Part shown: positions 1-64,000 of the stretch, one piece after another | Layout of the letters: every line of letters starts with the position of its first letter | Position numbering within the stretch: the first letter of the stretch is position 1 | Origin: Phycisphaerales bacterium | Lineage (GTDB): Bacteria; Planctomycetota; Phycisphaerae; Phycisphaerales; UBA1924 | Direction of reading: 5' to 3' | NCBI GenBank assembly: GCA_019750095.1 | Contig: JAIEOW010000072.1 | Coordinates: 1-64,000, forward strand | DNA: 64,000 bases | Notes under the pieces: generated by a model | The model's input: only the letters and a program-made list of their open reading frames with translations | Databases searched by the model: none | What the model was told of the DNA's origin: nothing | Program-made: the position numbers and the translations under genes

Positions 1-1026
1 GTACGGCGTGGTCATGATCAGCTCTTCGCGGGCCGAGTAGATCGTGGTCAGGATCGCCTGATGGATGGCCATGGGCGTCGGGCCCGGACCAGAGGGCACG
101 AGTTGCAGGATCGACTCGGCATCATCGCCGATCGTGAGCGTGGGGAGGAACGGATCGACGTGCAGGATGTCCTCGTCGCTGTCGAGTTGCCAATCGCGCA
201 GGAAGGTGACATCAAGGGCCTGTGCCGCGGGGCCTTCGACGCGGACGCTGGCGTCGATCCACTGGCCGGTCTTTCGCCACTTCTTGCTGCGGAACGAGAT
301 GTCGTGGATGTTCTGGCTGCCGCAGAACGCGACCTTGCCATCGAACACGGCGATCTTGCGGTGATTCCGCAGATCCAGGCGCTTGAAGGGCAAACGCCAG
401 AGCCGAACGGGAAGAGCTTCGACGACTTTCACGCCCGCGGCTCGCATGTCAGCGCAGAGTTTGCCACGCAGAAACCGTCGGCTACCGATGCCATCGACCA
501 GCACGCGGACGCTCACACCGCGCCTGGCGGCGACCATGAGCGCGGAACCGATCGCTCGACCGCCCGAGTCTTCGGTCCAGATGTAGAACAGCATGTGCAC
601 GTGATCGGTGGCCGCGTCGATGTCGGCCTTGAGCGCGGCGAGAAACTGCTCGTTGTCGCTCAGCAGAGAGAGGCGATTGCCGCGCAGCGGAGGCGTGCCG
701 CTGACCGCCGCTCCAAACTCGGCGATGTGACCGAAGGGAATCTCCCGCGGCTCGGCGGTGAGTCTCTGCGAAAGCCAGAGCCGGAGGGCTTCGGTCTCCA
801 GGTACTTGGTCAGCTTCTCGTGCCTTCGAGCCCGCCGCACTCCGAGTCGGCTCTCGCCGATGATGACGTAGAGCAGCAGCCCGAGGACGGGCACAAACAG
901 GATGATTGACAACCAGGCCAATGTGGTGCTGACCGGTCGCCGCCGCCAGACCAGATGCACAGCACCGGCAAGACGGAGCGTCCAGTCGAGAATGAGCAGC
1001 CAGAGTGGATAGAGCCCGATGGTCAT
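1..1026 (-). CDS. cls: Cardiolipin synthase (phospholipase D family), 3' end cut by window
   Basis: Makes cardiolipin by joining phosphatidyl groups at the membrane. The frame begins with ATG at 1026 and runs 342 codons to the window edge without a stop, so the C-terminus and second catalytic motif are missing. Two hydrophobic segments sit near the N-terminus (about residues 5-25 and 33-56), as in bacterial ClsA-type enzymes. The first HKD motif is intact: H222, K224, D229 in NHRKIAVFDG, followed by the family's GSQNI. The opposite strand carries a long open frame across the same bases, which is a GC-rich shadow. Next gene on this strand is the SDR, 55 bp upstream. Family assignment is firm; the choice among Cls paralogues is not. 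Confidence 0.9.
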   Translation of the reverse strand, partial: MTIGLYPLWLLILDWTLRLAGAVHLVWRRRPVSTTLAWLSIILFVPVLGLLLYVIIGESRLGVRRARRHEKLTKYLETEALRLWLSQRLTAEPREIPFGHIAEFGAAVSGTPPLRGNRLSLLSDNEQFLAALKADIDAATDHVHMLFYIWTEDSGGRAIGSALMVAARRGVSVRVLVDGIGSRRFLRGKLCADMRAAGVKVVEALPVRLWRLPFKRLDLRNHRKIAVFDGKVAFCGSQNIHDISFRSKKWRKTGQWIDASVRVEGPAAQALDVTFLRDWQLDSDEDILHVDPFLPTLTIGDDAESILQLVPSGPGPTPMAIHQAILTTIYSAREELIMTTPY

Positions 1027-1081
1027 CCCTTACCCGGGTATCGGCTGGATGGAGCTCGCATGGACAGGGACGAGGCGTAGG

Positions 1082-1945
1082 TCACGGATAATCCTGCCGC
1101 GTGGGTCGGATCAGGATGTCACTGACATGCACGTGCGACGGCTGCGCGAGCACGAATCCGACGGATCTGGCGACATCTTCTGGCTGCAACACCGGGCCGA
1201 TCTTCTCGACGACGCCCTGGAACCACTCGTCCTTGTAGCCTGCAACGCCCTGGAACTCGCTGACAACAAACCCGGGCTCGATGAGCGTGACGCGGATGCC
1301 CTTTGGCGCAAGTTCGCGTCGAACGCCCTCGGTCATGCCGTGCACGCCGAACTTGGTGCCGCCGTACATGCTGGAAAAAGGCGAAACGTGGCGCCCCACG
1401 ACCGATCCGATCACCACGATGTCACGCGGGTGCTGCCGCCAGGATCGCCCGACCTTTGCGTCCTCATCGGCCGACGCGACCATGCGGAGCGCGGCGGTGC
1501 GCATCAGCCGTGCGGCGCCGATGAGGTTCGTGCGGACCATCTCCTCCCACTGAGACTCATCGCTGGTGACGACACTTCCCGCGAGGCCGCGGCCAGCGTT
1601 GACGATGACGGCGTCAATGCCCACGGGCGTGTCCCCTGCCCCATGGCCTGTGCCAAAGGCCCGGGTCGCCACGTCAAAGCAGGCCTCGATGGTTGCGTGC
1701 TCGCTGGCATCCCCCGCCACCGGCACCACCCGCGCCGTCGCGGATTTCGGAAACCGTGCCAAGGCGAGTTCGTTCAGCTCTGACGCGACTTCACGCAGTT
1801 TCTCGGCTCGGCGGGCGTTGATGATCACCCGGTGCCCGACTCGAGCCAGTTCCTTGGCGATGGCCAGGCCGATGCCGGCGGTGGCGCCGGTGACGAGGGA
1901 GATGCGCGAAGATGCCGCTGGGTCCATGGATACACGGTATTCCAC
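1082..1945 (-). CDS. SDR-family NAD(P)-dependent oxidoreductase
   Basis: A short-chain dehydrogenase/reductase of 287 residues. The cofactor-binding TGATAGIG motif is at residues 19-26, the catalytic serine lies in VIGSVVG, and the YxxxK pair in MYGGTKFG. An arginine in NARRAEK after the second strand suggests a preference for NADP. The substrate cannot be read from sequence. It starts 1 bp after the stop of the upstream lipoprotein gene, so the two are probably one transcript. An alternative start is M7 (1927). The family is certain and the substrate unknown. Confidence 0.88.
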   Translation of the reverse strand: MEYRVSMDPAASSRISLVTGATAGIGLAIAKELARVGHRVIINARRAEKLREVASELNELALARFPKSATARVVPVAGDASEHATIEACFDVATRAFGTGHGAGDTPVGIDAVIVNAGRGLAGSVVTSDESQWEEMVRTNLIGAARLMRTAALRMVASADEDAKVGRSWRQHPRDIVVIGSVVGRHVSPFSSMYGGTKFGVHGMTEGVRRELAPKGIRVTLIEPGFVVSEFQGVAGYKDEWFQGVVEKIGPVLQPEDVARSVGFVLAQPSHVHVSDILIRPTRQDYP

Positions 1946-1946
1946 A

Positions 1947-2783
1947 TCAGTTCCGCGGGCGATTTTCCTGCTCGCGTCGGCGCTTCAACTCCTCGGCTTC
2001 GCGCTGGCGCTGCTCTTGCAGTCGGCGTTCATCCGATCCAGTCGCCCTCGGTGGCGCTGGCACAACGCGCGTGCTGCTACCGCCTCCAGTCTGGGCGGGT
2101 TCCGGCGGGAACAGACGGACGAACTCGGCTTCTTCCACACGCTCCTGCACCTTCGAGGAGATGTTCACGCGGAAATACCGCGGCGGAACCGCCGACAGCG
2201 GATCTTCCGACACGCCGTACACCCATCCATCGGGCGGAACGACCGGCAGATCGGCCTTCCAAAGCCCCGACGCCCCCACACTCGCGTCGATCGGCGGCGC
2301 ACCGGGGCCGACAAACAGCCGCACGCGATGGCCGCGCGGCGCGATGCCGCTGACCGTGGTCGCCGAGGTTGCGGCGACAAAGTTGGTGCGATAGTCCGCA
2401 CGCACCTGTGTCAAAAACACCTCCACCCTGCCGCCTGATCGACCTGCCCGCTGGGCCAGTGCTTCGAGCTCGATCTGCGTCTTCTCAAGCTCACGCACGC
2501 TGGGCAGCACCACCCGTGCTTCGTAGGTCTGCAGTTGGAGATTGCCGATGGTCCGCGTGCTTGTCGGACGGGCGTCCACAGTGCGGGTGGAACTTCGGTC
2601 CAGCACGGCCTTGACCGCCGCCCACTCATCGACCGTTGGCGATTTCCGCAGGTTCTCAAACCGGTACACCACATCCACGTTGCGTTTGACGGATCCTGAC
2701 GACTCGCAGCCGCCGCAAGCGATCGAACCGCCGGCCAGCGCCAGCATCGCACCAACCACCACAACGCGTCTACTCAGTTTCAT
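1947..2783 (-). CDS. Putative lipoprotein of unknown function
   Basis: 278 residues from ATG 2783, chosen because MKLSRR plus a hydrophobic stretch and SIAC (C23) makes a plausible lipoprotein signal; an in-frame ATG at 2801 would add six residues. The mature part has no domain I recognise. A middle region resembles a beta-rich adhesin-like segment and the C-terminus is charged and Arg/Glu/Gln-rich, probably helical. It lies immediately upstream of the SDR gene, with a divergent promoter region shared with nfo. Function unknown; export to the envelope is inferred from the signal only. Confidence 0.7.
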   Translation of the reverse strand: MKLSRRVVVVGAMLALAGGSIACGGCESSGSVKRNVDVVYRFENLRKSPTVDEWAAVKAVLDRSSTRTVDARPTSTRTIGNLQLQTYEARVVLPSVRELEKTQIELEALAQRAGRSGGRVEVFLTQVRADYRTNFVAATSATTVSGIAPRGHRVRLFVGPGAPPIDASVGASGLWKADLPVVPPDGWVYGVSEDPLSAVPPRYFRVNISSKVQERVEEAEFVRLFPPEPAQTGGGSSTRVVPAPPRATGSDERRLQEQRQREAEELKRRREQENRPRN

Positions 2784-2906
2784 GATCCCATAGCAGAGCA
2801 CACCCGGGCCCGAACTTCAACCCCAGGACCAGCATCCAGAGCTTGGGCCTCAGTTTGGCCATCGGCCCCTTCGCCCGTTGGCCGCTTCCTCCCCCTACGC
2901 TCGACC

Positions 2907-3977
2907 ATGTTCGGCAGCCACCTGTCCATCGCCGGGTCCATGTGCAACGCGCTGGACGAAGCCGAAAGTCTCGGGCTGGACACCGTGCAGGTGTTCACCA
3001 AGAACCAGCAGCAGTGGAAGGCCAAGCCGCTCGACGCGACCACGATCGATAGCTGGAGATCCCGGGTGGCCGAACTGGGGTTCAGCGGGCGCACCGTCTC
3101 TCACGCGTCGTACCTGATCAATCTCGCTTCGCCCGACGATGCGCTCTGGGCAAAGTCGATCGACCTGATGACCGACGAGATCGAACGCTGCGAGCAGCTC
3201 GGCATCCCGTTCCTCGTCCACCACCCCGGGGCATTCACGACCTCCACACGCGAAGCTGGACTCGCCCGCATCGCGCGCGCCTATCGCGAGCTGTTCACTC
3301 GCACGAAGGGCTATCGGGTCGTCAGTTGCCTGGAGAACACCGTCGGCAGCGGGTCGAACCTCGGCCGCGAGTTCACAGAGCTTGCCGCACTGCGTGACTT
3401 GATTCTGAATGACGCCGTTGAAGCCCAGCGGCTGGGCGTCTGCATCGACACCTGCCACGCCCACGCCGGCGGCTATGACCTGTCGACCTTCGCCGCCGCC
3501 AGTCAGGCGATCGACCGACTCGAAGCCGAGCTGGGGCTTCAATGGGTCCGCGTGCTGCATTTGAATGACTCCAAGGGTGCACTGGGCAGCCGTCTTGATC
3601 GCCACGAGCACATCGGCCGGGGGACCATCGGCGATGCCGGTTTCCAAGCCGTGCTCCGCCGGTCAGAGTTTGCAAACATCCCCAAGATCCTCGAGACGCC
3701 GAAGGAAGGGGAAGACGGTTCGGAACTCTGGGACACCGTCAACCTGCGGCGACTCAAGGCCCTTCAACAGGGGAGCTCCGTCGAGCCGATTTCCATCTCA
3801 ACGGCCAAGCCAGAACCCGCGAAAAGCAAGGGAAAAGGGTCGTTCCAGCGTTCACCAAGTCCCCGCGGCAAGTCTCGGACCGCCCCATCCGCAAAGCCGA
3901 TCCCGCGGTCCAGACCCGAGCGGGCATCCCAGAAGAACCCCAAATCCGGGCGTCGTGGCAAAGCGGAAAGAGCCTGA
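2907..3977 (+). CDS. nfo: Deoxyribonuclease IV (AP endonuclease) with basic C-terminal tail
   Basis: Endonuclease IV cuts DNA 5' to abasic sites in base excision repair and uses three zinc ions. The residues matching the zinc ligands of the E. coli enzyme are all present: H66, H106, E143, D181, H184, H218, D231, H233, E263. The core ends near residue 290, the normal family length (about 280). Residues 291-356 form an extra tail rich in Lys, Arg, Ser and Pro, predicted disordered. The start ATG 2907 opens directly into the conserved GSHLS strand. The gene is divergent from the lipoprotein gene. Confidence 0.95.
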   Translation: MFGSHLSIAGSMCNALDEAESLGLDTVQVFTKNQQQWKAKPLDATTIDSWRSRVAELGFSGRTVSHASYLINLASPDDALWAKSIDLMTDEIERCEQLGIPFLVHHPGAFTTSTREAGLARIARAYRELFTRTKGYRVVSCLENTVGSGSNLGREFTELAALRDLILNDAVEAQRLGVCIDTCHAHAGGYDLSTFAAASQAIDRLEAELGLQWVRVLHLNDSKGALGSRLDRHEHIGRGTIGDAGFQAVLRRSEFANIPKILETPKEGEDGSELWDTVNLRRLKALQQGSSVEPISISTAKPEPAKSKGKGSFQRSPSPRGKSRTAPSAKPIPRSRPERASQKNPKSGRRGKAERA

Positions 3978-4012
3978 ATCCGCTATTCTCCTGACCAGAT
4001 CAGGACGATCCC

Positions 4013-5113
4013 ATGCGCTTACGGACGAGAGCCGAGATGACCCTCAAGACCCACTCCAGCCCCCGACGCTCACTCATCTGCCGACACAGCACAGGCCGGG
4101 CTGCCCGTCTTTTCGTGGCGTCGATGCTCGCAGTGGCGGTGGCTTCGGCACCATCCGGATGTGGAAACAGCTCCAAAGGCGGAACAGGACGCGATCGCGC
4201 TTCGACCAGTGACTCGGCCAAAGCCGACGCGCGGGCCCGAGCACTGGTGGCGAGCGCCGAGCAGGCCATCCGCGACGGGGATGTGGATCGGGCTCTGGCC
4301 GAGTTTGAACGGGCTATCGAAGTCAATCCGAACTTCACCGCCGCCCATCTGGGCATGGCGGACATCTATCGCATGCGTCAGGACTACACCCGGGCCGAGG
4401 CGCGGTATGCGCAGGCCGCGCGTGTCGAGCCGCGGAACTTCGATGCTCAGTATTTCCATGGCCTGATGCTGCACTTGCTGGATCGACTTCCGGAGGCGAT
4501 TCAGGCGTATCTCCGCGCCTTGGCGGTGAAGCCGAACGACTTCAAAGCCAATCTGAACGTTGCCACGGCGTATTACCAGCTTGACGAGAATGCCCAATCT
4601 CTTCCATATGCCCGGCGAGCCGTCGAACTGAACCCTGAAGATGGCCCGGCCCGGTTCAATCTTGGCGCGGTGTATGCCGCGCTTGATCGCCATTCCGATG
4701 CGGTGCGGGAGTATCAGCAGGCCGCCGAGTTGATGAAGCTCACGCCGGCGTTGCTGCTGAATCTGGCCGACAGCTTGGGCAAGCTGCAGCGATTCGAGGA
4801 AATGGCCAATGCCCTGACGCAGGCCGTGAAAGACGAACCGAGCGCCGTCGCGCTGGAACGACTCGGATTTGCCCGATTCAAGATGGGCCGATTTGCGGAG
4901 GCGAAGCAGTCGTTTGATCAGGCGGTGAAGATCGATCCGACGCACTATCCGGCCCTGAACGGCCTGGGCGTCTGCTCGCTCAACGAGTGGGTCAACTCCA
5001 AGCGATCGGACCAGAAAGCCAAGGAAGCGGGCCTTGCCGCTCTGCGCCGATCACTCCAGATCAATCAGGATCAGCCGCAGGTACTGGAACTGGTCACACG
5101 CTACGGGCGGTAA
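4013..5113 (+). CDS. TPR-repeat lipoprotein or secreted protein
   Basis: 366 residues with a basic N-terminus, a hydrophobic segment (about residues 33-47) and a cysteine in PSGCGN, suggesting export and perhaps lipidation. From about residue 75 onward there are some eight tetratricopeptide-like units with the usual A/G/Y/P spacing, for example FTAAHLGMADIYRM and FKANLNVATAYYQL. TPR proteins are scaffolds, and no enzymatic motif is seen. It follows nfo by 35 bp and precedes queF by 42 bp. Partners unknown. Confidence 0.8.
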   Translation: MRLRTRAEMTLKTHSSPRRSLICRHSTGRAARLFVASMLAVAVASAPSGCGNSSKGGTGRDRASTSDSAKADARARALVASAEQAIRDGDVDRALAEFERAIEVNPNFTAAHLGMADIYRMRQDYTRAEARYAQAARVEPRNFDAQYFHGLMLHLLDRLPEAIQAYLRALAVKPNDFKANLNVATAYYQLDENAQSLPYARRAVELNPEDGPARFNLGAVYAALDRHSDAVREYQQAAELMKLTPALLLNLADSLGKLQRFEEMANALTQAVKDEPSAVALERLGFARFKMGRFAEAKQSFDQAVKIDPTHYPALNGLGVCSLNEWVNSKRSDQKAKEAGLAALRRSLQINQDQPQVLELVTRYGR

Positions 5114-5155
5114 TCGCGCGAGAAGACCGGGGCCATGTGGGCATACGCTCGCCCC

Positions 5156-5548
5156 ATGCCCGACCCAAGTCTGCTGGAGGCGTTCGCCACCCCATCGCGC
5201 GAACCGTTTGTGATCGAACACGTTTCGGAAGAGTTCACCTCTGTCTGCCCCAAAACCGGCCACCCGGATTTCGGGAACGTGACCCTTCGGTATCAGCCGG
5301 CGGCCGCGGGCACGCCGGCCGGAGCGCACGGGTGCGTTGAGCTCAAGTCTCTGAAGCTGTACTACCAGAGCTTCCGGAACGAGGGCATCTTCTACGAAGC
5401 CGTGACCAATCGCATCCGCGATGATTTGGTGGCCCTCCTGAAACCAGCATGGCTTCAGATCATCACCGACTGGCGTGGCCGGGGCGGGATCCGATCGGTC
5501 ATCCGCGCCGATTCCGGTCCGGTGCCGCCCGAGTATCGCGGGCGATAG
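5156..5548 (+). CDS. queF: NADPH-dependent 7-cyano-7-deazaguanine reductase
   Basis: Reduces preQ0 to preQ1 in queuosine biosynthesis. At 130 residues from ATG 5156 it is a short, single-domain (type I) QueF. The catalytic cysteine is C31 in SVCPKTGHPDFG with the partner Asp D38, and the NADPH-binding QueF motif appears as ELKSLKLYYQSFR. An upstream in-frame ATG (5135) would add seven unaligned residues and is less likely. It converges with dtd, the stops lying 4 bp apart. Confidence 0.95.
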   Translation: MPDPSLLEAFATPSREPFVIEHVSEEFTSVCPKTGHPDFGNVTLRYQPAAAGTPAGAHGCVELKSLKLYYQSFRNEGIFYEAVTNRIRDDLVALLKPAWLQIITDWRGRGGIRSVIRADSGPVPPEYRGR

Positions 5549-5552
5549 CGAA

Positions 5553-6005
5553 TCATCGCACTTTGGCTGAGTCCAGCACGATCGTCACCGGTCCGTCATT
5601 GACGATCTCCACATCCATGTGGGTACGAAACACGCCCGCCGATGTCCGAGCGCACGCTCCGCGAACGCGTTCGACGATCCCGGCAAAGACCGGCTCGGCG
5701 AGTTCGGGCCGCATCGCCAGATCGAACGAGGGCCGTCGGCCACGCGACGCGTCTCCCGCCAGTGTGAAGTTGGGCACAAGCAGAATCGACCCGCCGACAT
5801 CCAGCACGGACCGGTTCATCTTGCCCTGCTCATCGGGAAACACCCGCAGATTCGGGAGCTTTTCCACAACGCAGTCGGCGTCCGCCGGGGTGTCGTCTGC
5901 GAGAATGCCCAACAGCACCAGCAGTCCTGGACCATCAAATCCGCCGCGTTGCTGGCCATCGACCCGGACACTCGCACGTGAGCAACGTTGAATGATCGCA
6001 ATCAT
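5553..6005 (-). CDS. dtd: D-aminoacyl-tRNA deacylase
   Basis: Hydrolyses D-amino acids (and glycine from tRNA-Ala) off mischarged tRNA. The 150-residue length is standard. Family signatures are the N-terminal IAIIQRCSRASVRVDG, NFTLAGD (the usual SQFTL, here with Asn for Ser-Gln), and the C-terminal NDGPVTIVLDS, a form of the NGPVT cross-subunit motif with an extra Asp. The start region is divergent from the FAD protein gene at 6036. Identification is firm. Confidence 0.95.
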   Translation of the reverse strand: MIAIIQRCSRASVRVDGQQRGGFDGPGLLVLLGILADDTPADADCVVEKLPNLRVFPDEQGKMNRSVLDVGGSILLVPNFTLAGDASRGRRPSFDLAMRPELAEPVFAGIVERVRGACARTSAGVFRTHMDVEIVNDGPVTIVLDSAKVR

Positions 6006-6035
6006 GATCCGAGATTATTCGCATACCATCGCGCG

Positions 6036-7361
6036 ATGAATGCTCCCCTGGTCATCATTGGTGGCGGGCTCTCCGGGCTCGCGTGTGCGCGGATGCTTTC
6101 TGCCGCGGGACGTGAGTCGCTGGTCATCGAGGCCTCCGACGACGTCGGGGGGCGCGCCCGCACGGATGTCGTCCAGACCGCCGACGGTCGCTATTTGCTG
6201 GATTGCGGGTTTCAGGTCCTGCTCACCGCCTATCCGGAGGCACGCCATATGCTGGATCTGGACGCGCTCAAGCTCAGACCGTTTTATTCCGGAGCCGACG
6301 TCTGGTGCGAGGGTGCGATGCATCGCATCGCCAACCCGTTTCGGCATCCGCTGGAAGCGGTGAAGAGCTTTCAGTCGCCGGTCACGACCCTCACTGACAA
6401 GGCGGTGCTGGGCAAGATGTACGCATCGAGCACGCTGACCACGCTCGACGGATTGCGTGCTCGCCCGGAAACGACCACTCTTGAGCGACTGCGCTCCGAA
6501 GGGCTTTCCGATCGCGCCATCGATCGTTTCTTCAGGCCATTCTTCGGCGGGGTGTTCTTCGATCGCGAACTCGCCACCAGCAGTCGCATGTTCGACTTTG
6601 TCTTCAAGATGTTCGCCTCCGGCGAAGCAGCGGTGCCCGCTGGCGGAATGGGCCAGATCGCCAGGCAGATCGCCGACGGACTGCCCGCACACGTTGTCCA
6701 GCTCTCCACACGGGCCGTCGCGCTGCGGCACGTGCAAAGCGGCATCGACATCGAGACCGTAAGCACCTCCGGCACGCCTCGAACCATCCACGCCGATGCG
6801 TGCGTCATCGCCACCGAAGGCGACTCGGCGCGATCGCTCATGGCCCCGGAAGCAGCGCCGATCAACGTGCGATGGGTCGGCACCACCACGCTTTGGTATG
6901 CACTCGCCGGTCCGCCGCCGACCGACGCTCCGATCCTCATGCTCAATGGCGAATCGACCGAGCAAGCGTCATCCCCCAAGGGCTCTGGCCCTGTGAACCA
7001 CCTCGCCATCGTGAGCAACGCCGCTCCAAGCTACGCGCCTTCAGGCCGCGCCCTGGTGGCGGCCAACATCGTGGGCGTGCCCACCGTCTCTGACGACGAG
7101 CTTGATCGCCGCGTGCGCGCTCAACTCACCCACTGGTTTGCCGCCGACACTTCCTCGTGGGAACGGTTGCGTGTCCAGCGCATCCCCCGCGCGCTCCCCG
7201 ATGTGCGTGTTGCCGGTCAAGGCAGCCGCGTGATCCCAAGCAGCGATCCAACGCCCAAGCTTTCGGATCGCCTCTTCATCTGCGGCGACCATCGCTCGTC
7301 CGGCTCCATCGACGCCGCCATCCGTTCAGGCCGTCTCGTTGCTGAAGCTCTGCTCGGCTGA
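6036..7361 (+). CDS. FAD-dependent amine oxidase-like oxidoreductase
   Basis: 441 residues from ATG 6036 (GCGCGATG), which puts the dinucleotide-binding IIGGGLSG at residues 7-14, followed by VIEASDDVGGRARTD. The C-terminus has the FAD-closing motif ICGDHRSSGSIDAAIRSGRLVAEAL. The fold is that of the protoporphyrinogen oxidase, carotenoid isomerase and monoamine oxidase group. A carotenoid role is possible because the carotenoid cluster begins about 2 kb away, but the M50 protease and pseudopilin genes lie between. Substrate unknown. It converges with the M50 gene. Confidence 0.85.
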   Translation: MNAPLVIIGGGLSGLACARMLSAAGRESLVIEASDDVGGRARTDVVQTADGRYLLDCGFQVLLTAYPEARHMLDLDALKLRPFYSGADVWCEGAMHRIANPFRHPLEAVKSFQSPVTTLTDKAVLGKMYASSTLTTLDGLRARPETTTLERLRSEGLSDRAIDRFFRPFFGGVFFDRELATSSRMFDFVFKMFASGEAAVPAGGMGQIARQIADGLPAHVVQLSTRAVALRHVQSGIDIETVSTSGTPRTIHADACVIATEGDSARSLMAPEAAPINVRWVGTTTLWYALAGPPPTDAPILMLNGESTEQASSPKGSGPVNHLAIVSNAAPSYAPSGRALVAANIVGVPTVSDDELDRRVRAQLTHWFAADTSSWERLRVQRIPRALPDVRVAGQGSRVIPSSDPTPKLSDRLFICGDHRSSGSIDAAIRSGRLVAEALLG

Positions 7362-7372
7362 AGCAGTCGCGC

Positions 7373-8455
7373 TTAGCCCTGCTCCGGTGAGCTTGCTGCC
7401 CGCTGGATCGCCTGAAACGTCACCAGCCCCACCATCTGCTGGCCTCGCATCACGGGCAGTGCGGCGAGCTGCGACTCCTGCATTCGATCGACCGCCTCTG
7501 AGCCTGTCGAGTCCTCGAGTACGATCGGGAGCCGGGTTCGAACCACACCGCGCACCGGCATCTGCACGTCGCCACGATCCACGGCGGCCTGAAGCTCCCG
7601 CGGCCCGACCACACCCATCAGCGCGCCCGCCTCGACGATGGGGATCACCGGCTGCGAACCGGTGCGTATGGCCTCGATCGCCGCACCGACGGGGTCCTCG
7701 GGCAGAAGCACGCCATACGAAGTCGACATCACGTCACGTACAACGACGCGCTCAAACGCGACGCGTGCCCGCACGCCGCGAAGCTCTGCCTGAGCGCCCA
7801 GGAACACGAAAACACCCACGACGGCGAGCATGGGCGTCCCGATCGGCGAGAAGGCCGCTGCGATGAACAGCACCGCGAGCCCCTGGCCCACACGCGCGGC
7901 GACCAGCGTGCCGGTCGAAAGCCCGAACACCGCCGCGAGAATCGATCGCAATACACGACCACCATCCATCGGAAACGCGGGGATCATGTTGAAGATGACG
8001 AGCGTGATGTTCGCAAGCAGGAGCTTCTCGAAAAACCCTGAGCGAAAGGTCATGCCCGTCAGCGACTGAGCGCCATAGAGCCCAACAAGAACACCCACCA
8101 GCACTCCGGCGATCACCACGTTCACCGCCGGTCCCGCGACGGCGATCACAAACTCCTCGATCGCCCGATACCTCTTGATCTCCAGTCGAGCAAGCCCGCC
8201 GAAGGGCAGAATCGTAATGTCCCGCGTTCTGATGCCAAAGTACCGAGCGGCGAGCGCGTGCCCATACTCGTGCAGCGTCACGCACGCAAAGACCGACACC
8301 ACAAAGCCAACCAGCTCGATCGCATCCCGGATCGACGCGCCTCCGGATCGAAACCCGCCCGCCGACCAGAACACAAAGACGAGCAGCAACGCGAACGTCC
8401 AGTGGATGTACAACGCAATGCCGAAAAACTTCCCGAGTCGCAGCGTCCAGTTCAT
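7373..8455 (-). CDS. Site-2 protease family (M50) metalloprotease with CBS domains
   Basis: An integral membrane zinc metalloprotease of 360 residues. HEYGH gives the HExxH zinc motif (H62, E63, H66), and the third ligand D164 lies in [10 protein letters not shown]. About five or six membrane segments are followed by two cytoplasmic CBS domains (about residues 235-355), as in the bacterial RIP group that includes SpoIVFB-like and Rip3-like proteins. CBS domains usually bind adenine nucleotides. ATG 8455 is chosen because it begins the typical amphipathic [13 protein letters not shown]. The target of the protease is unknown. Confidence 0.92.
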
Positions 8456-8512
8456 GTGCGCACAACGGTAGCCCAGGCGACAATCGACCCGAGTATCATC
8501 CACTCACACTTC

Positions 8513-9286
8513 ATGCGTGTTCCGTTCCACAGATTCCGCGACCACGATCCGGCCGGCGTGCCCCACCACTCCGCCTGTGCGCCGGGGTTCACGCTGATCG
8601 AGTTACTCGTCGTCATTGCGGTGATTGCCGTGCTCATCGGGGTGCTGCTCCCCGCGCTCGCCTCGGCACGCCGCGCCGGTCGATCGAGTGTCTGCCTCTC
8701 CAATCTCCGTCAGATCGCCATCATCTGCCGCCAGTACGCCGATGATCACAAGGGGCGCGGCCCGGCGATCGGCCAGCCCTATGGGGCACTGCCCAACTGG
8801 GCACTTCTCGTCCAGTCCGCTTCAGGACGCGCAGGCACTTCGTCGGGCGAGCTCTACGCCCCCGCCTCCGTCCTCGCGTGCCCCGAAGCATCTGCCCACT
8901 ACGGCATGCCCATGCAGCGCACCTATGCCATGAACGCCACCGGACATGCGGGCGTCATCGGCCCCGGCACGCGATCAGATCCGGATAACTATGACACTCT
9001 CCCCGGTGCCGACACCCCAGCACCGGCCATTCGGTTTGATTCCATCACGCGTCCCAGCGACGCGCTGCTGCTGGTCGACTCCGCCGTCGATCAGTCTCAG
9101 GCACTCGCCCCCGGCTCGCCACCCCCAACGCGCACCGCAAGTGTGATTGACTTTCGAGATCCCTCGCACGTCCAGAACCGGCTCGGCCGATTCCACCCGC
9201 GTCAGAGCTTTCAGTGGGTCAACTTTGACGGCTCCGCACGCCGAGCCACCAAGATCGACGATCACTGGCTCGAGCCACTGCCCTGA
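8513..9286 (+). CDS. Type II secretion / type IV pilin-like pseudopilin
   Basis: 257 residues with a class III signal: a 24-residue polar leader, then G25-F26-T27-L28-I29-E30 and a hydrophobic stem [19 protein letters not shown], the site cut and N-methylated by prepilin peptidase. The remainder has the C-terminal [20 protein letters not shown] pattern typical of the large planctomycete set of stand-alone pseudopilins. ATG 8513 is chosen since longer frames add only compositionally odd sequence. No secretion ATPase or inner-membrane platform gene is in the window. Its binding or surface role is unknown. Confidence 0.9.
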
Positions 9287-9309
9287 GCCCGTTCTCACGC
9301 CGACGCTCC

Positions 9310-10941
9310 TCACCCACCCGCAAGCTGCAGGGCCGCCTGCGGCCTGACCAGCACCTGCTCACTAGGCAAACGATCTCCCGCATAGCGCACGCCGGCCCGC
9401 TTGCAGAGTTCGCGTGCCGCGATCTGCGCCGAGAGGAAAATCACGGGCAACCCCGATCCCGGGTGCGTGCCGCCGCCGACGAACCACAACCCGTCTACCG
9501 CCGGATATTGATGCGGCACCCGCTTGTGCAGCATCTGCCCCAGATTGTGTGCCAGATTGAACGTCGCCCCGTGGTTGATCGCCCCGATCACACCACCCGC
9601 GCGCCACTCCTCGGGCGAGATCGCCTGCTCAACTTGAATCCGCGACCGAATGCCCGAAATCCCAAATCTTCGCTCGAGTTGATCCAGCACCACCCCACGC
9701 ACCGATTCGGCGTTGCCGCTCCAGTCAATCTTCCCAGCCGACTCCCGCGTGTTGGGCGTCGGCATCAGCACATACATCGCACTTTTGCCCTCGGGCGCAA
9801 GCGTCGGGTCCAGCTTCGACGGGTTGCACACATACACGCTCGGATCATCGCTCAGCGTTCCGCCATGCGTGATATCCCGCAGATTCTGCTCGTACTTGCT
9901 CGACACAAAGATCGTGTGGTGCGGCAAGTCCACCTCGCCATCCACTCCCAGATACAGCATGTACGTCGAGCACGAGTACTTCTTCGCGTCCATCGCCGAG
10001 TCCGAATCACTCCGCGGCCGCAGCCGCTCGGGAATCAACGCCTTCAGCGCCCACGCAGCGTCGGCGTTGACCACGACATGATCAAACTTCTCCAGCCCAC
10101 GCGCATCGGTGCGAACGCCCGTCACGCGAGATCCGCGCCCCTCACCCTCAAACTCCAGCCCCGTCACCGCCGACGCACACCGAATCTCCACCCCCATCTC
10201 CTCACACGCCTGCGCCATCCCCAACATCAACGCGTGACACCCACCCGTCGGATGCCACACACCATACTCATACTCGATAAACGGCAGAATCGTGAAGATG
10301 CTCGGGCACTCCATCGGACTCATCCCGAGATACTTGCTCTGGAAGCTCACCGCCAACCGAACGTACGGATTGCTGAAGTACTTCTTCAGCAGCCCGTTCA
10401 CCGACAGATGCGCATTCAGATGCGGCAAGAACTTCGGCGACGCCGCCCGCACCACATCCAGCGCCGACCGCATCGGCGAGCGCAGCACCGGCTCCATGAG
10501 GTCCAGCTTCGCACGATTGTCACGAATGAACCGCCCAAACGCCGCCGCATCCTTCGGCTCGATCGCACCGATCCGGCGCGACATCTCCTCGACATCCTGC
10601 GTCGCGTCGATCGTCAGCGGCTGATCCCCCGGCCGCCCGAGAATCAGCCGATACATCGGGTCCAGCCGCGTCAGTTCCGCATAGTCCGTCAGCCGACGCC
10701 CAGTCGCCGCAAAGATCTCCTCCAGCACATACGGCATCAGAAAAAATGTCGGCCCGCGATCAAGTCCGAATCGACCCCCGCCCCCGATTGCATCCAGCAC
10801 CACGCGGCTCGTCCGCCCCCCCACCATCGCCCCCGACTCAAAGCACGTCACCCGCAGCCCGCTCGCCGCAAGCAGCATCGCCGACGCAAGCCCCCCAGGC
10901 CCCGCTCCCACCACCGCGACCGTTGCTGCCGAACTTCGCAT
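9310..10941 (-). CDS. crtN: CrtI/CrtN-type carotenoid desaturase
   Basis: 543 residues, FAD-dependent phytoene/dehydrosqualene desaturase family. ATG 10941 places the Rossmann motif VVGAGPGGLASAML at residues 8-21, and the C-terminal CrtI signature reads GGGTHPGSGLPVIFLSAQI. In a C30 pathway this enzyme converts squalene or dehydrosqualene to a diapolycopene-like chromophore. It is divergent from the five-gene carotenoid operon at 11168, and the 226-bp gap presumably holds both promoters. The crtN name is inferred from context; a C40 crtI role cannot be excluded because no phytoene or squalene synthase is in view. Confidence 0.88.
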   Translation of the reverse strand: MRSSAATVAVVGAGPGGLASAMLLAASGLRVTCFESGAMVGGRTSRVVLDAIGGGGRFGLDRGPTFFLMPYVLEEIFAATGRRLTDYAELTRLDPMYRLILGRPGDQPLTIDATQDVEEMSRRIGAIEPKDAAAFGRFIRDNRAKLDLMEPVLRSPMRSALDVVRAASPKFLPHLNAHLSVNGLLKKYFSNPYVRLAVSFQSKYLGMSPMECPSIFTILPFIEYEYGVWHPTGGCHALMLGMAQACEEMGVEIRCASAVTGLEFEGEGRGSRVTGVRTDARGLEKFDHVVVNADAAWALKALIPERLRPRSDSDSAMDAKKYSCSTYMLYLGVDGEVDLPHHTIFVSSKYEQNLRDITHGGTLSDDPSVYVCNPSKLDPTLAPEGKSAMYVLMPTPNTRESAGKIDWSGNAESVRGVVLDQLERRFGISGIRSRIQVEQAISPEEWRAGGVIGAINHGATFNLAHNLGQMLHKRVPHQYPAVDGLWFVGGGTHPGSGLPVIFLSAQIAARELCKRAGVRYAGDRLPSEQVLVRPQAALQLAGG

Positions 10942-11167
10942 GCCAAGCCCTTCTCTGTGACGGCTCAAGACAGGGGCTCATGGTCGCCCTATTCTGCCGA
11001 TTCCGACGCGCCAAAGCGGTTTTCTGAGATGATGCACTGAATCCCTACGCCCATGGATATCGAAACCTACGTGAAGAACGATTCATTCGTCTTTCAGATC
11101 ATGGCGTCATGATCAGTTCTCCTCGCACCACCCCGCGAGACCCCCTCTCCCCCGGAATCCGGGCGTC
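10942..11167. promoter_or_regulatory. Divergent intergenic region of the carotenoid locus
   Basis: 226 bp between the starts of the CrtN-like gene (minus) and the aldehyde dehydrogenase gene (plus). Any promoters driving the whole cluster must lie here. No convincing sigma-70 hexamer pair or long operator palindrome is visible. A 19-codon frame at 11053-11112 has no ribosome binding site and is not called. Confidence 0.4.
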
Positions 11168-12661
11168 ATGCCGACGCCCCGCCACACAGCAGGAAGCTTC
11201 GGCTTGGCGACCCTCTCGCATCGAACCGCTCTCACCGGTGAACGCCCCGAGCGTGCCAGTGGCATCTCGACCACCACCGAGCCGCGTCCTGCGATTGCGC
11301 CGGAAGTGCCGACGACCCCGCCCGCATCCCCTTGGCGTGCTTCGGACCTCCCCCAGCGGCTCCGCTGGGCCAAAGCTTTCCGCAAACTCCTCGTTCAAAA
11401 CTCTTACAGCCTCTGCGAACTCATCTCTGCGGAAGTCCGCAAAACTCCATGGGAGGCCTACAGCGGCGACCTCCTGCCCCTCCTCGCCGCCTGCCGATAC
11501 CACGAGAAGCACGCCGCAAAGCTCCTCGGTCCGCGCCGCATCACCGGCACCCCGCTCTGGATGCTCGGCCAGCGCCACACCACCCACCGCGCGCCCCTCG
11601 GCCGCGTCGCCATCATCGCTACCTGGAACTACCCCATTCAACTCCTGGGCATCCAGATGCTCCAGGCACTGATCGCCGGCAATGACGTCGTCGTCAAACC
11701 CTCTGAACGCGCGCCGCGCTCGCAATCCCTGCTCATCGAACTGGCCCAGCACGCCGGCCTTCCCCCCGGCGCGCTCGAGTCCCGGTCCGCGGCCCGCTCC
11801 GCTGGTCAAGAACTGCTCGAACGCGAACGCTTCGACCACATCGTCTTCACCGGTTCAACCCGTGTCGGCGCCTGCATCGCCCGCGCCGCCGCCGAAACGC
11901 TCACGCCCACCACGCTCGAACTCTCCGGTTGCGACAGCGCACTCGTCCTCGCCGACGCAGATGTCAGTCTCGCCGCCCGTTCCATCTGGATGGCACTGAC
12001 CATGAACGCCGGCCAGACCTGCATGGCCCCGCGCCGCGTGCTGGTCGAAGAATCCTGCGTGTCTGCGTTTGTCGCCGCGATCTCTCCCCTCGCCGCCGGT
12101 GCCCGCCCGCGTGCACTCATCGACGCCGCATCCGCCGATCATGTCCACGCGCTCGTCCTGCAAACCATCGATCGCGGTGCCCGCTCGCTCACCGGCGTCC
12201 TCGAAGCCCCCGTCGGCGATCGCATGCGCCCTGTCGTCCTCGTCGATTGCCCCGCAGATGCACCGCTCGCCTGCCACGAGCACTTCGGCCCCGCCCTCGC
12301 CGTCGTTCCTTGTTCTGATCGCTCAGAAATGCTCCGCATTCATCGCGCTCAGCCGCAGATCCTCTCTGCATCCATCTTCACACGCTCTCTCTCGTCCGCC
12401 CGAACCCTGGCCGTCGAGCTCAACGCCTCGATCGTCACCATCAACGATTGTGTTCTTCCCACCGCTCACCCCGCCGCCGGCATTTCCGGCCGCGGCATGT
12501 CCGGTTGGGGAATCAGCCGCGGCCCAGAAGGCCTCCTCGCCATGACGCGCCCGGTCCACATCTCCACCACAAGCCCCACCCTCCGCCCACCCTCAGAAGA
12601 ACCCGAACCGAGCGTCGCTCGCACCCTCACCCGAGCCCTCACCTGGTGGTACGGCCGCTGA
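11168..12661 (+). CDS. Aldehyde dehydrogenase, probably carotenoid-aldehyde oxidising
   Basis: 497 residues, NAD(P)-dependent aldehyde dehydrogenase superfamily. Cofactor motifs ATWNYP and FTGSTRVG, the catalytic base Glu in LELSG, and the nucleophile Cys in NAGQTCMAP are all present. The first 70 or so residues are Pro/Thr/Ala-rich and not part of the fold; they may be overpredicted. Sitting first in an operon with CrtP-like, acyltransferase and CrtQ-like genes, it best fits the enzyme that oxidises a C30 carotenoid aldehyde to the acid (AldH/CrtNc). Family certain, substrate inferred from neighbours. Confidence 0.88.
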   Translation: MPTPRHTAGSFGLATLSHRTALTGERPERASGISTTTEPRPAIAPEVPTTPPASPWRASDLPQRLRWAKAFRKLLVQNSYSLCELISAEVRKTPWEAYSGDLLPLLAACRYHEKHAAKLLGPRRITGTPLWMLGQRHTTHRAPLGRVAIIATWNYPIQLLGIQMLQALIAGNDVVVKPSERAPRSQSLLIELAQHAGLPPGALESRSAARSAGQELLERERFDHIVFTGSTRVGACIARAAAETLTPTTLELSGCDSALVLADADVSLAARSIWMALTMNAGQTCMAPRRVLVEESCVSAFVAAISPLAAGARPRALIDAASADHVHALVLQTIDRGARSLTGVLEAPVGDRMRPVVLVDCPADAPLACHEHFGPALAVVPCSDRSEMLRIHRAQPQILSASIFTRSLSSARTLAVELNASIVTINDCVLPTAHPAAGISGRGMSGWGISRGPEGLLAMTRPVHISTTSPTLRPPSEEPEPSVARTLTRALTWWYGR

Positions 12662-12684
12662 CCATCGACCAAAGGACTCTCACC

Positions 12685-14355
12685 ATGACCTCAACACCAT
12701 CCTTCGACGCCGTCATCATCGGCGGCGGCCTCGCGGGGCTCGCCTCCAGCGTCGAACTCGCCAGCCGCGGGCTCAACGTCTGCATCCTTGACAAAAACGC
12801 CCACCTCGGCGGCAAGATGAACGTCCTCAGCGTCTCGGCCCCGGGCCATCAGACGCCGTTCACCTTCGACATGGGCCCCACGATCATCACGCTCCCCCAG
12901 GTCCTCCACGGCATCATCTCTCGTGCTGGCCGTGCATCCGCCGACTACATCGACCTCATCGACCTCGACCCCCAGTGGCGCTGCTTCTACGAAGACGGCA
13001 CCGTCCTCAACCTCCGCAAAGACGTCGCCACCATGGCCGCCGAGCTCGATCGCCAGTTTCCCGCCGCCAAGCCAGGCGCCGGATACACCGACTTCATCAA
13101 CTACGCCCGCCGCATGTTCCGGCTCAGCGAAAAAGTCTTCTTCTACAAAGACGTCGGCAGCGCCACCGACCTCATGCGACGATCTCCCGTCGGCGACCCG
13201 AAACTGCTGCGAGACGTCATGGCCATGCGCATGCACAGCACCATGGCCAAAACCGCCCACAAGCACATCGCCGAGCCACACTTGCAGCAGCTCACCGAGC
13301 ACTTCATGCAGTACGTCGGCTCAAGCCCCTTCCTCGCCCCTGCCATTCTCACGCTCATCGCCGCCGCCCAGGTCGATCACGGCTGCTGGTATCCCATGGG
13401 CGGCACACGCCAGGTCGCACGCACGCTCACCCGCCTTGGTGCCGAACTCGGCGTCACGCAGATCACCAGCGCCACCGTCCGCTCCATCACCACCAGCGGC
13501 ACTCGCGCCACAGGCGTGGAATACACCGACGCCAGCGGCACCCGCTACACGATCAACGCAGAATCCGTCATCAGCAACTGCGATGTCCAGCGGACGCTGA
13601 CGAACCTGCTCAACACCCCTTCCGCGCAGGCCCGCCAGCGCACCATCGCCAAGACCTACACCCCCGCCTGCTCCGGAGTCGTCCTCTATCTCGGCCTCAA
13701 CCGCCAATACGACCACCTCGCCCACCACTGCTTCCTCTTCAGCAAAGACTCTTCAAAAGAGTTCAACGACATCTACCACCGTGGCGTCCCCGCCGAAGAC
13801 CCAACCCTCTATCTCGCCGTCCCCAGCCGCACCGACCCCAATCAGGCCCCGCCCGGCTGTGAATCGCTCTACATCCTCGTCCACACACCCTATTGCCGCG
13901 ACAATCATCACTGGCTCAACACCGACGGCTCACCCGGCCCCACCCTCACCGCCTATCGACGCGTCATCCTCGACAAGCTCAATCGCTTCGGCATGAGCGA
14001 CATCGAAAACCACATCGTCGTCGAACGCCACCTTACACCCACCAATATCGACGAGATGTACAACGCCGAGGGCGGCGCGATCTATGGCCTCGCAAGCCAC
14101 GGCAAGCTCACCGGCGGCTTCAAACCCCGAAACCGCTCGCTCGTGCTCGACAATCTCTATCTCGCCGGCGGCTCGGTCAATCCTGGCCCGGGCGTGCCCA
14201 TGGTCCTCATGTCGGGCGTCACGGCCGCCAACGCACTGCTGCAAGACCGCGGCATCAATCCGGACGCCACCACCAAAGCCCAGATCGGCCGCGTCCGGCC
14301 AAAGTCCGCCGTTCAACCCAAGGAAACCGCATGGGCCGGCAGCGCGGCCACGTGA
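12685..14355 (+). CDS. crtP: CrtP/CrtNb-like carotenoid desaturase/oxygenase
   Basis: 556 residues from ATG 12685, 23 bp after the dehydrogenase stop. It is a second CrtI-superfamily flavoprotein: IIGGGLAGLASSVELASRG near the N-terminus, and GGSVNPGPGVPMVLMSGV at the C-terminus. In the staphyloxanthin-type pathway one CrtI homologue desaturates and the other (CrtP) oxidises the terminal methyl to an aldehyde, which suits the adjacent aldehyde dehydrogenase. Which of the two paralogues here does which step is inferred from position, not from residues. The stop overlaps the next gene's GTG start by 4 bp. Confidence 0.85.
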   Translation: MTSTPSFDAVIIGGGLAGLASSVELASRGLNVCILDKNAHLGGKMNVLSVSAPGHQTPFTFDMGPTIITLPQVLHGIISRAGRASADYIDLIDLDPQWRCFYEDGTVLNLRKDVATMAAELDRQFPAAKPGAGYTDFINYARRMFRLSEKVFFYKDVGSATDLMRRSPVGDPKLLRDVMAMRMHSTMAKTAHKHIAEPHLQQLTEHFMQYVGSSPFLAPAILTLIAAAQVDHGCWYPMGGTRQVARTLTRLGAELGVTQITSATVRSITTSGTRATGVEYTDASGTRYTINAESVISNCDVQRTLTNLLNTPSAQARQRTIAKTYTPACSGVVLYLGLNRQYDHLAHHCFLFSKDSSKEFNDIYHRGVPAEDPTLYLAVPSRTDPNQAPPGCESLYILVHTPYCRDNHHWLNTDGSPGPTLTAYRRVILDKLNRFGMSDIENHIVVERHLTPTNIDEMYNAEGGAIYGLASHGKLTGGFKPRNRSLVLDNLYLAGGSVNPGPGVPMVLMSGVTAANALLQDRGINPDATTKAQIGRVRPKSAVQPKETAWAGSAAT

Positions 14356-15206
14356 ACCCCGCCGCCCCTTCAGAGCTGATCCTCCCCGCGAAGCACAGTG
14401 CCGGCTTCGCGCGGGTCTTTGCGTGGTACACGCGCCGCCTCCTCGCGAAGAAGTTCCACGCCGTTCGACTCGCCAAGGGCGGCCAAGCCCTCGCCGCTCA
14501 ACTCGATACCGATCCGCGTCCCGTCATCCTCCTGCTCAATCACTCCAGTTGGTGGGACCCGCTCATCGGCTTCGCCGTCGGCTCAAATCTCTTGCAGTCG
14601 CGCATCGGCATCGCCCCGATGGATCGCTCTCAGCTCGAACGCTTTTCGTTCTTCCGCAAACTCGGCCTCTTCGGCATAGACCCCGACAATCCCGCCAGCA
14701 TGTCCGCCATGCTCGACTACGCCAACAGCTTCGTGCGTAACTCCACTCGCCCCACGATCGCACTGACTCCGCAAGGTCGATTCACCGATGTGCGTGAGCC
14801 GATCGTTCTGCGACCAGGCGCCGCGGCCCTCTGTTCGACGCTTGGCGATGTCCGCGCGGCCATCCTCAGCATCGAGTATGCCTTCTGGCAGGATCAGCGG
14901 CCCGAAGTCTTCTTGCGTTTGGCCGATGTCCACGCACCGCAAAGCCCGAGCACCACGGGCTGGCAACGCGCTCTCACGGCGGCCATGACCGATTCCTGCC
15001 GAGAGCTTGCGGCGATGGTCATCACCCGCGACCCGACCGCGTTCGATCCGCTGCTTGCCCGCGCCGGGTCATCTGTCAACCCGGCCTATGACCTGCTGCT
15101 GAAACTGCGCGGCAAGTCCGGCGAGATCGCCGCACGGCGGAATGCTTCCCCAGCCGATCATCCAAACCGCCACCCCCCCACCCCGATCGAGAGCGCACGC
15201 CCATGA
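14352..15206 (+). CDS. PlsC-type acyltransferase of carotenoid cluster
   Basis: 284 residues from GTG 14352, which overlaps the previous stop as GTGA; an in-frame ATG at 14331 is an alternative. The acyltransferase block I appears as NHSSWWDP (HxxxxD) and block III as LTPQGRFTD in place of PEGTR. Proteins of this 1-acylglycerol-phosphate acyltransferase fold carry out the final acylation of glycosyl carotenoids in some planctomycetes, replacing the staphylococcal CrtO. The coupled position between CrtP-like and CrtQ-like genes supports this. It probably acts at the inner membrane. Confidence 0.82.
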   Translation: MNPAAPSELILPAKHSAGFARVFAWYTRRLLAKKFHAVRLAKGGQALAAQLDTDPRPVILLLNHSSWWDPLIGFAVGSNLLQSRIGIAPMDRSQLERFSFFRKLGLFGIDPDNPASMSAMLDYANSFVRNSTRPTIALTPQGRFTDVREPIVLRPGAAALCSTLGDVRAAILSIEYAFWQDQRPEVFLRLADVHAPQSPSTTGWQRALTAAMTDSCRELAAMVITRDPTAFDPLLARAGSSVNPAYDLLLKLRGKSGEIAARRNASPADHPNRHPPTPIESARP

Positions 15207-16384
15207 GCTGGTTCCTCGTGCTCATTCCCTGGTGGCTTCTGGTCGTCGCGATCGTCATCGCCGCTGGTGCGCTCGTCATGACCCTTGTGAACTTCCGCTT
15301 CTTCACACGCTCTCGTAAAGATGCGCCAGTGCCGCCCGATGCACCAAGCGTCGGAGTGTGCATCCCAGCGCGCAACGAGCAGGACAACATCGGCGCGTGC
15401 GTTGCCGCGATTCTTGCGAATGACTATCCGAACCTTCGGGTCGTCGTCTACGACGACCAGAGCGAAGACGACACGCCTCGCATCATCGACGAGTTGATAC
15501 AACGCGACCCACGCGTCGGCCGTGCCCAAACCCGCCCGCTGCCCGCGGGCTGGATCGGCAAACAGTGGGCGTGCTGGCAGCTCGCCCATTCCTGCCACAG
15601 CGATCTGCTGCTCTTTCTCGACGCCGACGTGCGGCTATCCGCTGATTGCCTCCGTCGCGCCGTTGACGCACGCCGATCCCTGAACGCTGAGCTCCTCTCC
15701 ACCTTCCCCCGCCAGATCACCCGATCCCTGGGCGAATCGCTCCTGGTGCCGATGATCTTCTTCATCCTCCTCTCCTATCTCCCCTTCGGCCGCATGCGCC
15801 GATCAAACCCGCCAGACCCAAACGCCTCCGCCGCCTGTGGGCAGTTCATCCTCGTCTCCCGTGCCGCCTACTTCTCCGTCGGCGGCCACGAAACCTGCCG
15901 CAACTCCATGCACGAAGGCGTGAAGCTCCCACGCGTCTTCCGCCGCTCGGGCTTTCACACCGATCTCTTCGATGGCACCGACGTTCTCTCCTGCCGCATG
16001 TATCGCGGCTTCGCCTCCACATGGCGCGGCTTTGCCAAGAACGCCTTCGAAGGGCTCGGCTCGCCCGCCCTGCTCATCTTCATCACCATCCTCCACCTCG
16101 TCGGCCACGTCCTCCCCTGGCTCGTGCTCGCCGCCACGCTCTTCGAAGGCCAGATTCCTTCCATCCACTTCGGCCTGGCCCTCGCTGCGGTACTCATCGC
16201 CTTCGTCCAACGCATAGTCCTCTCCCGACGCTTTGCTCATCCGCTCTGGCTCGCACCGCTGCACCCCATTGGCGTGCTCCTCATGACCCTGGTCCAGTGG
16301 CACTCGTTCCTGCTCGCACTCACCGGCCGCCGCGGGTGGCGCGGCCGCTCCGCCTCGCCAGTCGCCACCTCCAGCCCCGCCTGA
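15203..16384 (+). CDS. crtQ: Membrane glycosyltransferase family 2, CrtQ-like
   Basis: 393 residues, with ATG 15203 overlapping the acyltransferase stop by 4 bp. One N-terminal membrane segment (residues about 7-30), then a GT-A domain with CIPARNEQDNIG, a DDQSEDDT nucleotide-binding motif and LFLDADVR (DxD), followed by about three C-terminal membrane helices. This layout matches CrtQ, which transfers a sugar to the carotenoid carboxylate. The sugar and the carotenoid are not determinable here. Expression is presumably coupled to the upstream genes. Confidence 0.87.
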   Translation: MSWFLVLIPWWLLVVAIVIAAGALVMTLVNFRFFTRSRKDAPVPPDAPSVGVCIPARNEQDNIGACVAAILANDYPNLRVVVYDDQSEDDTPRIIDELIQRDPRVGRAQTRPLPAGWIGKQWACWQLAHSCHSDLLLFLDADVRLSADCLRRAVDARRSLNAELLSTFPRQITRSLGESLLVPMIFFILLSYLPFGRMRRSNPPDPNASAACGQFILVSRAAYFSVGGHETCRNSMHEGVKLPRVFRRSGFHTDLFDGTDVLSCRMYRGFASTWRGFAKNAFEGLGSPALLIFITILHLVGHVLPWLVLAATLFEGQIPSIHFGLALAAVLIAFVQRIVLSRRFAHPLWLAPLHPIGVLLMTLVQWHSFLLALTGRRGWRGRSASPVATSSPA

Positions 16385-16392
16385 TCACAACT

Positions 16393-16893
16393 ATGGACCC
16401 GACCCCTTCGACCCGTTCGACACCCCCGGCCAAGCGCAGCACTCCCCTTGGTGTCGGCGACCCGATCCCAGACGTGACACTCCCCGACCAGCACGGCACA
16501 CCGCGCTCTCTCCGCGCGATGCTTGGGCGTCCGCTGGTTGTGTACTTCTACCCCGCCGACAACACCCCTGCGTGCACGCTGGAGGCTTGCACGTTCCGTG
16601 ATGAGTTCGAGCACTTTTGCGGACTGAATGCCGAGGTCATCGGCATCAGCTCCGACAGCGTTGATTCCCACGCCGCATTCGCCAAGCGCTTCAACCTTCC
16701 CTTCGTTCTGCTCGCCGATATCGATGGCGTTGCCCGCGCCGCCTTCGCCGTCCCCAAAACTCTGGGCCTCTTCCCGGGCCGTGTCACCTATGTCGTCGAT
16801 TCGAGCGGAATCGTGCGGCACATCATCACCTCCGCAATCAATGCCAAGCGTCATGTCAGGGAAGCGCTGAAGTCAATAGCCCAACCAACATAG
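16393..16893 (+). CDS. bcp: Peroxiredoxin, Bcp/PrxQ type
   Basis: 166 residues from ATG 16393, 8 bp after the glycosyltransferase stop. It reduces hydroperoxides with thioredoxin as usual electron donor. The peroxidatic Cys is C61 in TPACTLEAC and the resolving Cys is C66, the five-residue spacing of PrxQ/Bcp enzymes. Upstream YFYPADNTP is the conserved active-site strand. Position as the last gene of the carotenoid operon suggests joint antioxidant expression. A hairpin follows the stop. Confidence 0.93.
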   Translation: MDPTPSTRSTPPAKRSTPLGVGDPIPDVTLPDQHGTPRSLRAMLGRPLVVYFYPADNTPACTLEACTFRDEFEHFCGLNAEVIGISSDSVDSHAAFAKRFNLPFVLLADIDGVARAAFAVPKTLGLFPGRVTYVVDSSGIVRHIITSAINAKRHVREALKSIAQPT

Positions 16894-16897
16894 AAGA

Positions 16898-16916
16898 CGA
16901 GGTTCGACAAACCTCG
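16898..16916 (+). terminator. Hairpin after carotenoid operon
   Basis: CGAGGTT (16898-16904), loop of 5, AACCTCG (16910-16916): a perfect 7-bp stem starting 5 bp after the peroxiredoxin stop. No T-run follows, so it is a candidate terminator or mRNA 3'-end stabiliser rather than a textbook intrinsic terminator. Confidence 0.5.
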
Positions 16917-17029
16917 GCACACACGCTGCTCATTGCTTGTCAGTCGCTTTGTCTGCCCCCGTCGTGTCCTTGTGATCGCGAGGCGCACGTGGGCGAGCGC
17001 GAGCTCACCGTCACATTCGGCCAACGACA

Positions 17030-17455
17030 CTATGACTCTGTGGGAGTCGATGGCCGCCGCTTTCCGGCGAGCGTCCAACCCAGCATCCAAGATGCCACGA
17101 CGGCCATGGGTACGGACACCCAGAGCCAGTTCTTGTGGTCATTGCCGATCAGGCGGGATGTCGGGAACATGCCGTCGACGTATTCGATCTTGGCCGTCGG
17201 CGGCGACACGGGCCATCGCTGGTCCACAGCGTCAGACTCGACGATCTGCTTCTGATCGCTATTCAGAAACGAGTACTTCACCATCTTCACGGTGTCTTTT
17301 CGGCCATATCGTCGGCGTTTTTCTTTCAGCTCTATGCTCAGAACGGTGGCATCAACGGTCTGCCCCCAGAGCATGTATCGCACTTCACCGATCGTGAACA
17401 CGATCGACATAATGACGATCACAAACGGCAGCAATATCAGTCGGCGCTTGAGCAT
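17030..17455 (-). CDS. DUF3592-like small membrane protein
   Basis: 141 residues from ATG 17455 (a start at 17509 would add a second hydrophobic stretch). One membrane segment near the N-terminus (LILLPFVIVIMSIVFTI) and one near the C-terminus (WLWVSVPMAVVASWMLGW) flank a soluble beta domain with a tyrosine-rich KYSF strand and DGMFPTSR-like loop. This layout fits the DUF3592 group of unknown function. The base composition is more AT-rich than its neighbours. Not clearly in an operon. Confidence 0.6.
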   Translation of the reverse strand: MLKRRLILLPFVIVIMSIVFTIGEVRYMLWGQTVDATVLSIELKEKRRRYGRKDTVKMVKYSFLNSDQKQIVESDAVDQRWPVSPPTAKIEYVDGMFPTSRLIGNDHKNWLWVSVPMAVVASWMLGWTLAGKRRPSTPTES

Positions 17456-17619
17456 GTGGCTCTCCAATTGGATCAGGACACACAAGACTGCGCAACGCTT
17501 CTTCGACACCCCGTCGTCGTAGAACAGCGTACTCTATCTCGGTCTAGTCAGTCGCACTCCTTGGGGAACGTCGGAGTCCCTTGCCCGACACACGCAAGAA
17601 GGCAGAGCACAAATCGATA

Positions 17620-17877
17620 TCACCCGACGAGCTCTACATCAGCAGTTGTCGCGTCAACCATCGCGTACGTGTAGGCACTCGTATCGATGAGCTCCACGAT
17701 GATGCGATGATCAACCACATCGCAGACCACGCCGCATTCACCCTTTACGGCGTGGACTCGGATCACCCCTGGCACAAGCTCTGTACCCGAGTCTTGAAGA
17801 AACCGAACGCAATCGCCCATCTGTAGCTCTTCCCCACGAGGCGTCGTCGGTTCGTCATCATTGCAGTGGCCATTCAT
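17620..17877 (-). CDS. Small hypothetical protein coupled to scoB-like gene
   Basis: 85 residues, ATG 17877 overlapping the stop of the upstream CoA-transferase gene (ATGA). A probable SH3-like beta fold: QMGDCVRFLQDSGTEL followed by alternating hydrophobic strands GVVCDVVDHRIIVELI, resembling small DUF4926-type proteins. I do not recognise it. The overlap supports translation, but the gene could be an open frame without function. Confidence 0.45.
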   Translation of the reverse strand: MNGHCNDDEPTTPRGEELQMGDCVRFLQDSGTELVPGVIRVHAVKGECGVVCDVVDHRIIVELIDTSAYTYAMVDATTADVELVG

Positions 17878-18575
17878 ACGCCAATCGTCCTGACCGTTGC
17901 CGCCACCTCAAAATGCGCCTCGGTTCTCTGGCGCACATCCTCCACCGTCACCCCCGGCGCAACTTCCGTCAACACGAATCTCTGCCGATTGCCATCAAAC
18001 TCGAACACCGCCAGATCCGTGATCAGCATGTGCACGCAGCGCGTGCCCGTGAGCGGGAGGGTGCACTCTTTCACGAACTTCATGCCGTTGCCTTTGGCGT
18101 TGTGCTCCATGACCACGACGACGCGCTTTACGCCGGCGACGAGGTCCATCGCGCCACCCATGCCCTTGACCATCTTGCCAGGGATCATCCAGTTGGCGAT
18201 ATCGCCGGCGGCCGACACCTGCATGGCACCGAGGATGCACATGTCGATGTGGCCGCCACGGATCATGGCGAAGGAATCGCTGGAGGAGAAGAACGACGCT
18301 CCCTTGCGGGCGGTGATCGTCTGCTTACCGGCGTTGATGAGGTCGGCGTCGACGTCCTGATCCTTGGGGAACGGCCCGATGCCGAGCAGGCCATTCTCAG
18401 ATTGCAGCCAGACATCCATGCCCGCAGGTATGAAGTTGGCGACGAGGGTGGGGATGCCGATGCCGAGGTTGACGATGTAACCGTCGCGAAGCTCCTGGGC
18501 GGCTCGGCGGGCGAGCTGGTCACGCGAGAGCGTGGGGAGGGGCGAGAGGGCCGATTGGGGGGTGGCGGCGGTCAT
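17874..18575 (-). CDS. scoB: 3-oxoacid CoA-transferase subunit B
   Basis: Subunit B of a two-subunit CoA-transferase that moves CoA between succinyl-CoA (or acetyl-CoA) and acetoacetate. 233 residues from ATG 18575. The family motif GIGIPTL is at residues 38-44, and the glutamate that forms the covalent CoA thioester is E60 in SENGLLG. Normal length for subunit B (about 215-230). The partner subunit A, usually adjacent, is not in this window. The homogentisate pathway two genes upstream yields acetoacetate, a possible link. Confidence 0.93.
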   Translation of the reverse strand: MTAATPQSALSPLPTLSRDQLARRAAQELRDGYIVNLGIGIPTLVANFIPAGMDVWLQSENGLLGIGPFPKDQDVDADLINAGKQTITARKGASFFSSSDSFAMIRGGHIDMCILGAMQVSAAGDIANWMIPGKMVKGMGGAMDLVAGVKRVVVVMEHNAKGNGMKFVKECTLPLTGTRCVHMLITDLAVFEFDGNRQRFVLTEVAPGVTVEDVRQRTEAHFEVAATVRTIGV

Positions 18576-18628
18576 GGGAAAGAGTGTATTGGCGGAGGGG
18601 GCGAAGAGCGAGATCGGGGCGAGACTCA

Positions 18629-18647
18629 CACAGGCGGGACGCCTGTG
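18629..18647. repeat. GTGGCACAGGCG-type palindromic repeat, copy 1
   Basis: CACAGGCG, loop GGA, CGCCTGTG: perfect 8-bp stem with a 3-base loop, followed by CCACCA on the plus strand. It lies between panD and the CoA-transferase gene. Four further copies occur in this window, all between genes. Confidence 0.75.
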
Positions 18648-18669
18648 CCACCAAGGCAATCGCCGTCGG

Positions 18670-19050
18670 CTACCACTCGCGTTCGGATTCGTAGTGCATG
18701 ACGCGGTCGATGGTGTTGTCGTCGCGCATGATGAGCACCTTGGGCTTGTGGCCGCGGTACTCGTCGTCGGACATCCAGGCGTAGTGCATGATGATGAGCT
18801 TGTCGCCGGGTTCGACCAGATGGGCGGCGGCGCCGTTGAGCTCGATGCATCCCGAGCCGCGTTCGCCGCGGAAGATGTAGGTCTCAAACCGCTCGCCATT
18901 GCGGCAGTTGGCGATGGTGACCTGATCGTTCACGCGCATGCCGCAGCGTTCGAGGAGGTCGGCGTCGATGGTGATGGACCCGATGTAGTCGGGCTTGGCC
19001 GCGGTGCAGCGGGCCATGTGGATCTTGCTGTGGAGGACGGGGCGGAGCAT
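18670..19050 (-). CDS. panD: Aspartate 1-decarboxylase proenzyme
   Basis: Makes beta-alanine for pantothenate and CoA. 126 residues, the usual length. The self-cleavage site that creates the pyruvoyl group is G24-S25 in YIGSITID, and the N-terminal MLRPVLHSKIHMARCT is family standard. It sits 94 bp upstream of the CoA-transferase gene, with a palindromic repeat between. Assignment is firm. Confidence 0.96.
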   Translation of the reverse strand: MLRPVLHSKIHMARCTAAKPDYIGSITIDADLLERCGMRVNDQVTIANCRNGERFETYIFRGERGSGCIELNGAAAHLVEPGDKLIIMHYAWMSDDEYRGHKPKVLIMRDDNTIDRVMHYESEREW

Positions 19051-19080
19051 GAGGGGTTAAGGGTAGGGATGATGAACGGG

Positions 19081-19104
19081 CGCAGGTGGGAAGCCTGTGC
19101 CACC
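19081..19104. repeat. Degenerate copy 2 of the palindromic repeat
   Basis: Reads CGCAGGTGGGAAGCCTGTGC then CACC: the same unit with three substitutions that weaken the hairpin. Found in the 68-bp gap between the VOC gene and panD. Confidence 0.55.
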
Positions 19105-19118
19105 ACATCGGATGCGGA

Positions 19119-19505
19119 TCATTGCTCGTAGAGCTCGATGGGCAGTGCGTCCGGGTCGGCAAAGAACGTGTGTCGCTTGCCGGTGTACGGGTCGGTGCGG
19201 ACGGGCTCGATGGTGACGCCGAGGGTTGAGAGGCGAGCGAGTTCGGCGTCAAAGTCTGGGGCAGTGAGCGCAAGGTGGCGTAGCCCGGCGGCTTCAGGGT
19301 GCGAGGGGCGCAGCGGCGGGTTCAAGAACGAGAAAAGTTCGATCTGCACGCCACCATCGAGGGCGAGATCCAGCTTCCAGCTCTGCCGGTCGGCGCGGAA
19401 GGTCTCGCGGATGATCGGCAGCCCGAGCACGCGCGTGTAGAAGTCGCGTGACTTGGCGTAGTCTGAGCAGATGATCGCGACGTGGTGCGCTCGAAAGTGG
19501 GTCAT
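19119..19505 (-). CDS. VOC-family (glyoxalase/bleomycin-resistance fold) protein
   Basis: 128 residues with two betaalphabetabetabeta modules. Metal-binding positions expected for the superfamily are His in HHVAI, Glu in IELFSF, His in LRHLALT and Glu in IELYEQ, so it is probably a metalloenzyme. It resembles the YaeR/SMU1112c type more than methylglyoxal lyase. Lies 27 bp downstream of the DUF6263 gene. Substrate unknown; the neighbour homogentisate dioxygenase makes an aromatic-catabolism role possible but not shown. Confidence 0.85.
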   Translation of the reverse strand: MTHFRAHHVAIICSDYAKSRDFYTRVLGLPIIRETFRADRQSWKLDLALDGGVQIELFSFLNPPLRPSHPEAAGLRHLALTAPDFDAELARLSTLGVTIEPVRTDPYTGKRHTFFADPDALPIELYEQ

Positions 19506-19532
19506 GACGGCTTGGGGGCTGATTCGAAGAGA

Positions 19533-20492
19533 TCAGTTTGTGATCCGGCGCAGGACAAACTCGGCCTGAACCACTCCCGAGTTCCGGCCTTGCTCCTGAC
19601 CCTCGCTGTTCTCGAGGCGGACTTTACTGCTGCTCTTGGTTCCGAACGTGCCGGGCGAGAGCACGGAGCCCGACAAGCTGACTGTGCGTCGCTCGGTGGA
19701 TTCCATTGTCTGCGACTCGATCACGCCGCGCATCCCCTGGGGCACCTTGTCCGCGGGTAGCGGCGTGTCCCTGAGCTCGAACGTATCGCGGTGCTCGATC
19801 TTTGCGCCTGTGCCCGACACCTCAATCAGCTTGATCGTTCGCCCCTGCCCCTTGCCGATCGCCGCGGCAGAACCCGCCTTCCAACTCGCGTTCTTGCCCA
19901 CGGGCTCTTCGGGCAGGCAGACGATCGTCGTGGCAATGAGCCCGTTCAACTGACGGGCCGGACGTTGGAGCTGCTGGTCCAGCGCGGCCGGAATACTCAT
20001 CTCGAGCTTCGCGTCTGCTCCGCGAGCATCGCAGGTCAGCACGCCCGTAGCATTCTTGAAGACGGACCAGAGCTTGTTGGTATCCGCCTGTTCCTTGGCC
20101 GACATCGCGGGCGACTCAGACTTCATCGAATCGATCTTGACCTCGATCGTCGCGGTGCCCGATTCATCCACCGACAGCACCTTCGTGCTGAACAGTGTCG
20201 TGGTTTTGACACGGATCGGGTCGCTCGGCTTCTGTCCTTCCACGGACTCCGAGCGCGAGACGTTCTGCACAAGCTCGAATCGCGCTGTCTCACCGACCGT
20301 GAACGTATAGCGCAGCTTGGTTTTCGGCTCGTCTCCCGAGTTCTTCAAGACGAGCACAGTTCCCGTCGGAGATGCCGATGCCGGCGCGGCGACCGGTGCC
20401 TTCACCGGCTCATCCATCATCGGAAAAGCCCCGAGTGGCCCGGCGCAAGCGCAGATCATGAGCGTGGAAGCGATCGTGACGAGTGGTTTCAT
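19533..20492 (-). CDS. DUF6263-like exported protein
   Basis: 319 residues with a signal segment MKPLVTIASTLMICACAGPLGA; the C in ICAC could be a lipidation site. The mature part is a beta-rich repeatless domain: KLRYTFTVGETARFELVQN, then FSTKVLSVDESGTATIEV, a pattern I associate with DUF6263 proteins of planctomycetes. Function unknown. It starts 12 bp after the hmgA stop and is followed at 27 bp by the VOC gene, so all three are probably cotranscribed. Confidence 0.7.
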   Translation of the reverse strand: MKPLVTIASTLMICACAGPLGAFPMMDEPVKAPVAAPASASPTGTVLVLKNSGDEPKTKLRYTFTVGETARFELVQNVSRSESVEGQKPSDPIRVKTTTLFSTKVLSVDESGTATIEVKIDSMKSESPAMSAKEQADTNKLWSVFKNATGVLTCDARGADAKLEMSIPAALDQQLQRPARQLNGLIATTIVCLPEEPVGKNASWKAGSAAAIGKGQGRTIKLIEVSGTGAKIEHRDTFELRDTPLPADKVPQGMRGVIESQTMESTERRTVSLSGSVLSPGTFGTKSSSKVRLENSEGQEQGRNSGVVQAEFVLRRITN

Positions 20493-20504
20493 CGTGCGTT
20501 TCTC

Positions 20505-21944
20505 TCAAGGTGCCCAGACGTTCGCCGTCCCACCTGCCCCACCGCCGGGAATCCCCGCCGACGCGCCATTCGCCCCATTCTTCCCCGGCAAGGGCGCGGC
20601 GATCTCCTTTGTCGTCGCGTCAACACGAAGCACATTCACCGGCTGCGTCTCTTTCGGGAACGCCGCCGCGTGCATCGGGGGAACGGTCACACCGTTGAGG
20701 TGCATCTTGCCGCTGGCGAGCCCCGGGAAGTGCTCGCCTTGCCAGCTTGCCGGATACTTGGTGTCGTCGAGATCGAGCGACGCCTTGGTCGGGAAGAGGG
20801 GGCGGAAGGTGTCGCACATCACGGCGAGTTCCTGCGTATGCGTTGCCGTGAGGGATGCCTCGATCGTGCCGGGGTGCGGGCCGTGCGGGATGCCTTGTGG
20901 GTGGAGCGTCAGCGAGCCGACCTCGATGCCCTTGCGCGAGCCGAAGTTGCCCTCGACGTAATACAGCACTTCGTCGCTGTCGAGATTCGAGTGGTTGTAC
21001 GGCACCTTGATGCTCTGCGGGTGATAGTCCAAGAGCCGCGGACAGAACGAGCAGATCACGAAGTTGTGCGCCTCAAACGTCTGATGGATCGGCGGGGGCA
21101 TGTGCAGCTTGCCCGTGATCGGGGAGAAATCGTCGACGTTGAAGGCGTAGGGGTAATAGCAGCCGTCCCAGCCGACGATGTCGAGCGGGTGATAGTGGTA
21201 CACGTACTCGTGCACGAGGTCGCGGGCCTTGATGCGCACCGGGAAGTCGCCCTTCTGATCCCACGTCATCGGGAACTCGGGCGTGCGCAGATCGCGCTCG
21301 CAGTATGGCGCGTGCTCGAGAAACTGGCCGGTCGCCTTCGACACATACCGCGGCGGCGGGCCGATGTGGCTGCCGTTGGCGGTCTCGATGAGCAGCACTT
21401 TGCCAAAGGGCATCTGCTCGACCGTCGGCTCACCCGGTTTGATGCTCGCGGCATCGCGCTTATCCCAGACGATCTGGTAGATGACGCCCTTGGGAATGAC
21501 CACATAGTCCTTTGGCCCGAACTTGATCGACCCGAGCATCGTGTGGCAGACGCCCGAGCCGAAGTGGAAGAACAGACACTCATCGCCCTGGCCGTTCTTG
21601 AAGTGATACGCCATCTGCTCCGCCGGATTGCAGACGGCCATCTCGACGTCGCTGTTGCCAAACAGCACGACGCGCCCGGTGACAAAGTCGCCCTTGGGGG
21701 CGAGCGGCGCGCTCTTCACGTGGCGCATCCGCATGATGTCCTGTTCGACATACTCCACCTTGGTCGAATACAGCGGCTTCCACCCATAGACCTGGGTCGG
21801 CGGGTGGATGTGGTACATGGTGGTGGTCGGCCCGACAAAGCCCTCGGTGCCGAAGACCTCTTCGGAGTAGAGGCAGCCGTCGGGACGACGGAACTGGACG
21901 TGGCGCTTTTTGGGGAGGAGGCCGAGTTTCATGTAGAAGGCCAT
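20505..21944 (-). CDS. hmgA: Homogentisate 1,2-dioxygenase
   Basis: Opens the homogentisate ring in tyrosine/phenylalanine breakdown using non-haem iron. 479 residues from ATG 21944; family members are usually 380-445, and the last 30 or so residues (Gly/Ala/Asn-rich) are an unconserved tail. Cupin-fold blocks are visible: FFHFGSGVCH, the iron-binding region NHSNLDSDEVLYYVEG and QGIPHGPHPG. No other genes of the pathway (fumarylacetoacetase, maleylacetoacetate isomerase, HPPD) are present here. A long opposite-strand open frame is a shadow. Confidence 0.9.
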   Translation of the reverse strand: MAFYMKLGLLPKKRHVQFRRPDGCLYSEEVFGTEGFVGPTTTMYHIHPPTQVYGWKPLYSTKVEYVEQDIMRMRHVKSAPLAPKGDFVTGRVVLFGNSDVEMAVCNPAEQMAYHFKNGQGDECLFFHFGSGVCHTMLGSIKFGPKDYVVIPKGVIYQIVWDKRDAASIKPGEPTVEQMPFGKVLLIETANGSHIGPPPRYVSKATGQFLEHAPYCERDLRTPEFPMTWDQKGDFPVRIKARDLVHEYVYHYHPLDIVGWDGCYYPYAFNVDDFSPITGKLHMPPPIHQTFEAHNFVICSFCPRLLDYHPQSIKVPYNHSNLDSDEVLYYVEGNFGSRKGIEVGSLTLHPQGIPHGPHPGTIEASLTATHTQELAVMCDTFRPLFPTKASLDLDDTKYPASWQGEHFPGLASGKMHLNGVTVPPMHAAAFPKETQPVNVLRVDATTKEIAAPLPGKNGANGASAGIPGGGAGGTANVWAP

Positions 21945-22652
21945 GGGGTGCTCCGTGGTGCTTCGTGGGCGTTGCGGGGGGTCGGGCCGGACGTTGAATG
22001 GTATGCGATTTGTTCGACACAGAGTTGCACGGAGGCACACAGAGAAGCGCGGCTTGGTGGGGCGGAAAGGGATGGAACGCGGAGGTTCGGAGGGCGCGGA
22101 AGTGCGGAGGAAAGCAGATTTGGAAAAGTGTGTGTACGACCACGCGATGATCAGGCGGGTGATCGAAGATGGGCATCGGCGGAGACTTCGTTATCAAGTC
22201 GTTTGACGACGCCCTCACCGTCCGCGCCCCCACGCACCACCGCACATCCCGCAGGCCCAGCGATCGCCGCAAGCGCGTTTTCAGCCCGAAGGGCTTTACG
22301 CCAGTAGCCGGGCGGTGAGCGAGGCCCTGCGAGCCACCCCCGGGGAGCGGCCCTGCCAGTTGTCTGCACGCCGAAGGCGTGGCACGTTCAACAGGTTGGT
22401 CGCCGCGTCGAGCACTCTTTCAGAGTGCACGAACACACGAGGAGCCAGGCTTCCGGTGGTGTCGCTGCGCTCCACCACCGGCTACTGGCGACCAGCCCTT
22501 TCGGGCTGAAAGCGAAACGGCGCGGCCTCCTGAACCAGAGGAGATGCGGGCGTGCGTTGCGACCCCTCGGGTGGCGGAGAGTACATAATCACCGTGGCGG
22601 TGCGGATACTGTTTCCTCTTGGTCCATTTGTCCGGGACAGGAGTCTCCGCGT
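21945..22652. other. 708-bp gene-free region with a MITE-like element
   Basis: Between hmgA (minus) and a DUF1569 gene (plus). No convincing gene is seen: the open frames here are short, without ribosome binding sites, and compositionally shadow-like. The right half holds an inverted-repeat element at 22279-22512 described separately; 21945-22278 shows G-rich sequence and nothing recognisable. Confidence 0.7.
22279..22512. repeat. Inverted-repeat (MITE-like) element
   Basis: About 234 bp bounded by imperfect inverted repeats: left 22279-22312 contains TTCAGCCCGAAGGGCT then CGCCAGTAGCCGG; right 22479-22512 contains the complement, CCGGCTACTGGCG then AGCCCTTTCGGGCTGAA. The interior has further small palindromes (GCCGAAGGCG, CACTCTTTCAGAGTG). 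No transposase is encoded. The interior translates as PRLRRADNWQGRSPGVA, a phrase I know from many spurious planctomycete ORFs, so this is a dispersed genomic repeat. Confidence 0.75.
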
Positions 22653-23138
22653 TTGATCAACACCCGCACGTGCCGTCGACGATTGGTCTCGTACAAATCC
22701 CTTGCCGACATCTCGCGCGATCTGGATGTGCTCGAAGCCGCGCATGCTCGCGGGACGCTGAAGCCGCTGGGCAATCACCCGCCGGGGGCCGTGCTGGCGC
22801 ATCTTGCTTATGCCATGCGATGCTCGTTTGACGGGTTCACGGCTCGGGCGCCCGCGTGGCTTCGATGGCTCGGGCCGATGTTCAAGAAACGGATTCTGTC
22901 CAAGCCCTTTGAGCCGGGGTTCAAGGTCAAGAAAGAGATCGAGAGCACGATCTGGGACAACGCGGTTTCGTTTGAGGATGGGCTCATGCAGCTTCGGGCC
23001 CAGATCGCTCGCGCATCGGCGCCCGGATCACGGCCGACGGCTCCGCATCCGTTCTTTGGCATGCTCACGGCTGAGGAGTGGCAGGTTTACTACCTGCGTC
23101 ATGCCGAGTTGCACCTGAGTTTCTTGCAGACTTCATGA
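22653..23138 (+). CDS. DUF1569 family protein
   Basis: 161 residues from TTG 22653, preceded by an AGGAG about ten bases upstream; no in-frame ATG fits the conserved N-terminus better. The protein has the DinB-like four-helix layout: NHPPGAVLAHLAYAMRCSFDGF, then PFFGMLTAEEWQVYYLRHAELHLSFLQ, with histidines at positions where DinB-fold proteins bind metal. Function unknown. It converges with batE: both stop codons share the palindrome TCATGA at 23133-23138. Confidence 0.75.
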   Translation: MINTRTCRRRLVSYKSLADISRDLDVLEAAHARGTLKPLGNHPPGAVLAHLAYAMRCSFDGFTARAPAWLRWLGPMFKKRILSKPFEPGFKVKKEIESTIWDNAVSFEDGLMQLRAQIARASAPGSRPTAPHPFFGMLTAEEWQVYYLRHAELHLSFLQTS

Positions 23139-24026
23139 CGGTGGCATGGACGCTGCGGGTTGCGGGGGCAACAGCCGCTCGATGGTGGTCTCGGGTATCC
23201 ACAGTGGACGAGCGATCTCGCCGGCAACCAGATCGATCGGCGCACACCTGATCCATCGGCGACCATCGCTGCCCACGCGCGCTTCAAGGATGCTCACTTC
23301 AATCCCCGGCCGAAGGGCACTGTTCGTGGGCTGGCCAACAAGCTCGTCGGGTTGATCTCGTGGCGTTGTCTCGATCAACACAATCGCCTGAGACTGGGCC
23401 TTGAACTTGCGCCACTCATGAGCCCCGAGCCACGAGCCGGACACCACAAAGAGCATCGCCGCACCGCCAATGATCAGAACAAGGCGAAAGCGCGACACGG
23501 CGGGAATGGCGAGACGAACAAAGACCATCACCCAGATCACGCACCACGAAATCAGCACCGCCGACCAGAGCACCACCGCGCGCACAGACCACGCCATGGC
23601 GGCCAGTCTCTCGCCGATCGGGGAAGCAGCTTCGTTCTGAGGAACGGTCTCACCGCGAGCCGCGGCACGCGATGCCGCGAGTCGCTTGCTCAGCCCGGGA
23701 ATCGCCGGATGCAGAATGTTGGCACGGCTCAGGGCCAGCACCGCTTTGGGCGCGTCGCCCGCAAGCTGGTACGCGGCACCGGCGTTGTAGAGTGCGGACG
23801 CTCGGGCATGATCGGTCATGGCCCGTTCGGCGATCTCGCGGAACTGTTCGGCGGCGACGCGTGAACGATCCTTGCCCTGACCTTCGCCGCGCGCGACAGC
23901 GTTGGCGGCCGCATCGAATGCGGCGACGGCTCTCGGCCAGGCGTCATCAGCCGCGCCGCGTGCGGCGACGCTCAATGCCAGCACGAGCAGGCTGGCGATC
24001 AACATGCTGAACATGCGATGCATCAA
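23133..24026 (-). CDS. batE: BatE-like TPR/SH3 membrane protein
   Basis: 297 residues, last gene of the aerotolerance operon, ATG 24026 overlapping the batD stop (ATGA). Signal segment, then a TPR-like region (about residues 45-110: ASALYNAGAAYQLAGD), two membrane helices (about 150-200) and a C-terminal bacterial-SH3-like domain ending near TTIERLLPP. This order fits BatE of Bacteroides-type operons. The partner proteins are the von Willebrand proteins upstream. The stop overlaps that of the DUF1569 gene on the opposite strand. Confidence 0.8.
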   Translation of the reverse strand: MMHRMFSMLIASLLVLALSVAARGAADDAWPRAVAAFDAAANAVARGEGQGKDRSRVAAEQFREIAERAMTDHARASALYNAGAAYQLAGDAPKAVLALSRANILHPAIPGLSKRLAASRAAARGETVPQNEAASPIGERLAAMAWSVRAVVLWSAVLISWCVIWVMVFVRLAIPAVSRFRLVLIIGGAAMLFVVSGSWLGAHEWRKFKAQSQAIVLIETTPRDQPDELVGQPTNSALRPGIEVSILEARVGSDGRRWIRCAPIDLVAGEIARPLWIPETTIERLLPPQPAASMPPS

Positions 24027-25834
24027 GCGACCTCCTGCACAGGTCGTCGCAGTGCGGACTTGGCGTACGCGCGTGCCGTTTGGAGGATCTCGGCAGGACT
24101 CGGAAGATCCGTCGCTCCCACTCGAGGAGCGAATCGGGGTTCATCGGCACGACCAAGCATCGACGCCAGACGCAGAGCGGTCGGATCATCGAGCGTTGCC
24201 AGCAGATCACACGCCTCGGTCGAGGTCAGCGTGCCGCGCGGTTTGTCGAACCAATCCGCTACGAAGTCGGCGAGTGCATGCGCGGGCTCAGCGCCGCGAC
24301 GCAGTTCACGGCGCAGAGATCGCAACGCGGCCCGGCGACGCCGAGCCGCGGGGTGCTTGCTCCGTCGCCACTGCACGAAACGAACGCCCCCAAGCAGCAG
24401 GCACGCCGCGGGGAGACTCGCGATCGTAAGGACACCCCAGCGAGACCGCCACGCGGAATGCTCGAGCCATGCCGGGAGAACCGCTTCCGACACGAGGTCA
24501 CGCTGGATGTCGGGCAATCCGTCCGGCAGGGCTCGCTCGGCGGACTCCTGGGGCGAAGGAGCATCCGGTGTCGTCTGCTCATCGGGAATTGACACCGTCG
24601 TCGAGGGAGCGACCTTCAACGCGATCGGTGCAGTTGTCGCTGATGCGTACACCCGCTTCACCGGATCGAAGTAGCTGAGGGAGATCGGACCGATCTGTGA
24701 CGCCGACGTCGAGCGTGGACGAATGATGGCTCGAAACGTCGCCGAAGTGCCGCTGATCTGCGGCAGAATCGGCTCACGAGGCACGCGGAAGTCCGCGGAG
24801 CCCGAGAGACTGCTCGCCAAGTCCATCGCGGGCACCAGTGACACGGGAGCAGGCCCGGTGACGCTGACCGTGAGGTTGATCGGGTCGCCGACGCTCACGC
24901 TTTGCACATCGGCCTGTGCGATGATCGAGTAGGTGCCGACGAGCCCGGAGAAGTTCGCGGGTCTGCCCTCGTTCGGCAGATCAATGACGGTGATGCGTAT
25001 GGGTTCGGCCCGCGAGTAGACACGCTCGTAGACGGTACGATCAGCGACGGGCGATTCCCTGAGACTCGGCGCTCGCTGGCCTGCGGCTGCTCCGAAATCC
25101 ACGCGAGCGGGGCCGATGGTGATCTCACCCGGCTCTCGTGGAACGATGATACGCTCAAAGCTAAATGTACCCGACTTGAAGATCGCGATCGTGCGCTCGC
25201 CGTTGAGCAGCATCTCCGCCTGGGTCCTTGGTGTTGACGAAGCAAAGCGAGAATCCACATATTCATCGTGACGAGCACCGTTGAATGGGAGCGATGCGCT
25301 CGGCGCGATGACGTTGCGGCCGAGTCGCCATTCCAACAGTACCGGCAGCGGTTGACCCACATACACAGACTTCTCCGGCACGGTAACCGCGAGCGGAAAG
25401 TCGGGTGCCATCAGTATATCGTGCACCGTGATCGTCAACGGCTCGGTTTTCAGCACGCGGCCGCCGACATCAACCGAGATCGGCGAGATGATGAACGTGC
25501 CCGTTTGCTTCGGCGATATCGAATAGGTGTGCTGTACCACCCCGACACTGCTATGCCGGCGGCCATTAATGATGAGATTCACACCGGACGAACTGTTGAC
25601 ACCGCGATAGTCGATATTGGCCCAAGGTACGTCTGGCATCTCCGGCTGTTTGACGCTCGGCGATCCGCGCACGATCACTTGAAGCGCATAGGCCTCATCG
25701 ATGTACATATCCGCAGAAACATCGACGCTGACACTCTCGTCCCGTTGCGGGGCGGATTGTGCGAACGCGCTCGGAGTGCTCGCATTCAACTTACCGACGA
25801 CTACGCATGCAGTGATCAGCATCCGAGCGTACAT
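24023..25834 (-). CDS. batD: BatD-like protein
   Basis: 603 residues from ATG 25834; a GTG at 25852 overlapping the batC stop (GTGA) is an equally good start and adds six residues. Signal peptide (ITACVVVGKL ... SAFA), then several immunoglobulin-like beta domains (about 35-440: repeated SISPKQTGTFIISP and FSFERIIVPREPGEITIGP patterns), one membrane helix (about residues 470-490) and a cytoplasmic helical tail with arginines. This is the BatD family of outer-surface beta proteins. Its stop overlaps the batE start. Confidence 0.85.
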   Translation of the reverse strand: MYARMLITACVVVGKLNASTPSAFAQSAPQRDESVSVDVSADMYIDEAYALQVIVRGSPSVKQPEMPDVPWANIDYRGVNSSSGVNLIINGRRHSSVGVVQHTYSISPKQTGTFIISPISVDVGGRVLKTEPLTITVHDILMAPDFPLAVTVPEKSVYVGQPLPVLLEWRLGRNVIAPSASLPFNGARHDEYVDSRFASSTPRTQAEMLLNGERTIAIFKSGTFSFERIIVPREPGEITIGPARVDFGAAAGQRAPSLRESPVADRTVYERVYSRAEPIRITVIDLPNEGRPANFSGLVGTYSIIAQADVQSVSVGDPINLTVSVTGPAPVSLVPAMDLASSLSGSADFRVPREPILPQISGTSATFRAIIRPRSTSASQIGPISLSYFDPVKRVYASATTAPIALKVAPSTTVSIPDEQTTPDAPSPQESAERALPDGLPDIQRDLVSEAVLPAWLEHSAWRSRWGVLTIASLPAACLLLGGVRFVQWRRSKHPAARRRRAALRSLRRELRRGAEPAHALADFVADWFDKPRGTLTSTEACDLLATLDDPTALRLASMLGRADEPRFAPRVGATDLPSPAEILQTARAYAKSALRRPVQEVA

Positions 25835-25848
25835 GGACGGTGCGTTGT

Positions 25849-27129
25849 TCACCAGTCTCTCTCCACAGGCACCGCGCGAGATCGAATCTGGGCTTGCCAG
25901 TTTCGCAGTCGCTCGCGCAACCATCGCTCGCGATCAAGTATCTGTGCCGCCGTCGCGTCGAATGGCCGCTGCGGCTGCTGAGCCTGCTGTTGCTGTTGCT
26001 GCTGGGCTTCTTGCTCGGCTTGCTGCCGGTCCTTCTCCTGCTGCTTTGCCGCTTCATCCGCCGCCGCGTGTTGCTGCGCCTGACGGAGTGCGTCGGCGGC
26101 TTGCTGCTGCGACTTGGCCGCATCGTCCTTCTTGCCGTCCTTCAGTTGCTGCTCGGCCTTCTCCTGTGCCTTCTGGGCTTCGTCGAGTTTTTGCTTGGCC
26201 TTGTCCAGTTCCTCCCGCTTCTGCTCACCTTTCGAAGCATCTGCCTGCGACTTGGCCTTCTCGCTGGCTTCACGCGTCTTTTCACTGAGGTCACGCTGCT
26301 TCCGGGCACTCTCGGCGGCTTTCTGGGCGGCGTCCTTCTGGTCGGTAGATGGCTGTTGTTTCGCCGTCTCATCCGCCGCTCGCTGCTGCTGGTCAGCCAG
26401 ATTCTTGAGTTGGTCCGAGAGCGATCCATCCTTGTTCGTGCTCTCCTGATCATCCCCCTGCTGCTGATCGGGCTTGGGATCGCCTGTCTCGGATGGGTTG
26501 GGTTGATCCGACTGCTGAGACTTGTCGCCCTGCTGCGATTGCTGCTTGTTCTGCTGCTGCTGCCTCTCTCGCTCCTGGCGTTCGCGCTCCTGCTCCTGAA
26601 TCGCCGCGATGCGGCGCTGAACCAGGTCCACGTTCACGGCAGCGGCACCATCGCCAGCGTGCAACGCGCCCGACATGCGGAAGAACCGCTCGGCTCTCTT
26701 CAGCGTTTTGATGGCGGTCTCGGCGTCCGTCTTGCTGGGCGTGGGACTCAAGGCGTTCTCTATCGATCCGCCGCTCGGAGCCATCGATCCGGGTTCGGCG
26801 CGTCGAGCTTCGAGCAGACCCAGATGAAACGCCGCGGCCGCACGAACCTCGGATCGCTTTGCTGAGGCGAGCAACTCACGCAGTTCCAGCTCGCCCTCTC
26901 CCGGCTGCAGCACGGCCAGTGCCGCCGCTCGCCCCAGCCGCAGTTCGATCGGAGGCGACTGCCCGGCACTCTGGATCAACGCGTCGTTTGCCGCGATCGC
27001 CTCGGCGTGCTTGCCACTGGCCAGCAATTCCGCCGCGGCTTGCGGCGTGTCATCCTTTGCTGGATCGGCCCAAGCTGGGCACGTGCAGCAGACCACGGCT
27101 ATCGCGATGGCCGCGTGCCGCAACAGCAT
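25849..27129 (-). CDS. batC: BatC-like TPR protein with Q-rich coil
   Basis: 426 residues from ATG 27129 (alternative ATG 27156 overlaps the previous gene). Signal peptide ending in PAWA, a TPR-like helical half (residues about 25-150), then some 230 residues of low-complexity Gln/Lys/Glu/Ala-rich sequence predicted as coiled coil or disordered, including runs of up to seven Gln. TPR proteins with such tails are typical BatC partners of the vWA proteins. Starts 10 bp after the batB stop. Confidence 0.8.
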   Translation of the reverse strand: MLLRHAAIAIAVVCCTCPAWADPAKDDTPQAAAELLASGKHAEAIAANDALIQSAGQSPPIELRLGRAAALAVLQPGEGELELRELLASAKRSEVRAAAAFHLGLLEARRAEPGSMAPSGGSIENALSPTPSKTDAETAIKTLKRAERFFRMSGALHAGDGAAAVNVDLVQRRIAAIQEQERERQERERQQQQNKQQSQQGDKSQQSDQPNPSETGDPKPDQQQGDDQESTNKDGSLSDQLKNLADQQQRAADETAKQQPSTDQKDAAQKAAESARKQRDLSEKTREASEKAKSQADASKGEQKREELDKAKQKLDEAQKAQEKAEQQLKDGKKDDAAKSQQQAADALRQAQQHAAADEAAKQQEKDRQQAEQEAQQQQQQQAQQPQRPFDATAAQILDRERWLRERLRNWQAQIRSRAVPVERDW

Positions 27130-27139
27130 CTGGATTGGT

Positions 27140-28219
27140 CTAGCGTCCTCGTGCATGCAGCAGCATCTCCATGGAAAGAAGGACCACCGCAAGAGCAATC
27201 GCGACTTGGAACCACTCGGTGTATCGAATCGTGCTTGCTTTTTCTTCAATCCGCGGCCCTGATGTCCTGAGCAACTGCCGATACAACGCGTCCAGATCGA
27301 TGTTGCCCGTGCCGACGTTCAGAAACATCCCTCCGGGTGTCGCTTCGGCAATCTGCCGCAGGGTCGCTGGGTCCATGCGAGATCGCACCTCGCGTCCCTC
27401 GAAGGTTGCCGAGCCGCGCTGCTCAACAAGAACACCGCGCGAGTTCAGTTGCGGGGCCAACGGCACCGCGGCACCGCCCACTTCGGACCCAACCCCGATG
27501 GCGACGATGCGAATGCCCTTCTCTGCTGCGGCCTTGGCCGCAGCGAGCGGGTTGGTCTCATGATCTTCGCCATCGGTGATCAGCACGATCGTCTTGGATC
27601 GGTCGGCTCGCTCCTTTTCACTCGTCACTTTCGGATCGGTCTTGGCATCAGTCGCTTCGGGCCTGAGAATCGCCACGGCGGATCGAATGGCGTCGCCGAT
27701 GGCCGTGCCGCCTCGACCAACACTCACCGGCGTGGTGTCGTCCAAGGCCATGCGGATGAAGGAATAGTCGCTGGTGAGCGGGCTCTTGAGCACGGCTGAA
27801 CCGGCAAACGCGATCAGGCCGATGCGATCGCCTTCTGCAACGTCGATCGCATCACGCACGCCGAGCTTGGCCCTTTCAAGCCGGGTTGGCTTCACGTCCT
27901 GGGCCAGCATCGACCGCGAGACATCCAGCACAAACATCACATCGCGCCCGACGCGCTGCACCGGCTGCGGCTTGGGATCGCTCGATGGACGGGCCAAGGC
28001 CAGCACAACGCACGCCGCACCCAGGCCCGCGCACAGGATGCGTCCCCATCGCCACCATCGTGAACCCATGGCCGCCCACGAGCGCTGCGAAGCGGCTCCA
28101 TAAAACCTCGCCTGAGCTCGTCGATCAAACCAAAGGCCAACGATCGCGAACAGGACGATCAAGACCGCTCCGGCCAGCGCAAAGAGCATGCTCGGCTGCT
28201 GCAGCACGAACTGGATCAT
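27140..28219 (-). CDS. batB: von Willebrand factor A membrane protein, BatB-like
   Basis: 359 residues from ATG 28219, overlapping the batA stop (ATGA). Two N-terminal membrane helices, a vWA domain with the metal-ion-dependent adhesion site motif DVSRSM (DxSxS), the TAIGDA loop and the ITDGED loop, then a C-terminal membrane helix. MIDAS residues are intact, so metal-dependent binding is likely. Partner identity in the complex is not shown by sequence. Confidence 0.9.
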   Translation of the reverse strand: MIQFVLQQPSMLFALAGAVLIVLFAIVGLWFDRRAQARFYGAASQRSWAAMGSRWWRWGRILCAGLGAACVVLALARPSSDPKPQPVQRVGRDVMFVLDVSRSMLAQDVKPTRLERAKLGVRDAIDVAEGDRIGLIAFAGSAVLKSPLTSDYSFIRMALDDTTPVSVGRGGTAIGDAIRSAVAILRPEATDAKTDPKVTSEKERADRSKTIVLITDGEDHETNPLAAAKAAAEKGIRIVAIGVGSEVGGAAVPLAPQLNSRGVLVEQRGSATFEGREVRSRMDPATLRQIAEATPGGMFLNVGTGNIDLDALYRQLLRTSGPRIEEKASTIRYTEWFQVAIALAVVLLSMEMLLHARGR

Positions 28220-29334
28220 GGCCACCTCCGCAGCAGCGTCGCGCTCAACAGCACGTGCAAGATTACGAGAGCCAGTGCCATCGCGGCGGGCGCGGTGAAC
28301 ATCTCGCGATAGTCGGTGTAATCGACCGTGCGGATCTCCGACTTCTCCAATCGATCGATCTCCGAATAAACCTCCCGGAGGGTCTTGCCGTCGGAGGCGA
28401 TCCAGTACTTCCCGCCGCTGGCCTCGGCCATTGATCGAAGTAAACTCTCATTGAGATCGCTCCGCACTCGCTCACGCTGGCGACCTGTAAACGGGTTGTC
28501 GCGTACACGATAGCTGTCCGACCCGATTCCGATCGCATAGACCTTGATCCCCCACTCACCGGCGAGCTTGGCCGCCTCTCGTGGATCGCGTTCGCCGCCG
28601 GTGTTGTCGCCGTCGGTCAGGAGGATGATCGCCTTCGAACGAATGCGAACATCCTCGCCCGAGAGCTCGCGATTGCGTGATTTCAGATCCTGCTCTGCGG
28701 TGCGGAGCCGAGCTGCGGCGAGCGCTAGCCCGTCGCCGATGGCCGTTCCATCCTCGTAGTGATACTCAGCGATCGGGATCGCTTCGACCAGTTCCTGCAG
28801 TGCCACATGATCACGAATCAGCGGCGCGGCCGTGTCGGCAAAACCTGCGAACTGCACGAGCCCGATCAAGTCGTTCGGACGCCCAGGCAGGTCCTTGCCG
28901 TTGCCAAGCAGAAAGTCCTTCAGCACCCGCTTCACCGCGTCAAGCCGAGTCGTCTCTCGCCCGTCAATCTCAATCGGCAAGCCCATCGACCCGGAGCGAT
29001 CCACCACAAGCTGAAGGGCCACCGCTTCGGTGGACGAAACAACACGACCCTCTCCGATCTGAGGCCGCGCAAGCGCAACGATGACCATCGCCACCGCCAG
29101 CGCCTGACAAGTCGGCACAAGCCAGAGCAGACGCTGGCGTAAGGATCGAGGCAACTGCTGCAGCCCATCGTGCATGGGAAGCGCAACACCCGCACTGCGG
29201 CTGGCACGAACAAGCCGGAGGATCACAAGACCGAGCGGCACAGCAAGCAGCGCGAGCGCCCACGGCGATCGCCACGTCAGCCGCCCACCGAGCAGTGCGG
29301 TGACAAAGTCTGCAAAGTCCGTGATGCTGATCAC
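28216..29334 (-). CDS. batA: von Willebrand factor A membrane protein, BatA-like
   Basis: 372 residues from GTG 29334, overlapping the previous stop as GTGA; the longer frame from ATG 29382 is less likely. Two N-terminal membrane helices, a vWA domain with an intact MIDAS motif DRSGSMG, GTAIGDGLALA and LLTDGDNTGGE, and one C-terminal helix. The pair with BatB is the hallmark of aerotolerance operons; in Bacteroides they are linked to oxygen and stress tolerance. Confidence 0.9.
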   Translation of the reverse strand: MISITDFADFVTALLGGRLTWRSPWALALLAVPLGLVILRLVRASRSAGVALPMHDGLQQLPRSLRQRLLWLVPTCQALAVAMVIVALARPQIGEGRVVSSTEAVALQLVVDRSGSMGLPIEIDGRETTRLDAVKRVLKDFLLGNGKDLPGRPNDLIGLVQFAGFADTAAPLIRDHVALQELVEAIPIAEYHYEDGTAIGDGLALAAARLRTAEQDLKSRNRELSGEDVRIRSKAIILLTDGDNTGGERDPREAAKLAGEWGIKVYAIGIGSDSYRVRDNPFTGRQRERVRSDLNESLLRSMAEASGGKYWIASDGKTLREVYSEIDRLEKSEIRTVDYTDYREMFTAPAAMALALVILHVLLSATLLRRWP

Positions 29335-30395
29335 GCAGCACCTCTGCCCGAGTGATCGGCGGCAGGGCAACTCAGAATCCACGCACGCGCTCGCTGGATG
29401 AACTCCGCCGACGTCGGATCGTCCGGACCCCGCGAACCCGCTGGTGCAAAGGCGAGCACGTCCAACCGCCGCAGCAGCGCGGCCCCCTCGGCGCTGGTGG
29501 CATCGGGAATCGATGATGCTGCTCGCAACGCGCTCGCCAGTTCCGCGCTGGTCGCCCCTGGCGCAGCAAGCTCTAGACCATCGACGCAGTACGCTCGAAG
29601 CACACGCCCGATATCGGCAGCGACCGCGGATGGCAATCCCTCAGCGCCCGCTCGGGTCGCAATGAGGTCGAGCTCCCGCGTGGCGGCGGCCAGCGGACTC
29701 TCAACTCGGCCAGAGCGGCGCCTGCTCATCATCACACCACCAGCGATCGCGCTGACAATCCCCGTTCCGGCCGCTAGCGCCAAGATGAACTTCTGCGTGG
29801 CTTGCTCGGGCACCGCTTCAGGCAGCACCATCGACGCACTCTTGAGCGGCGTGCTCGCATTGGCATCCTTCGGTGCGATGGGGCGAACGATGATCGGTAT
29901 GGGCTGCGACTTCAGTTTGACGCTCGTGGGCTTGCCCTTCTTGCCGCTGCTGGCATTCGGTGGAGTTGGCACCTGCGCGGTGATCTCGAGAGGCGGAATC
30001 GTCTTCTCGCCAGCCAGGAACGGCTCCAGCAGCACACGCCAGACGCGCGACCCTTCAGACGCAGCGACCGATGCTCGCGCCCCCTCGGTCGTTGACACGT
30101 GGGTGAAACCCGCAAAGTCATCCAGCTTCGGCAGCAGCACCGTCACTTCCAGCGGCGCATCGATAGTGATTGTCAGCACCACCCGATCGGCAACGGTCAG
30201 CTCCGTGCGATCAACATCGATCGTCGCTCGAACAGCAACGCCCCCTTCGATCGCTTCCAGGGTCTGCCGCACGCCGGCCTCAGATCCATCGGCCAACTTC
30301 GCAAACCCCATGTCCACGCCCACCGCAAACGCGACCAGCAACGCGATCAACGTTCGCATCATCGAGCCGGAGTTGGCAAGCATCGCGCGTTTCAT
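29331..30395 (-). CDS. BatD/DUF4381-like membrane protein
   Basis: 354 residues from ATG 30395; internal methionines at 30362 and 30383 could be the true start, giving a cleaner signal segment. An N-terminal signal, a beta domain (residues about 40-180: VRATIDVDRTELTVADRVVLTITID), one membrane helix near 205-225, then a cytoplasmic helical region. This matches the small BatD-like protein located between DUF58 and BatA in such operons. Its ATG is immediately preceded by a run of 15 C on this strand, leaving no normal ribosome binding site. Confidence 0.75.
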   Translation of the reverse strand: MKRAMLANSGSMMRTLIALLVAFAVGVDMGFAKLADGSEAGVRQTLEAIEGGVAVRATIDVDRTELTVADRVVLTITIDAPLEVTVLLPKLDDFAGFTHVSTTEGARASVAASEGSRVWRVLLEPFLAGEKTIPPLEITAQVPTPPNASSGKKGKPTSVKLKSQPIPIIVRPIAPKDANASTPLKSASMVLPEAVPEQATQKFILALAAGTGIVSAIAGGVMMSRRRSGRVESPLAAATRELDLIATRAGAEGLPSAVAADIGRVLRAYCVDGLELAAPGATSAELASALRAASSIPDATSAEGAALLRRLDVLAFAPAGSRGPDDPTSAEFIQRARAWILSCPAADHSGRGAA

Positions 30396-30410
30396 GGGGG
30401 GGGGGGGGGG
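30396..30410. repeat. 15-base homopolymer (G on plus, C on minus) at a start codon
   Basis: Fifteen G in a row on the plus strand directly abutting the ATG at 30395 on the minus strand and lying in the 21-bp gap after the DUF58 stop (30417). It occupies the Shine-Dalgarno position. Confidence 0.85.
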
Positions 30411-30416
30411 AGACCG

Positions 30417-31304
30417 TTATCGTCGTCGCTCCCTCTTGTGGAAAAGCTCGACCAGATCGTGGACATACTCCCGAGCCGTGCTCAGCGTGACCTCATCAGC
30501 GCCCGATCGACGGATGGCATCGGCAACATCTTCTCGCTGCTGAGCCGCCAGAAGCGCGTACGCCCGGCGGACCGCTCCCGAAGAGGTATCGATCGTCCGC
30601 AACTGACCCGTCTCCGGATCACGCGCGTCAACGATACCCGATGGCACCAGCTCGGCATCTCGCGGATCTTCTACACGCACCGCGATCACATCATGCCGCG
30701 GCGTGATCACGCTCATCGCGTCATGCACCGCCGCCCCACCCCTCTGCACCAGAAAGTCACTCACCACAAAAACCACCGCCCGTCGCTTTGCAACGCGTGC
30801 AACATGGTCGCAGGCCAATCGCAGATCGGTGCCCCGGTGCAAGGGCTCAAACGCGAGCATCTCCCGGATCAGCCGAAGCGCGTGCCGCTGGCCCTTCTTC
30901 GGCGGAATGTACAGCTCGATCCGGTCGGTGAACAGCACCAACCCCACACGATCGCCCTGTCGACTCGCCGCAAAGGCAAGCACCGCCGACGCCCGCACGG
31001 CCAACTCGCGCTTAGCCAGCGCCTGCGTCGAAAAGTTCCCCGACGCCGACAGGTCGACCACCAACAGCACCGTCAGCTCGCGCTCTTCGGTGTATCGCTT
31101 TACAAACGGTCGACCCGTGCGTGCGATGACATTCCAGTCGATCGTCCGCACATCGTCGCCGGGCTGATACTCGCGCACGTCACTGAACTCGATCCCGCGG
31201 CCCTTGAACGCCGACGAATACTCCCCAGCGAACACCTCCGTCACACTGTGACGCGTGGTGATCTCCAGGAGTCGAACCTGCTTGGCCAGTTCAGCGGGTG
31301 TCAT
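30417..31304 (-). CDS. DUF58 domain protein of the MoxR/Bat operon
   Basis: 295 residues, standard length. Contains the family signature FSDVREYQPGDDVRTIDWNVIAR and a vWA-like C-terminal half with VDLSASGNFST, a partial MIDAS motif. DUF58 proteins are the usual immediate neighbours of MoxR ATPases and bind vWA proteins in this operon type. It starts 32 bp after the moxR stop. Role inferred from operon type only. Confidence 0.92.
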   Translation of the reverse strand: MTPAELAKQVRLLEITTRHSVTEVFAGEYSSAFKGRGIEFSDVREYQPGDDVRTIDWNVIARTGRPFVKRYTEERELTVLLVVDLSASGNFSTQALAKRELAVRASAVLAFAASRQGDRVGLVLFTDRIELYIPPKKGQRHALRLIREMLAFEPLHRGTDLRLACDHVARVAKRRAVVFVVSDFLVQRGGAAVHDAMSVITPRHDVIAVRVEDPRDAELVPSGIVDARDPETGQLRTIDTSSGAVRRAYALLAAQQREDVADAIRRSGADEVTLSTAREYVHDLVELFHKRERRR

Positions 31305-31336
31305 GCCAGGGATCCATCAAACCGCGGTCCGACGAC

Positions 31337-32401
31337 TCAGGGCACCGCGATCGTGTCAAGAATTCTTCGCACGATCGCCTCGGGCGTGATCTCCTGCGCC
31401 TCGGCCTCATACGACACGATCACACGGTGCCGCAGCACATCCATTGCCACCATCTTCACATCGTGCGGCGTCACATACCCACGCCCCTCCAAGAGCGCAC
31501 TCGCCTTGGACGCCAGTGCCAGACAGATCGTCGCCCTTGGCGACGCACCGAAGGAGATCAGCCGGCGATCCGCCTCCCGATCCGCATCCGACGCGGGCTT
31601 CTTGCCCTGCGACTTCGATCCGGTGAGCCGCACGCCCGCCGCCGACGGATCGCGCGTCGCGTGCACAATGTCCACGATGTACTCGCGTACCTTCTCGTCG
31701 ATGTGCACGCGGTCAGCCAGTTCACGCGCCGCGGCGATCTCCCGCAGCGTGATCGCTTGCTGCACCTGCGTGGCCGGTCGCGAATAGGCCATGCGATCCA
31801 GGATCTGCCGCTCCTGCGACCGGTCCGGATACCCGACCTTCAGCTTCAGCATGAACCGGTCGACCTGCGCCTCGGGCAGCGGATACGTTCCCTCCTGCTC
31901 GATCGGATTCTGCGTCGCAAGCACCAGGAACGGGTCGGGAAGCGCGAAGGTCTCGTCGCCGATCGTCACGTGCCGCTCTTGCATCGCTTCCAGCAGCGCC
32001 GACTGCACCTTGGCCGGGGCGCGGTTGATCTCATCGGCCAGCACCAGATTCGCAAAGATCGGCCCCTTGCGAGCGCTAAACGTGCCCTCGCGCGGGCTGT
32101 AAATCAGCGTGCCCGTCAGGTCCGCCGGCAACAGATCGGGCGTGAACTGCACCCGCTTGAAGTTCGCATCGATCGCGCGCGCCAGCGTCGAAATCGTCAG
32201 GGTCTTCGCCAGCCCCGGCACCCCTTCAAGCAGGACATGCCCACCCGTCAATAGGCCGATCATCAGGCCGCGGATCATCGCGTCCTGCCCAACCACCACT
32301 TGGGCGACTTTGGCCTGAAGCGCCTTGAGCGGAGCCGAATACCGGACCAACTCGTCTTGAGTTGGCGGCTGAGGGACTGCAATGGTCGAATCCATGGCCA
32401 T
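31337..32401 (-). CDS. moxR: MoxR-family AAA+ ATPase
   Basis: 354 residues from ATG 32401, chosen because GGAGG lies about 11 bp upstream; an upstream frame to 32509 lacks support. Walker A GVPGLAKT (residues 60-67), Walker B LVLADEIN, sensor 1 LATQNP and the EQEGTYPLPEAQVDRFM motif are all intact. MoxR ATPases act as chaperones that load cofactors or assemble vWA-containing complexes. It heads the eight-gene operon running to batE at 23133. An upstream hairpin separates it from the DUF3467 gene. Confidence 0.94.
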   Translation of the reverse strand: MAMDSTIAVPQPPTQDELVRYSAPLKALQAKVAQVVVGQDAMIRGLMIGLLTGGHVLLEGVPGLAKTLTISTLARAIDANFKRVQFTPDLLPADLTGTLIYSPREGTFSARKGPIFANLVLADEINRAPAKVQSALLEAMQERHVTIGDETFALPDPFLVLATQNPIEQEGTYPLPEAQVDRFMLKLKVGYPDRSQERQILDRMAYSRPATQVQQAITLREIAAARELADRVHIDEKVREYIVDIVHATRDPSAAGVRLTGSKSQGKKPASDADREADRRLISFGASPRATICLALASKASALLEGRGYVTPHDVKMVAMDVLRHRVIVSYEAEAQEITPEAIVRRILDTIAVP

Positions 32402-32522
32402 AGGTCGAGCAACCTCCGAACATCCTGCGTTTGAAACGAACACCGACCGAGCAGTTGTTGAGACGCGAAGGAGCACTCTTTCCGTCGTCGTGCGGAATGC
32501 TGGCTTCATCCGTCAAATGCAC

Positions 32523-32547
32523 AGAGGGCGGCAGCGGGCCGCCCTCT
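32523..32547. terminator. Perfect hairpin between DUF3467 gene and moxR
   Basis: AGAGGGCGGC (32523-32532), loop of five, GCCGCCCTCT (32538-32547): ten matched pairs, GC-rich. It lies in the 197-bp gap downstream of the DUF3467 stop and upstream of moxR. No T-run follows on either strand, so termination is likely but not certain. Confidence 0.6.
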
Positions 32548-32598
32548 GAAGATAGACGTTTCTGGTTCCGTCGAACCCCACCATCGTGGGGCGTCGGC

Positions 32599-32925
32599 TC
32601 ACTCGCTCAGGCGGGGGCCGCCCTTGCCCTGCGGCTGCTGGGGCTGGAGCTGAATCTCGCCGTTGGCCTCTTCAAACTGACGGATCACCTGGCCCAGGCT
32701 GATCGCCAGACGCTTGGCCCCGCGCCAGTTCATGACCACGCGAGAACCGACGGTAAAGAGCAGGGCGGGTCGATTGTCCTGCGTCGGCACCGGCAGATTC
32801 ATGCCGAAATCAAGCACCACCTCGTCGCCGGTGGTAGAGGTGCGGATCGTGTTCGCATAGGTCGACTGCATCTTGGACTCATCGATGCGAAGTTCAACCT
32901 GCTGCTGCTGCTGCTGATCGGCCAT
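32599..32925 (-). CDS. DUF3467 family protein
   Basis: 108 residues from ATG 32925, preceded by GGGAG. Begins with a CTG-repeat encoded Gln run (MADQQQQQQ), then a compact domain with SKMQSTYANTIR and VVLDFGMNLPVP, typical of DUF3467 proteins of unknown function. The C-terminus is Gln/Pro-rich. Lies 177 bp downstream of tRNA-Leu and 197 bp upstream of moxR; the hairpin after it suggests its own transcript. Confidence 0.75.
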   Translation of the reverse strand: MADQQQQQQVELRIDESKMQSTYANTIRTSTTGDEVVLDFGMNLPVPTQDNRPALLFTVGSRVVMNWRGAKRLAISLGQVIRQFEEANGEIQLQPQQPQGKGGPRLSE

Positions 32926-33102
32926 GACAGACTCCCTTGGTAAACCGGGTACTTGGACAGGGCACCCATCACCGACGCCCATTCCTGAGCGCGGCAATGC
33001 ACTCCCTTACATACGACCCGCACGCGGCGAGATTGCGACCTCGGCCCCGACGCGGAAGGAGAACCGTAGGCCGACTCGTCGGCCCCGTTTCGGTTCCCAA
33101 AG

Positions 33103-33187
33103 TGCCGGTGACAGGAATCGAACCTGCACGGGGGTTGAGCCCGGCGGATTTTGAATCCGCTGCGTCTGCCAGTTCCGCCACACCGGC
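33103..33187 (-). tRNA. tRNA-Leu (anticodon CAA)
   Basis: 85 nt. Acceptor GCCGGTG pairs with CACCGGC and is followed by discriminator A. The anticodon stem GCGGA/TCCGC encloses TTCAAAA, giving anticodon CAA (reads TTG). The T arm CAGGTTCGATTCCTG is canonical, and a long variable arm CGGG...CCCG marks a class II tRNA. The 3' CCA is not encoded. It lies 52 bp downstream of the giant protein gene. Confidence 0.95.
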
Positions 33188-33239
33188 GATTGGAGTAGTC
33201 GGCCCAAGCATACGGCAGGAGATCGTCCCAAAGTCCAGT

Positions 33240-36200
33240 TTACGGGCAACCCGTGAACCAGGCATTCAGGAAGTCAAAGATGTCCGCGGCATTGGTCCCG
33301 CCGTCGCCGTTGATATCTGTGTAGCACGGCGGGGGCGAGCCCGGCTGGGCCGGAGGCGCTCCGCCGCCGATCGCTTCACGGACTACGACGCGGAACGCGT
33401 GCTCGCGGCCAACATCGACCCAATCCAAAGGCACGGTGAAGAAATCCAGCAGCCGGCCCGAAGACCACTGACGTGTCCGAACACACGTCGGATCCGGATC
33501 ACACGGGCTCGCCGACGTCGCGAACAGCGTGCGACCCGTCACCGATCCGCCCGATCGCACGCCGATCGAGATCCAGTAGTTCCGCCCCGGTTCCAGCAAC
33601 CACCGAGGATTGTGGAACGCAAGACGGAACCCCGTGAGCGTCTGGCCATCGACCGAGATCTGCTGATTCAGTGGGAACCACTTCGAGACACTCGCCGTGT
33701 GCAAAGGCGTAAGCTGCGGTCGGCCGCATGCGTCCGACGAGTACAGCTCAATGAACCCCTGCGACGGGTTGCAGTTGGTCCAGACATATCCATCCACATA
33801 GCAGACCTCCGACGCCGAGCAGGGCATGGTCACGAAGTCATCGGCTGCACGTGGAGGAGTCGGATTCGCCCGATCTGCGCCCGACGGCGTGCCGCCACCA
33901 GCACCCTCTGATCGCGCTGGCAGGCCATTGTCGTGAAGCACCTTGCAGGACTCCCCGCTGATCTTCCAGGAGAGATTCACACAGCCGGCGCAGCATTCCG
34001 CGGCGTTCTCCCAAGGGCCATAGGCAAACTGCAGATACTGCGCAGTGGGCGTGCCGAATCGCTTCAGCGGGGCCGAACCCATGACACCCCCCGGATTGCT
34101 GGCCGCCGTCGTCGTCACCCAGTAACTCACGTCCTTGCCTGTGTTGTCGGGAAGGCCATACAGAACAACCCAGTACACCTTGCCGCCATCCAGATACAAC
34201 GCATCGGAGCAGAAGTCGAACTTGTACGTCACCAGACTGAAGCCCGTCGGCCCGGGGGCGACGCTCTCGACCGAAGTGTTCAAGTACGTGCGGATCGGAG
34301 AGCCATCCGGACGCCCGTTGCAGTCCTCATAGAACTCCAGCCGAGCCTTGCGGAGCAGAGAGTTCGTGAACATCTGGCCCGTGAAGCTGAACAGCCGATG
34401 CACCTGATTGGGCGCGAGATAGAAGTCGTCGGCCGTCTGCACGCTCATGATCGCCGCTCCGCCCAGGTGCGAGAGCTGGCCGTTCGCTGTCGCCGCATCC
34501 GACGCGGCGATCGAGCCGTTGTCCCACAGGCACTGGCAATCGTCAGCGATTCCGTCGTCATTGCAATCCGGGAGCGTGCCGGAGGTCGACTCACACGAAT
34601 CAGGAATGCCGTTGTTGTTGCAGTCCGAAGCCAGCACCGTCACGATGCTGTTGCACGAAGTCATCAGGCCGTCGGCATACCGCACCGTGACCACCACCGA
34701 GGTGTTCCCGAATGCAAACGGCTGCGCCAGCGGTCGCGAGAACTCCACCGTCGCCGCGCCACCCGGCGTTGGATCGATCGGCGTGGCGTTCAACTGATCG
34801 GCACGCGCCGTCAGCGGCACACATGTCCGCCGAGCATCGATGAACAGATTCCTGCACACCGCTTTGGGACGCACGATGATGGTGATCGTCCTGGCCTCCG
34901 AGACATTGGCCCCGTCGTTCGCCACCCCGCCATCGTCGCGCACGCGCACCCGAGCCGTCGAAAGACCAACGGCATCCGGCGCGATGGTGTAGGTCAGTGT
35001 CCCAGTCGCGCTGATGGAGGGCGGAGTCTCGAACAGGCCAGGATTCGAAACCAGATCAACGATGTAATCCGACACACGCTGGCCGGACTCATTGGCAGGC
35101 CCGGGCACAAAGTTCACCGCCGTGCTCGGCACGATCAGCGTCCCCTGACCTTCCAGCACCGCGGGCGGATCGACGAGCGAGAAGCTCGGCGCATCGTTCA
35201 CAGGCAGCACCGTGATCGTGAACGTCTGCGGCAGCGATGTGTCAACTCCGCCGCCGCTCGTCCCGCCCGAATCCCGCACCGTCACCGTGAACTGCGAAGA
35301 TCCAAAGGCATCAGGAGCTGGCGTAAATCGCAGCGTGCCAGAGCCATCGACCGTTGGCCCACTGCTGAAGAGCGCGCTGTTGGTCACTGCACTCACCGTG
35401 TATCCAAGCACCGTCTGGTCGCTCTCATTGGCCGGACCAGCGATGAACGTGGCCCAGTTCGCAACCACCGCAGATCCCGAATCCTCTCGGACGGCCGACG
35501 GGTTCCCCGCCATGAACGAGGGCCGATCGTTGATCGCTCCGACGGTAATCGTGAACGTGCGGGCAAGGGAAGTGTCGAGGCCGCCGTCGGCCGTCCCGCC
35601 GGAGTCCTGCACCGTCACCGTGAACTGCGCCGTCCCGAACGCATCTGCCGCTGCGGTGTATCGCAGCACACCCGCAACATCCACCGTCGGCGCAGATGCA
35701 AACAGTGAAGCATTCGTCACGTTGGTGACCGAATACCCCAGAACCGTCTGATCACTCTCATTCACCGGCCCAGCCGTGAACACCGACCATCCACTGACCA
35801 CCTGCGGGCCGGCATCTTCCGAAACTCCCGGCGGATCGCTCGCCGCGATCGACGGCCGATCGTTCACTGCCGCGATTGTGATCGTGAACGCCTGTGACGC
35901 CGAGGTGTCGATGCCTCCATCGACAATGCCGCCAGAGTCGCGCACGACCACCGTAAACTGCGCCGTCCCGAACGCATCCGCCGCAGCGGTGAATCGCAGC
36001 GTGCCGCCCGCATCCACCGTCGGCATCGCCGAGAACAAGCTCGGATTCGTAATGTTGGAGACCTGATACTCCAGAACCGTCTGGTCACTCTCGTTCATCG
36101 GCCCCGGACTGAACACGGCCCAGTTGGCCACCACCTGAGACCCGGCGTCTTCAAGGACCCGCCCAGGATTGCTCGCCGCAAAGCTCGGCGCGTCATTGAC

Positions 36201-39200
36201 CGCCGTGACCACAATCGTCGCGGTGCTCGCCGCACCAAGCCCGGCATCGACACCACTGGTCGAAGCTCGCACTGTCAGTGACACCGAACCGAAGAAGTCC
36301 GGCGGCGGTGCATAGCGCAACCCTGTCGCTGCCTGGGCCGCTGTGAGGAACTGGCCAACCGCCACCGGCGCTCCACCCGCCAGCGTCAATCCACCCGGCA
36401 CACTGATCGACTCGATCTTGAAGTGCGTCACTTCCGATCCGTCAACCGAGTTGCGCGCGATCGCCAGCCCACTGGTCGTCGGCACATCCTCGCGTGTCAT
36501 CGCATTCGTCACCTGCGGCGCATCAGCCACAGCGGTCACGATGATTCTTGCGGTCGCCGTGCCCCCGCCGATGCCCGCATCGCTCGCGCTGGTCGACGCC
36601 TGCACATCAAACGACCCGGTCGCCGTCGAGTTGGCGTCGGGGGTGAATCGCAGCCCCGCAGTGCCCTGCGCAACGGTGATGAAGCTCCCGTTTGCGATCG
36701 GCGTCAGGCCGTCATTCTGAAACAGCGTGCCGCTCGTGATCGCGGTGATCTTAAAGTGCGTGACCTCCGCCCCATCTGCGATATTTCGCGAGATGTCAAG
36801 ACCGCTGGACGTCTGCTCGTCTTCACGCGTGATCGCGTCCGTCACGCTTGGCGTGTCGGCGACCGGCGTCACACTTACCGTCGCCGTCGACGGACTCGAA
36901 TCCAACTCCCCGTCATTGGCGACATATCCGAACGCGGCGTAGTTCGAGCCAAACTCATTGGCCGCCGGGCGGAAGAGCACGCGTCCCTGCGAATCGCTCA
37001 CCACCGTGTTCGCCGACACGATTGGCGTCTGCGATGCAAACTGCAGCAACTGCCCACGCGCCGGAAGCGACGTGATGCGGAATCCGATGACGTTGCCCGC
37101 ATCCGGATCCGACGCCGACAGTTGCACCGTGATCAGCGTGTCCTCTGGACCGCTCGCCGTCACATTCGTTGATGTCGGTTCGGTGTTCACCGCTCGTGCA
37201 AGCGCAAACTCGCTCGTGCCCAGCGGCGTTCCGGGAGGCGTGGCAAAGCCCGACTCAGATCCGGGCGACAGCTTCGTCGCCGTCGCCGTGATGAACCGTT
37301 CGCCACCCGGCAAGGTCACACCAAGCGTGAATGGCCCAGTGCGCCCCGTCGCATCCGTCGCAACGTTCAGCGTCCCGAGGAACCGGAGACCCTCGCCAAA
37401 CCCGGTCGGATCGGCGGTCGGCGATGAGAACACCTCGATGCGATACGTCTGATTCGACTCGCTCTCAAGCGTCATCGAGACCACCCCGCTCGTCGACACA
37501 CCGGTGATCACCGGGTAGTTCTGCAAAGAGTTCGGCCCAACCCGCGTGCTGCCCGCAGGACCATTGGGAGTCACACCGTCATCCGAGAGGTCGATCCCAA
37601 GCTGGGCCGAATCGAAGATCGAGTTCCGCAGGATTGAGTTCGCAAGCGATGCGTTCTCCGTCACACGCACGCCATCGCCACCGTTCGAACGGATCGAGTT
37701 GCCCTGCCCACTCTGCGTTCCGCCGATCTGATTGAACGAGGCCCCACTGCTGATCGACACACCTGCCGCGGCGTTCGACATCATCGTCGTGCCATCCGCG
37801 GCCAGACCGATCAGGTTGCTGCGGACGATGTTGCCAGTGGCATCCACTCCAGAGATCTCGACGCCGAATCCACCCGTTGGCGAGGTCTGGCCCGAGATGA
37901 CGTTGCCGCCAGTCCCCGAGGAACCGATGGTGTTGCTCGGCGCACCGCTGATCTGCACGCCCGCCAGGGCGTTGCCCACCGCGACCTGGCCGCTCACATC
38001 AGTGCCGATGAAGTTGCCAAGCACGCGATTCAACTGGCTCGCTGCGTCTCGAATCAGCACGCCCCGCGCACCGTTGCCACTGATCACATTGCGACGCCGC
38101 GGCTCAAGGATCTGGTCGTTATCACCAAACGTACCGATGCGATTGCCGCTGGAGCCGCTGCGGATCACCAGCCCGCTCATCCCGTTCCCGATCCCGGTCG
38201 TGCCGCCCGCCGAGAGACCGATCAGGTTGCCCTGAAGAAGGTTGCCCGTGGCACCCACGCCAGAGATCAGCACGCCATGCTGCAAGTTGCCGGAGATCAC
38301 GTTTCCAGCGCCCACGAACGTTCCGCCGACCAGCGTCTGGTTCACATTGTCCAGCAGCACACCGATCAGGTTGGGCAACGCGGCTGTGCCGCTGGCGTTC
38401 ACGCCGACATAGTTGCCCGCGATCGAGTTGTTCCCGCCCTGGCTCGTGAACGAGATCCCGACGTTTCCGTTGCCCGAGATCACGTTCCGCTCGGCAAGCG
38501 GATTCGCGCTGAACGAGCTCGACCCTACTCGATTCGAAACCCCGTTCTCAATCCACACACCGTTGAAGTTCGGAATCGCTCCGGTTCCCGCGGCATTGGT
38601 GCCGACATGGTTTCCGGCGATCACGTTCGAGTTGGACTGAACGAAAATGCCGGTCCGCAGATTCAGCGCATTGGTCCCGCCGATCACGTTGCGTTCTGCG
38701 GCATCCGACACGCCGTCACCGTTGGTTCCGATCAGGTTCACGTTCGCCGCCGGCGCGATCCAGATGCCAATCTGCCCGTTGCCGCGGCTGGTCGTTCCAT
38801 CCAGGCCGAGGCCCACATAGTTGCCATACACCCAGTTTCGCAGTGCGGCTCGTCCAGCCAGCCTGATTCCCACCCCGTTTGCCGAACCGGCAAACCCGTT
38901 CACCGCGAGCCCGCGGATGATGCAGTCCGACCACTGGATATCCAGACCAAACGTGTTCGGCGCTGACGAACCTTCGATCTCAACCAGCGGCGGCCCTTGG
39001 TAGCTGTTGCCGCCCTGGCTCCATCCATCGATGAAAATGGTCCGTCCGATCATCGGAAGCGCACCGCTCGGCGAGATCGTCCGCGCTTGCCCAAGTGTGC
39101 CGATGGCGAACTTCACGAACCCGCCGCCCGCCGCGTTGTTGTCCTCGATCGCCTTGCGCAGCGAGCCCGCGCCCGCGTCGCTGGTGTTCGTCACCAGGTA

Positions 39201-40514
39201 CCGCTGCGTCTCAAAGGCTCCGATGTCCGGAAGCGCAACGCCGTTGTTGTCCGCGTCCGACGGCCGATTCTGCCGACGCTGATCCTGCGAGGGCGCATCC
39301 GCCGGCGACGCCGCATCGATCGCTGGCGAGTCCGGCTGCAACGCGAACGTCTGCGTCGGCCCACCATTGTCGTTCAGCGGCACCAGACGCGGATTCGTCA
39401 CGCCGACGATGTTCCCGTTCGAGCCGCTGGCGAACGGTCCGCCGATGCCGACAAGGTTGTTGTTGCCCGTCGCCGTCTGCGATGCGGCAAGGTCGCGGAA
39501 CTGTCCCGCGGCAATGTTGCCCGACAGAATCGTGTTGCGAATCGTCAGGCCGCTGCTCGAGAGATCCAGTATCGCACCGCCCGCCGCCGAGGCAAACGTG
39601 TTGTTCGCGGTGATCGTCGCTCCGTTGATCGTCAGAGTCGCATTGGCAAACGCCAACGCCGAGCCCATGCCCGACGTGTTGCCGCTGATCGTCGAGTTCA
39701 CGATCGAGATCGTCCCGCCGCCCGCATCTATGAACGCACCGCCACCCTGACCATCGGTCGAGATCGCGTTATCGCTCAGCGTCGAACGGACGATCGACAC
39801 CGCGTGCGGCCCCGCGCCCGCGATGTACACCCCGCCGCCAAGGTTCCCAGGATTCAGCCCCGAGAGCGTATTTCGGCTGATGAACGCACCATCTAGGGTC
39901 ACGGTCGCCCGACCGCTGGCCCGCTGCACAAACAACCCGCCGCCCATGCTCGCCGCACTGTTTGAAAACAGCTGCGAGTCCGTGATGCTCACCGAGCAAT
40001 CACCAGCGCCGACCACGGCGATCGCGCCGCCCGTCCCTGTCGAACGGTTCTCATAGATCAAGCAGTCGCGCACCGTCAAAGTGCCACCGGTCGCGCTGAT
40101 CGCCGCCCCCGAGGCGTTCACGCCGCTGGTGATCGCCAGCCCGCGAATCTGCACGTTGATCGCGCCGCTCGCCGCAAGGATTCCGAAGTCGCCCGGCATC
40201 CCGATCGGGCTGCGCTGGGTAATGATCACATTCGACCCAGGTCCGATGATCTCAACATCCTGAACGATCACCGGCAGCGGCGTATCCAGATTCAGAAACA
40301 CCGGCGGCGTGGGAACAGCACCAAGAGCAAAGACGATCCGATCCGGCCCTGCGGCCGCATTGGCGTCCTCAATCGCCTTGCGCAGCGAGCCAAGTCCATT
40401 GTCCGCGATCGTGGTGACCATGAAGTCGGCAGCGCGGACCACGGAAGCCAACGCCCCCATGCCGACCGCGGCGGCCAACACCGCCAGATGCCGCTTCTTT
40501 GCACACAACGACAT
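33240..40514 (-). CDS. Giant secreted beta-helix/cadherin-like protein with GC-type dockerin
   Basis: 2,424 residues from ATG 40514 (GGAG eight bases upstream). Signal peptide ends near residue 27 (SVVRA). Two CSLREA-like motifs (LGSLRKAIEDANAA near 40, AGSLRKAIEDNNAA near 470) each precede a right-handed beta-helix rich in GNVISGN and NLIGL repeats. Cadherin-like modules follow: two units of about 95 residues, then four of exactly 111 residues (333 bp) starting at 36200, 35867, 35534 and 35201; the fourth has diverged. Next are calcium-type loops DCNNNGIPDSCE and DCNDDGIADDC. The protein ends in a dockerin-like CYTDINGDGGTNAADIFDFL and terminal GCP. It is probably exported and surface-held; ligand unknown. 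Confidence 0.9.
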   Translation of the reverse strand: MSLCAKKRHLAVLAAAVGMGALASVVRAADFMVTTIADNGLGSLRKAIEDANAAAGPDRIVFALGAVPTPPVFLNLDTPLPVIVQDVEIIGPGSNVIITQRSPIGMPGDFGILAASGAINVQIRGLAITSGVNASGAAISATGGTLTVRDCLIYENRSTGTGGAIAVVGAGDCSVSITDSQLFSNSAASMGGGLFVQRASGRATVTLDGAFISRNTLSGLNPGNLGGGVYIAGAGPHAVSIVRSTLSDNAISTDGQGGGAFIDAGGGTISIVNSTISGNTSGMGSALAFANATLTINGATITANNTFASAAGGAILDLSSSGLTIRNTILSGNIAAGQFRDLAASQTATGNNNLVGIGGPFASGSNGNIVGVTNPRLVPLNDNGGPTQTFALQPDSPAIDAASPADAPSQDQRRQNRPSDADNNGVALPDIGAFETQRYLVTNTSDAGAGSLRKAIEDNNAAGGGFVKFAIGTLGQARTISPSGALPMIGRTIFIDGWSQGGNSYQGPPLVEIEGSSAPNTFGLDIQWSDCIIRGLAVNGFAGSANGVGIRLAGRAALRNWVYGNYVGLGLDGTTSRGNGQIGIWIAPAANVNLIGTNGDGVSDAAERNVIGGTNALNLRTGIFVQSNSNVIAGNHVGTNAAGTGAIPNFNGVWIENGVSNRVGSSSFSANPLAERNVISGNGNVGISFTSQGGNNSIAGNYVGVNASGTAALPNLIGVLLDNVNQTLVGGTFVGAGNVISGNLQHGVLISGVGATGNLLQGNLIGLSAGGTTGIGNGMSGLVIRSGSSGNRIGTFGDNDQILEPRRRNVISGNGARGVLIRDAASQLNRVLGNFIGTDVSGQVAVGNALAGVQISGAPSNTIGSSGTGGNVISGQTSPTGGFGVEISGVDATGNIVRSNLIGLAADGTTMMSNAAAGVSISSGASFNQIGGTQSGQGNSIRSNGGDGVRVTENASLANSILRNSIFDSAQLGIDLSDDGVTPNGPAGSTRVGPNSLQNYPVITGVSTSGVVSMTLESESNQTYRIEVFSSPTADPTGFGEGLRFLGTLNVATDATGRTGPFTLGVTLPGGERFITATATKLSPGSESGFATPPGTPLGTSEFALARAVNTEPTSTNVTASGPEDTLITVQLSASDPDAGNVIGFRITSLPARGQLLQFASQTPIVSANTVVSDSQGRVLFRPAANEFGSNYAAFGYVANDGELDSSPSTATVSVTPVADTPSVTDAITREDEQTSSGLDISRNIADGAEVTHFKITAITSGTLFQNDGLTPIANGSFITVAQGTAGLRFTPDANSTATGSFDVQASTSASDAGIGGGTATARIIVTAVADAPQVTNAMTREDVPTTSGLAIARNSVDGSEVTHFKIESISVPGGLTLAGGAPVAVGQFLTAAQAATGLRYAPPPDFFGSVSLTVRASTSGVDAGLGAASTATIVVTAVNDAPSFAASNPGRVLEDAGSQVVANWAVFSPGPMNESDQTVLEYQVSNITNPSLFSAMPTVDAGGTLRFTAAADAFGTAQFTVVVRDSGGIVDGGIDTSASQAFTITIAAVNDRPSIAASDPPGVSEDAGPQVVSGWSVFTAGPVNESDQTVLGYSVTNVTNASLFASAPTVDVAGVLRYTAAADAFGTAQFTVTVQDSGGTADGGLDTSLARTFTITVGAINDRPSFMAGNPSAVREDSGSAVVANWATFIAGPANESDQTVLGYTVSAVTNSALFSSGPTVDGSGTLRFTPAPDAFGSSQFTVTVRDSGGTSGGGVDTSLPQTFTITVLPVNDAPSFSLVDPPAVLEGQGTLIVPSTAVNFVPGPANESGQRVSDYIVDLVSNPGLFETPPSISATGTLTYTIAPDAVGLSTARVRVRDDGGVANDGANVSEARTITIIVRPKAVCRNLFIDARRTCVPLTARADQLNATPIDPTPGGAATVEFSRPLAQPFAFGNTSVVVTVRYADGLMTSCNSIVTVLASDCNNNGIPDSCESTSGTLPDCNDDGIADDCQCLWDNGSIAASDAATANGQLSHLGGAAIMSVQTADDFYLAPNQVHRLFSFTGQMFTNSLLRKARLEFYEDCNGRPDGSPIRTYLNTSVESVAPGPTGFSLVTYKFDFCSDALYLDGGKVYWVVLYGLPDNTGKDVSYWVTTTAASNPGGVMGSAPLKRFGTPTAQYLQFAYGPWENAAECCAGCVNLSWKISGESCKVLHDNGLPARSEGAGGGTPSGADRANPTPPRAADDFVTMPCSASEVCYVDGYVWTNCNPSQGFIELYSSDACGRPQLTPLHTASVSKWFPLNQQISVDGQTLTGFRLAFHNPRWLLEPGRNYWISIGVRSGGSVTGRTLFATSASPCDPDPTCVRTRQWSSGRLLDFFTVPLDWVDVGREHAFRVVVREAIGGGAPPAQPGSPPPCYTDINGDGGTNAADIFDFLNAWFTGCP
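34869..36200 (-). repeat. 333-bp tandem coding repeats
   Basis: Four tandem modules inside the giant gene with exact period 333 bp, judged from the shared VND/IND-x-PS start at 36200, 35867, 35534 and 35201. The first three are closely similar (EDAG, NESDQTVL, DAFGTAQFTV, RDSGG); the fourth keeps only the framework. Each unit is one cadherin-like domain of 111 residues. Confidence 0.8.
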
Positions 40515-40812
40515 GACACGCGCTCCAATCTCGCACAAGACCGTCCTGGCCCCGCACTGATCCATCACCCACGCGCACACCGGTTGGGAACACGCACCCC
40601 AGCCGTGCCGTAAGTCCTTCTACAACAAGCTATTAGACCACCTCGACTCCCCAACGCAAGACCGGTGGCACAGTTTGTTCCCCATCCGGCATCAAGTTGT
40701 GCGTTATGGGGTGCGCATGTGACGATTGCCCCCCCGAACACGCGGGAAGGTTCGCACCGTTATTGGACGCGTGAGATACGAGTGCGCTCAGTTGGGACCG
40801 AGCACGATGCTC
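40515..40812. other. Gene-free gap upstream of the giant gene
   Basis: 298 bp between the giant gene and a small membrane protein gene. Presumably holds the giant gene's promoter. I see no clear promoter hexamers, terminator or repeat, apart from a run of seven C near 40731. Confidence 0.4.
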
Positions 40813-40917
40813 TCAGCCCAGCAGCCACCAGGCGACGAAGCCGAGCACGAGGATCACCACGATGATCGCAAAGATCCCCGCGAGCGCACTGGCCAGGTTG
40901 TTCTTGTTCTTGATCAT
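40813..40917 (-). CDS. 34-residue small membrane protein
   Basis: A 34-codon frame from ATG 40917: five polar and basic residues (IKNKN), then a single long hydrophobic helix from LASALAGIFAIIVVILVLG to WWLLG. A strong ribosome binding site GAGGAG (40923-40928) sits five bases before the ATG, which is why I call it. It lies 54 bp downstream of thiG on the same strand. No family is recognised; such single-pass proteins often regulate larger membrane complexes. Confidence 0.65.
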   Translation of the reverse strand: MIKNKNNLASALAGIFAIIVVILVLGFVAWWLLG

Positions 40918-40922
40918 GTCGT

Positions 40923-40928
40923 CTCCTC
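40923..40928 (-). promoter_or_regulatory. Ribosome binding site of the 34-residue protein
   Basis: GAGGAG on the minus strand, five bases from the ATG at 40917. One of the best Shine-Dalgarno matches in the window and the main reason to accept this very short gene. Confidence 0.65.
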
Positions 40929-40971
40929 AGTCCGAGTTGCTCGACGAGTGTTGACGTCGGCCCACAAGGTC

Positions 40972-41844
40972 TTACTCACCAGGTATGTACGAGATCGTCC
41001 CCTCCCAGGGAGAACTCGCCGACGCATACAACCGGCGCGGAATCCGACCGGCCAGATAACTCTGACGGCCAGCGAGCGTCGCGTGCCGCATCGCATGCGC
41101 CATCAGCACGGGATCCTTCGCGTGCGCGATCGCGGTGTTCAGCAGCACCGCATCAGCACCAAGTTCCATCGCGATCGACACATCCGACGCCGAGCCCACG
41201 CCCGCATCCACGATCACAGGAAACGCCGCATCTCCCTGCTTCAGCAGTTCCAGACACAGCACGATGTTGTTCGGATTGAGCACACCCTGTCCCGAACCGA
41301 TCGGCGAACCTGCGGGCATCACGCACGCCGCCCCGGCCTCTTTGATCCGCAACGCCGCGATCGGATCATCGCTGGTGTACGCCAGCACCTGAAACCCGTC
41401 CTTGGCAAGCTGCCGCGTCGCCTCGATGGTGCCCGCCGGGTCCGGAAGCAGCGTCTTCTTGTCGCCCAACACTTCGAGCTTCACCCAGCTCGCGCCCGGA
41501 TTTCCAAGTTGCTCCAGCAGTTCGCGCCCGAGCCGCGCCACCCTCACCGCGTCTTCCACCGAAAAGCACCCCGCCGTATTCGGCAAGATCGTGTACCGCG
41601 AAAGATCCAGATACTGCAAGAGCGACTCGCCCCGTTCGTTATACAGCCGCTCACGCCGAACCGCCACAGTCACTACCTGCACGCCCGACGCATCCAATGC
41701 ATCGCGCATGACCTGGTACGAGCCATACTTCCCCGTTCCGGCGATCAGTCGGCTGCCAAACGTCCTCCTCGCCACCAACAGCGGCACATCCGCCGGGTCC
41801 GAGATCACTCGCGTGCCACTGCCGTTCATGCTCGTCGCGCCCAT
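40972..41844 (-). CDS. thiG: Thiazole synthase
   Basis: Builds the thiazole phosphate of thiamine from DXP, dehydroglycine and ThiS thiocarboxylate. 290 residues; the Schiff-base lysine is K122 in SWVKLEV, and the phosphate-binding loops [10 protein letters not shown] and [11 protein letters not shown] are present. The N-terminal 20 residues are extra. It follows thiS by 3 bp and forms the ThiS-ThiG complex. No thiH/thiO, thiC or thiE is in view. Confidence 0.96.
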
Positions 41845-41847
41845 CGC

Positions 41848-42048
41848 TCAGCCCCCTCCTACCAGCGTCACCACCTCGACCCGATCCCCTTCTGACAGCA
41901 CGCGATCCGCATGCTGCTTCTTCGGCACCAGCTCGCGGTTCAACTCCACCGCGCACGCCGAGCGATCAAGCCCAAGCTCCTTTACAAGGTCGGCGACGCT
42001 CGCCCCGCCCTGAACCTTCCGCGACTCTCCATTGACCACGATTTGCAT
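41848..42048 (-). CDS. thiS: Sulfur carrier protein ThiS
   Basis: 66 residues from ATG 42048, a ubiquitin-like sulfur carrier ending in the required GG (VTLVGGG). The ADRVLSEGDRVEVV strand is family standard. A start at 42075 would add unrelated residues. It is the first gene of the thiS-thiG pair and is divergent from the unknown gene at 42116; I see no TPP riboswitch in the short gap. Confidence 0.93.
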   Translation of the reverse strand: MQIVVNGESRKVQGGASVADLVKELGLDRSACAVELNRELVPKKQHADRVLSEGDRVEVVTLVGGG

Positions 42049-42115
42049 GCATGAACTATAGGGGTCTTCGAACACCGTGGGCCCCGAATCGCATCAGCGA
42101 TTGTCTCCGTATAGC

Positions 42116-43366
42116 ATGCAACAGGTGCCCTTCTTGCGATCCATCCTCGCGTCGCATTCCCGCCCGTGGCTCGCGTTTGCCATCGGGATTCTCGGCGCGC
42201 TCGCGGTCGTGCTGGCCTCCTCCAGTTGTTCACGCCGCGAACGCGGCTACAGCCAGGACACGCCCGACGACGTCGTCAAGTCCGCGATCGCGATGGTCAA
42301 GGCCGGCGACACCGCCAAGCTCAGCAACCTCATCTACGCCGACTCTCTGGAGATGCGTGCCGTACTCCGCGAGTTGGGCAAGCTCCTCCAGAGCATGCAG
42401 AAGCTCTCGGTGGCCTCCGCCCAGCGCTTCCCCGAAGACTTTGCCAAACTTCAGGAACAGGCCGCCGCCGCCGCCAGCGATCCAAAGAACAAGTCGCTCA
42501 TCACCCAGCTCATGGTCGGCCTCGACACCGGCAGCGGCGGCACACCCAAGCAGCCCAACGCCGACGACATCCGAAGCGCCTTCTCCGCCGTCCTGGCCGA
42601 TCCCTATGGCTGGCTCGAGCGCAACAGCGCACGACTCTCCACCGTCATGACCACGGACGACACCGCCGCGGTGCTCTTCGACGGCGAGCCCGCGATCCCC
42701 GTCGTCGGTCTTCCTTTGAAGAAGGAAGACGGCAAGTGGTACGTCTTCATCCCCACCAAGACCCCCCCGCTGTCGCGCGTCATGCCCCGCACGCGGGCCA
42801 TGTGGTCCATCCTCGGCTCGGTCGTCCGCGTCACCGACAACGCTGTCAAGGACCTCACCGTCGACGTCGAAGCGGGCCGAGTCGCAGGGCTCACCAACCT
42901 CACCGACAAGTTCCAGGAAAAAGTCCTCTTCACCGTGGCCATCGCCTTCGGCGCGTATGCCCGCGAACTCGACGTCCACGGCCGGATCGACCGCCGCACG
43001 TCCCAACTCCGCACACGCCAACGCGAGTGGGCCGAAGCTCGCAAGAAAGCCGCCCCAGCCGGCGATCCCGGCGTCTCCAGCAAGCTCACCCGCGCCGTGC
43101 AAGCTGTCGCCGCCACCGAGATCGAACAACTCACCCGAAAAAACAAACCCCTCGGCGTCGACAAGATGTCCGATCGCGAACTGGAAGACCTGATGTCCAC
43201 GTGGCTCAAGTCGGCCGGCCTCCCCATCGCCTTCGACCGCGACCAGTTGAACGGCCCAGAACTCGACGCCCGCATCACCGCCTGGGAAGAAGCCCGCGCC
43301 GCCGAGGCCAAGAAAAAGGCCGAAGCCGATGCCGCCAAACGCGGCACGCGCCGTGCGAACCCTTAA
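42116..43366 (+). CDS. Membrane-anchored protein of unknown function
   Basis: 416 residues from ATG 42116. One N-terminal membrane helix (about residues 17-36, ending SSSCS, so lipidation is conceivable) and a soluble part: a helical segment starting DTPDDVVKSAIAMVKAGDTAKLSNLIY, a mixed middle domain, and a Lys/Ala/Glu-rich helical tail. The DVVKSAIAMVKAGD motif resembles domains that occur in stress-related DUF4878-like proteins, but I cannot place it. Divergent from thiS and convergent with the M14 pair. Confidence 0.65.
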   Translation: MQQVPFLRSILASHSRPWLAFAIGILGALAVVLASSSCSRRERGYSQDTPDDVVKSAIAMVKAGDTAKLSNLIYADSLEMRAVLRELGKLLQSMQKLSVASAQRFPEDFAKLQEQAAAAASDPKNKSLITQLMVGLDTGSGGTPKQPNADDIRSAFSAVLADPYGWLERNSARLSTVMTTDDTAAVLFDGEPAIPVVGLPLKKEDGKWYVFIPTKTPPLSRVMPRTRAMWSILGSVVRVTDNAVKDLTVDVEAGRVAGLTNLTDKFQEKVLFTVAIAFGAYARELDVHGRIDRRTSQLRTRQREWAEARKKAAPAGDPGVSSKLTRAVQAVAATEIEQLTRKNKPLGVDKMSDRELEDLMSTWLKSAGLPIAFDRDQLNGPELDARITAWEEARAAEAKKKAEADAAKRGTRRANP

Positions 43367-43378
43367 GCCTTTGCCTCT

Positions 43379-43406
43379 GGTGGCGCCGGCCTCCCGCCGG
43401 TGTGCC
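43379..43406. repeat. Palindromic repeat, copy 3 (variant)
   Basis: GGTGGCGCCGGCCTCCCGCC then GGTGTGCC, a GC-richer variant of the repeat with a stem around CGCCGGC. It lies in the 56-bp gap between convergent genes, where it may terminate both. Confidence 0.6.
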
Positions 43407-43422
43407 TTGGTCGCCTTTACCT

Positions 43423-45189
43423 TTACTCCTTCGAAGCCGCCTTCAGCTCCACCACGCGCTCAATCCGCCCCGCCCGCTCCCCGGCAAATCCAACTCGAAC
43501 ACTCGCGCCCGCCGTCCCCTCAACAAACCACCGGACAATCCGCGCCCCACGCCCCGGCACCCCATCGGCGAGCTGCACCCGCCCCGGTTCTCTCGCCACC
43601 GGCTGTGCATGCAGATCGTTCCACGACCCAAGCCGAGCCGCGGCAACCACCCGCGCCCCGCTCAGCCCCTCCGCCGTCACAAGGTCCGGCCCGCCGATGC
43701 GTCCGCGCTGCTGAATCACCGATCGCGTCGGCATCAGCCGCACGTTCCGAACCTCCGCCGTGATCTCCCACAGCCCCGGCCCCCGAGCCACCACCTCCAC
43801 CCGCCCAAACTCCATCTTCGGCATCTGATCCGCGTGATACATCGTGAACGCGAAGTTCCGGTGGCATTCCTCCTCCAGCATAAACGTCGGCGTCACGCGG
43901 CTGGACCACTTGTTCAACCCGCCCACCAGCACCCTTCCAAACTGCGGATGCTCCATCTCCTTCAGCGGCGCATACAACTCGCCAAACGCCATCCGATCCC
44001 GCCACAGCCACTGCTGCTCTTCGTTCGGATCGCGCCCCTCACGCTGAAAGTACTTACTCGCCGTCCACAACTCATTGGTAAAGCTGAACGCCCCAAGCCC
44101 CTCGGCAAACCAGTTCAGCTCGCCCCCATGCACCTTGTACAGATCGCGATGCAGCACCATCGCGCGGTAATACGGCAGCATCTGCTCCCCCACGCGCTGC
44201 AACTCGTCATACACACGCACATCTTCCGGCGCGTACACACCCTCGCGATACGCAGCCCCGGGCCCACGCAGAATCATCCCGCCCGTGTTGTGATAACTCT
44301 GCGCCGCCATGATGTTCGGCCGCCCGAGCACAAACTCCGCGATCCCCCGCGTCTCCGGAGCACTCAACGGATACGGCCCAGCGCCACCCTGAATATGCGT
44401 CGGCTGCCAGTCCGTGGGCCAGTTCCGGTTCATGTCATCCGCCAGCGGACCATCCTCATTGATCTGCCCATCCCGATCGTTGTCGATCCCCTCCTGCCCG
44501 AGATTGACATACGTCTTCACCCCAGCCGCCGCGTTCTGATCATCCCGCATGCGCACGAACACCCGCTCATCTGTCTGTGAGCGCACCCATCTCCCCGCGG
44601 GGTCTTCCTTCCACATCTGCGTGATCTGTCCGTCGCCATCAAGATCATCGCTCGGATCTTCATCCGTCTGCCCGTCCAGGTCATTATCCACAGGCCGAAT
44701 GTTGTGCCGCCCCATGTGCGGATTCGTCGCCTGCGTAAACCAGAAGCTCCGCCCATCCGGATTCACCAGCGGCACGAGATAAAACGCGCACCGATCCAGC
44801 AACTCGGTGAGCTTGGCGTTGTGCCCATAGCTGCTCACCAGCTCGTGCAACGTGTACAGCACCACCTCCGTCGCCTGAATCTCGTTCCCATGAATGCTCC
44901 CATCGATGTACATCGCCGGCTTGTGCTCATGCGGCCCCGTTTTCTCCGCATTCACAATCACCAGCCAAACCTCGCGCCCCTGCAGCGACTTCCCGATAGA
45001 TCTCAGCGTCACCAGCTCCGGATACGCCCCCGCGATGTCCCGCAGCATCTTCGTCGTCTGCTCATAGTCGCAGTACCGATCGAATCGCGTCTCGACTTTC
45101 GTCGGCGTCGTCGGCTGTGCATGCACAATGCCCCCGCTCGACGCCACCATCACACCCGCCATCACGCCGATCTTCATCACATCGATCAT
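43423..45189 (-). CDS. M14-family zinc carboxypeptidase with EF-hand-like insert
   Basis: 588 residues from ATG 45189, overlapping the upstream stop (ATGA). Signal peptide to about VHA. Zinc ligands H100 and E103 in SIHGNE, substrate-binding NPDG (143-146) and MNRNWP (253-258), third ligand His in AQSYHNTGG and catalytic Glu in FTNELW are all present. Between NPDG and NRNW there is an insert of about 90 residues with Asp-rich loops (DNDLDGQTDED, DDLDGDGQIT, DNDRDGQINED) like EF-hand calcium loops. A C-terminal beta domain follows. Probably a secreted, calcium-stabilised peptidase. Confidence 0.88.
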   Translation of the reverse strand: MIDVMKIGVMAGVMVASSGGIVHAQPTTPTKVETRFDRYCDYEQTTKMLRDIAGAYPELVTLRSIGKSLQGREVWLVIVNAEKTGPHEHKPAMYIDGSIHGNEIQATEVVLYTLHELVSSYGHNAKLTELLDRCAFYLVPLVNPDGRSFWFTQATNPHMGRHNIRPVDNDLDGQTDEDPSDDLDGDGQITQMWKEDPAGRWVRSQTDERVFVRMRDDQNAAAGVKTYVNLGQEGIDNDRDGQINEDGPLADDMNRNWPTDWQPTHIQGGAGPYPLSAPETRGIAEFVLGRPNIMAAQSYHNTGGMILRGPGAAYREGVYAPEDVRVYDELQRVGEQMLPYYRAMVLHRDLYKVHGGELNWFAEGLGAFSFTNELWTASKYFQREGRDPNEEQQWLWRDRMAFGELYAPLKEMEHPQFGRVLVGGLNKWSSRVTPTFMLEEECHRNFAFTMYHADQMPKMEFGRVEVVARGPGLWEITAEVRNVRLMPTRSVIQQRGRIGGPDLVTAEGLSGARVVAAARLGSWNDLHAQPVAREPGRVQLADGVPGRGARIVRWFVEGTAGASVRVGFAGERAGRIERVVELKAASKE

Positions 45190-46934
45190 GGCCGCACCTC
45201 CGCACCCGCAGCAAGTTCCACCTGAATCTCCGCATCGCCGCACTCCGGCGATGCCAGCGTCACACGCACCTTGTCACCCACCGCACCGATGATCGTCCAA
45301 CTCGCGTCCAGCCGACCACCCGCTGGCACCGCGTCCATCCCCTGCGTCGGCCGCCCGCTCAGCACGCGAGACCGATCAACATCAATCCCAAGCCGCGTCG
45401 GCGGCTGGCGTCGCACCCGCACGCCCATCGCCGAGCGCGTCGGCAGCTGCCCAACGTTCCGTGCCGCAACGCTCACACGCCACACCCCTTCACCCAGTCG
45501 CTCCACCAACACCGGTCCAAGTTCCAGCCGCGGCAACCTCTCCACCAGCGCCGCCACAAACGGCGCCTGCTCCCCCGCCACACGCTCAACATCCGCCGCC
45601 GGAATGTCCTGCTTGAATCCCGGCACGAACCCGCCAATCTCCACATCACCCAAAATCGGATGCTTGAACGCCTTCCATTCCACAAACCCCGGTTCACCAC
45701 CCGAAAGCACCGCCGCATCGCTGATCGCAAGCCATCTGCCTTCGTCGCTGTCCACCACCTTGCGTGTCGGCTGCCCCTCGGGCTTCTCTTCCCCCTCGCC
45801 CTTCTTCTTCTCCGGTTTCTTCAGTTGATCCTCTCGCACCCACGCATCCGCAGCCATCGACCACAGCCCGAGCTGCGCATACGCCCACCCCTGCAGCGAG
45901 CCCGCATTGTCCCGCGTCGGCGGCTTTTCCTGCTTCGTCAAACCCTTGTACTTTTCCGCAAGCTCCACCAGCACCCCACGATCATCGTCCAGCACGTGGT
46001 TGTCTGCGGGTGCCTCGCCCGTCTGATCCATCTTGCCACCGCCGGGCGTGTTCACGATCGTGTCCCAACTCGTGTACACGATCACCCCCACCACACTCGG
46101 CCGCGCCTGCAGCCACTCCACCAGAGCCCGCGTTCCCGGCTCTTCCAGCGGCACACGCCCCGCCTCATCCCGAAACTCCGTCCAGTGATACGGAAACACA
46201 CGATCCACATCCACACCAAGCGTCCCATCCTCTCCATACTGACCATCGCCGTCTTTGTCCGTGCTCTCCGCAATCACGGCATAGCTCGGCTGCTCGCCCT
46301 TGCTCCGATTCGCAGGCCGCATCAACCGCGCATCATCCGGCTCCGTCACCATTTCCGGCACCAGCCCCGACCCGGGCGGCGGATTCTTGATCCGCATCCA
46401 CAGCACGCGCCCGTCTCCATCCATGTCCACCGGACCGTCCTCATCCATCCGTCCATCACGATCATCATCGATCGCCACCAGAGCGCGATCCAGCCGCGAC
46501 GAATCCAATCGCACCCCACGCTCTCCCTTCGCATCCGCACCGCCGCGCAACTCAGGATTCAGCCCGGCCAGCACATACACATCAAACTTCTCCAGCACGC
46601 CCGCATGGTCCTTCACCAATCGCTCGGCGATCGCCAGCGTGATCTCCGGCCCGCGCCGTTGACGCGGGTCGAGGCCTCCCACCACCAGCACCGCCGTCCG
46701 CGGCCGCGCGTCTCCCTCAGCCGCACGTGTCAATCGCAAGATCTCCGGCCCACTGTCCCCAGCCCCCAATCGCTCGCTGATCACACGCACCGATTCCGCG
46801 CCTCCCGTCCCCCCCACGCCCCCCGGCGCCGCCACCAACGCCCCACGCCGCACACCCACCAGCCCGCTTGCCACACCCGTGCTCAAAGCGCCCACGACGC
46901 CCATCGTCAGCAGTTCTGCCAGAAGTTTTCGCAT
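45186..46934 (-). CDS. Inactive-looking M14-like paralogue, secreted
   Basis: 582 residues from ATG 46934. Aligns by eye with the downstream carboxypeptidase over its whole length, including the Asp-rich loops (DDDRDGRMDEDGP, DMDGDGRVLW, DKDGDGQYGEDG) and a similar C-terminal beta domain ending near GRPTQGMDAVP. The catalytic sites are changed: HGNE is replaced by RRGPE, MNRNWP by DVDRVFP, and SYHNTGG by a Trp-containing VYTSWDT. It is probably a pseudoenzyme partner of the coupled active protein. Signal peptide likely. Function otherwise unknown. Confidence 0.75.
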   Translation of the reverse strand: MRKLLAELLTMGVVGALSTGVASGLVGVRRGALVAAPGGVGGTGGAESVRVISERLGAGDSGPEILRLTRAAEGDARPRTAVLVVGGLDPRQRRGPEITLAIAERLVKDHAGVLEKFDVYVLAGLNPELRGGADAKGERGVRLDSSRLDRALVAIDDDRDGRMDEDGPVDMDGDGRVLWMRIKNPPPGSGLVPEMVTEPDDARLMRPANRSKGEQPSYAVIAESTDKDGDGQYGEDGTLGVDVDRVFPYHWTEFRDEAGRVPLEEPGTRALVEWLQARPSVVGVIVYTSWDTIVNTPGGGKMDQTGEAPADNHVLDDDRGVLVELAEKYKGLTKQEKPPTRDNAGSLQGWAYAQLGLWSMAADAWVREDQLKKPEKKKGEGEEKPEGQPTRKVVDSDEGRWLAISDAAVLSGGEPGFVEWKAFKHPILGDVEIGGFVPGFKQDIPAADVERVAGEQAPFVAALVERLPRLELGPVLVERLGEGVWRVSVAARNVGQLPTRSAMGVRVRRQPPTRLGIDVDRSRVLSGRPTQGMDAVPAGGRLDASWTIIGAVGDKVRVTLASPECGDAEIQVELAAGAEVRP

Positions 46935-47066
46935 AGTCGTCCGCACTTCAACAACACCCATCGACCCCAGCCAGTACCACCAGCCGATGCGGCAGAATAC
47001 CGCATCTCGGCGCGCGTGTCTTTCACCAGCATCAGCAAACTCCCGCCCCCGATCTACCATCGCCCC

Positions 47067-47405
47067 ATGCCAACCCCCATCACCCTCAACGCCTTTCAAG
47101 AGCTCATCCGCGACCGCTACTACGCAACCGACTCCGCCCGCGGCCCCGCCGGCACATTCCTCCTCTTCATGGAAGAAGTCGGCGAGCTCGCCACCGCCCT
47201 CCACGACAATCGCGCCCCCGCCTCAGCAACCAACCCCATGGGAAAGAAGCGAGCCATCTCTCCCGAAGAACGCGCCAACCTCGAAGAAGAGTTCGCCGAC
47301 GTCCTCGCGTGGCTCGCCACGCTCGCCAACATCACCGGCGTCTCACTCGAGAAAGCCGTCGAGAAGTACACCATCGCCGATCGCGTCGAAGGCATCAAGG
47401 AGTAG
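47067..47405 (+). CDS. MazG-like nucleotide pyrophosphohydrolase
   Basis: 112 residues from ATG 47067, all-alpha NTP-PPase fold. Metal-binding motif is EEVGELATA, then ANLEEEFADVLAWLATLANITG, the ExxE...ExxD pattern of MazG/RS21-C6-like enzymes that hydrolyse (d)NTPs to monophosphates. It is divergent from the M14 paralogue and converges with a small membrane protein gene. Family clear, substrate unknown. Confidence 0.9.
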   Translation: MPTPITLNAFQELIRDRYYATDSARGPAGTFLLFMEEVGELATALHDNRAPASATNPMGKKRAISPEERANLEEEFADVLAWLATLANITGVSLEKAVEKYTIADRVEGIKE

Positions 47406-47435
47406 TCTGAAGCAATCTTCATCGACCCTGACTTT

Positions 47436-47463
47436 GGTGGCACAGGCGTCCCGCCTGTGTGCC
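47436..47463. repeat. Palindromic repeat, copy 4
   Basis: GGTGGCACAGGCGTCCCGCC then TGTGTGCC; the hairpin CACAGGCG/CGCCTGTG with loop TCC is at 47441-47459. It lies in the gap between the MazG-like gene and the small membrane gene, which converge. Confidence 0.75.
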
Positions 47464-47499
47464 TTTCCTCGAAACTCTCCAACAGGTCAGACGCCCCCG

Positions 47500-47706
47500 C
47501 TACCGCCCCCGCCACAACCTCATCACCACAACGGCGTGCAGCACCCACACCAATAGCGCCACCCCAACCTGCCACCACTTCCCGGCCTGAATCGCGTGAT
47601 TCGCCCACAGAAACACCGCCACCGCACCGATCGCGCACACGCCGATCGCCACCACGCGCGGGGCGGTCATTCCCCGCGGCTCACGTGAACCCGCTTCATC
47701 GCTCAT
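47500..47706 (-). CDS. Small two-helix membrane protein
   Basis: 68 residues from ATG 47706, 13 bp after the argC stop. Two predicted membrane helices (VVAIGVCAIGAVAVFLWA and WWQVGVALLVWVLHAVVVM) and a short polar N-terminus. Unrecognised family. The close spacing after argC supports a real, cotranscribed gene. Confidence 0.55.
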   Translation of the reverse strand: MSDEAGSREPRGMTAPRVVAIGVCAIGAVAVFLWANHAIQAGKWWQVGVALLVWVLHAVVVMRLWRGR

Positions 47707-47719
47707 CCGCGCAGCTCCG

Positions 47720-48829
47720 TCAAGCCAGCCCCATCACTTCCGGCAAACCGAGCATCACATTCGCGTTCTGCACCGCCTGCCCGCTCGCGCCTTTCACCAG
47801 ATTGTCGATCGCCGCAACCACCACCACCCGCCCGCTCACCACTCGCGCGTTGATGTGGACCGCGTTCGTCCGCTGCACATCGTGAAGCGTCGGCGACTCC
47901 GCTCTCACCATGACAAACGGCTCACCCGCATACGCGTGCGTCAGCACCTCCATCACCCGCGCCGTGTCCACCTTGCCGCTCGTCGGCGTCGCATAGATCG
48001 TCTCGAGAATCCCGCGTTCGATCGGCAACAGATGCGGCACAAACAGCGCCTCATGCTTCCCCATCGGCGCAAGCCCCGGCCCATCGCCATGCATGTGCAG
48101 CGTCTGGTTGATCTCCGGCTGATGCCGATGCACGCCGATGCCATACGCCGAGTAGTTCTCGCCCGCTTCCACCAGCGTCGTGTTGGGCTTGGGCTCGCGT
48201 CCCGCCCCGCTCACCCCGCTCGCGGCGTTCACGATGATCCCATCCGGTTCGATCACCCCCGCCTTCAGAAGCGGCAAAAGCGAAAGCCCCGCCGCCGTCG
48301 GATAGCACCCGGGATTCGCGCACAGCCGCGCCGTCTTCACCTGCGCCCGCGCCACCTCAGTCAGCCCATACACCGCGTGCTCAAGGTTCTTCGCATCGGT
48401 GTGATGATGCCCATACGCCTTTTCATAGGTCGCCTGATCCTTGATCCGATACGCCGCCGAGAGGTCCACGACCTTCACGCCACGATCCAGCAGCTTCGGC
48501 GTGTGCTCCATCGCCGCCTCATGCGGCAGGCACAAAAATGCCAGCGCACACCGCCGCGCAATCGCGTCATGATCCAGCGGCTCGCACATCGGTGCGATCT
48601 CTCCCCCCGCTCCCTTCAGCCGACCAGCCAACCGCGGAAACTCCACATCAATCCGCGGCTGCTTCTCCCGCGCAGACCCCAGATACGCCACCCTCAGCAT
48701 CGGATGCCGCAGAATGATCTCGATCAGTTCAAGGCCCGTGTACCCAGTGGGCCCAAGAATGGCCACCGGCAGCGCCGATCCCGGCTGATGCGAACGCTGA
48801 ACTTGTCCAGACGAAGATGCTTCACCCAT
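47720..48829 (-). CDS. argC: N-acetyl-gamma-glutamyl-phosphate reductase
   Basis: Third step of arginine synthesis: reduces N-acetylglutamyl phosphate to the semialdehyde with NADPH. 369 residues including about 20 extra at the N-terminus. Rossmann motif GPTGYTG at residues 26-32, nucleophile C175 in NPGCYPTAA, and the active-site His in GVHRHQPEI. It begins 9 bp after the stop of the phosphatase gene upstream. No other arg genes are in the window. Confidence 0.95.
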   Translation of the reverse strand: MGEASSSGQVQRSHQPGSALPVAILGPTGYTGLELIEIILRHPMLRVAYLGSAREKQPRIDVEFPRLAGRLKGAGGEIAPMCEPLDHDAIARRCALAFLCLPHEAAMEHTPKLLDRGVKVVDLSAAYRIKDQATYEKAYGHHHTDAKNLEHAVYGLTEVARAQVKTARLCANPGCYPTAAGLSLLPLLKAGVIEPDGIIVNAASGVSGAGREPKPNTTLVEAGENYSAYGIGVHRHQPEINQTLHMHGDGPGLAPMGKHEALFVPHLLPIERGILETIYATPTSGKVDTARVMEVLTHAYAGEPFVMVRAESPTLHDVQRTNAVHINARVVSGRVVVVAAIDNLVKGASGQAVQNANVMLGLPEVMGLA

Positions 48830-48838
48830 AGGGAGCGA

Positions 48839-50362
48839 TTATTCCGCCCCCGCGCTCGCCGCGACGCCCCGCACAGCCATTCCCTCGCGTGATTCCTCGG
48901 TCACGCCCACCCGCGCCGGAATCGTCCGTGTGATCTCGACCACCAGCGTGTCGTCCTCCGCCGGCCCATACCGATGGCTCTCCACTGCCGAGATCACCAC
49001 GCCCGCAAGCCCAACCTTCCCCACCATCTCGCGTCTGTGCACATTGGCCAGGCATCTGGCCATCCCCTGCACGCCCCACATCCGTCCGGCGTCGTTGCGG
49101 GCCTCGATCGCCCCGTCGGTGTACGCCAGCAGCGTGTCGCCAACCTCAAACCGTCGAACCTCGACACACGGATCAAAGTCGCACGCCGCACACGCACCCA
49201 GAACAATCGCTGTCGAATCAAGCTGCTCGATCCGCCCGTCGGCGGTGCACAGGAACGCCGGCGGATGCCCGCCACTCGCATATTCCAGCTTGCCATTCAA
49301 CTCATCCACCTTCACACACAGCGCCGTCACATACACCGAGTGCGTCGCCAGCGTCAGATGCACGTAGCGGTTCAGCGCGGTCAGCACCTCGCCCGGCCCC
49401 GCACCCGGATTCTCCGCAAACAACCGCTCGACCTCGCCATACAAACGATTCACCGTGAGCGCCGCCGCAATCCCGTGCCCCGTCACATCCAGCACCAGCA
49501 CGTTGAACGCCGCGTTCGGCTCCACCTCGCCCCGGTCCCCGATCCGTGCACACCGCTTCGCGTACAGATAATCTCCGCCGATCTGCAGCATCGGCTGATA
49601 GCGATACTCAAATCGCAGCGTTCCCGATTGAATCGGCGGTGGGAACAACGCCTCATGGATCCGCCGCGCGTCCACAAGCTCGCGCCGCATCTGGCCATAC
49701 CGCGTCTGCAGCGCACGAATCCGAAATCGATCCATCCGTCGGCTGTGCTTGAACCACGCCGTCAGAATTCCCGGCGCCGCGACGAACAGACTCAAAATCA
49801 ATATCGCCGCCGTCACGCCCGGCGAAAAGTCGCCAAAGACCAATACCGCAATCGCGTTCAGCAGCAGCAATGGCCCGATCGGCCGAATCGCCTGCTGCGG
49901 GGTCCACGGGAAACACACGCACGCAAACAGGTGATAGAGCCCGATGATCCACGGAAACCCCACCGCCCGCATGAACACGTTCACGATCACGTGGGTCACG
50001 CCCAGATACGTCACCACGTTCTGCGTGAACCGCACCAGTTCATCCCGCCCCATTGACCGCCGAGACATCCGCACCGTCGCCCACGTCATCACCGCCAGAT
50101 CTGCGAGCGTCAGCAGCAGCACGATCCACAGACCCACCCGACCAAGCCGAATCTTGTCCACCTGCTTTAGCAGCCAGCTCTCGTCGGCCATCTGCGCCGC
50201 CGACGCCACCAGGATCGCTCCATACACCGCAAACAGCGCCACCCGCCCGAGCAGATACACCGCCCCGACGCTGCCAACGAACCAGAAGAACCGATGCCGA
50301 AGCAGCCGCCCTGTCTCGGCGTCAAACTCGCGCGTGAAGTCGCTCGTCGGAATGCTCGTCAT
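48839..50362 (-). CDS. Membrane SpoIIE/RsbU-type serine phosphatase
   Basis: 507 residues from ATG 50362, just after the stop of the adenosyltransferase gene (an ATG at 50398 overlaps it). About six membrane helices occupy residues 40-230; the C-terminal half is a PPM phosphatase with YRYQPMLQIGGDYLYA, NVLVLDVTGHGIAAAL, GGHPPAFLC and DTLVVEI, holding the metal-binding aspartates. Such proteins dephosphorylate anti-sigma factor antagonists. No anti-sigma factor or antagonist gene is visible nearby. Signal sensed by the membrane part is unknown. Confidence 0.9.
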   Translation of the reverse strand: MTSIPTSDFTREFDAETGRLLRHRFFWFVGSVGAVYLLGRVALFAVYGAILVASAAQMADESWLLKQVDKIRLGRVGLWIVLLLTLADLAVMTWATVRMSRRSMGRDELVRFTQNVVTYLGVTHVIVNVFMRAVGFPWIIGLYHLFACVCFPWTPQQAIRPIGPLLLLNAIAVLVFGDFSPGVTAAILILSLFVAAPGILTAWFKHSRRMDRFRIRALQTRYGQMRRELVDARRIHEALFPPPIQSGTLRFEYRYQPMLQIGGDYLYAKRCARIGDRGEVEPNAAFNVLVLDVTGHGIAAALTVNRLYGEVERLFAENPGAGPGEVLTALNRYVHLTLATHSVYVTALCVKVDELNGKLEYASGGHPPAFLCTADGRIEQLDSTAIVLGACAACDFDPCVEVRRFEVGDTLLAYTDGAIEARNDAGRMWGVQGMARCLANVHRREMVGKVGLAGVVISAVESHRYGPAEDDTLVVEITRTIPARVGVTEESREGMAVRGVAASAGAE

Positions 50363-50370
50363 GCGTGCCG

Positions 50371-50967
50371 TCACGTTCGATGCGCCCCCGGAATCCACTT
50401 CACATCCGCCGCCCCGTCGCCATTGGCCACGCGACCAAGCACAAACAACAGATCGCTCAACCGGTTCAAGTACCGCACCGTCTCCGGATTCGTCGTCGCT
50501 CCCTGTGCCCCAAGCAAAGCCACCGTTACCCGCTCGGCACGCCGCGTGATTGTTCGCGCCAAGTGCAGATGCGCGGCGAGCGGGCTCCCGCCCGGCAAGA
50601 TAAAACTATCCAGCGGCTTCAAACGCTCATTGTGCAGATCAATCACCCCTTCCAGTCGCTCCGTCTGACTTGGCGTGACGCGCAACCGAGAGCCTGGTTT
50701 TTCCCCGGGCTCGATCGGACAACACAAATCCGCTCCCACATCAAACAGGTCGTTCTGAACGGTCGTCAGCACCTTCGCCATGGCCCCCGCATGCGGCCCC
50801 GAATCCCGCCCCGCCTCGATCACGCACAACCCAATCGCCGCGTTGGCTTCATCCACCGTGCCATAAGACTCGACACGGAGGTCGGTTTTGTCGACGCGTG
50901 AGCCGTCGCCGAGGCCGGTGGTGCCGTCATCACCTGTTTTGGTGTAAATCTTGGAAAGACGGACCAT
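50371..50967 (-). CDS. pduO: Cob(I)alamin adenosyltransferase, PduO type
   Basis: Adenosylates cobalamin from ATP to make coenzyme B12. 198 residues from ATG 50967. N-terminal ATP loop KIYTKTGDDGTTGLGDGSR, the conserved KTDLRVESYGTVDEANAAIG, and the C-terminal RRAERVTVAL and LNRLSDLLFVL are all PduO-family. It heads the run adenosyltransferase, phosphatase, argC, small membrane protein. The longer open frame upstream is not conserved. Confidence 0.93.
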   Translation of the reverse strand: MVRLSKIYTKTGDDGTTGLGDGSRVDKTDLRVESYGTVDEANAAIGLCVIEAGRDSGPHAGAMAKVLTTVQNDLFDVGADLCCPIEPGEKPGSRLRVTPSQTERLEGVIDLHNERLKPLDSFILPGGSPLAAHLHLARTITRRAERVTVALLGAQGATTNPETVRYLNRLSDLLFVLGRVANGDGAADVKWIPGAHRT

Positions 50968-51147
50968 AAGCACTCCGTACCGCGAGACTTGGCGGGCAAA
51001 GTCGACGGTCTCCAGTGTACAGAAACAGGACCCAAGAAACTGGGCCAGTTGTCGAGAACCGACAGCAATCCATGATTCGGTATTTGCCCCACGGATTCCA
51101 TAGCCGTTCAGCCGGATCAAGCGATAAAGCGCGGTACACTGGCCCCA

Positions 51148-52899
51148 GTGAACGGACTCACGGCCAGATGGACCTTCCGCCAATCCCCCGCGCATGAGGG
51201 GCCAAAGCAGCCGCTCATCAACCGCATTCTGAGCGTGCGCGGGTTTTCCAACCCCGCCGAGGCCGCCGCGTTTCTGTCACCCAAACTGACGCAGTTGCAC
51301 GATCCGTCGCTGATTCCTGATCTGGATCGGGCCGCCGAGCGGATTGTTCGGGCCATGCGCGATGGCGAGCGGATCGTGATTTATGGCGATTACGACGTTG
51401 ACGGAATCACGGCAACGGCGATTCTGTTTCACACGATTCGGATGATTGAGCCGAACGCGGATGTGCGAACATACGTCCCCCACCGCCTGGATGAGGGGTA
51501 TGGGCTGAACTCCGCCGCGATTGCCGAGATTGCCGCGGCGGGGGCCAAGGTGATCGTGAGCGTCGATTGCGGGATCACGGCGGTCGAACCGGCCAACGAA
51601 GCCGCGCGGCTTGGGGTGGATCTGATCATCACCGATCACCACACGCCGCCGACGACCATGGAGGGGTTGCCGAGGGCGTTTGCCGTCGTTCATCCGCGTC
51701 GGCCGGACTCGGCGTATCCGTTTGGGGAGCTGTCCGGAGCGGGTGTTGCGTACAAGCTGGCGTGGCGACTTGCCACGGCGGCGACGGGATCATCGCGGGC
51801 CGATGAGAAGGTTCGGGGGATGCTGGTGGAACTGCTGGCGATGGCCGCGCTCGGGACGATCGCGGACATTGTGCCGCTGGTGGGTGAGAATCGGGTGCTG
51901 GCGAGCTTTGGGCTGGTGCGCGCGAAGCACTCGCCTTTGATCGGGCTGCAGGCGCTTGTGGATGCGAGCGGGCTTGGGGGGGAAGACATCGGGGCGATGG
52001 AAGTCGGATTTCGACTTGGGCCTCGGCTGAATGCGGCGGGTCGGATGGGGCATTCGCGGGAAGCTGTGGAGTTGTTCACGGTCGCCGACGCGGCGCGATG
52101 CAAGGAGATCGCCGAGCACCTGTCGAAGCAGAATGAGCAACGTCGGCGCGTAGAGAGCGACATCTTTGAGCTGGCGTGCGAGCTGGCTGAGAAACAAGGG
52201 ATGACGGGAACGGATCGACGCGCGATCGTGCTGGCGCATGAGACGTGGCACGCGGGCGTGGTGGGGATTGTGTGTTCGAGATTGGTCGAGCGGTTTCATC
52301 GGCCGGCGATCTTGATGCAGAAGCGCGATGGCGTCTGTCACGGGTCGGGGCGATCGGTGGATGGGTTCAATCTGCATGCGGGGCTGACGCATTGCGCTGA
52401 GCATCTGGAGAAGTACGGCGGGCACAGCATGGCGGCTGGTGTGCATGTGGTCGAGCCGAAACTGTCACACTTTGTGGATGCGTTTACCGAGTATGCCAAC
52501 GCGGCGATCGCGCCTGAGCGGTTGTGTGCGGGCGTGACGATCGATTGCGAGGCGACGATGAGTGAGCTGTCGCTGGAGGGTGTGAACGACCTTCAGCGGC
52601 TGGGGCCGTTTGGTGCGGGAAATCCGAGGCCGAAGGTGCTGGTGCGGAACTTGCGAATCACCGAGTTTCGGGCGATGGGGTCGATGGGGAAGCACCTGAG
52701 CATTCGACTGCGATCTGGGGATGCGGTGTCGAATGGGGGCGTGAGTGAGTGGCGGGCGGTTGGTTGGAACTGGGGTCGGCACGCGTCGCGACTCGCGGTT
52801 GGAAAGAGCGTGGACGCGGTGATCTCGCCGGCGATTTCCTACTTTGGGGGCGGGCCGAGGGTGGAGCCGGAGATTGCGGATCTGGCGATCAGGGCGTAG
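51148..52899 (+). CDS. recJ: Single-stranded-DNA-specific 5'-3' exonuclease RecJ
   Basis: 583 residues from GTG 51148. DHH phosphoesterase motifs DYDVDG (81-86) and ITDHH (DHH 163-165), the DHHA1 motif GGHSMAAG, and an OB-like C-terminal domain are present, all of normal length. Functions in recombination and repair. It is divergent from the adenosyltransferase gene; a TACACT promoter-like box near 51132 would give a very short leader. The following gap holds a palindromic repeat. Confidence 0.95.
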   Translation: MNGLTARWTFRQSPAHEGPKQPLINRILSVRGFSNPAEAAAFLSPKLTQLHDPSLIPDLDRAAERIVRAMRDGERIVIYGDYDVDGITATAILFHTIRMIEPNADVRTYVPHRLDEGYGLNSAAIAEIAAAGAKVIVSVDCGITAVEPANEAARLGVDLIITDHHTPPTTMEGLPRAFAVVHPRRPDSAYPFGELSGAGVAYKLAWRLATAATGSSRADEKVRGMLVELLAMAALGTIADIVPLVGENRVLASFGLVRAKHSPLIGLQALVDASGLGGEDIGAMEVGFRLGPRLNAAGRMGHSREAVELFTVADAARCKEIAEHLSKQNEQRRRVESDIFELACELAEKQGMTGTDRRAIVLAHETWHAGVVGIVCSRLVERFHRPAILMQKRDGVCHGSGRSVDGFNLHAGLTHCAEHLEKYGGHSMAAGVHVVEPKLSHFVDAFTEYANAAIAPERLCAGVTIDCEATMSELSLEGVNDLQRLGPFGAGNPRPKVLVRNLRITEFRAMGSMGKHLSIRLRSGDAVSNGGVSEWRAVGWNWGRHASRLAVGKSVDAVISPAISYFGGGPRVEPEIADLAIRA

Positions 52900-52962
52900 T
52901 GCGATGGGCTTGAGGTGACGGATGCGAGATGGGATCGCGTCTTGGGGAGTGGGCAACACAAA

Positions 52963-52990
52963 GGCACACAGGCGGGACGCCTGTGCCACC
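52963..52990. repeat. Palindromic repeat, copy 5
   Basis: GGCACACAGGCGGGACGCCT then GTGCCACC; hairpin CACAGGCG/CGCCTGTG at 52967-52985. It lies between recJ and the Hcp-like gene, upstream of the latter's ribosome binding site. Confidence 0.75.
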
Positions 52991-53008
52991 AGAGGCAGGA
53001 GAAGACCG

Positions 53009-53620
53009 ATGTCGCGAGCCGTACTGATTGGAGCTGCGTGCGTGTTTGGTTTGGCGGCGATCGCGCCGCTGGCGCCGATGACGGCCCCGGCGCAGATGGT
53101 GCCCAACTCGCTGCCGGTGCCCCAGCGGGATGATCCGACGCTGCCGAAGCCACGTGCGAAGCCGACGGCGATCGGGCTCGCGGCGGGTGAGTTCACGGTG
53201 CTGATCGAGGGCTCAAAGCAGGGGCGCTTCAAAAGCGAGGGCACGACGGACACGACGCGCGATCGGATCGTCGGGTTTGAGTACACGCATGATCTTGGGC
53301 AGCCGACGGACAAGGACGGCGTGCCGTCGGGCAAGAGCCGGCACCTGCCGATCATGTTCACGAAGGAATGGGGCGCGGCGTCGCCGCAGATTTTTCAGGC
53401 CGCGGCGAATGGCGAGACGCTCAAGAGCGTGACGTTTGAGTTCTATCAGCCGGGCGTCAGCGGCGGGCTGGAGCATTTCTACACGGTGAAGCTGACCAAC
53501 GCCGTGGTGAGCCATGTGCGGCAGCGGATGGTGGCGGGGCGGGATGTGGAGGATGTGTGGGTGACGTTTCAGAAGATTGAGGTGGAGCACAGGGGGAGTA
53601 AGACGCGGGCGGAGGATTGA
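53009..53620 (+). CDS. Orphan Hcp-like protein with signal peptide
   Basis: 203 residues from ATG 53009 (GGAG upstream). Signal peptide MSRAVLIGAACVFGLAAIAP with cleavage near PAQ, a short Pro-rich linker, then an Hcp-type beta-barrel: FTVLIEGSKQGRFKSEG, RHLPIMFTKEWGAASPQIFQ and YTVKLTNAVVSHV match the tube-protein family of type VI secretion. Hcp normally lacks a signal peptide, and no T6SS baseplate, sheath or VgrG gene is nearby, so a tube role is doubtful. Function unknown. Confidence 0.8.
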   Translation: MSRAVLIGAACVFGLAAIAPLAPMTAPAQMVPNSLPVPQRDDPTLPKPRAKPTAIGLAAGEFTVLIEGSKQGRFKSEGTTDTTRDRIVGFEYTHDLGQPTDKDGVPSGKSRHLPIMFTKEWGAASPQIFQAAANGETLKSVTFEFYQPGVSGGLEHFYTVKLTNAVVSHVRQRMVAGRDVEDVWVTFQKIEVEHRGSKTRAED

Positions 53621-53625
53621 TCGGT

Positions 53626-53767
53626 CAATCCGAGGCCTGGGCGCGAGCCCAGGTACGAGCGACGTGGGATGGGCGTCATCGCCGACTTGCGGGGATGTAC
53701 AACGACCGTCGGGCGTCGTGGGTGCCCGGGCTCGCGCCCGGGCCTCGGATTGAGGGCCTCGGATTGG
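53626..53767. repeat. Inverted-repeat element between Hcp-like and putA
   Basis: Left arm 53626-53663 contains CCGAGGCCTGGGCGCGAGCC then CAGGTACGAGCGAC; right arm 53715-53752 is its imperfect complement (GTCGTGGGTGCCCGGGCTCG then CGCCCGGGCCTCGGATTG), followed by a partial repeat AGGGCCTCGGATTGG. About 140 bp, no coding sequence; another MITE-like or palindromic repeat in the gap between convergent genes. Confidence 0.7.
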
Positions 53768-53770
53768 AGG

Positions 53771-56700
53771 TCAAAGTTCGGGAGCGAAGCCACGTCTGAG
53801 GGTGTTTTCGCAGCTGGCTCTTGGCTCGACGAACTGGAGGAGGTAGTCGGTGCCACCGGCTTTGGAGCCGACGCCGGACATACCGAAGCCGCCGAAGGGT
53901 TGGCGGGCGACGAGGGCACCGGTGATGCCGCGGTTGAGGTAGAGGTTGCCGACGCGGAAGTGGCGTTTGGCGCGTTCGAGGTGGCTGGGCTTGCGGCTGA
54001 AGACGCCGCCGGTGAGTTTGTAAGGAAGACCGTTGGCGATGGTGAGCGCGTCTTCGAAGGTTGACGCGTGCATGATGGCGAGCACGGGGCCGAAGATCTC
54101 TTCGCGAGCGATGGTGTGGGTGGGTTTGACGTTGCTGAAGATGTGGGGAGGAACGAAGGGGAGGGGGCGGGAATCGGGAATCGGGAGTCGGGAATCGGGG
54201 AGAGGCAGAGCCAGTTCGAGTTTGCAGCCCTCTTGCTTGGCTTTCTCGATGTACGAGTAGATTTTCTGCTGGGCCTCGGCGTCGATGACTGGGCCGACAT
54301 CGGTGCCGGGTTTGGTGGGGTCGCCGATGGTGAGGGCTTTGGTGGCTTCGACGATGCGTTCGATGACTTTGCGGATGGCGGGGCCGTTCTCGCCGTCGGG
54401 GTCGACGACGATGAGGCGTGAGCAAGCGGAGCACTTCTGGCCCTGGAAGCCGAAGGCGGAGTGACGAACGGCGAGGACGGCCTCGTCGAGATCGGCGGAG
54501 GTGTCGATGATGATGGCGTTCTTGCCGCCCATCTCGCAGATGACTTTTTTGACGTGGGTGAGTGAAGAAGTGACTGAGTGACGGAGTGATGGAGTGACGG
54601 AGAAGGGAGACGGAGGGGCGGCGGCGCTGAGGATGTCGAGGCCGACATCGCGCGAGCCGGTGAAGGCGATGACGGCGACGCGGGGGTCTCGGACGAGCGA
54701 TGCACCGGTTGTTTCGCCCGGTGCGGGGCAGAGCTGGACGATGCCGCGGGGCGGGGGGGGGGTGGGGCCGGGGAAGGTCTCGGCGAGGGCTCGCTCGAGG
54801 ATGTCGAACAAGGCGCGAGCGATGCCCGGGGTCTGCTCGGCGGGCTTGATGATGACGGGGTTGCCGGTGACGAGGGCGGCGACGGTCATGCCGCAGCAGA
54901 TGGCGAGGGGGAAATTCCAAGGGGCGATGACGACGCTGACGCCGCGGGGCTGGTACCAGACTTCGTCGAGCTCGCCGAGGAATCGGCCCACGCGCTGGCG
55001 ATCAAAGAGCTTGACGGCCTCGCGGGCGTAGAACTCGCAGAAGTCGATGGCCTCGCAGGTATCGGCATCGGCCTCGCGCCAGGTTTTGCCGGCTTCTTTG
55101 ATCATGATGCCGGAGAGTTCGTCGCGCTTCTCGCGCATGAGCTGGGCGGCTTTGGTGAGCACGGCGGCGCGTTTGAGAGCATCCGTGTCCTGCCAGAAGT
55201 CGAAGGCCGCGTCGGCGGCGTCGACCATGGCGCGGGCCTGCTCGACGGTGGTGGTGTTCTGGATCTCGGGCACACGGGCGTTGCTGACGGCCGCGGCGTA
55301 GGCGGTGCGGACGCTGGCCTGTGAGAAATCGCGGAAGGACTCGTTGAAGAACGGGCGGCCGTCGCCGACACCGGGAACGGCTGAAGTGAGGGCGTGGCGC
55401 TCTTTGGCGATGGTGGAGAGATCGGGTTTGGCTTCCCCCCCACCGCCAGCGGGTGCCGAGCCGTGCGGCGAGGCAAGAAGGATGGCCGGGTCGGCGTTGT
55501 CGAGGAAGCCGGCTTTGAGCCAGGATTCGTTGGAGGTGTTCTCGAGCAGTCGACGCACGAGGTATGCCATGCCGGGGATCATCTCGCCGACGGGGACGTA
55601 TTCGCGGACGCGGAGGTTCATCTCGGCGGCGGCGTGTTTGAGCTGGTCGGCCATGCCGTGGAGCATCTGGAGCTCGATGGCGGAGGTTGGCAGGCCGCGT
55701 TTCTCGAGGCCGGCGAGGGCGTAGGCGATGGAGCGGACGTTGTGGGAGCCGAGGGCGAGCTTGACGCCCCCCCCAACCGCGCCACCGCTCTTTGCATCGC
55801 GCGGGCATGCATCCAAGAAGATGTCCGTCATGCGCTCGAAGCAGGCGTCGGTCTCGCGCTTGGTGCGCCAGACGGGGCAGGGCCAGCCCATCTGCTCGGC
55901 GTGGATGACTTCGTAATCCCAGTACGCGCCCTTGACGAGGCGGACGCTCACAACGCGGCCGGTGCGTTTGGACCATTCGCAGATTCGGCGGGCGTCGTCC
56001 TCGCCGCTGGTGAGATAGGCCTGCATGGCGAGCCCGGCCTGGAAATCGACCTTTTCACAGCATCGCATGAAGAGTTCGAGCGTGAGGTCTTTGAGCGAGC
56101 GCTGCTCCATGTCGAAGTTGACGAAGACGCCTTTGGCTTTGGCGGCTTCGAGGATGGGGACGATGCGCTGCATGAGGGCGGCGATGGAGCCCTCGGTATC
56201 GATCGGATCGACACGTGCAGAGAGTGAGCTGATCTTGATGGAGACGTTGGTGCGCGGGATGGGGCCGAGGTGGTCGGATTCAAGCCGCGGGTTGGGCTTC
56301 CAACCGGCAACCGCGCCGGGGAGGTTGTTGACGAGGTCGAGGTACTTGGCCTGATACTGGTGGGCTTCGTGTTCGGAGACGCAGGCCTCGCCCAGGAGAT
56401 CGACGCTGAAGGCGATGCCGTCGTTCCAGAGGTCTTTGAGGTTGCCCAGCGCGCTGGCGGCGTCGGTGCCGGCGATGAACTTGCTGGCCATGCCGGTGAT
56501 CTGGGAGGTAATCTGCTTGGTGGCGAGGCCCTTGGCGATGCCGCCGGCTTTGAGGCCGAGATCGATGGCGGCGGGGACCTTGACGCCGGGCTGGGTGAGA
56601 TAATCCTGAAGATGCTCGAAGATGTCTTCTGGAGACTTGAGCATGGGGAAGGCGTCGACGAAGCGGAAGAGCTGGACCTTGAAGGCCTGGTCCTGCATGG

Positions 56701-56905
56701 ACCATTCCATGAGTTTGTCGGAGTAGAAGCGTGCGCTGAGGAGGCCGGTTTTGTGCTTGCGCGCGCGGTCGAGCATCTCGCGGCCGAGGTCGAGGACTCG
56801 GGGTTCGTCGGCGGATGAAGCGGACAGGGCGTGGGCCGGTCGCGGGGCGACCGGTTGGGATGCGGAGGTGGCTACGGGCTTGGGCTTGCGCGAGAAGATC
56901 GCCAT
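53771..56905 (-). CDS. putA: Bifunctional proline dehydrogenase / glutamate-semialdehyde dehydrogenase
   Basis: Oxidises proline to glutamate in two steps. 1,044 residues from ATG 56905. No N-terminal DNA-binding domain, so it is not a trifunctional PutA. Proline dehydrogenase part (about 50-470) includes SVRLVKGAYWDYEV; aldehyde dehydrogenase part has VIAPWNFPLAI, the base Glu in CEMGGKN (about 790) and nucleophile Cys in QGQKCSAC (about 823). Several G/P- or repeat-coded insertions interrupt it (see findings). Converges with the Hcp-like gene; divergent from ribF. Confidence 0.93.
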   Translation of the reverse strand: MAIFSRKPKPVATSASQPVAPRPAHALSASSADEPRVLDLGREMLDRARKHKTGLLSARFYSDKLMEWSMQDQAFKVQLFRFVDAFPMLKSPEDIFEHLQDYLTQPGVKVPAAIDLGLKAGGIAKGLATKQITSQITGMASKFIAGTDAASALGNLKDLWNDGIAFSVDLLGEACVSEHEAHQYQAKYLDLVNNLPGAVAGWKPNPRLESDHLGPIPRTNVSIKISSLSARVDPIDTEGSIAALMQRIVPILEAAKAKGVFVNFDMEQRSLKDLTLELFMRCCEKVDFQAGLAMQAYLTSGEDDARRICEWSKRTGRVVSVRLVKGAYWDYEVIHAEQMGWPCPVWRTKRETDACFERMTDIFLDACPRDAKSGGAVGGGVKLALGSHNVRSIAYALAGLEKRGLPTSAIELQMLHGMADQLKHAAAEMNLRVREYVPVGEMIPGMAYLVRRLLENTSNESWLKAGFLDNADPAILLASPHGSAPAGGGGEAKPDLSTIAKERHALTSAVPGVGDGRPFFNESFRDFSQASVRTAYAAAVSNARVPEIQNTTTVEQARAMVDAADAAFDFWQDTDALKRAAVLTKAAQLMREKRDELSGIMIKEAGKTWREADADTCEAIDFCEFYAREAVKLFDRQRVGRFLGELDEVWYQPRGVSVVIAPWNFPLAICCGMTVAALVTGNPVIIKPAEQTPGIARALFDILERALAETFPGPTPPPPRGIVQLCPAPGETTGASLVRDPRVAVIAFTGSRDVGLDILSAAAPPSPFSVTPSLRHSVTSSLTHVKKVICEMGGKNAIIIDTSADLDEAVLAVRHSAFGFQGQKCSACSRLIVVDPDGENGPAIRKVIERIVEATKALTIGDPTKPGTDVGPVIDAEAQQKIYSYIEKAKQEGCKLELALPLPDSRLPIPDSRPLPFVPPHIFSNVKPTHTIAREEIFGPVLAIMHASTFEDALTIANGLPYKLTGGVFSRKPSHLERAKRHFRVGNLYLNRGITGALVARQPFGGFGMSGVGSKAGGTDYLLQFVEPRASCENTLRRGFAPEL

Positions 56906-57027
56906 GCGTCGAGATGCCCTTTCGGATGGATCGGCGTTGGGTGAGGTGCGTGCCGAGCCGTGAGGCAGAGTGTACGGGGTTTGCTGGCCGAACTCACCCG
57001 GCGTTTGGCCTAGTGTTGGACCACGGA

Positions 57028-58047
57028 ATGGACAAGACGGCCCACCAGAACGAATCAAGAGGGAGCGTGCCGAGCGTTTTGTGCATCGGGACGTTTGACG
57101 GGGTGCATCTCGGGCATCGGGCGTTGATCCGCCGAGCGCGGGAGATTGCTGATGCGCACGCGGGGGCGCGGGTGGTGGCGCTGGTGTTCAAGCCGAATCC
57201 GGTGGAGGTGCTGAGGCCGCACGCGGCTCCGCCGAGGTTGTCGATGTTTGAGCGTCGGCGTGACTGGCTGCTATCGGCGGGTGCGGACGTGGTGGAGCGG
57301 CTGGAGCCGACGCCGGAGCTGCTGGATCTTTCGCCCGAGGAGTATGTGCGGCAGACGGTGGAGCGGTACCGGCCGATCGCTTTTGTTGAAGGGGGAGATT
57401 TTCGTTTTGGAAGGGCACGCGCGGGGGACAATCGGCTTTTGGCCGAGCTTGGCGGGCGGCATGGGTTCAGCGTGAGCGTGGTGGAACAGGTGCAGGTGGC
57501 GTTGACGGACCACCAGTTGGTGCCGGCGCGGAGCACGATCGTGCGGTGGCTGCTGAGTGAGGGTCGCGTGCGAGATGCTGCGCGGGTGTTGTCACGGGCG
57601 TTTGAGATTTCGGGGACGGTGGTACGGGGCGACCAGCGCGGGCGGACGATCGGGTTTCCCACGGCGAACATCGAGACGCCGACGATGATCCCTGCGGACG
57701 GGGTGTATGCGGCGCGGGCGCATCTGCCGGATGGACGGGTGATGGCTGCGGCGGTGAGCATTGGCACGAAGCCGACGTTCGGCGAGCATGGTCGTGCGGT
57801 TGAGGCGCACTTGCTCGGGCTTGATGGATCGAGGATTGCGGGTCCGGGGCAAGGGTGGAAGACGCTACCGGAACTGCCGGAGTATGGGTGGGCGATTCGG
57901 CTGGAGATGCTGGCGTGGGTGCGTGAGCAGGTGCGATTTGCGGGTCTTGACGCGCTGCTCGGGCAGTTGCGGCGTGATTGTGAGCGGGTGTGCGAGATCG
58001 TGCGGGCGGAGTCGGTGTCTTCTGAGCTACAGGAAACCAACGCGTGA
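57028..58047 (+). CDS. ribF: Bifunctional riboflavin kinase / FAD synthetase
   Basis: Makes FMN then FAD. 339 residues from ATG 57028. N-terminal nucleotidyltransferase motif CIGTFDGVHLGHRALI and FVEGGDFRFGR, and the C-terminal kinase domain GRTIGFPTANIETP. No FMN riboswitch is recognised in the 122-bp gap to putA. It overlaps the next gene by GTGA, so riboflavin metabolism is coupled to the DHH phosphoesterase. Confidence 0.95.
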   Translation: MDKTAHQNESRGSVPSVLCIGTFDGVHLGHRALIRRAREIADAHAGARVVALVFKPNPVEVLRPHAAPPRLSMFERRRDWLLSAGADVVERLEPTPELLDLSPEEYVRQTVERYRPIAFVEGGDFRFGRARAGDNRLLAELGGRHGFSVSVVEQVQVALTDHQLVPARSTIVRWLLSEGRVRDAARVLSRAFEISGTVVRGDQRGRTIGFPTANIETPTMIPADGVYAARAHLPDGRVMAAAVSIGTKPTFGEHGRAVEAHLLGLDGSRIAGPGQGWKTLPELPEYGWAIRLEMLAWVREQVRFAGLDALLGQLRRDCERVCEIVRAESVSSELQETNA

Positions 58048-59120
58048 CTTCAACTGGACATTCAACCTGGGCGAGCACCGTGTCTGTGGAGCGGCTGGCG
58101 GACGATTTGCGGGCCGCATCGTCGGTGCACGTGACGACGCACACAAAGCCCGACGGCGATGCGTTGGGATCGTCGCTTGCGCTTGCGCGCGCGATCGGGC
58201 ATGCGAAGCGTGGGGCTGCGGCGCGGGTCACGGTCGCCGGGGCGACGCCGCGGTGGATGCCGCTCATCGTCGGCGCGACGCCGGTGACGGTGCTTCGGGC
58301 GCAGGAGTCGACAGCGCTTGAGGGTGATCTGGTCGCGGTCGTGGATACCGGTTCGTGGTCGCAGCTTTCGGATGTGCGATCGGCACTTCAGGGGCGAACG
58401 CGGAACACGGTGATCGTGGATCACCATCTGCAGGGCGACGCGGACATCGCCGAGCGGCGCGTGGTGGATTCCCGTGCGGCCTCCACGACGCAGGTGCTCG
58501 CGCCGATCTGTGCTCGGCTGTGCGGGGTGGATTCGCCGGCGAAGCTGCCGCTGGATGTGGCCGAGCCGCTGTATCTCGGGCTTGCGACCGATACCGGGTG
58601 GCTGCGGTATTCGTCGGTCACCCCCGCGACGCTGCGGCTTGCCGCGGATCTTCTCGAAGCGGGCGTGGACCACACGAAGCTGTATCGAATGATCGAGCAG
58701 CAGGATGTCGTCAATCGATGGAAGCTGCTCGGACGCGCTCTGAGCGGGCTGACGCTGCACAGTGTGCGTGAGAAGGATGATGCGGCGTTGATGGTGCTGA
58801 CGCTTGCCGACTTTGCCGCGACGGGCGCGGGGAGCGAAGATACTTCGGGCTTCGCCGACATGCTGCTGACGGTGGCGACGGTGCAGGTGGCGGGTGTGCT
58901 GTGCGAGACGGCGCCGATGCCTGGCGAACCGCCGCTGACCAAGGTCAGCTTGCGATCCAAGCCCGGAGATCGTGCGGTGGATGTGAACAGTGTCTGCCGA
59001 CGGCTGTCGGGCGGTGGACACGCACGGGCTGCGGGAGCAAAGCCGAAGCTTGCACTGCAGGACGCACATGCCGCGGTGGTGGATGCGTTGCGGAGTGAGA
59101 TGGCTGGAGATCGAGCGTGA
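58044..59120 (+). CDS. nrnA: DHH/DHHA1 nanoRNase and pAp phosphatase
   Basis: 358 residues from GTG 58044, overlapping ribF. Motifs TKPDGDALGSSLA, AVVDTGSW, IVDHHLQGD and C-terminal GGGHARAAGAK are those of NrnA, which degrades short RNA oligomers and dephosphorylates pAp. NrnA often lies next to ribF in bacteria, so this synteny is common. The stop overlaps the methyltransferase start. Confidence 0.92.
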   Translation: MTSTGHSTWASTVSVERLADDLRAASSVHVTTHTKPDGDALGSSLALARAIGHAKRGAAARVTVAGATPRWMPLIVGATPVTVLRAQESTALEGDLVAVVDTGSWSQLSDVRSALQGRTRNTVIVDHHLQGDADIAERRVVDSRAASTTQVLAPICARLCGVDSPAKLPLDVAEPLYLGLATDTGWLRYSSVTPATLRLAADLLEAGVDHTKLYRMIEQQDVVNRWKLLGRALSGLTLHSVREKDDAALMVLTLADFAATGAGSEDTSGFADMLLTVATVQVAGVLCETAPMPGEPPLTKVSLRSKPGDRAVDVNSVCRRLSGGGHARAAGAKPKLALQDAHAAVVDALRSEMAGDRA

Positions 59121-60001
59121 GTTCGGAAGAGCCACGTCGTCGCCGACCGGGCGGGCCGCCGCCATTTGGCGCAAAGGGTGAGCGGCGAAGCGAGCGTGGC
59201 GGAGCGCCTGAAGAGGCGGGCAGCCCGCCCCCGGGGAAGCGGCCGCCGCTGCGGATTCAGACCACGACGCTGTGGGAGTATCCGAGTCAGCACTATGACG
59301 TGTATGCGACGGATGCGTCGGGGCGGCGGAAGCTGGTCTCGGCGATGCAGGGTGATCGGGAGTATGTCGGGGCGACGCCGTCGTGGGTGATTTGGCAGCT
59401 TCTGCAGCGGTATACACGCGAAGGCGATCGCGTGCTGGACCCGATGTGTGGTTCGGGGACGACGCTGGATGTGTGCGATGATCTCGGGCGCAAGGGCATT
59501 GGGTTTGATCTGTTACCGCGCAGGCCGGACATCGCACAGGCCGACGCGCGATCACTGCCGATGCCGGACGCGTCGGCGGATTTCGTGTTTGTTGATCCGC
59601 CGTACTCGACGCACGTGAACTATTCGGATGATCCGCGGTGCATCGGCAAGCTGGATGCGGGCATGGGCGGTCGATCGCACGCCAACGCGTATTACGAGGC
59701 GATGGAGCGGGTGATCGGCGAGTTGCACCGCGTCTTGAAGCCGCGGCGGTACATGGGGCTGTATGTCTCGGACTCTTGGCGCAAGCGTGCGAAGGGCGAT
59801 CCGGGGCAGGGCGCGGGCGAGTTCATGCCGATCGGCTTTGAGTTGTTTGCGATGTTGCGGGAGCGGTTCGTGCCGATCGACATCATCGTCGTCACACGCC
59901 AGAACGCCAAACTCGGACAGGGGCAGTGGCACAAGGCGGCGGAGGAGCAGAACTACTTTCTGCGCGGGTTCAACTATCTGTTCATCATGAAGAAGAACTG
60001 A
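59117..60001 (+). CDS. N6/N4-type DNA (or RNA) methyltransferase
   Basis: 294 residues from GTG 59117 (GTGA overlap with nrnA). A Pro/Arg/Gly-rich N-terminal 60 residues precede the S-adenosylmethionine motif DPMCGSGTTLDV and the catalytic motif VDPPYSTHVNYSDD. This is the amino-methyltransferase type, with the beta-class motif order X-I-IV uncertain. No restriction enzyme is nearby, so it may be an orphan DNA methylase or an RNA enzyme of the same fold. Not phage-like in context. Confidence 0.82.
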   Translation: MSSEEPRRRRPGGPPPFGAKGERRSERGGAPEEAGSPPPGKRPPLRIQTTTLWEYPSQHYDVYATDASGRRKLVSAMQGDREYVGATPSWVIWQLLQRYTREGDRVLDPMCGSGTTLDVCDDLGRKGIGFDLLPRRPDIAQADARSLPMPDASADFVFVDPPYSTHVNYSDDPRCIGKLDAGMGGRSHANAYYEAMERVIGELHRVLKPRRYMGLYVSDSWRKRAKGDPGQGAGEFMPIGFELFAMLRERFVPIDIIVVTRQNAKLGQGQWHKAAEEQNYFLRGFNYLFIMKKN

Positions 60002-60114
60002 AAGGCGTGAACGCGGAGAGGGCGGAGAGACCGAAGGGGCGCGGAGGAAGTCGTGGGCAGGGATTCGATGCCCCGGCGTGTGCTTCGTCGGTGTATTGCG
60101 CTCCGTGGAGCCGT

Positions 60115-61233
60115 TCAGCCGAAGATGCGCAGCCAGTTCCCGGAGACGAAGCCGGCGATCTCGGGTTCGGACCAGCCGCGGCTGCACAGTGCCTCGGTGA
60201 GCAGGACGAGATTGGCGGGTTGATTGATGCCCGTGGGCATGCGATCGGCGGCGAATCCGCCGTCCATGTCGGAGCCAAGGCCCACGTGGCGGGTGCTGCC
60301 TGCGATGGTGCAGACGTGCTCAACGTGGCGGATCGCGTCGTCGATGCTGGCGCGGCCGGTCTTGCCGATGCCGGGGTGCAGGAACGTACTGAGCAGGTTG
60401 AGCCCGATCACGCCGTTGCGGCGCACGATCTCGCGGATCTGTCCATCGTTGAGATGTCGCTGGTTGACGCCAGTGGGATCGGTGATCGCTCGGCAGTTGG
60501 AGTGCGAGGCGATCAGCGTGCGGTCGGTCTTGGAACAGAGCTCGTCAAAGGCGCGATCGGAGAGATGCGAAGCGTCGTGAACGATGCCGAGCCGGTCCAT
60601 GGCGCGGGCAAGCTCGCGCCCGAGATCCGAGAGTCCCTCGGCGGTGGTGTTGCCGCCGGCGTAGCGCGAGCTCTTGGCCCAGGCCATGCCGATGGCCACT
60701 ACGCCCCGCTCGGCCCACCAGCCCAGCTCGTCGGGTGAACGAATCGGGTCCGCGTTCTCAATCAGAATGCCCACATGGATCGGCGGCTCAGCTTGCCCGA
60801 CACGCTGGTCGCCCAGGCGATCGGATCGGGCGATTCGGGCCTCGGCGGAGAGCGGCACGACTTCTGCGACACCCATGCCGCCACGGACTTCGCCGACATC
60901 GGCACCTGCGCCGATGGATGCGAAGCGGTCGAGCACGATGTGGCCGCGATCGCGCCAGGTGAGATAGACCTCGAGCTGGGCTCTTCCGACGATGTGGGCA
61001 CGGGCGAAGTCGCCCTCGGCATAGGCCTCGGCAAAACGCGCGGTGTCGCCGCCGGGCTCGGTGAAAATCGTGCCCAGAACGAGCCGGACGCGACCATCAC
61101 GAAGCGTCGGCAGCGTGACGGCGGCGGGCGGATGGGGGCCGCCCGCGCGGTCGAGCGGCGCGAGCATGTCTCGGCCGTTGACGGCGAGATAGGCGAGATC
61201 AAGATGGGCATCGAACCAAATGGGCGAGGGCAT
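60115..61233 (-). CDS. Membrane dipeptidase family M19 (renal dipeptidase-like)
   Basis: 372 residues from ATG 61233. Zinc ligands by motif: DAHLDLAY near residue 10, Glu in LIENAD, His in VHDASHLSD and ASHSNCRA, Asp in SDMDGG. Hydrolyses dipeptides, possibly with D-residues. No signal peptide, so probably cytoplasmic, unlike many homologues. It is divergent from sppA. The family is clear. Confidence 0.9.
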   Translation of the reverse strand: MPSPIWFDAHLDLAYLAVNGRDMLAPLDRAGGPHPPAAVTLPTLRDGRVRLVLGTIFTEPGGDTARFAEAYAEGDFARAHIVGRAQLEVYLTWRDRGHIVLDRFASIGAGADVGEVRGGMGVAEVVPLSAEARIARSDRLGDQRVGQAEPPIHVGILIENADPIRSPDELGWWAERGVVAIGMAWAKSSRYAGGNTTAEGLSDLGRELARAMDRLGIVHDASHLSDRAFDELCSKTDRTLIASHSNCRAITDPTGVNQRHLNDGQIREIVRRNGVIGLNLLSTFLHPGIGKTGRASIDDAIRHVEHVCTIAGSTRHVGLGSDMDGGFAADRMPTGINQPANLVLLTEALCSRGWSEPEIAGFVSGNWLRIFG

Positions 61234-61357
61234 GAGGACGAGGGTAGAGGGACTGAGCGTCAAACTCCGATGCGTCGGTCCGAAAGCGGGGTTCGTCGCT
61301 TGGGCCGCGCAGTCGCTACTGTCTGTGGTCCAGAGTGCCCAAACGGAGGTCTTGAGT

Positions 61358-63229
61358 ATGTCTCATGCTGTGCGTCCGGTGATCGCCCTGCTGGCGGCCG
61401 CGTTGTTCACGATCGCGCCAACGGCTCTCTCGCCCGCTCATGCTGCGACGCGGCTCGACGACAAAGCCGACGCCACAAAGTCCACCAAGGCCGTCGGCAT
61501 CGGGCACATCGAGATCCACGGCGCGCTGTCGGAGATTCCTCATCCTTTGGCCTGGCTGATGGGCTCGGGCGATCACGCGACGATGCGTGACATGCTCGCG
61601 CTGATCAAGGAAGCCGCAGAGGATGATGAGCTGTCCGGACTCGTGATCCGGTTGCGCGAGGCCACGCTGTCGCTGACGCAGGTTGAGGAGCTTGGGTCGG
61701 CGATTCAAGAGTTTCGCAAGGGTGGGAAGAAGGTGCACCTCTTCGCCGACGGCTATTCCACGACGGAACTCGTGCTGGGGTCGTATTGCGACGAGATCAT
61801 GCTGCAGCAGGGCGGCGGGATCGAGTTTCCGGGGATGTACATGGAGGAGATGTACCTCGCCGACACGATGGCATGGGCGGGGTTGACGCCGCAGATGGTG
61901 CAGGTGGGTGATTACAAGGGCGTGAACGAACAGTACATGCGGACCGCGCCGAGTCCGCAGTGGGAAGAGAACATTTCGGGGTTGCTCGATGCGCTGTACG
62001 GCAACGTGCGAACGCGCATCAAGCAGGCCCGCAAACTGGACGACGCCAAGCTGGACGAGGCGATGAAGCAGTGCTGGATGGCGCTCGGCGAGACGGGAAC
62101 CAGGGTCGGGCTGATTGACTCCACGTTTGATCTGCCCGCGCTCAGCAAGCACCTGGAAAAGTCCTATTCCGGCGAGATCGACTGGCACAACTATGACGTG
62201 GCCGAGGCCACGCCCAAGCTGGACACGAGCAACCCGTTCTCAATGCTGAGCAAGATGTTCAAGGAGCCCAATCACTCGCCAACGCGGGATGCGATCGCGA
62301 TTGTGCACATCAACGGCCCGATCGTGGATGGCGAGAGCAGCGAGGGCGGGTTCCTCGGCGAGAGTTCGGTCGGGTCGCACACGATCCGGCGGGCACTCTC
62401 AGAGATCGAAGAGGAAGACCTATTCAAAGGTGTGGTGGTCCGCATCGATTCGCCGGGCGGGTCGGCGATCGCCAGCGAGGTGATCTGGCAGGGCATCACA
62501 CGGCTGAGCGAGACGCGCCCGGTGTGGGTCAGCGTCGGGTCCATGGCCGCCAGCGGCGGGTACTACTGCCTGGTGGCGGGTCAGAAGGTGTATGTGAATC
62601 CGTCGAGCATCGTGGGCTCGATCGGCGTGGTGGGCGGCAAGATCGCGATGACGGGACTTTATGACAAGCTGAAGGTGCGTGTGCACGGTCGCGAGCGCGG
62701 GCCGATGGGCGGCATGCTCGCGTCGAGCTCGCCTTGGACCGACGCCGAGCAGGCCGCGGTGCGGCAGAAGATGCAGGAGACGTACGACCTGTTCACATCA
62801 CGCGTGAGCGCGGGGCGGAAGGGGATCGATCTTTCCAAGACCGCCGAGGGACGCTTGTTCGCGGGCAATGACGCGGTGAAGTTGAAGATGGCCGACGCCG
62901 TGGGCGGGCTGAACGACTGCGTGCGCGATCTGGCGAAGGAGTTGAAGCTGGTCGAGGGCGACTATCAGATTCTCGAGTTTCCCGGACCGCGTTCGTTGTC
63001 AGAGGTGCTGGGCGACATGATGGGGCCAATGGCCAGCAGCCCGAACCCGATGGCGGCAACGGCCCAGAACATGGGCGAGCACGCTGGGGTCGGCATTCTT
63101 TCGGGCACGCTGAAGATGCTCGTGGGTGAGAAGCACTGGCCGGCCGTGCGGGATCACCTCTCGGCCCTCATGCAGTTGCGCGAGCAGCGTGTGATCCTGA
63201 CCAGCCCGCGGGCGATCATTGTGAAGTAA
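61358..63229 (+). CDS. sppA: Signal peptide peptidase SppA, 67K type
   Basis: 623 residues from ATG 61358 with GGAGG eight bases upstream. Signal or anchor segment at the N-terminus. Two tandem S49 domains: the catalytic lysine is in VGDYKGVNEQYMRTAPS and the catalytic serine in SMAASGGYYCLVAG, as in the E. coli-type long SppA. Acts on remnant signal peptides in the membrane. Divergent from the dipeptidase gene and followed by phoD. Confidence 0.93.
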   Translation: MSHAVRPVIALLAAALFTIAPTALSPAHAATRLDDKADATKSTKAVGIGHIEIHGALSEIPHPLAWLMGSGDHATMRDMLALIKEAAEDDELSGLVIRLREATLSLTQVEELGSAIQEFRKGGKKVHLFADGYSTTELVLGSYCDEIMLQQGGGIEFPGMYMEEMYLADTMAWAGLTPQMVQVGDYKGVNEQYMRTAPSPQWEENISGLLDALYGNVRTRIKQARKLDDAKLDEAMKQCWMALGETGTRVGLIDSTFDLPALSKHLEKSYSGEIDWHNYDVAEATPKLDTSNPFSMLSKMFKEPNHSPTRDAIAIVHINGPIVDGESSEGGFLGESSVGSHTIRRALSEIEEEDLFKGVVVRIDSPGGSAIASEVIWQGITRLSETRPVWVSVGSMAASGGYYCLVAGQKVYVNPSSIVGSIGVVGGKIAMTGLYDKLKVRVHGRERGPMGGMLASSSPWTDAEQAAVRQKMQETYDLFTSRVSAGRKGIDLSKTAEGRLFAGNDAVKLKMADAVGGLNDCVRDLAKELKLVEGDYQILEFPGPRSLSEVLGDMMGPMASSPNPMAATAQNMGEHAGVGILSGTLKMLVGEKHWPAVRDHLSALMQLREQRVILTSPRAIIVK

Positions 63230-63312
63230 TCGCAAGGACCGATCTCGGCCCATGGACACCGATCAGCCGCGGGGCTATGCCTCGGCTGGGACTTGTCCTC
63301 GAGGTATTGCTC

Positions 63313-64000
63313 ATGAAGCGCATGCTGACCGCAGTCTTGATCCTCGCATCAGCTTGTTCACCCGGATGGGCCCAGCCGGTGCCCGCTGCGATCGACGTGA
63401 TCGCGTTCGGGTCGTGCGCCAAGGAACGCGAGCCGCAGCCGATCTGGACGGAGATCGTGGCTCAGCAGCCGGATCTGTTCCTGTTCATCGGCGACAACAT
63501 GTACGCCGATTTTCAGGACGAGAACGGAAAGATGGTGATGAAGCCGGTCACGGATGTGCGCCGAATCGAGGAGGCGTATGCCGCGCTCGGCGCACAGGAC
63601 GGCTTTCGGCGCATGCAGCGAACGTGCCCGATTCTGGCGACCTGGGACGATCATGACTTTGGCGCCAATGACGCGGGCAAGGAGTATCCGTTGAAGGATG
63701 CCGCGAAGACGGCGTTCTGGAACTTCTGGGGCGAGCCGCCCACATCGCGCCGGCGCGAACAGCCGGGTGTGTACCAGTCCCGAACCTATGGCCCGGTGGG
63801 CCAGCGGGTGCAGGTGATTCTGCTGGATACACGCTTCAACCGCGATGCTCTGGAGTTTGCACCCGAGGGCGCGCGAAAGCGGCGCGGGCCGTTTGTGCCG
63901 ACGAGCGACACGACGCGGACGGTTCTGGGTGAAACGCAGTGGCAGTGGCTTGAGAAGGAGCTGAAGGAACCCGCCGATGTGCGGCTGATCGCCAGCAGCA
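63313..64000 (+). CDS. PhoD-like alkaline phosphatase family, 3' end cut by window
   Basis: From ATG 63313, 229 complete codons to the window edge, no stop. Signal peptide MKRMLTAVLILASACSPGWA, then FGSCAKER, FIGDNMYAD and TWDDHDFGANDAG, the metallophosphoesterase motifs of the PhoD/phosphodiesterase family. Probably secreted, hydrolysing phosphate esters. Located 83 bp after sppA. Confidence 0.88.
   Translation, partial: MKRMLTAVLILASACSPGWAQPVPAAIDVIAFGSCAKEREPQPIWTEIVAQQPDLFLFIGDNMYADFQDENGKMVMKPVTDVRRIEEAYAALGAQDGFRRMQRTCPILATWDDHDFGANDAGKEYPLKDAAKTAFWNFWGEPPTSRRREQPGVYQSRTYGPVGQRVQVILLDTRFNRDALEFAPEGARKRRGPFVPTSDTTRTVLGETQWQWLEKELKEPADVRLIASS

Follow-up and report, generated by a model that had tools for sequence, protein, structure and literature searches.

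A conserved pseudopeptidase of the M14 family, encoded directly upstream of an active-type homologue, is found in a window of 64,000 nucleotides from a Phycisphaerales bacterium, the window being the whole stretch of DNA that was analysed. The upstream protein, A, keeps the M14 fold and its Asp-rich loops and has lost the active-site residues; it is thus a folded M14 protein, loops included, whose catalytic site is dismantled. The downstream protein, B, is predicted from its residues to be an active-type secreted Zn carboxypeptidase. The conservation of A and B is far beyond chance, and the best reading of the data is that the pseudopeptidase A acts together with B, either in a secreted complex or as a regulator in trans.

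In the window both genes are encoded on the minus strand, head to tail with A first (Table 1). The ATGA overlap of two adjacent M14 genes described in an earlier note made from the sequence proved exact on coordinate check. The pair is flanked upstream by an ORF with a MazG domain and downstream by a convergent ORF of 429 aa that Pfam does not match; each neighbour is encoded on the opposite strand, and one further M14 gene is found in the same genome on a different contig. A search of positions 43000-47500 gave no Rfam match at gathering score. Among ORFs of at least 120 aa in the flanks (top 14 clusters; flanks of at most 5 kb, often shortened by contig ends) there is no third operon gene common to the phyla discussed below. 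The most recurrent neighbours occur in 16/80 loci, all of planctomycete type, and one neighbour cluster resembles an ABC transporter by eye.

Table 1. Positions of the two M14 genes and of their motifs in the window, with the basis of each assignment
Feature	Position	Strand	Basis
A: secreted-type M14 pseudopeptidase, 582 aa, upstream gene	45186..46934	-	ORF, Pfam, model, alignment
B: secreted-type M14 zinc carboxypeptidase (predicted), complete active site, 588 aa, downstream gene	43423..45189	-	ORF, Pfam, model, alignment
ATGA stop/start overlap of A and B	45186..45189	-	A stop TGA 45188-45186, B start ATG 45189-45187
GGAGG within the end of A, resembling a ribosome-binding site for B	45197..45201	-	7 nt before the B ATG
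A residues 89-92 (DPRQ), in place of the HxxE zinc motif	46659..46670	-	alignment, letters checked
A Asp-rich loop 1, residues 156-177	46404..46469	-	conserved Asp/Glu columns
A Asp-rich loop 2, residues 226-236	46227..46259	-	conserved Asp/Glu columns
B zinc motif HGNE, residues 100-103	44881..44892	-	H and E in 129/129 B rows
B Asp-rich loop 1, residues 168-189	44623..44688	-	alignment columns, letters checked
B Asp-rich loop 2, residues 236-246	44452..44484	-	alignment columns, letters checked
B third zinc ligand His300	44290..44292	-	129/129 B rows
B catalytic Glu373 (Glu270 of carboxypeptidase A)	44071..44073	-	129/129 B rows

Homology to M14 is evident for both proteins. Pfam Peptidase_M14 matches B with 151 bits and A with 35.9 bits at a cut-off of 21.6; in window A the match covers only residues 235-359, and PF00246 is matched by 70/70 A members. 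NCBIfam holds no family for window A or window B, and against the 70 A members it gives weak matches only, each in a single member. A profile-profile alignment of A and B (hhalign) spans 514 columns with an E-value of 1.2e-93 and includes the C-terminal beta domain, while conservation of the Asp/Glu columns in the loops is 88-99% among the A rows and 97-100% among the B rows. These results bear out the earlier observation that the Asp-rich loops and the C-terminal beta domain are common to both paralogues. The AlphaFold2 models of A (pLDDT 88.1, pTM 0.89) and B (pLDDT 91.7, pTM 0.91) match M14 structures strongly, and M16 and M23 are absent from the match lists. Carboxypeptidase T, tied with many other M14 entries, tops both fold lists, aligning with the B model at Z 38.5 (2.7 Å, 301 aligned) and with the A model at Z 23.9 (3.4 Å, 281 aligned); it is also the best solved relative of either protein in the profile search. 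This M14A enzyme of Thermoactinomyces is a single chain of about 325 residues, whereas A and B carry in addition long Asp-rich loops and the C-terminal beta domain, and A is without the zinc site. A joins M14 homology and fold to the loss of catalytic residues.

Residue counts were taken from an alignment of 120 A and 129 B rows, which are not all different organisms (loci L064-L116 and L127-L206 share some genomes); only identical strings were removed, and three A rows are fragments without the first zinc columns. Five fragments (L071_B, L084_B, L111_A, L115_A and L116_A) were dropped before the first alignment, in which the single odd B row is an A fragment of L110 that had been score-labelled B and is absent from A1 and A2. 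As the earlier note had it, the downstream copy keeps all catalytic motifs: H100, E103, R161, N254, R255, H300, Y341, Y351 and E373, with the complete zinc triad and the catalytic Glu among them, are found in 129/129 B rows. B has the substrate arginines R161 and R255 and the catalytic E373 of an active M14 carboxypeptidase; R161 presumably corresponds to R127 of carboxypeptidase A. In the wider tree set 78/79 B rows keep the zinc ligands and Glu270, the remaining row being a fragment.

The same columns are dismantled in A. In the window copy H69 is replaced by D89, E72 by Q92, H196 by T288, E270 by D363 and N144-R145 by D244-R245. The earlier note had described the upstream copy as lacking the HxxE, NRN and third-His motifs. 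Loss of HxxE and of the third His holds for A, and loss of NRN for the window copy, which reads DRV; it does not hold for the A family, in which the last Asn is kept in 112, the Arg in 59 and the first Asn in 60 of the 120 rows. When the zinc site is checked by alignment, no A row among the 120 keeps two or more of H69, E72 and H196, and five keep one. A Glu at the catalytic column occurs in 0/121 A rows (counted before identical strings were removed), and in the wider tree set 0/72 A rows keep all three zinc ligands or Glu270. The first zinc His is replaced by Asp or Glu in 107/120 A rows and the third ligand by Gly in 101/120; the E72 position holds His in 61/120, and an extra His stands two columns past the lost third ligand in 62/120. 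The earlier suggestion of an active enzyme and an inactive paralogue in one operon has good support.

An alternative zinc site across the A family was considered and rejected. The columns that are at least 85% conserved in A and unlike B hold hydrophobic or aromatic residues, Gly, Pro, Arg or one Glu, and no His or Cys; the alternative zinc site that the earlier note had named as evidence against its reading was thus not found as a conserved feature of A. Judging from the residues, another metal site might exist in single planctomycete copies of A that combine a D/E-x-x-H pair with the extra His.

Co-occurrence of the pair across Phycisphaerae, a check proposed in the earlier note, is close to complete. 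The class was represented by 298 genomes, of which 52 contain A, one of them (G029) as just an 80-residue stretch, and 51 contain B at E below 1e-100. A is present in the same 51 genomes, and A and B stand side by side on one strand, A first, in 50 of them, whether as genes or as contig-broken pieces; G248 has both on different contigs, away from contig ends. A scan of species genomes with the B alignment kept the best 80 of 510 confirmed relatives, and at 78 of these loci A precedes B on the same strand. The remaining two of these 80 loci are L143, taken from the genome in which the genes lie apart, and L168, which begins at a contig end; L181 holds an A fragment only, about 1.1 kb before B. 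Among the record titles in this wider scan are Phycisphaerales, Belliella, Algoriphagus, Psychroflexus, Sediminibacterium, an Ignavibacteriales MAG and an Acidobacteria MAG; phylum names are taken from such titles, and most of the genomes are drafts or MAGs.

Further phyla were sampled along these lines, with matches classed by score and in part motif-checked. The phylum of the Belliella record (198 genomes sampled) has 25 A loci in 24 genomes, 24 of them beside B; G846 keeps A and B on different contigs, and in G789 B lies at a contig start without A. In the phylum of the Acidobacteria record (149 genomes sampled) there are likewise 25 A loci in 24 genomes, and 25/25 lie beside B, one of these pairs (G941) having been found only in extra fetched regions; G930 has an additional A, ending at a contig end, without B. 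Twenty regions of the latter phylum, mostly chosen for middling A scores, were searched for lone intact A homologues; the B-less cases among them are either separate lone active-motif types or contig-end pieces of A. In the sample of the bacterium's own phylum at least 104/392 genomes match at E 1e-20, with a profile that also catches B and lone relatives. The order A-then-B is conserved across three or four phyla, as named by the record titles.

In the first set analysed, a tree of 143 sequences, the A clade (0.999), the B clade (0.999) and a clade of lone relatives, C (0.95), are recovered. The lone relatives shown keep HxxE and the catalytic Glu, and one lone group has Asp at the third ligand column. 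When sequences of the Acidobacteria-record phylum are added, A still forms one clade (1.0) and B as labelled does not, probably because two active M14 genes stand in tandem (L260, L261) and the protein of one of them was score-labelled B. Two entries in the tree sets are duplicates (L244 of L218, L209 of L196). Upstream-type homologues occurring alone with intact motifs, which the earlier note regarded as counter-evidence, are not found in the A clade, and the lone relatives with active motifs lie outside it. Two zinc ligands survive in two deep A copies, H and E in L213 and E and H in L224, and none of the 72 A rows in the set has three or the catalytic Glu, which fits a stepwise loss of zinc ligands from an enzyme ancestor of A. 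The tree is unrooted, and an origin of A from B or of both from a third protein would be compatible with it.

A is under purifying selection. In ten comparisons by the Nei-Gojobori method dN/dS lies at 0.10-0.45 for A and 0.06-0.32 for B, with one B value undefined and some dS values near saturation. A evolves faster than B, as seen in the mean patristic distance over random subsets (2.82 vs 1.74). Its sequence is also far more variable, with a mean column identity of 25% against 46% for B. Distances in the paired A and B trees correlate with r 0.88 over 59 pairs, against at most 0.15 in shuffles; we ascribe this correlation mostly to shared descent.

The spacing of the two genes was counted for ATG or GTG starts followed by a signal-like N-terminus. 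On this count a -4 overlap is possible in 35/50 pairs of the class, the window included, and in 45/78 wider pairs; a -1 overlap occurs in 3 and 5 pairs, and other spacings in 12 and 28. At 11/12 loci with Bacteroidota-type titles, the first candidate start follows after a gap of 2-21 nt. The overlap is therefore typical for planctomycetes and not universal. Overlaps of -4 are common in bacterial operons; judged by the overlap, A and B may be translationally coupled. Both proteins may be exported: the N-terminus of B is Sec-signal-like by a simple hydrophobicity score, and that of A is signal-like by eye. Lipoprotein anchoring of A as a general trait was rejected, since lipobox-like N-termini occur in just 2/71 A and 4/80 B ORFs. 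In B about 30-37 residues, signal included, precede the part that aligns with mature carboxypeptidases, a stretch that leaves no space for a classical prodomain.

How might an inactive and an active copy work together? A and B are almost never apart, which suggests that the dead copy is a needed partner and not a relic. We give about an even chance to the proposal that A and B are one functional unit, a secreted heteromeric complex. A would be made just before B and in similar amounts, would be exported together with it, and would bind B via surfaces that both inherited from their common ancestor. The resulting heteromer would be stabilised by Ca, with A giving folding help, docking the substrate or gating, and B performing catalysis. 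A more specific form of this proposal, which we hold tentatively and in analogy to known pairs, is an obligate two-gene M14 holoenzyme in which the pseudopeptidase would be needed for folding, gating or Ca-dependent activity; it could be the counterpart of MPP alpha/beta and may have arisen before the phyla split or have spread as a unit. Several observations are counted against a complex: the absence of an A-B fusion (none among 364 ORFs with matches in four ORF sets), the commonplace nature of the -4 overlap in operons, a variability of A far above that of B, as a partner-free protein might show, and the replacement of the overlap by a short gap in most Bacteroidota-titled loci.

A could instead serve B as an inhibitor or chaperone in trans, much as the prodomain of a procarboxypeptidase does, touching it transiently and then leaving or opening. 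The missing prodomain space in B, the position of A as the first gene and the fact that the two remain together agree with this; on the other side, A has kept the M14 fold and the loops, beyond the needs of an inhibitor plug, and no A segment reaching the B active site was identified, and we consider this role doubtful. It is unlikely, and to a greater degree, that A is an independent secreted binder of a peptide, the cell wall or a surface, placed in the same pathway as B and making no contact with it. Animal M14 pseudopeptidases are described as interacting proteins in the M14 part of a 2024 review, where carboxypeptidase D domain III is suggested to present substrate (PMC11266112), and the genes for A and B can sit apart in a genome; among the tallied sets, however, the sole A in a B-less genome is the contig-end A of G930. 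A secreted complex is favoured over both of these roles because A is near-absent without B, because both are kept when their genes are apart, and because there are precedents in M16 and M23.

Two further explanations concern A by itself. The idea that A might be an enzyme using an altered metal site or other chemistry draws on the D/E-x-x-H pair, made frequent by the replacements at the H69 and E72 positions, and on the extra His. No such residue is invariant, the A-only conserved columns are without His or Cys, the extra His is missing from the A rows of Bacteroidota-titled records, and window A has neither this His nor the one at the E72 position, all of which makes the idea very improbable. 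The faster evolution of A would agree with a functionless, decaying duplicate of B. Purifying selection and loop conservation speak strongly against such decay for the A family, as does the retention of A beside B across phyla, and we regard it as scarcely credible.

Pseudopeptidases and pairs of active and inactive metallopeptidases are already known. The M14 part of the 2024 review lists members with lost catalytic residues, namely CPD domain III, AEBP1, CPXM1, CPXM2 and Ecm14, four of them from vertebrates and one, characterised, from yeast, and names no bacterial one (PMC11266112). Carboxypeptidase D, judged by analogy, is the closest M14 precedent. Like CPD-III and the others, A is an M14 fold minus catalytic residues, and CPD-III likewise stands beside active M14 domains; in flies this inactive third domain, next to two active ones, is described there as raising viability. 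CPD, however, carries inactive and active units in one chain, whereas A is a separate bacterial gene. CPD-III keeps H69 and CPXM1 the full zinc triad (PMC11266112), of which nothing is left in most A copies.

Similarly, an active peptidase and a homologous partner form a working heterodimer in the M16B pairs MPP alpha/beta, TTHA1264/TTHA1265 and SPH2681/SPH2682. TTHA1264 of the Thermus pair was monomeric and inactive when alone (PMC12731061); its partner is the product of the gene next to it, and a two-gene operon encodes the prokaryotic MPP homologues (PMC12731061, PMC11266112). These M16B proteins are HXXEH peptidases of another fold and family with proven contact, whereas A and B are known from genes and single-chain models. 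Csd1/Csd2 of Helicobacter pylori (M23B) is a heterodimer of a metallopeptidase and a zinc-less homologue; it differs in having the LytM fold, and it pairs via extra helical domains (PMC5053510). Adjacent genes for an active and an inactive homologue, a feature of such heterodimer systems, are also what A and B present. A literature search by title and opening of the abstract, with subscription journals and preprints outside its scope, returned no bacterial M14 pseudopeptidase pair, and the A family and the A/B gene pair appear to be undescribed in the searchable literature.

The finding adds a bacterial family to the M14 pseudopeptidases, one that is represented by many pairs, has an active partner encoded beside it and includes deep members retaining two of the three zinc ligands. 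It makes the question of what a dead copy contributes to a live one testable in two secreted-type proteins, including those of Belliella aquatica and Psychroflexus longus (Bacteroidota). It also means that many of the Pfam M14 matches in these phyla are probably not peptidases.

Among the loci that carry the upstream pseudopeptidase gene A together with B, the gene of the zinc carboxypeptidase with a complete active site, 16 share an upstream ORF, and the A-B pair lies immediately 3' of it (L142, L144, L150-L152, L154, L157, L158, L162, L164, L165, L167, L169, L173, L177 and L178). In most of these 16 loci, ORFs that by eye resemble ABC transporters are found 5' of the common ORF. The neighbours of the pair in the window are listed below together with a long ORF located elsewhere in it, whose translation by eye contains tandemly repeated segments and resembles that of a giant protein, either secreted or located at the cell surface. 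The N-terminus of the convergent ORF appears lipoprotein-like by eye, and its sequence gave no Pfam match at E 1.

ORFs of the window outside the A-B pair
Positions	Strand	Length	Description
33240-40580	-	2446 aa	long ORF with tandem segments
42077-43366	+	429 aa	convergent to the pair
47067-47405	+		divergent from A; MazG domain (Pfam PF03819, 35.2 bits)

Other arrangements of M14 genes were also observed. Two draft genomes, G248 (L143, L097) and G846 (L231, L232), retain both A and B on separate contigs, not near contig ends. At L233 (G770), A is broken across two frames and followed by two copies of B. The two M14 genes in tandem at L260 and L261 have active motifs in both copies and are a pair of another kind than A-B. 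A third M14 gene of the window's own genome (L001, contig C94) has an open frame of 845 aa and scores 271.7 bits against Peptidase_M14.

The lone M14 proteins of L230, L234, L237-L240, L243, L254-L256 and L263 have HSGE and a catalytic Glu, with Asp in the column of the third zinc ligand. In two copies of A, only one of the three zinc ligands is missing: L213 (G551) still has H and E, and L224 (G359) still has E and H. These copies possibly represent intermediates of zinc-ligand loss.

Follow-up and report, generated by a model that had tools for sequence, protein, structure and literature searches.

A predicted exported Hcp-domain protein encoded apart from the resident type VI secretion system of a Phycisphaerales bacterium

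Hcp genes serve as markers of type VI secretion systems (T6SS). One gene in the window, the 64-kb stretch of Phycisphaerales DNA analysed here, raises the question of what an Hcp-fold protein may do when it begins with an apparent secretion signal and is encoded on its own. The gene lies at 53009–53620 on the forward strand and encodes P0001, a predicted exported Hcp-domain protein of 203 amino acids. On the same strand, the protein divides into a predicted Sec signal peptide (53009–53092, approximately residues 1–28, with a putative cleavage site after APA), a proline-rich linker modelled with low confidence (53093–53188, residues 29–60) and an Hcp beta-barrel domain (53189–53617, residues 61–203).

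The gene stands alone, as originally predicted, with recJ on one side and putA on the other, away from the T6SS genes. The upstream recJ gene (51148–52899, forward strand), named from the original prediction and conserved homologues, is separated from it by a gap of 109 nt. The convergent putA gene downstream (53771–57058, reverse strand) is a maximal open reading frame of uncertain start, and its name is that of the original prediction. The ATG of the P0001 gene has AGGAGAAG directly ahead of it. A start at 52922 was discarded; the extension crosses a palindromic repeat, and the open frame of a congener has no ATG there. Just 3' of the gene BLAST identifies an interspersed REP-like inverted repeat with 52-nt arms (53621–53753), which has 95 matches in the genome, 21 in the congener G050 and two in the congener G160, counts in which many matches are partial or are one copy counted on both strands. 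A second, short palindrome (AGGCGGGACGCCTG, 52970–52983) lies between recJ and the hcp gene and is found in two exact copies in the window.

P0001 belongs to the Hcp domain family. It matches the Pfam family T6SS_HCP (PF05638) with an E-value of 4e-22 and 79.3 bits (cut-off 23.5), and the NCBIfam family TIGR03344 with 80.7 bits (cut-off 58.9). By sequence, the solved structures closest to it are Hcps, which phmmer matches in the PDB with E-values down to 1.3e-13. The AlphaFold2 model, for which the input was 28 sequences, has a mean pLDDT of 84, with residues 61–203 in blocks of 88–98. The top Foldseek matches of this model are 6A2V, 4HKH, 5MXN and 3HE1, all of them Hcp (E-values 3e-15 to 3e-13; TM-scores by target 0.78–0.90 for the best entries). 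The predicted structure therefore agrees with the Hcp beta-barrel that had been proposed from the sequence.

The secretion signal, also part of the original prediction, holds up in comparison with the congener G160. Signals were called from hydrophobicity, the AXA motif and conservation. The hydrophobic core of P0001 has a mean Kyte-Doolittle value of 2.70 over 10 residues, and APA precedes Q-M. The G160 homologue, which is 78% identical and has an intact frame, has a core of 3.12 and VSA before Q-F at the equivalent position. The maximum for unsignalled Hcps in the same table is 1.40 (leaving out L057, a wrong-frame reading). By hydrophobicity and AXA motif, neither P0001 nor its G160 homologue has the cytoplasmic T6SS-type start that lacks a signal peptide. 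The two proteins are 52% identical over residues 2–60 and 87% identical over the domain, with dN/dS of about 0.22 for the signal and linker and about 0.17 for the domain; this pattern therefore indicates that the protein has been kept by selection and the signal kept in kind. The order recJ-hcp-putA is identical in G160. The second congener, G050, has no P0001-type gene and a different region downstream of recJ. Among the three genomes sampled from the genus, two have both the exported hcp and TssC and the third has neither, a congruence that would also fit a link with the T6SS in this genus.

The original prediction described an Hcp-like protein without a T6SS, and this part did not survive a search for tss and vgrG genes elsewhere in the genome; the view that the genome has no T6SS was discarded. 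Contig C165 encodes TssA, TssB, TssC, two tandem unsignalled Hcps, an ImpE-type protein, TssE, TssF, TssG, ClpV/TssH, VgrG and TssM, and contig C167 encodes TssK (TssJ and TssL lie outside the set of genes searched). The P0001 gene is the third hcp of the genome, and so not the only hcp beside a full T6SS, the situation that the original prediction had named as refuting it. The two Hcps of the T6SS have no signal and belong to another subfamily in the tree. Because the P0001 gene is unlinked to the T6SS cluster and belongs to a different Hcp subfamily, it is not the Hcp of the resident T6SS, and the subfamily difference also led us to discard the idea of a recent copy of the resident Hcps. Two further reading frames in the T6SS region are of note. 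One of 3164 amino acids (L034:12-9506, C165:20012-29506) lies in the cluster between TssA and TssM, contains DUF5649 repeats and appears to begin with a signal-like stretch. The other (L033:7183-8073) adjoins VgrG, has a weak Peptidase_M91 match below the cut-off and is a candidate T6SS cargo.

A single-protein scan of genome contigs found no relatives; they were found by a scan with a five-row alignment as query. Many Hcp-domain proteins with a signal-like N-terminal stretch are present in the Phycisphaerae, the class being taken from the titles of the matching records. Among them, three layouts recur. In P0001, L036 and L027 the signal is followed by a short linker and the Hcp domain. In others (for example L051, L053, L054 and L063) the linker has the form LxPxxxPxxTMxTLDEIY. 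In L052, L058, L059, L066 and L071 the signal and Hcp domain are followed by a dockerin-like C-terminus; the Dockerin_1 matches of the proteins scanned fall under Pfam's cut-off. The LxPxxxPxxTMxTLDEIY linker and the weak dockerin-like C-terminus are modules typical of secreted proteins. Similar signal-bearing Hcp proteins are found in Verrucomicrobia, Armatimonadota, Parvularculaceae, Ignavibacteria and Nannocystis. Like P0001, these proteins and those of other Phycisphaerae have a PF05638-type domain behind an N-terminus that resembles a signal; they differ from it in carrying other linkers or dockerin-like C-termini, and those aligned are 22–28% identical to it. The neighbourhoods of the exported Hcps share no common gene that names a pathway, and no gene order is shared beyond two genomes of one genus.

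The use of the Hcp module outside the T6SS, suggested for this one protein in the original prediction, is well supported as a class-wide pattern. TssC is present in none of 17 genomes with signal-bearing Hcps, leaving out the two of this genus (G031, G093, G032, G041, G026, G016, G051, G339, G261, G502, G504, G388, G266, G383, G214, G430 and G424), versus 39 of the 40 with inspected unsignalled Hcps. One of the 17, G214, is a single contig, is 99% complete and has an exported Hcp only, with no TssC. A Fisher test of export versus TssC gives approximately 1e-13, a value that was obtained with 40/41 before G235 (N-terminus uninspected) was dropped, and that overstates the strength of the association, the genomes being related rather than independent and many being incomplete MAGs. 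The exception among the unsignalled genomes is G062, in which TssC was not found; its unsignalled Hcp, L040, has a C-terminal extension. Many relatives have, besides TssC, a second VipB-like reading frame, often of 450–690 amino acids and with E-values of 1e-26 to 1e-48 (for example G024:C4:460610-461464), which is perhaps part of another contractile system.

In the Hcp tree the exported proteins are intermixed with unsignalled ones. A single clade of exported Hcps was rejected by the AU test (p 8e-7), a result to be read with caution as several branches are long. The tree does not give the direction of the signal changes, gain or loss. The exported proteins also differ at one end of the barrel. 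Between two alignment anchors the unsignalled Hcps have a loop of exactly 18 residues in 45 of 47 cases, the others having 19 and 27; it is shorter than 18 residues in 18/28 exported Hcps versus 0/47 unsignalled ones. P0001 lacks the 18-residue loop of its unsignalled relatives and has 10 residues, with the hairpin near 175–178 being eight fewer than in T6SS Hcps. Alignment with the solved Hcp3 has the same eight-residue difference, and in the model the strands are predicted to join in a tight turn there. Loop L2,3 (approximately residues 94–112) is of normal length to within one residue. Mutation of L2,3 abolishes ring stacking in Burkholderia Hcp1 (PMC4650826). With its shortened barrel-end loop, P0001 may or may not stack into tubes.

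P0001 resembles the T6SS Hcp/TssD proteins, including the solved structures listed above, in its beta-barrel and conserved core motif, in its L2,3 loop and in passing the cut-offs of both families. Unlike them it has a signal peptide and linker, a gene unlinked to a T6SS and a hairpin loop of 10 instead of 18 residues, and it is only 24–29% identical to the unsignalled Hcps of its class. Its genome provides a T6SS setting, which the 17 genomes with exported relatives lack as far as TssC is concerned. Judged by position, signal and loop, P0001 falls outside the T6SS tube proteins. One T6SS study (PMC8262886) excluded from its Hcp tree those PF05638 genes that bear a PEP-CTERM sorting signal (PF07589). 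P0001 would resemble these in having an Hcp domain on a protein destined for export. It differs from them in its proline-rich N-terminal linker and in having no PEP-CTERM tail; its C-terminus reads HRGSKTRAED and PF07589 was not matched in the Pfam scan. We found no study of signal-peptide Hcps in the open-access library searched. Because exported (PEP-CTERM) Hcp-domain genes are already in the databases, P0001 counts as a variant form of a known fold rather than a new system.

We therefore consider it likely that P0001 is a Sec-exported Hcp module of the periplasm or cell surface, probably structural and independent of the resident T6SS. Could it instead be a specialised tube or effector-carrying Hcp of that T6SS, with a hydrophobic N-terminus that is non-working or used only after delivery? 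A T6SS is present in both genomes of the genus that have the gene, the third lacks the gene together with TssC, and the loop required for stacking in Burkholderia is of nearly normal length. We nevertheless find this reading improbable, given a signal and AXA site kept in the congener despite 52% identity there, the missing TssC in 17 exported-Hcp genomes, a barrel-end loop eight residues shorter and a gene unlinked to a cluster that has two Hcps.

Two other explanations seem less probable still. An exported Hcp might act in defence, by binding or capping in the periplasm the Hcp rings that a neighbour's T6SS delivers, or by binding their effectors. Hcp has been described as an effector chaperone and receptor (PMC4650826, PMC5874247), and both this role and the occurrence of exported forms mostly in genomes without a T6SS would suit such a function; the neighbourhoods of exported Hcps were seen to hold no immunity-like genes, and we regard the idea as very improbable. 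The least probable reading is that the gene is what remains of an old hcp, decayed or evolving neutrally, with a signal gained by chance. A dN/dS of 0.17 and 87% identity over the domain, an intact frame in the congener, a complete fold modelled at high confidence and the many further exported Hcps all speak against it, although the gene is an orphan adjoining repeats and is missing from G050, where the downstream gene order is different.

For the preferred reading, a Sec-exported structural module, the pre-protein would be exported, presumably via Sec, and the signal peptide would then be removed. The barrel would be released, or tethered by the proline-rich linker, in the periplasm or on the cell surface, where it may serve as a stand-alone, probably structural module apart from the resident T6SS. 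Comparisons across genomes give good support to the predicted export and to independence from the T6SS, and an envelope or surface module is most likely. The modelled fold and conserved core make ring formation plausible; the surface tube or ring of the original prediction and any binding role are putative. The tube module is probably reused outside the cytoplasm, because signal-bearing relatives recur in T6SS-less genomes. More tentatively, and with considerable doubt, we suggest that Hcp was freed from the T6SS several times and reused in T6SS-less bacteria to form rings or tubes outside the cell or in the periplasm, and that the recurrent loss of the barrel-end loop marks a change of assembly.

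These findings mean that the Hcp marker can mislead, since exported Hcp-fold proteins are found almost only in genomes without the T6SS sheath. The pattern to which P0001 belongs suggests that a phage-tail-like tube module has been repeatedly recruited for jobs outside the cytoplasm, and the role of the exported Hcp barrel is directly testable.
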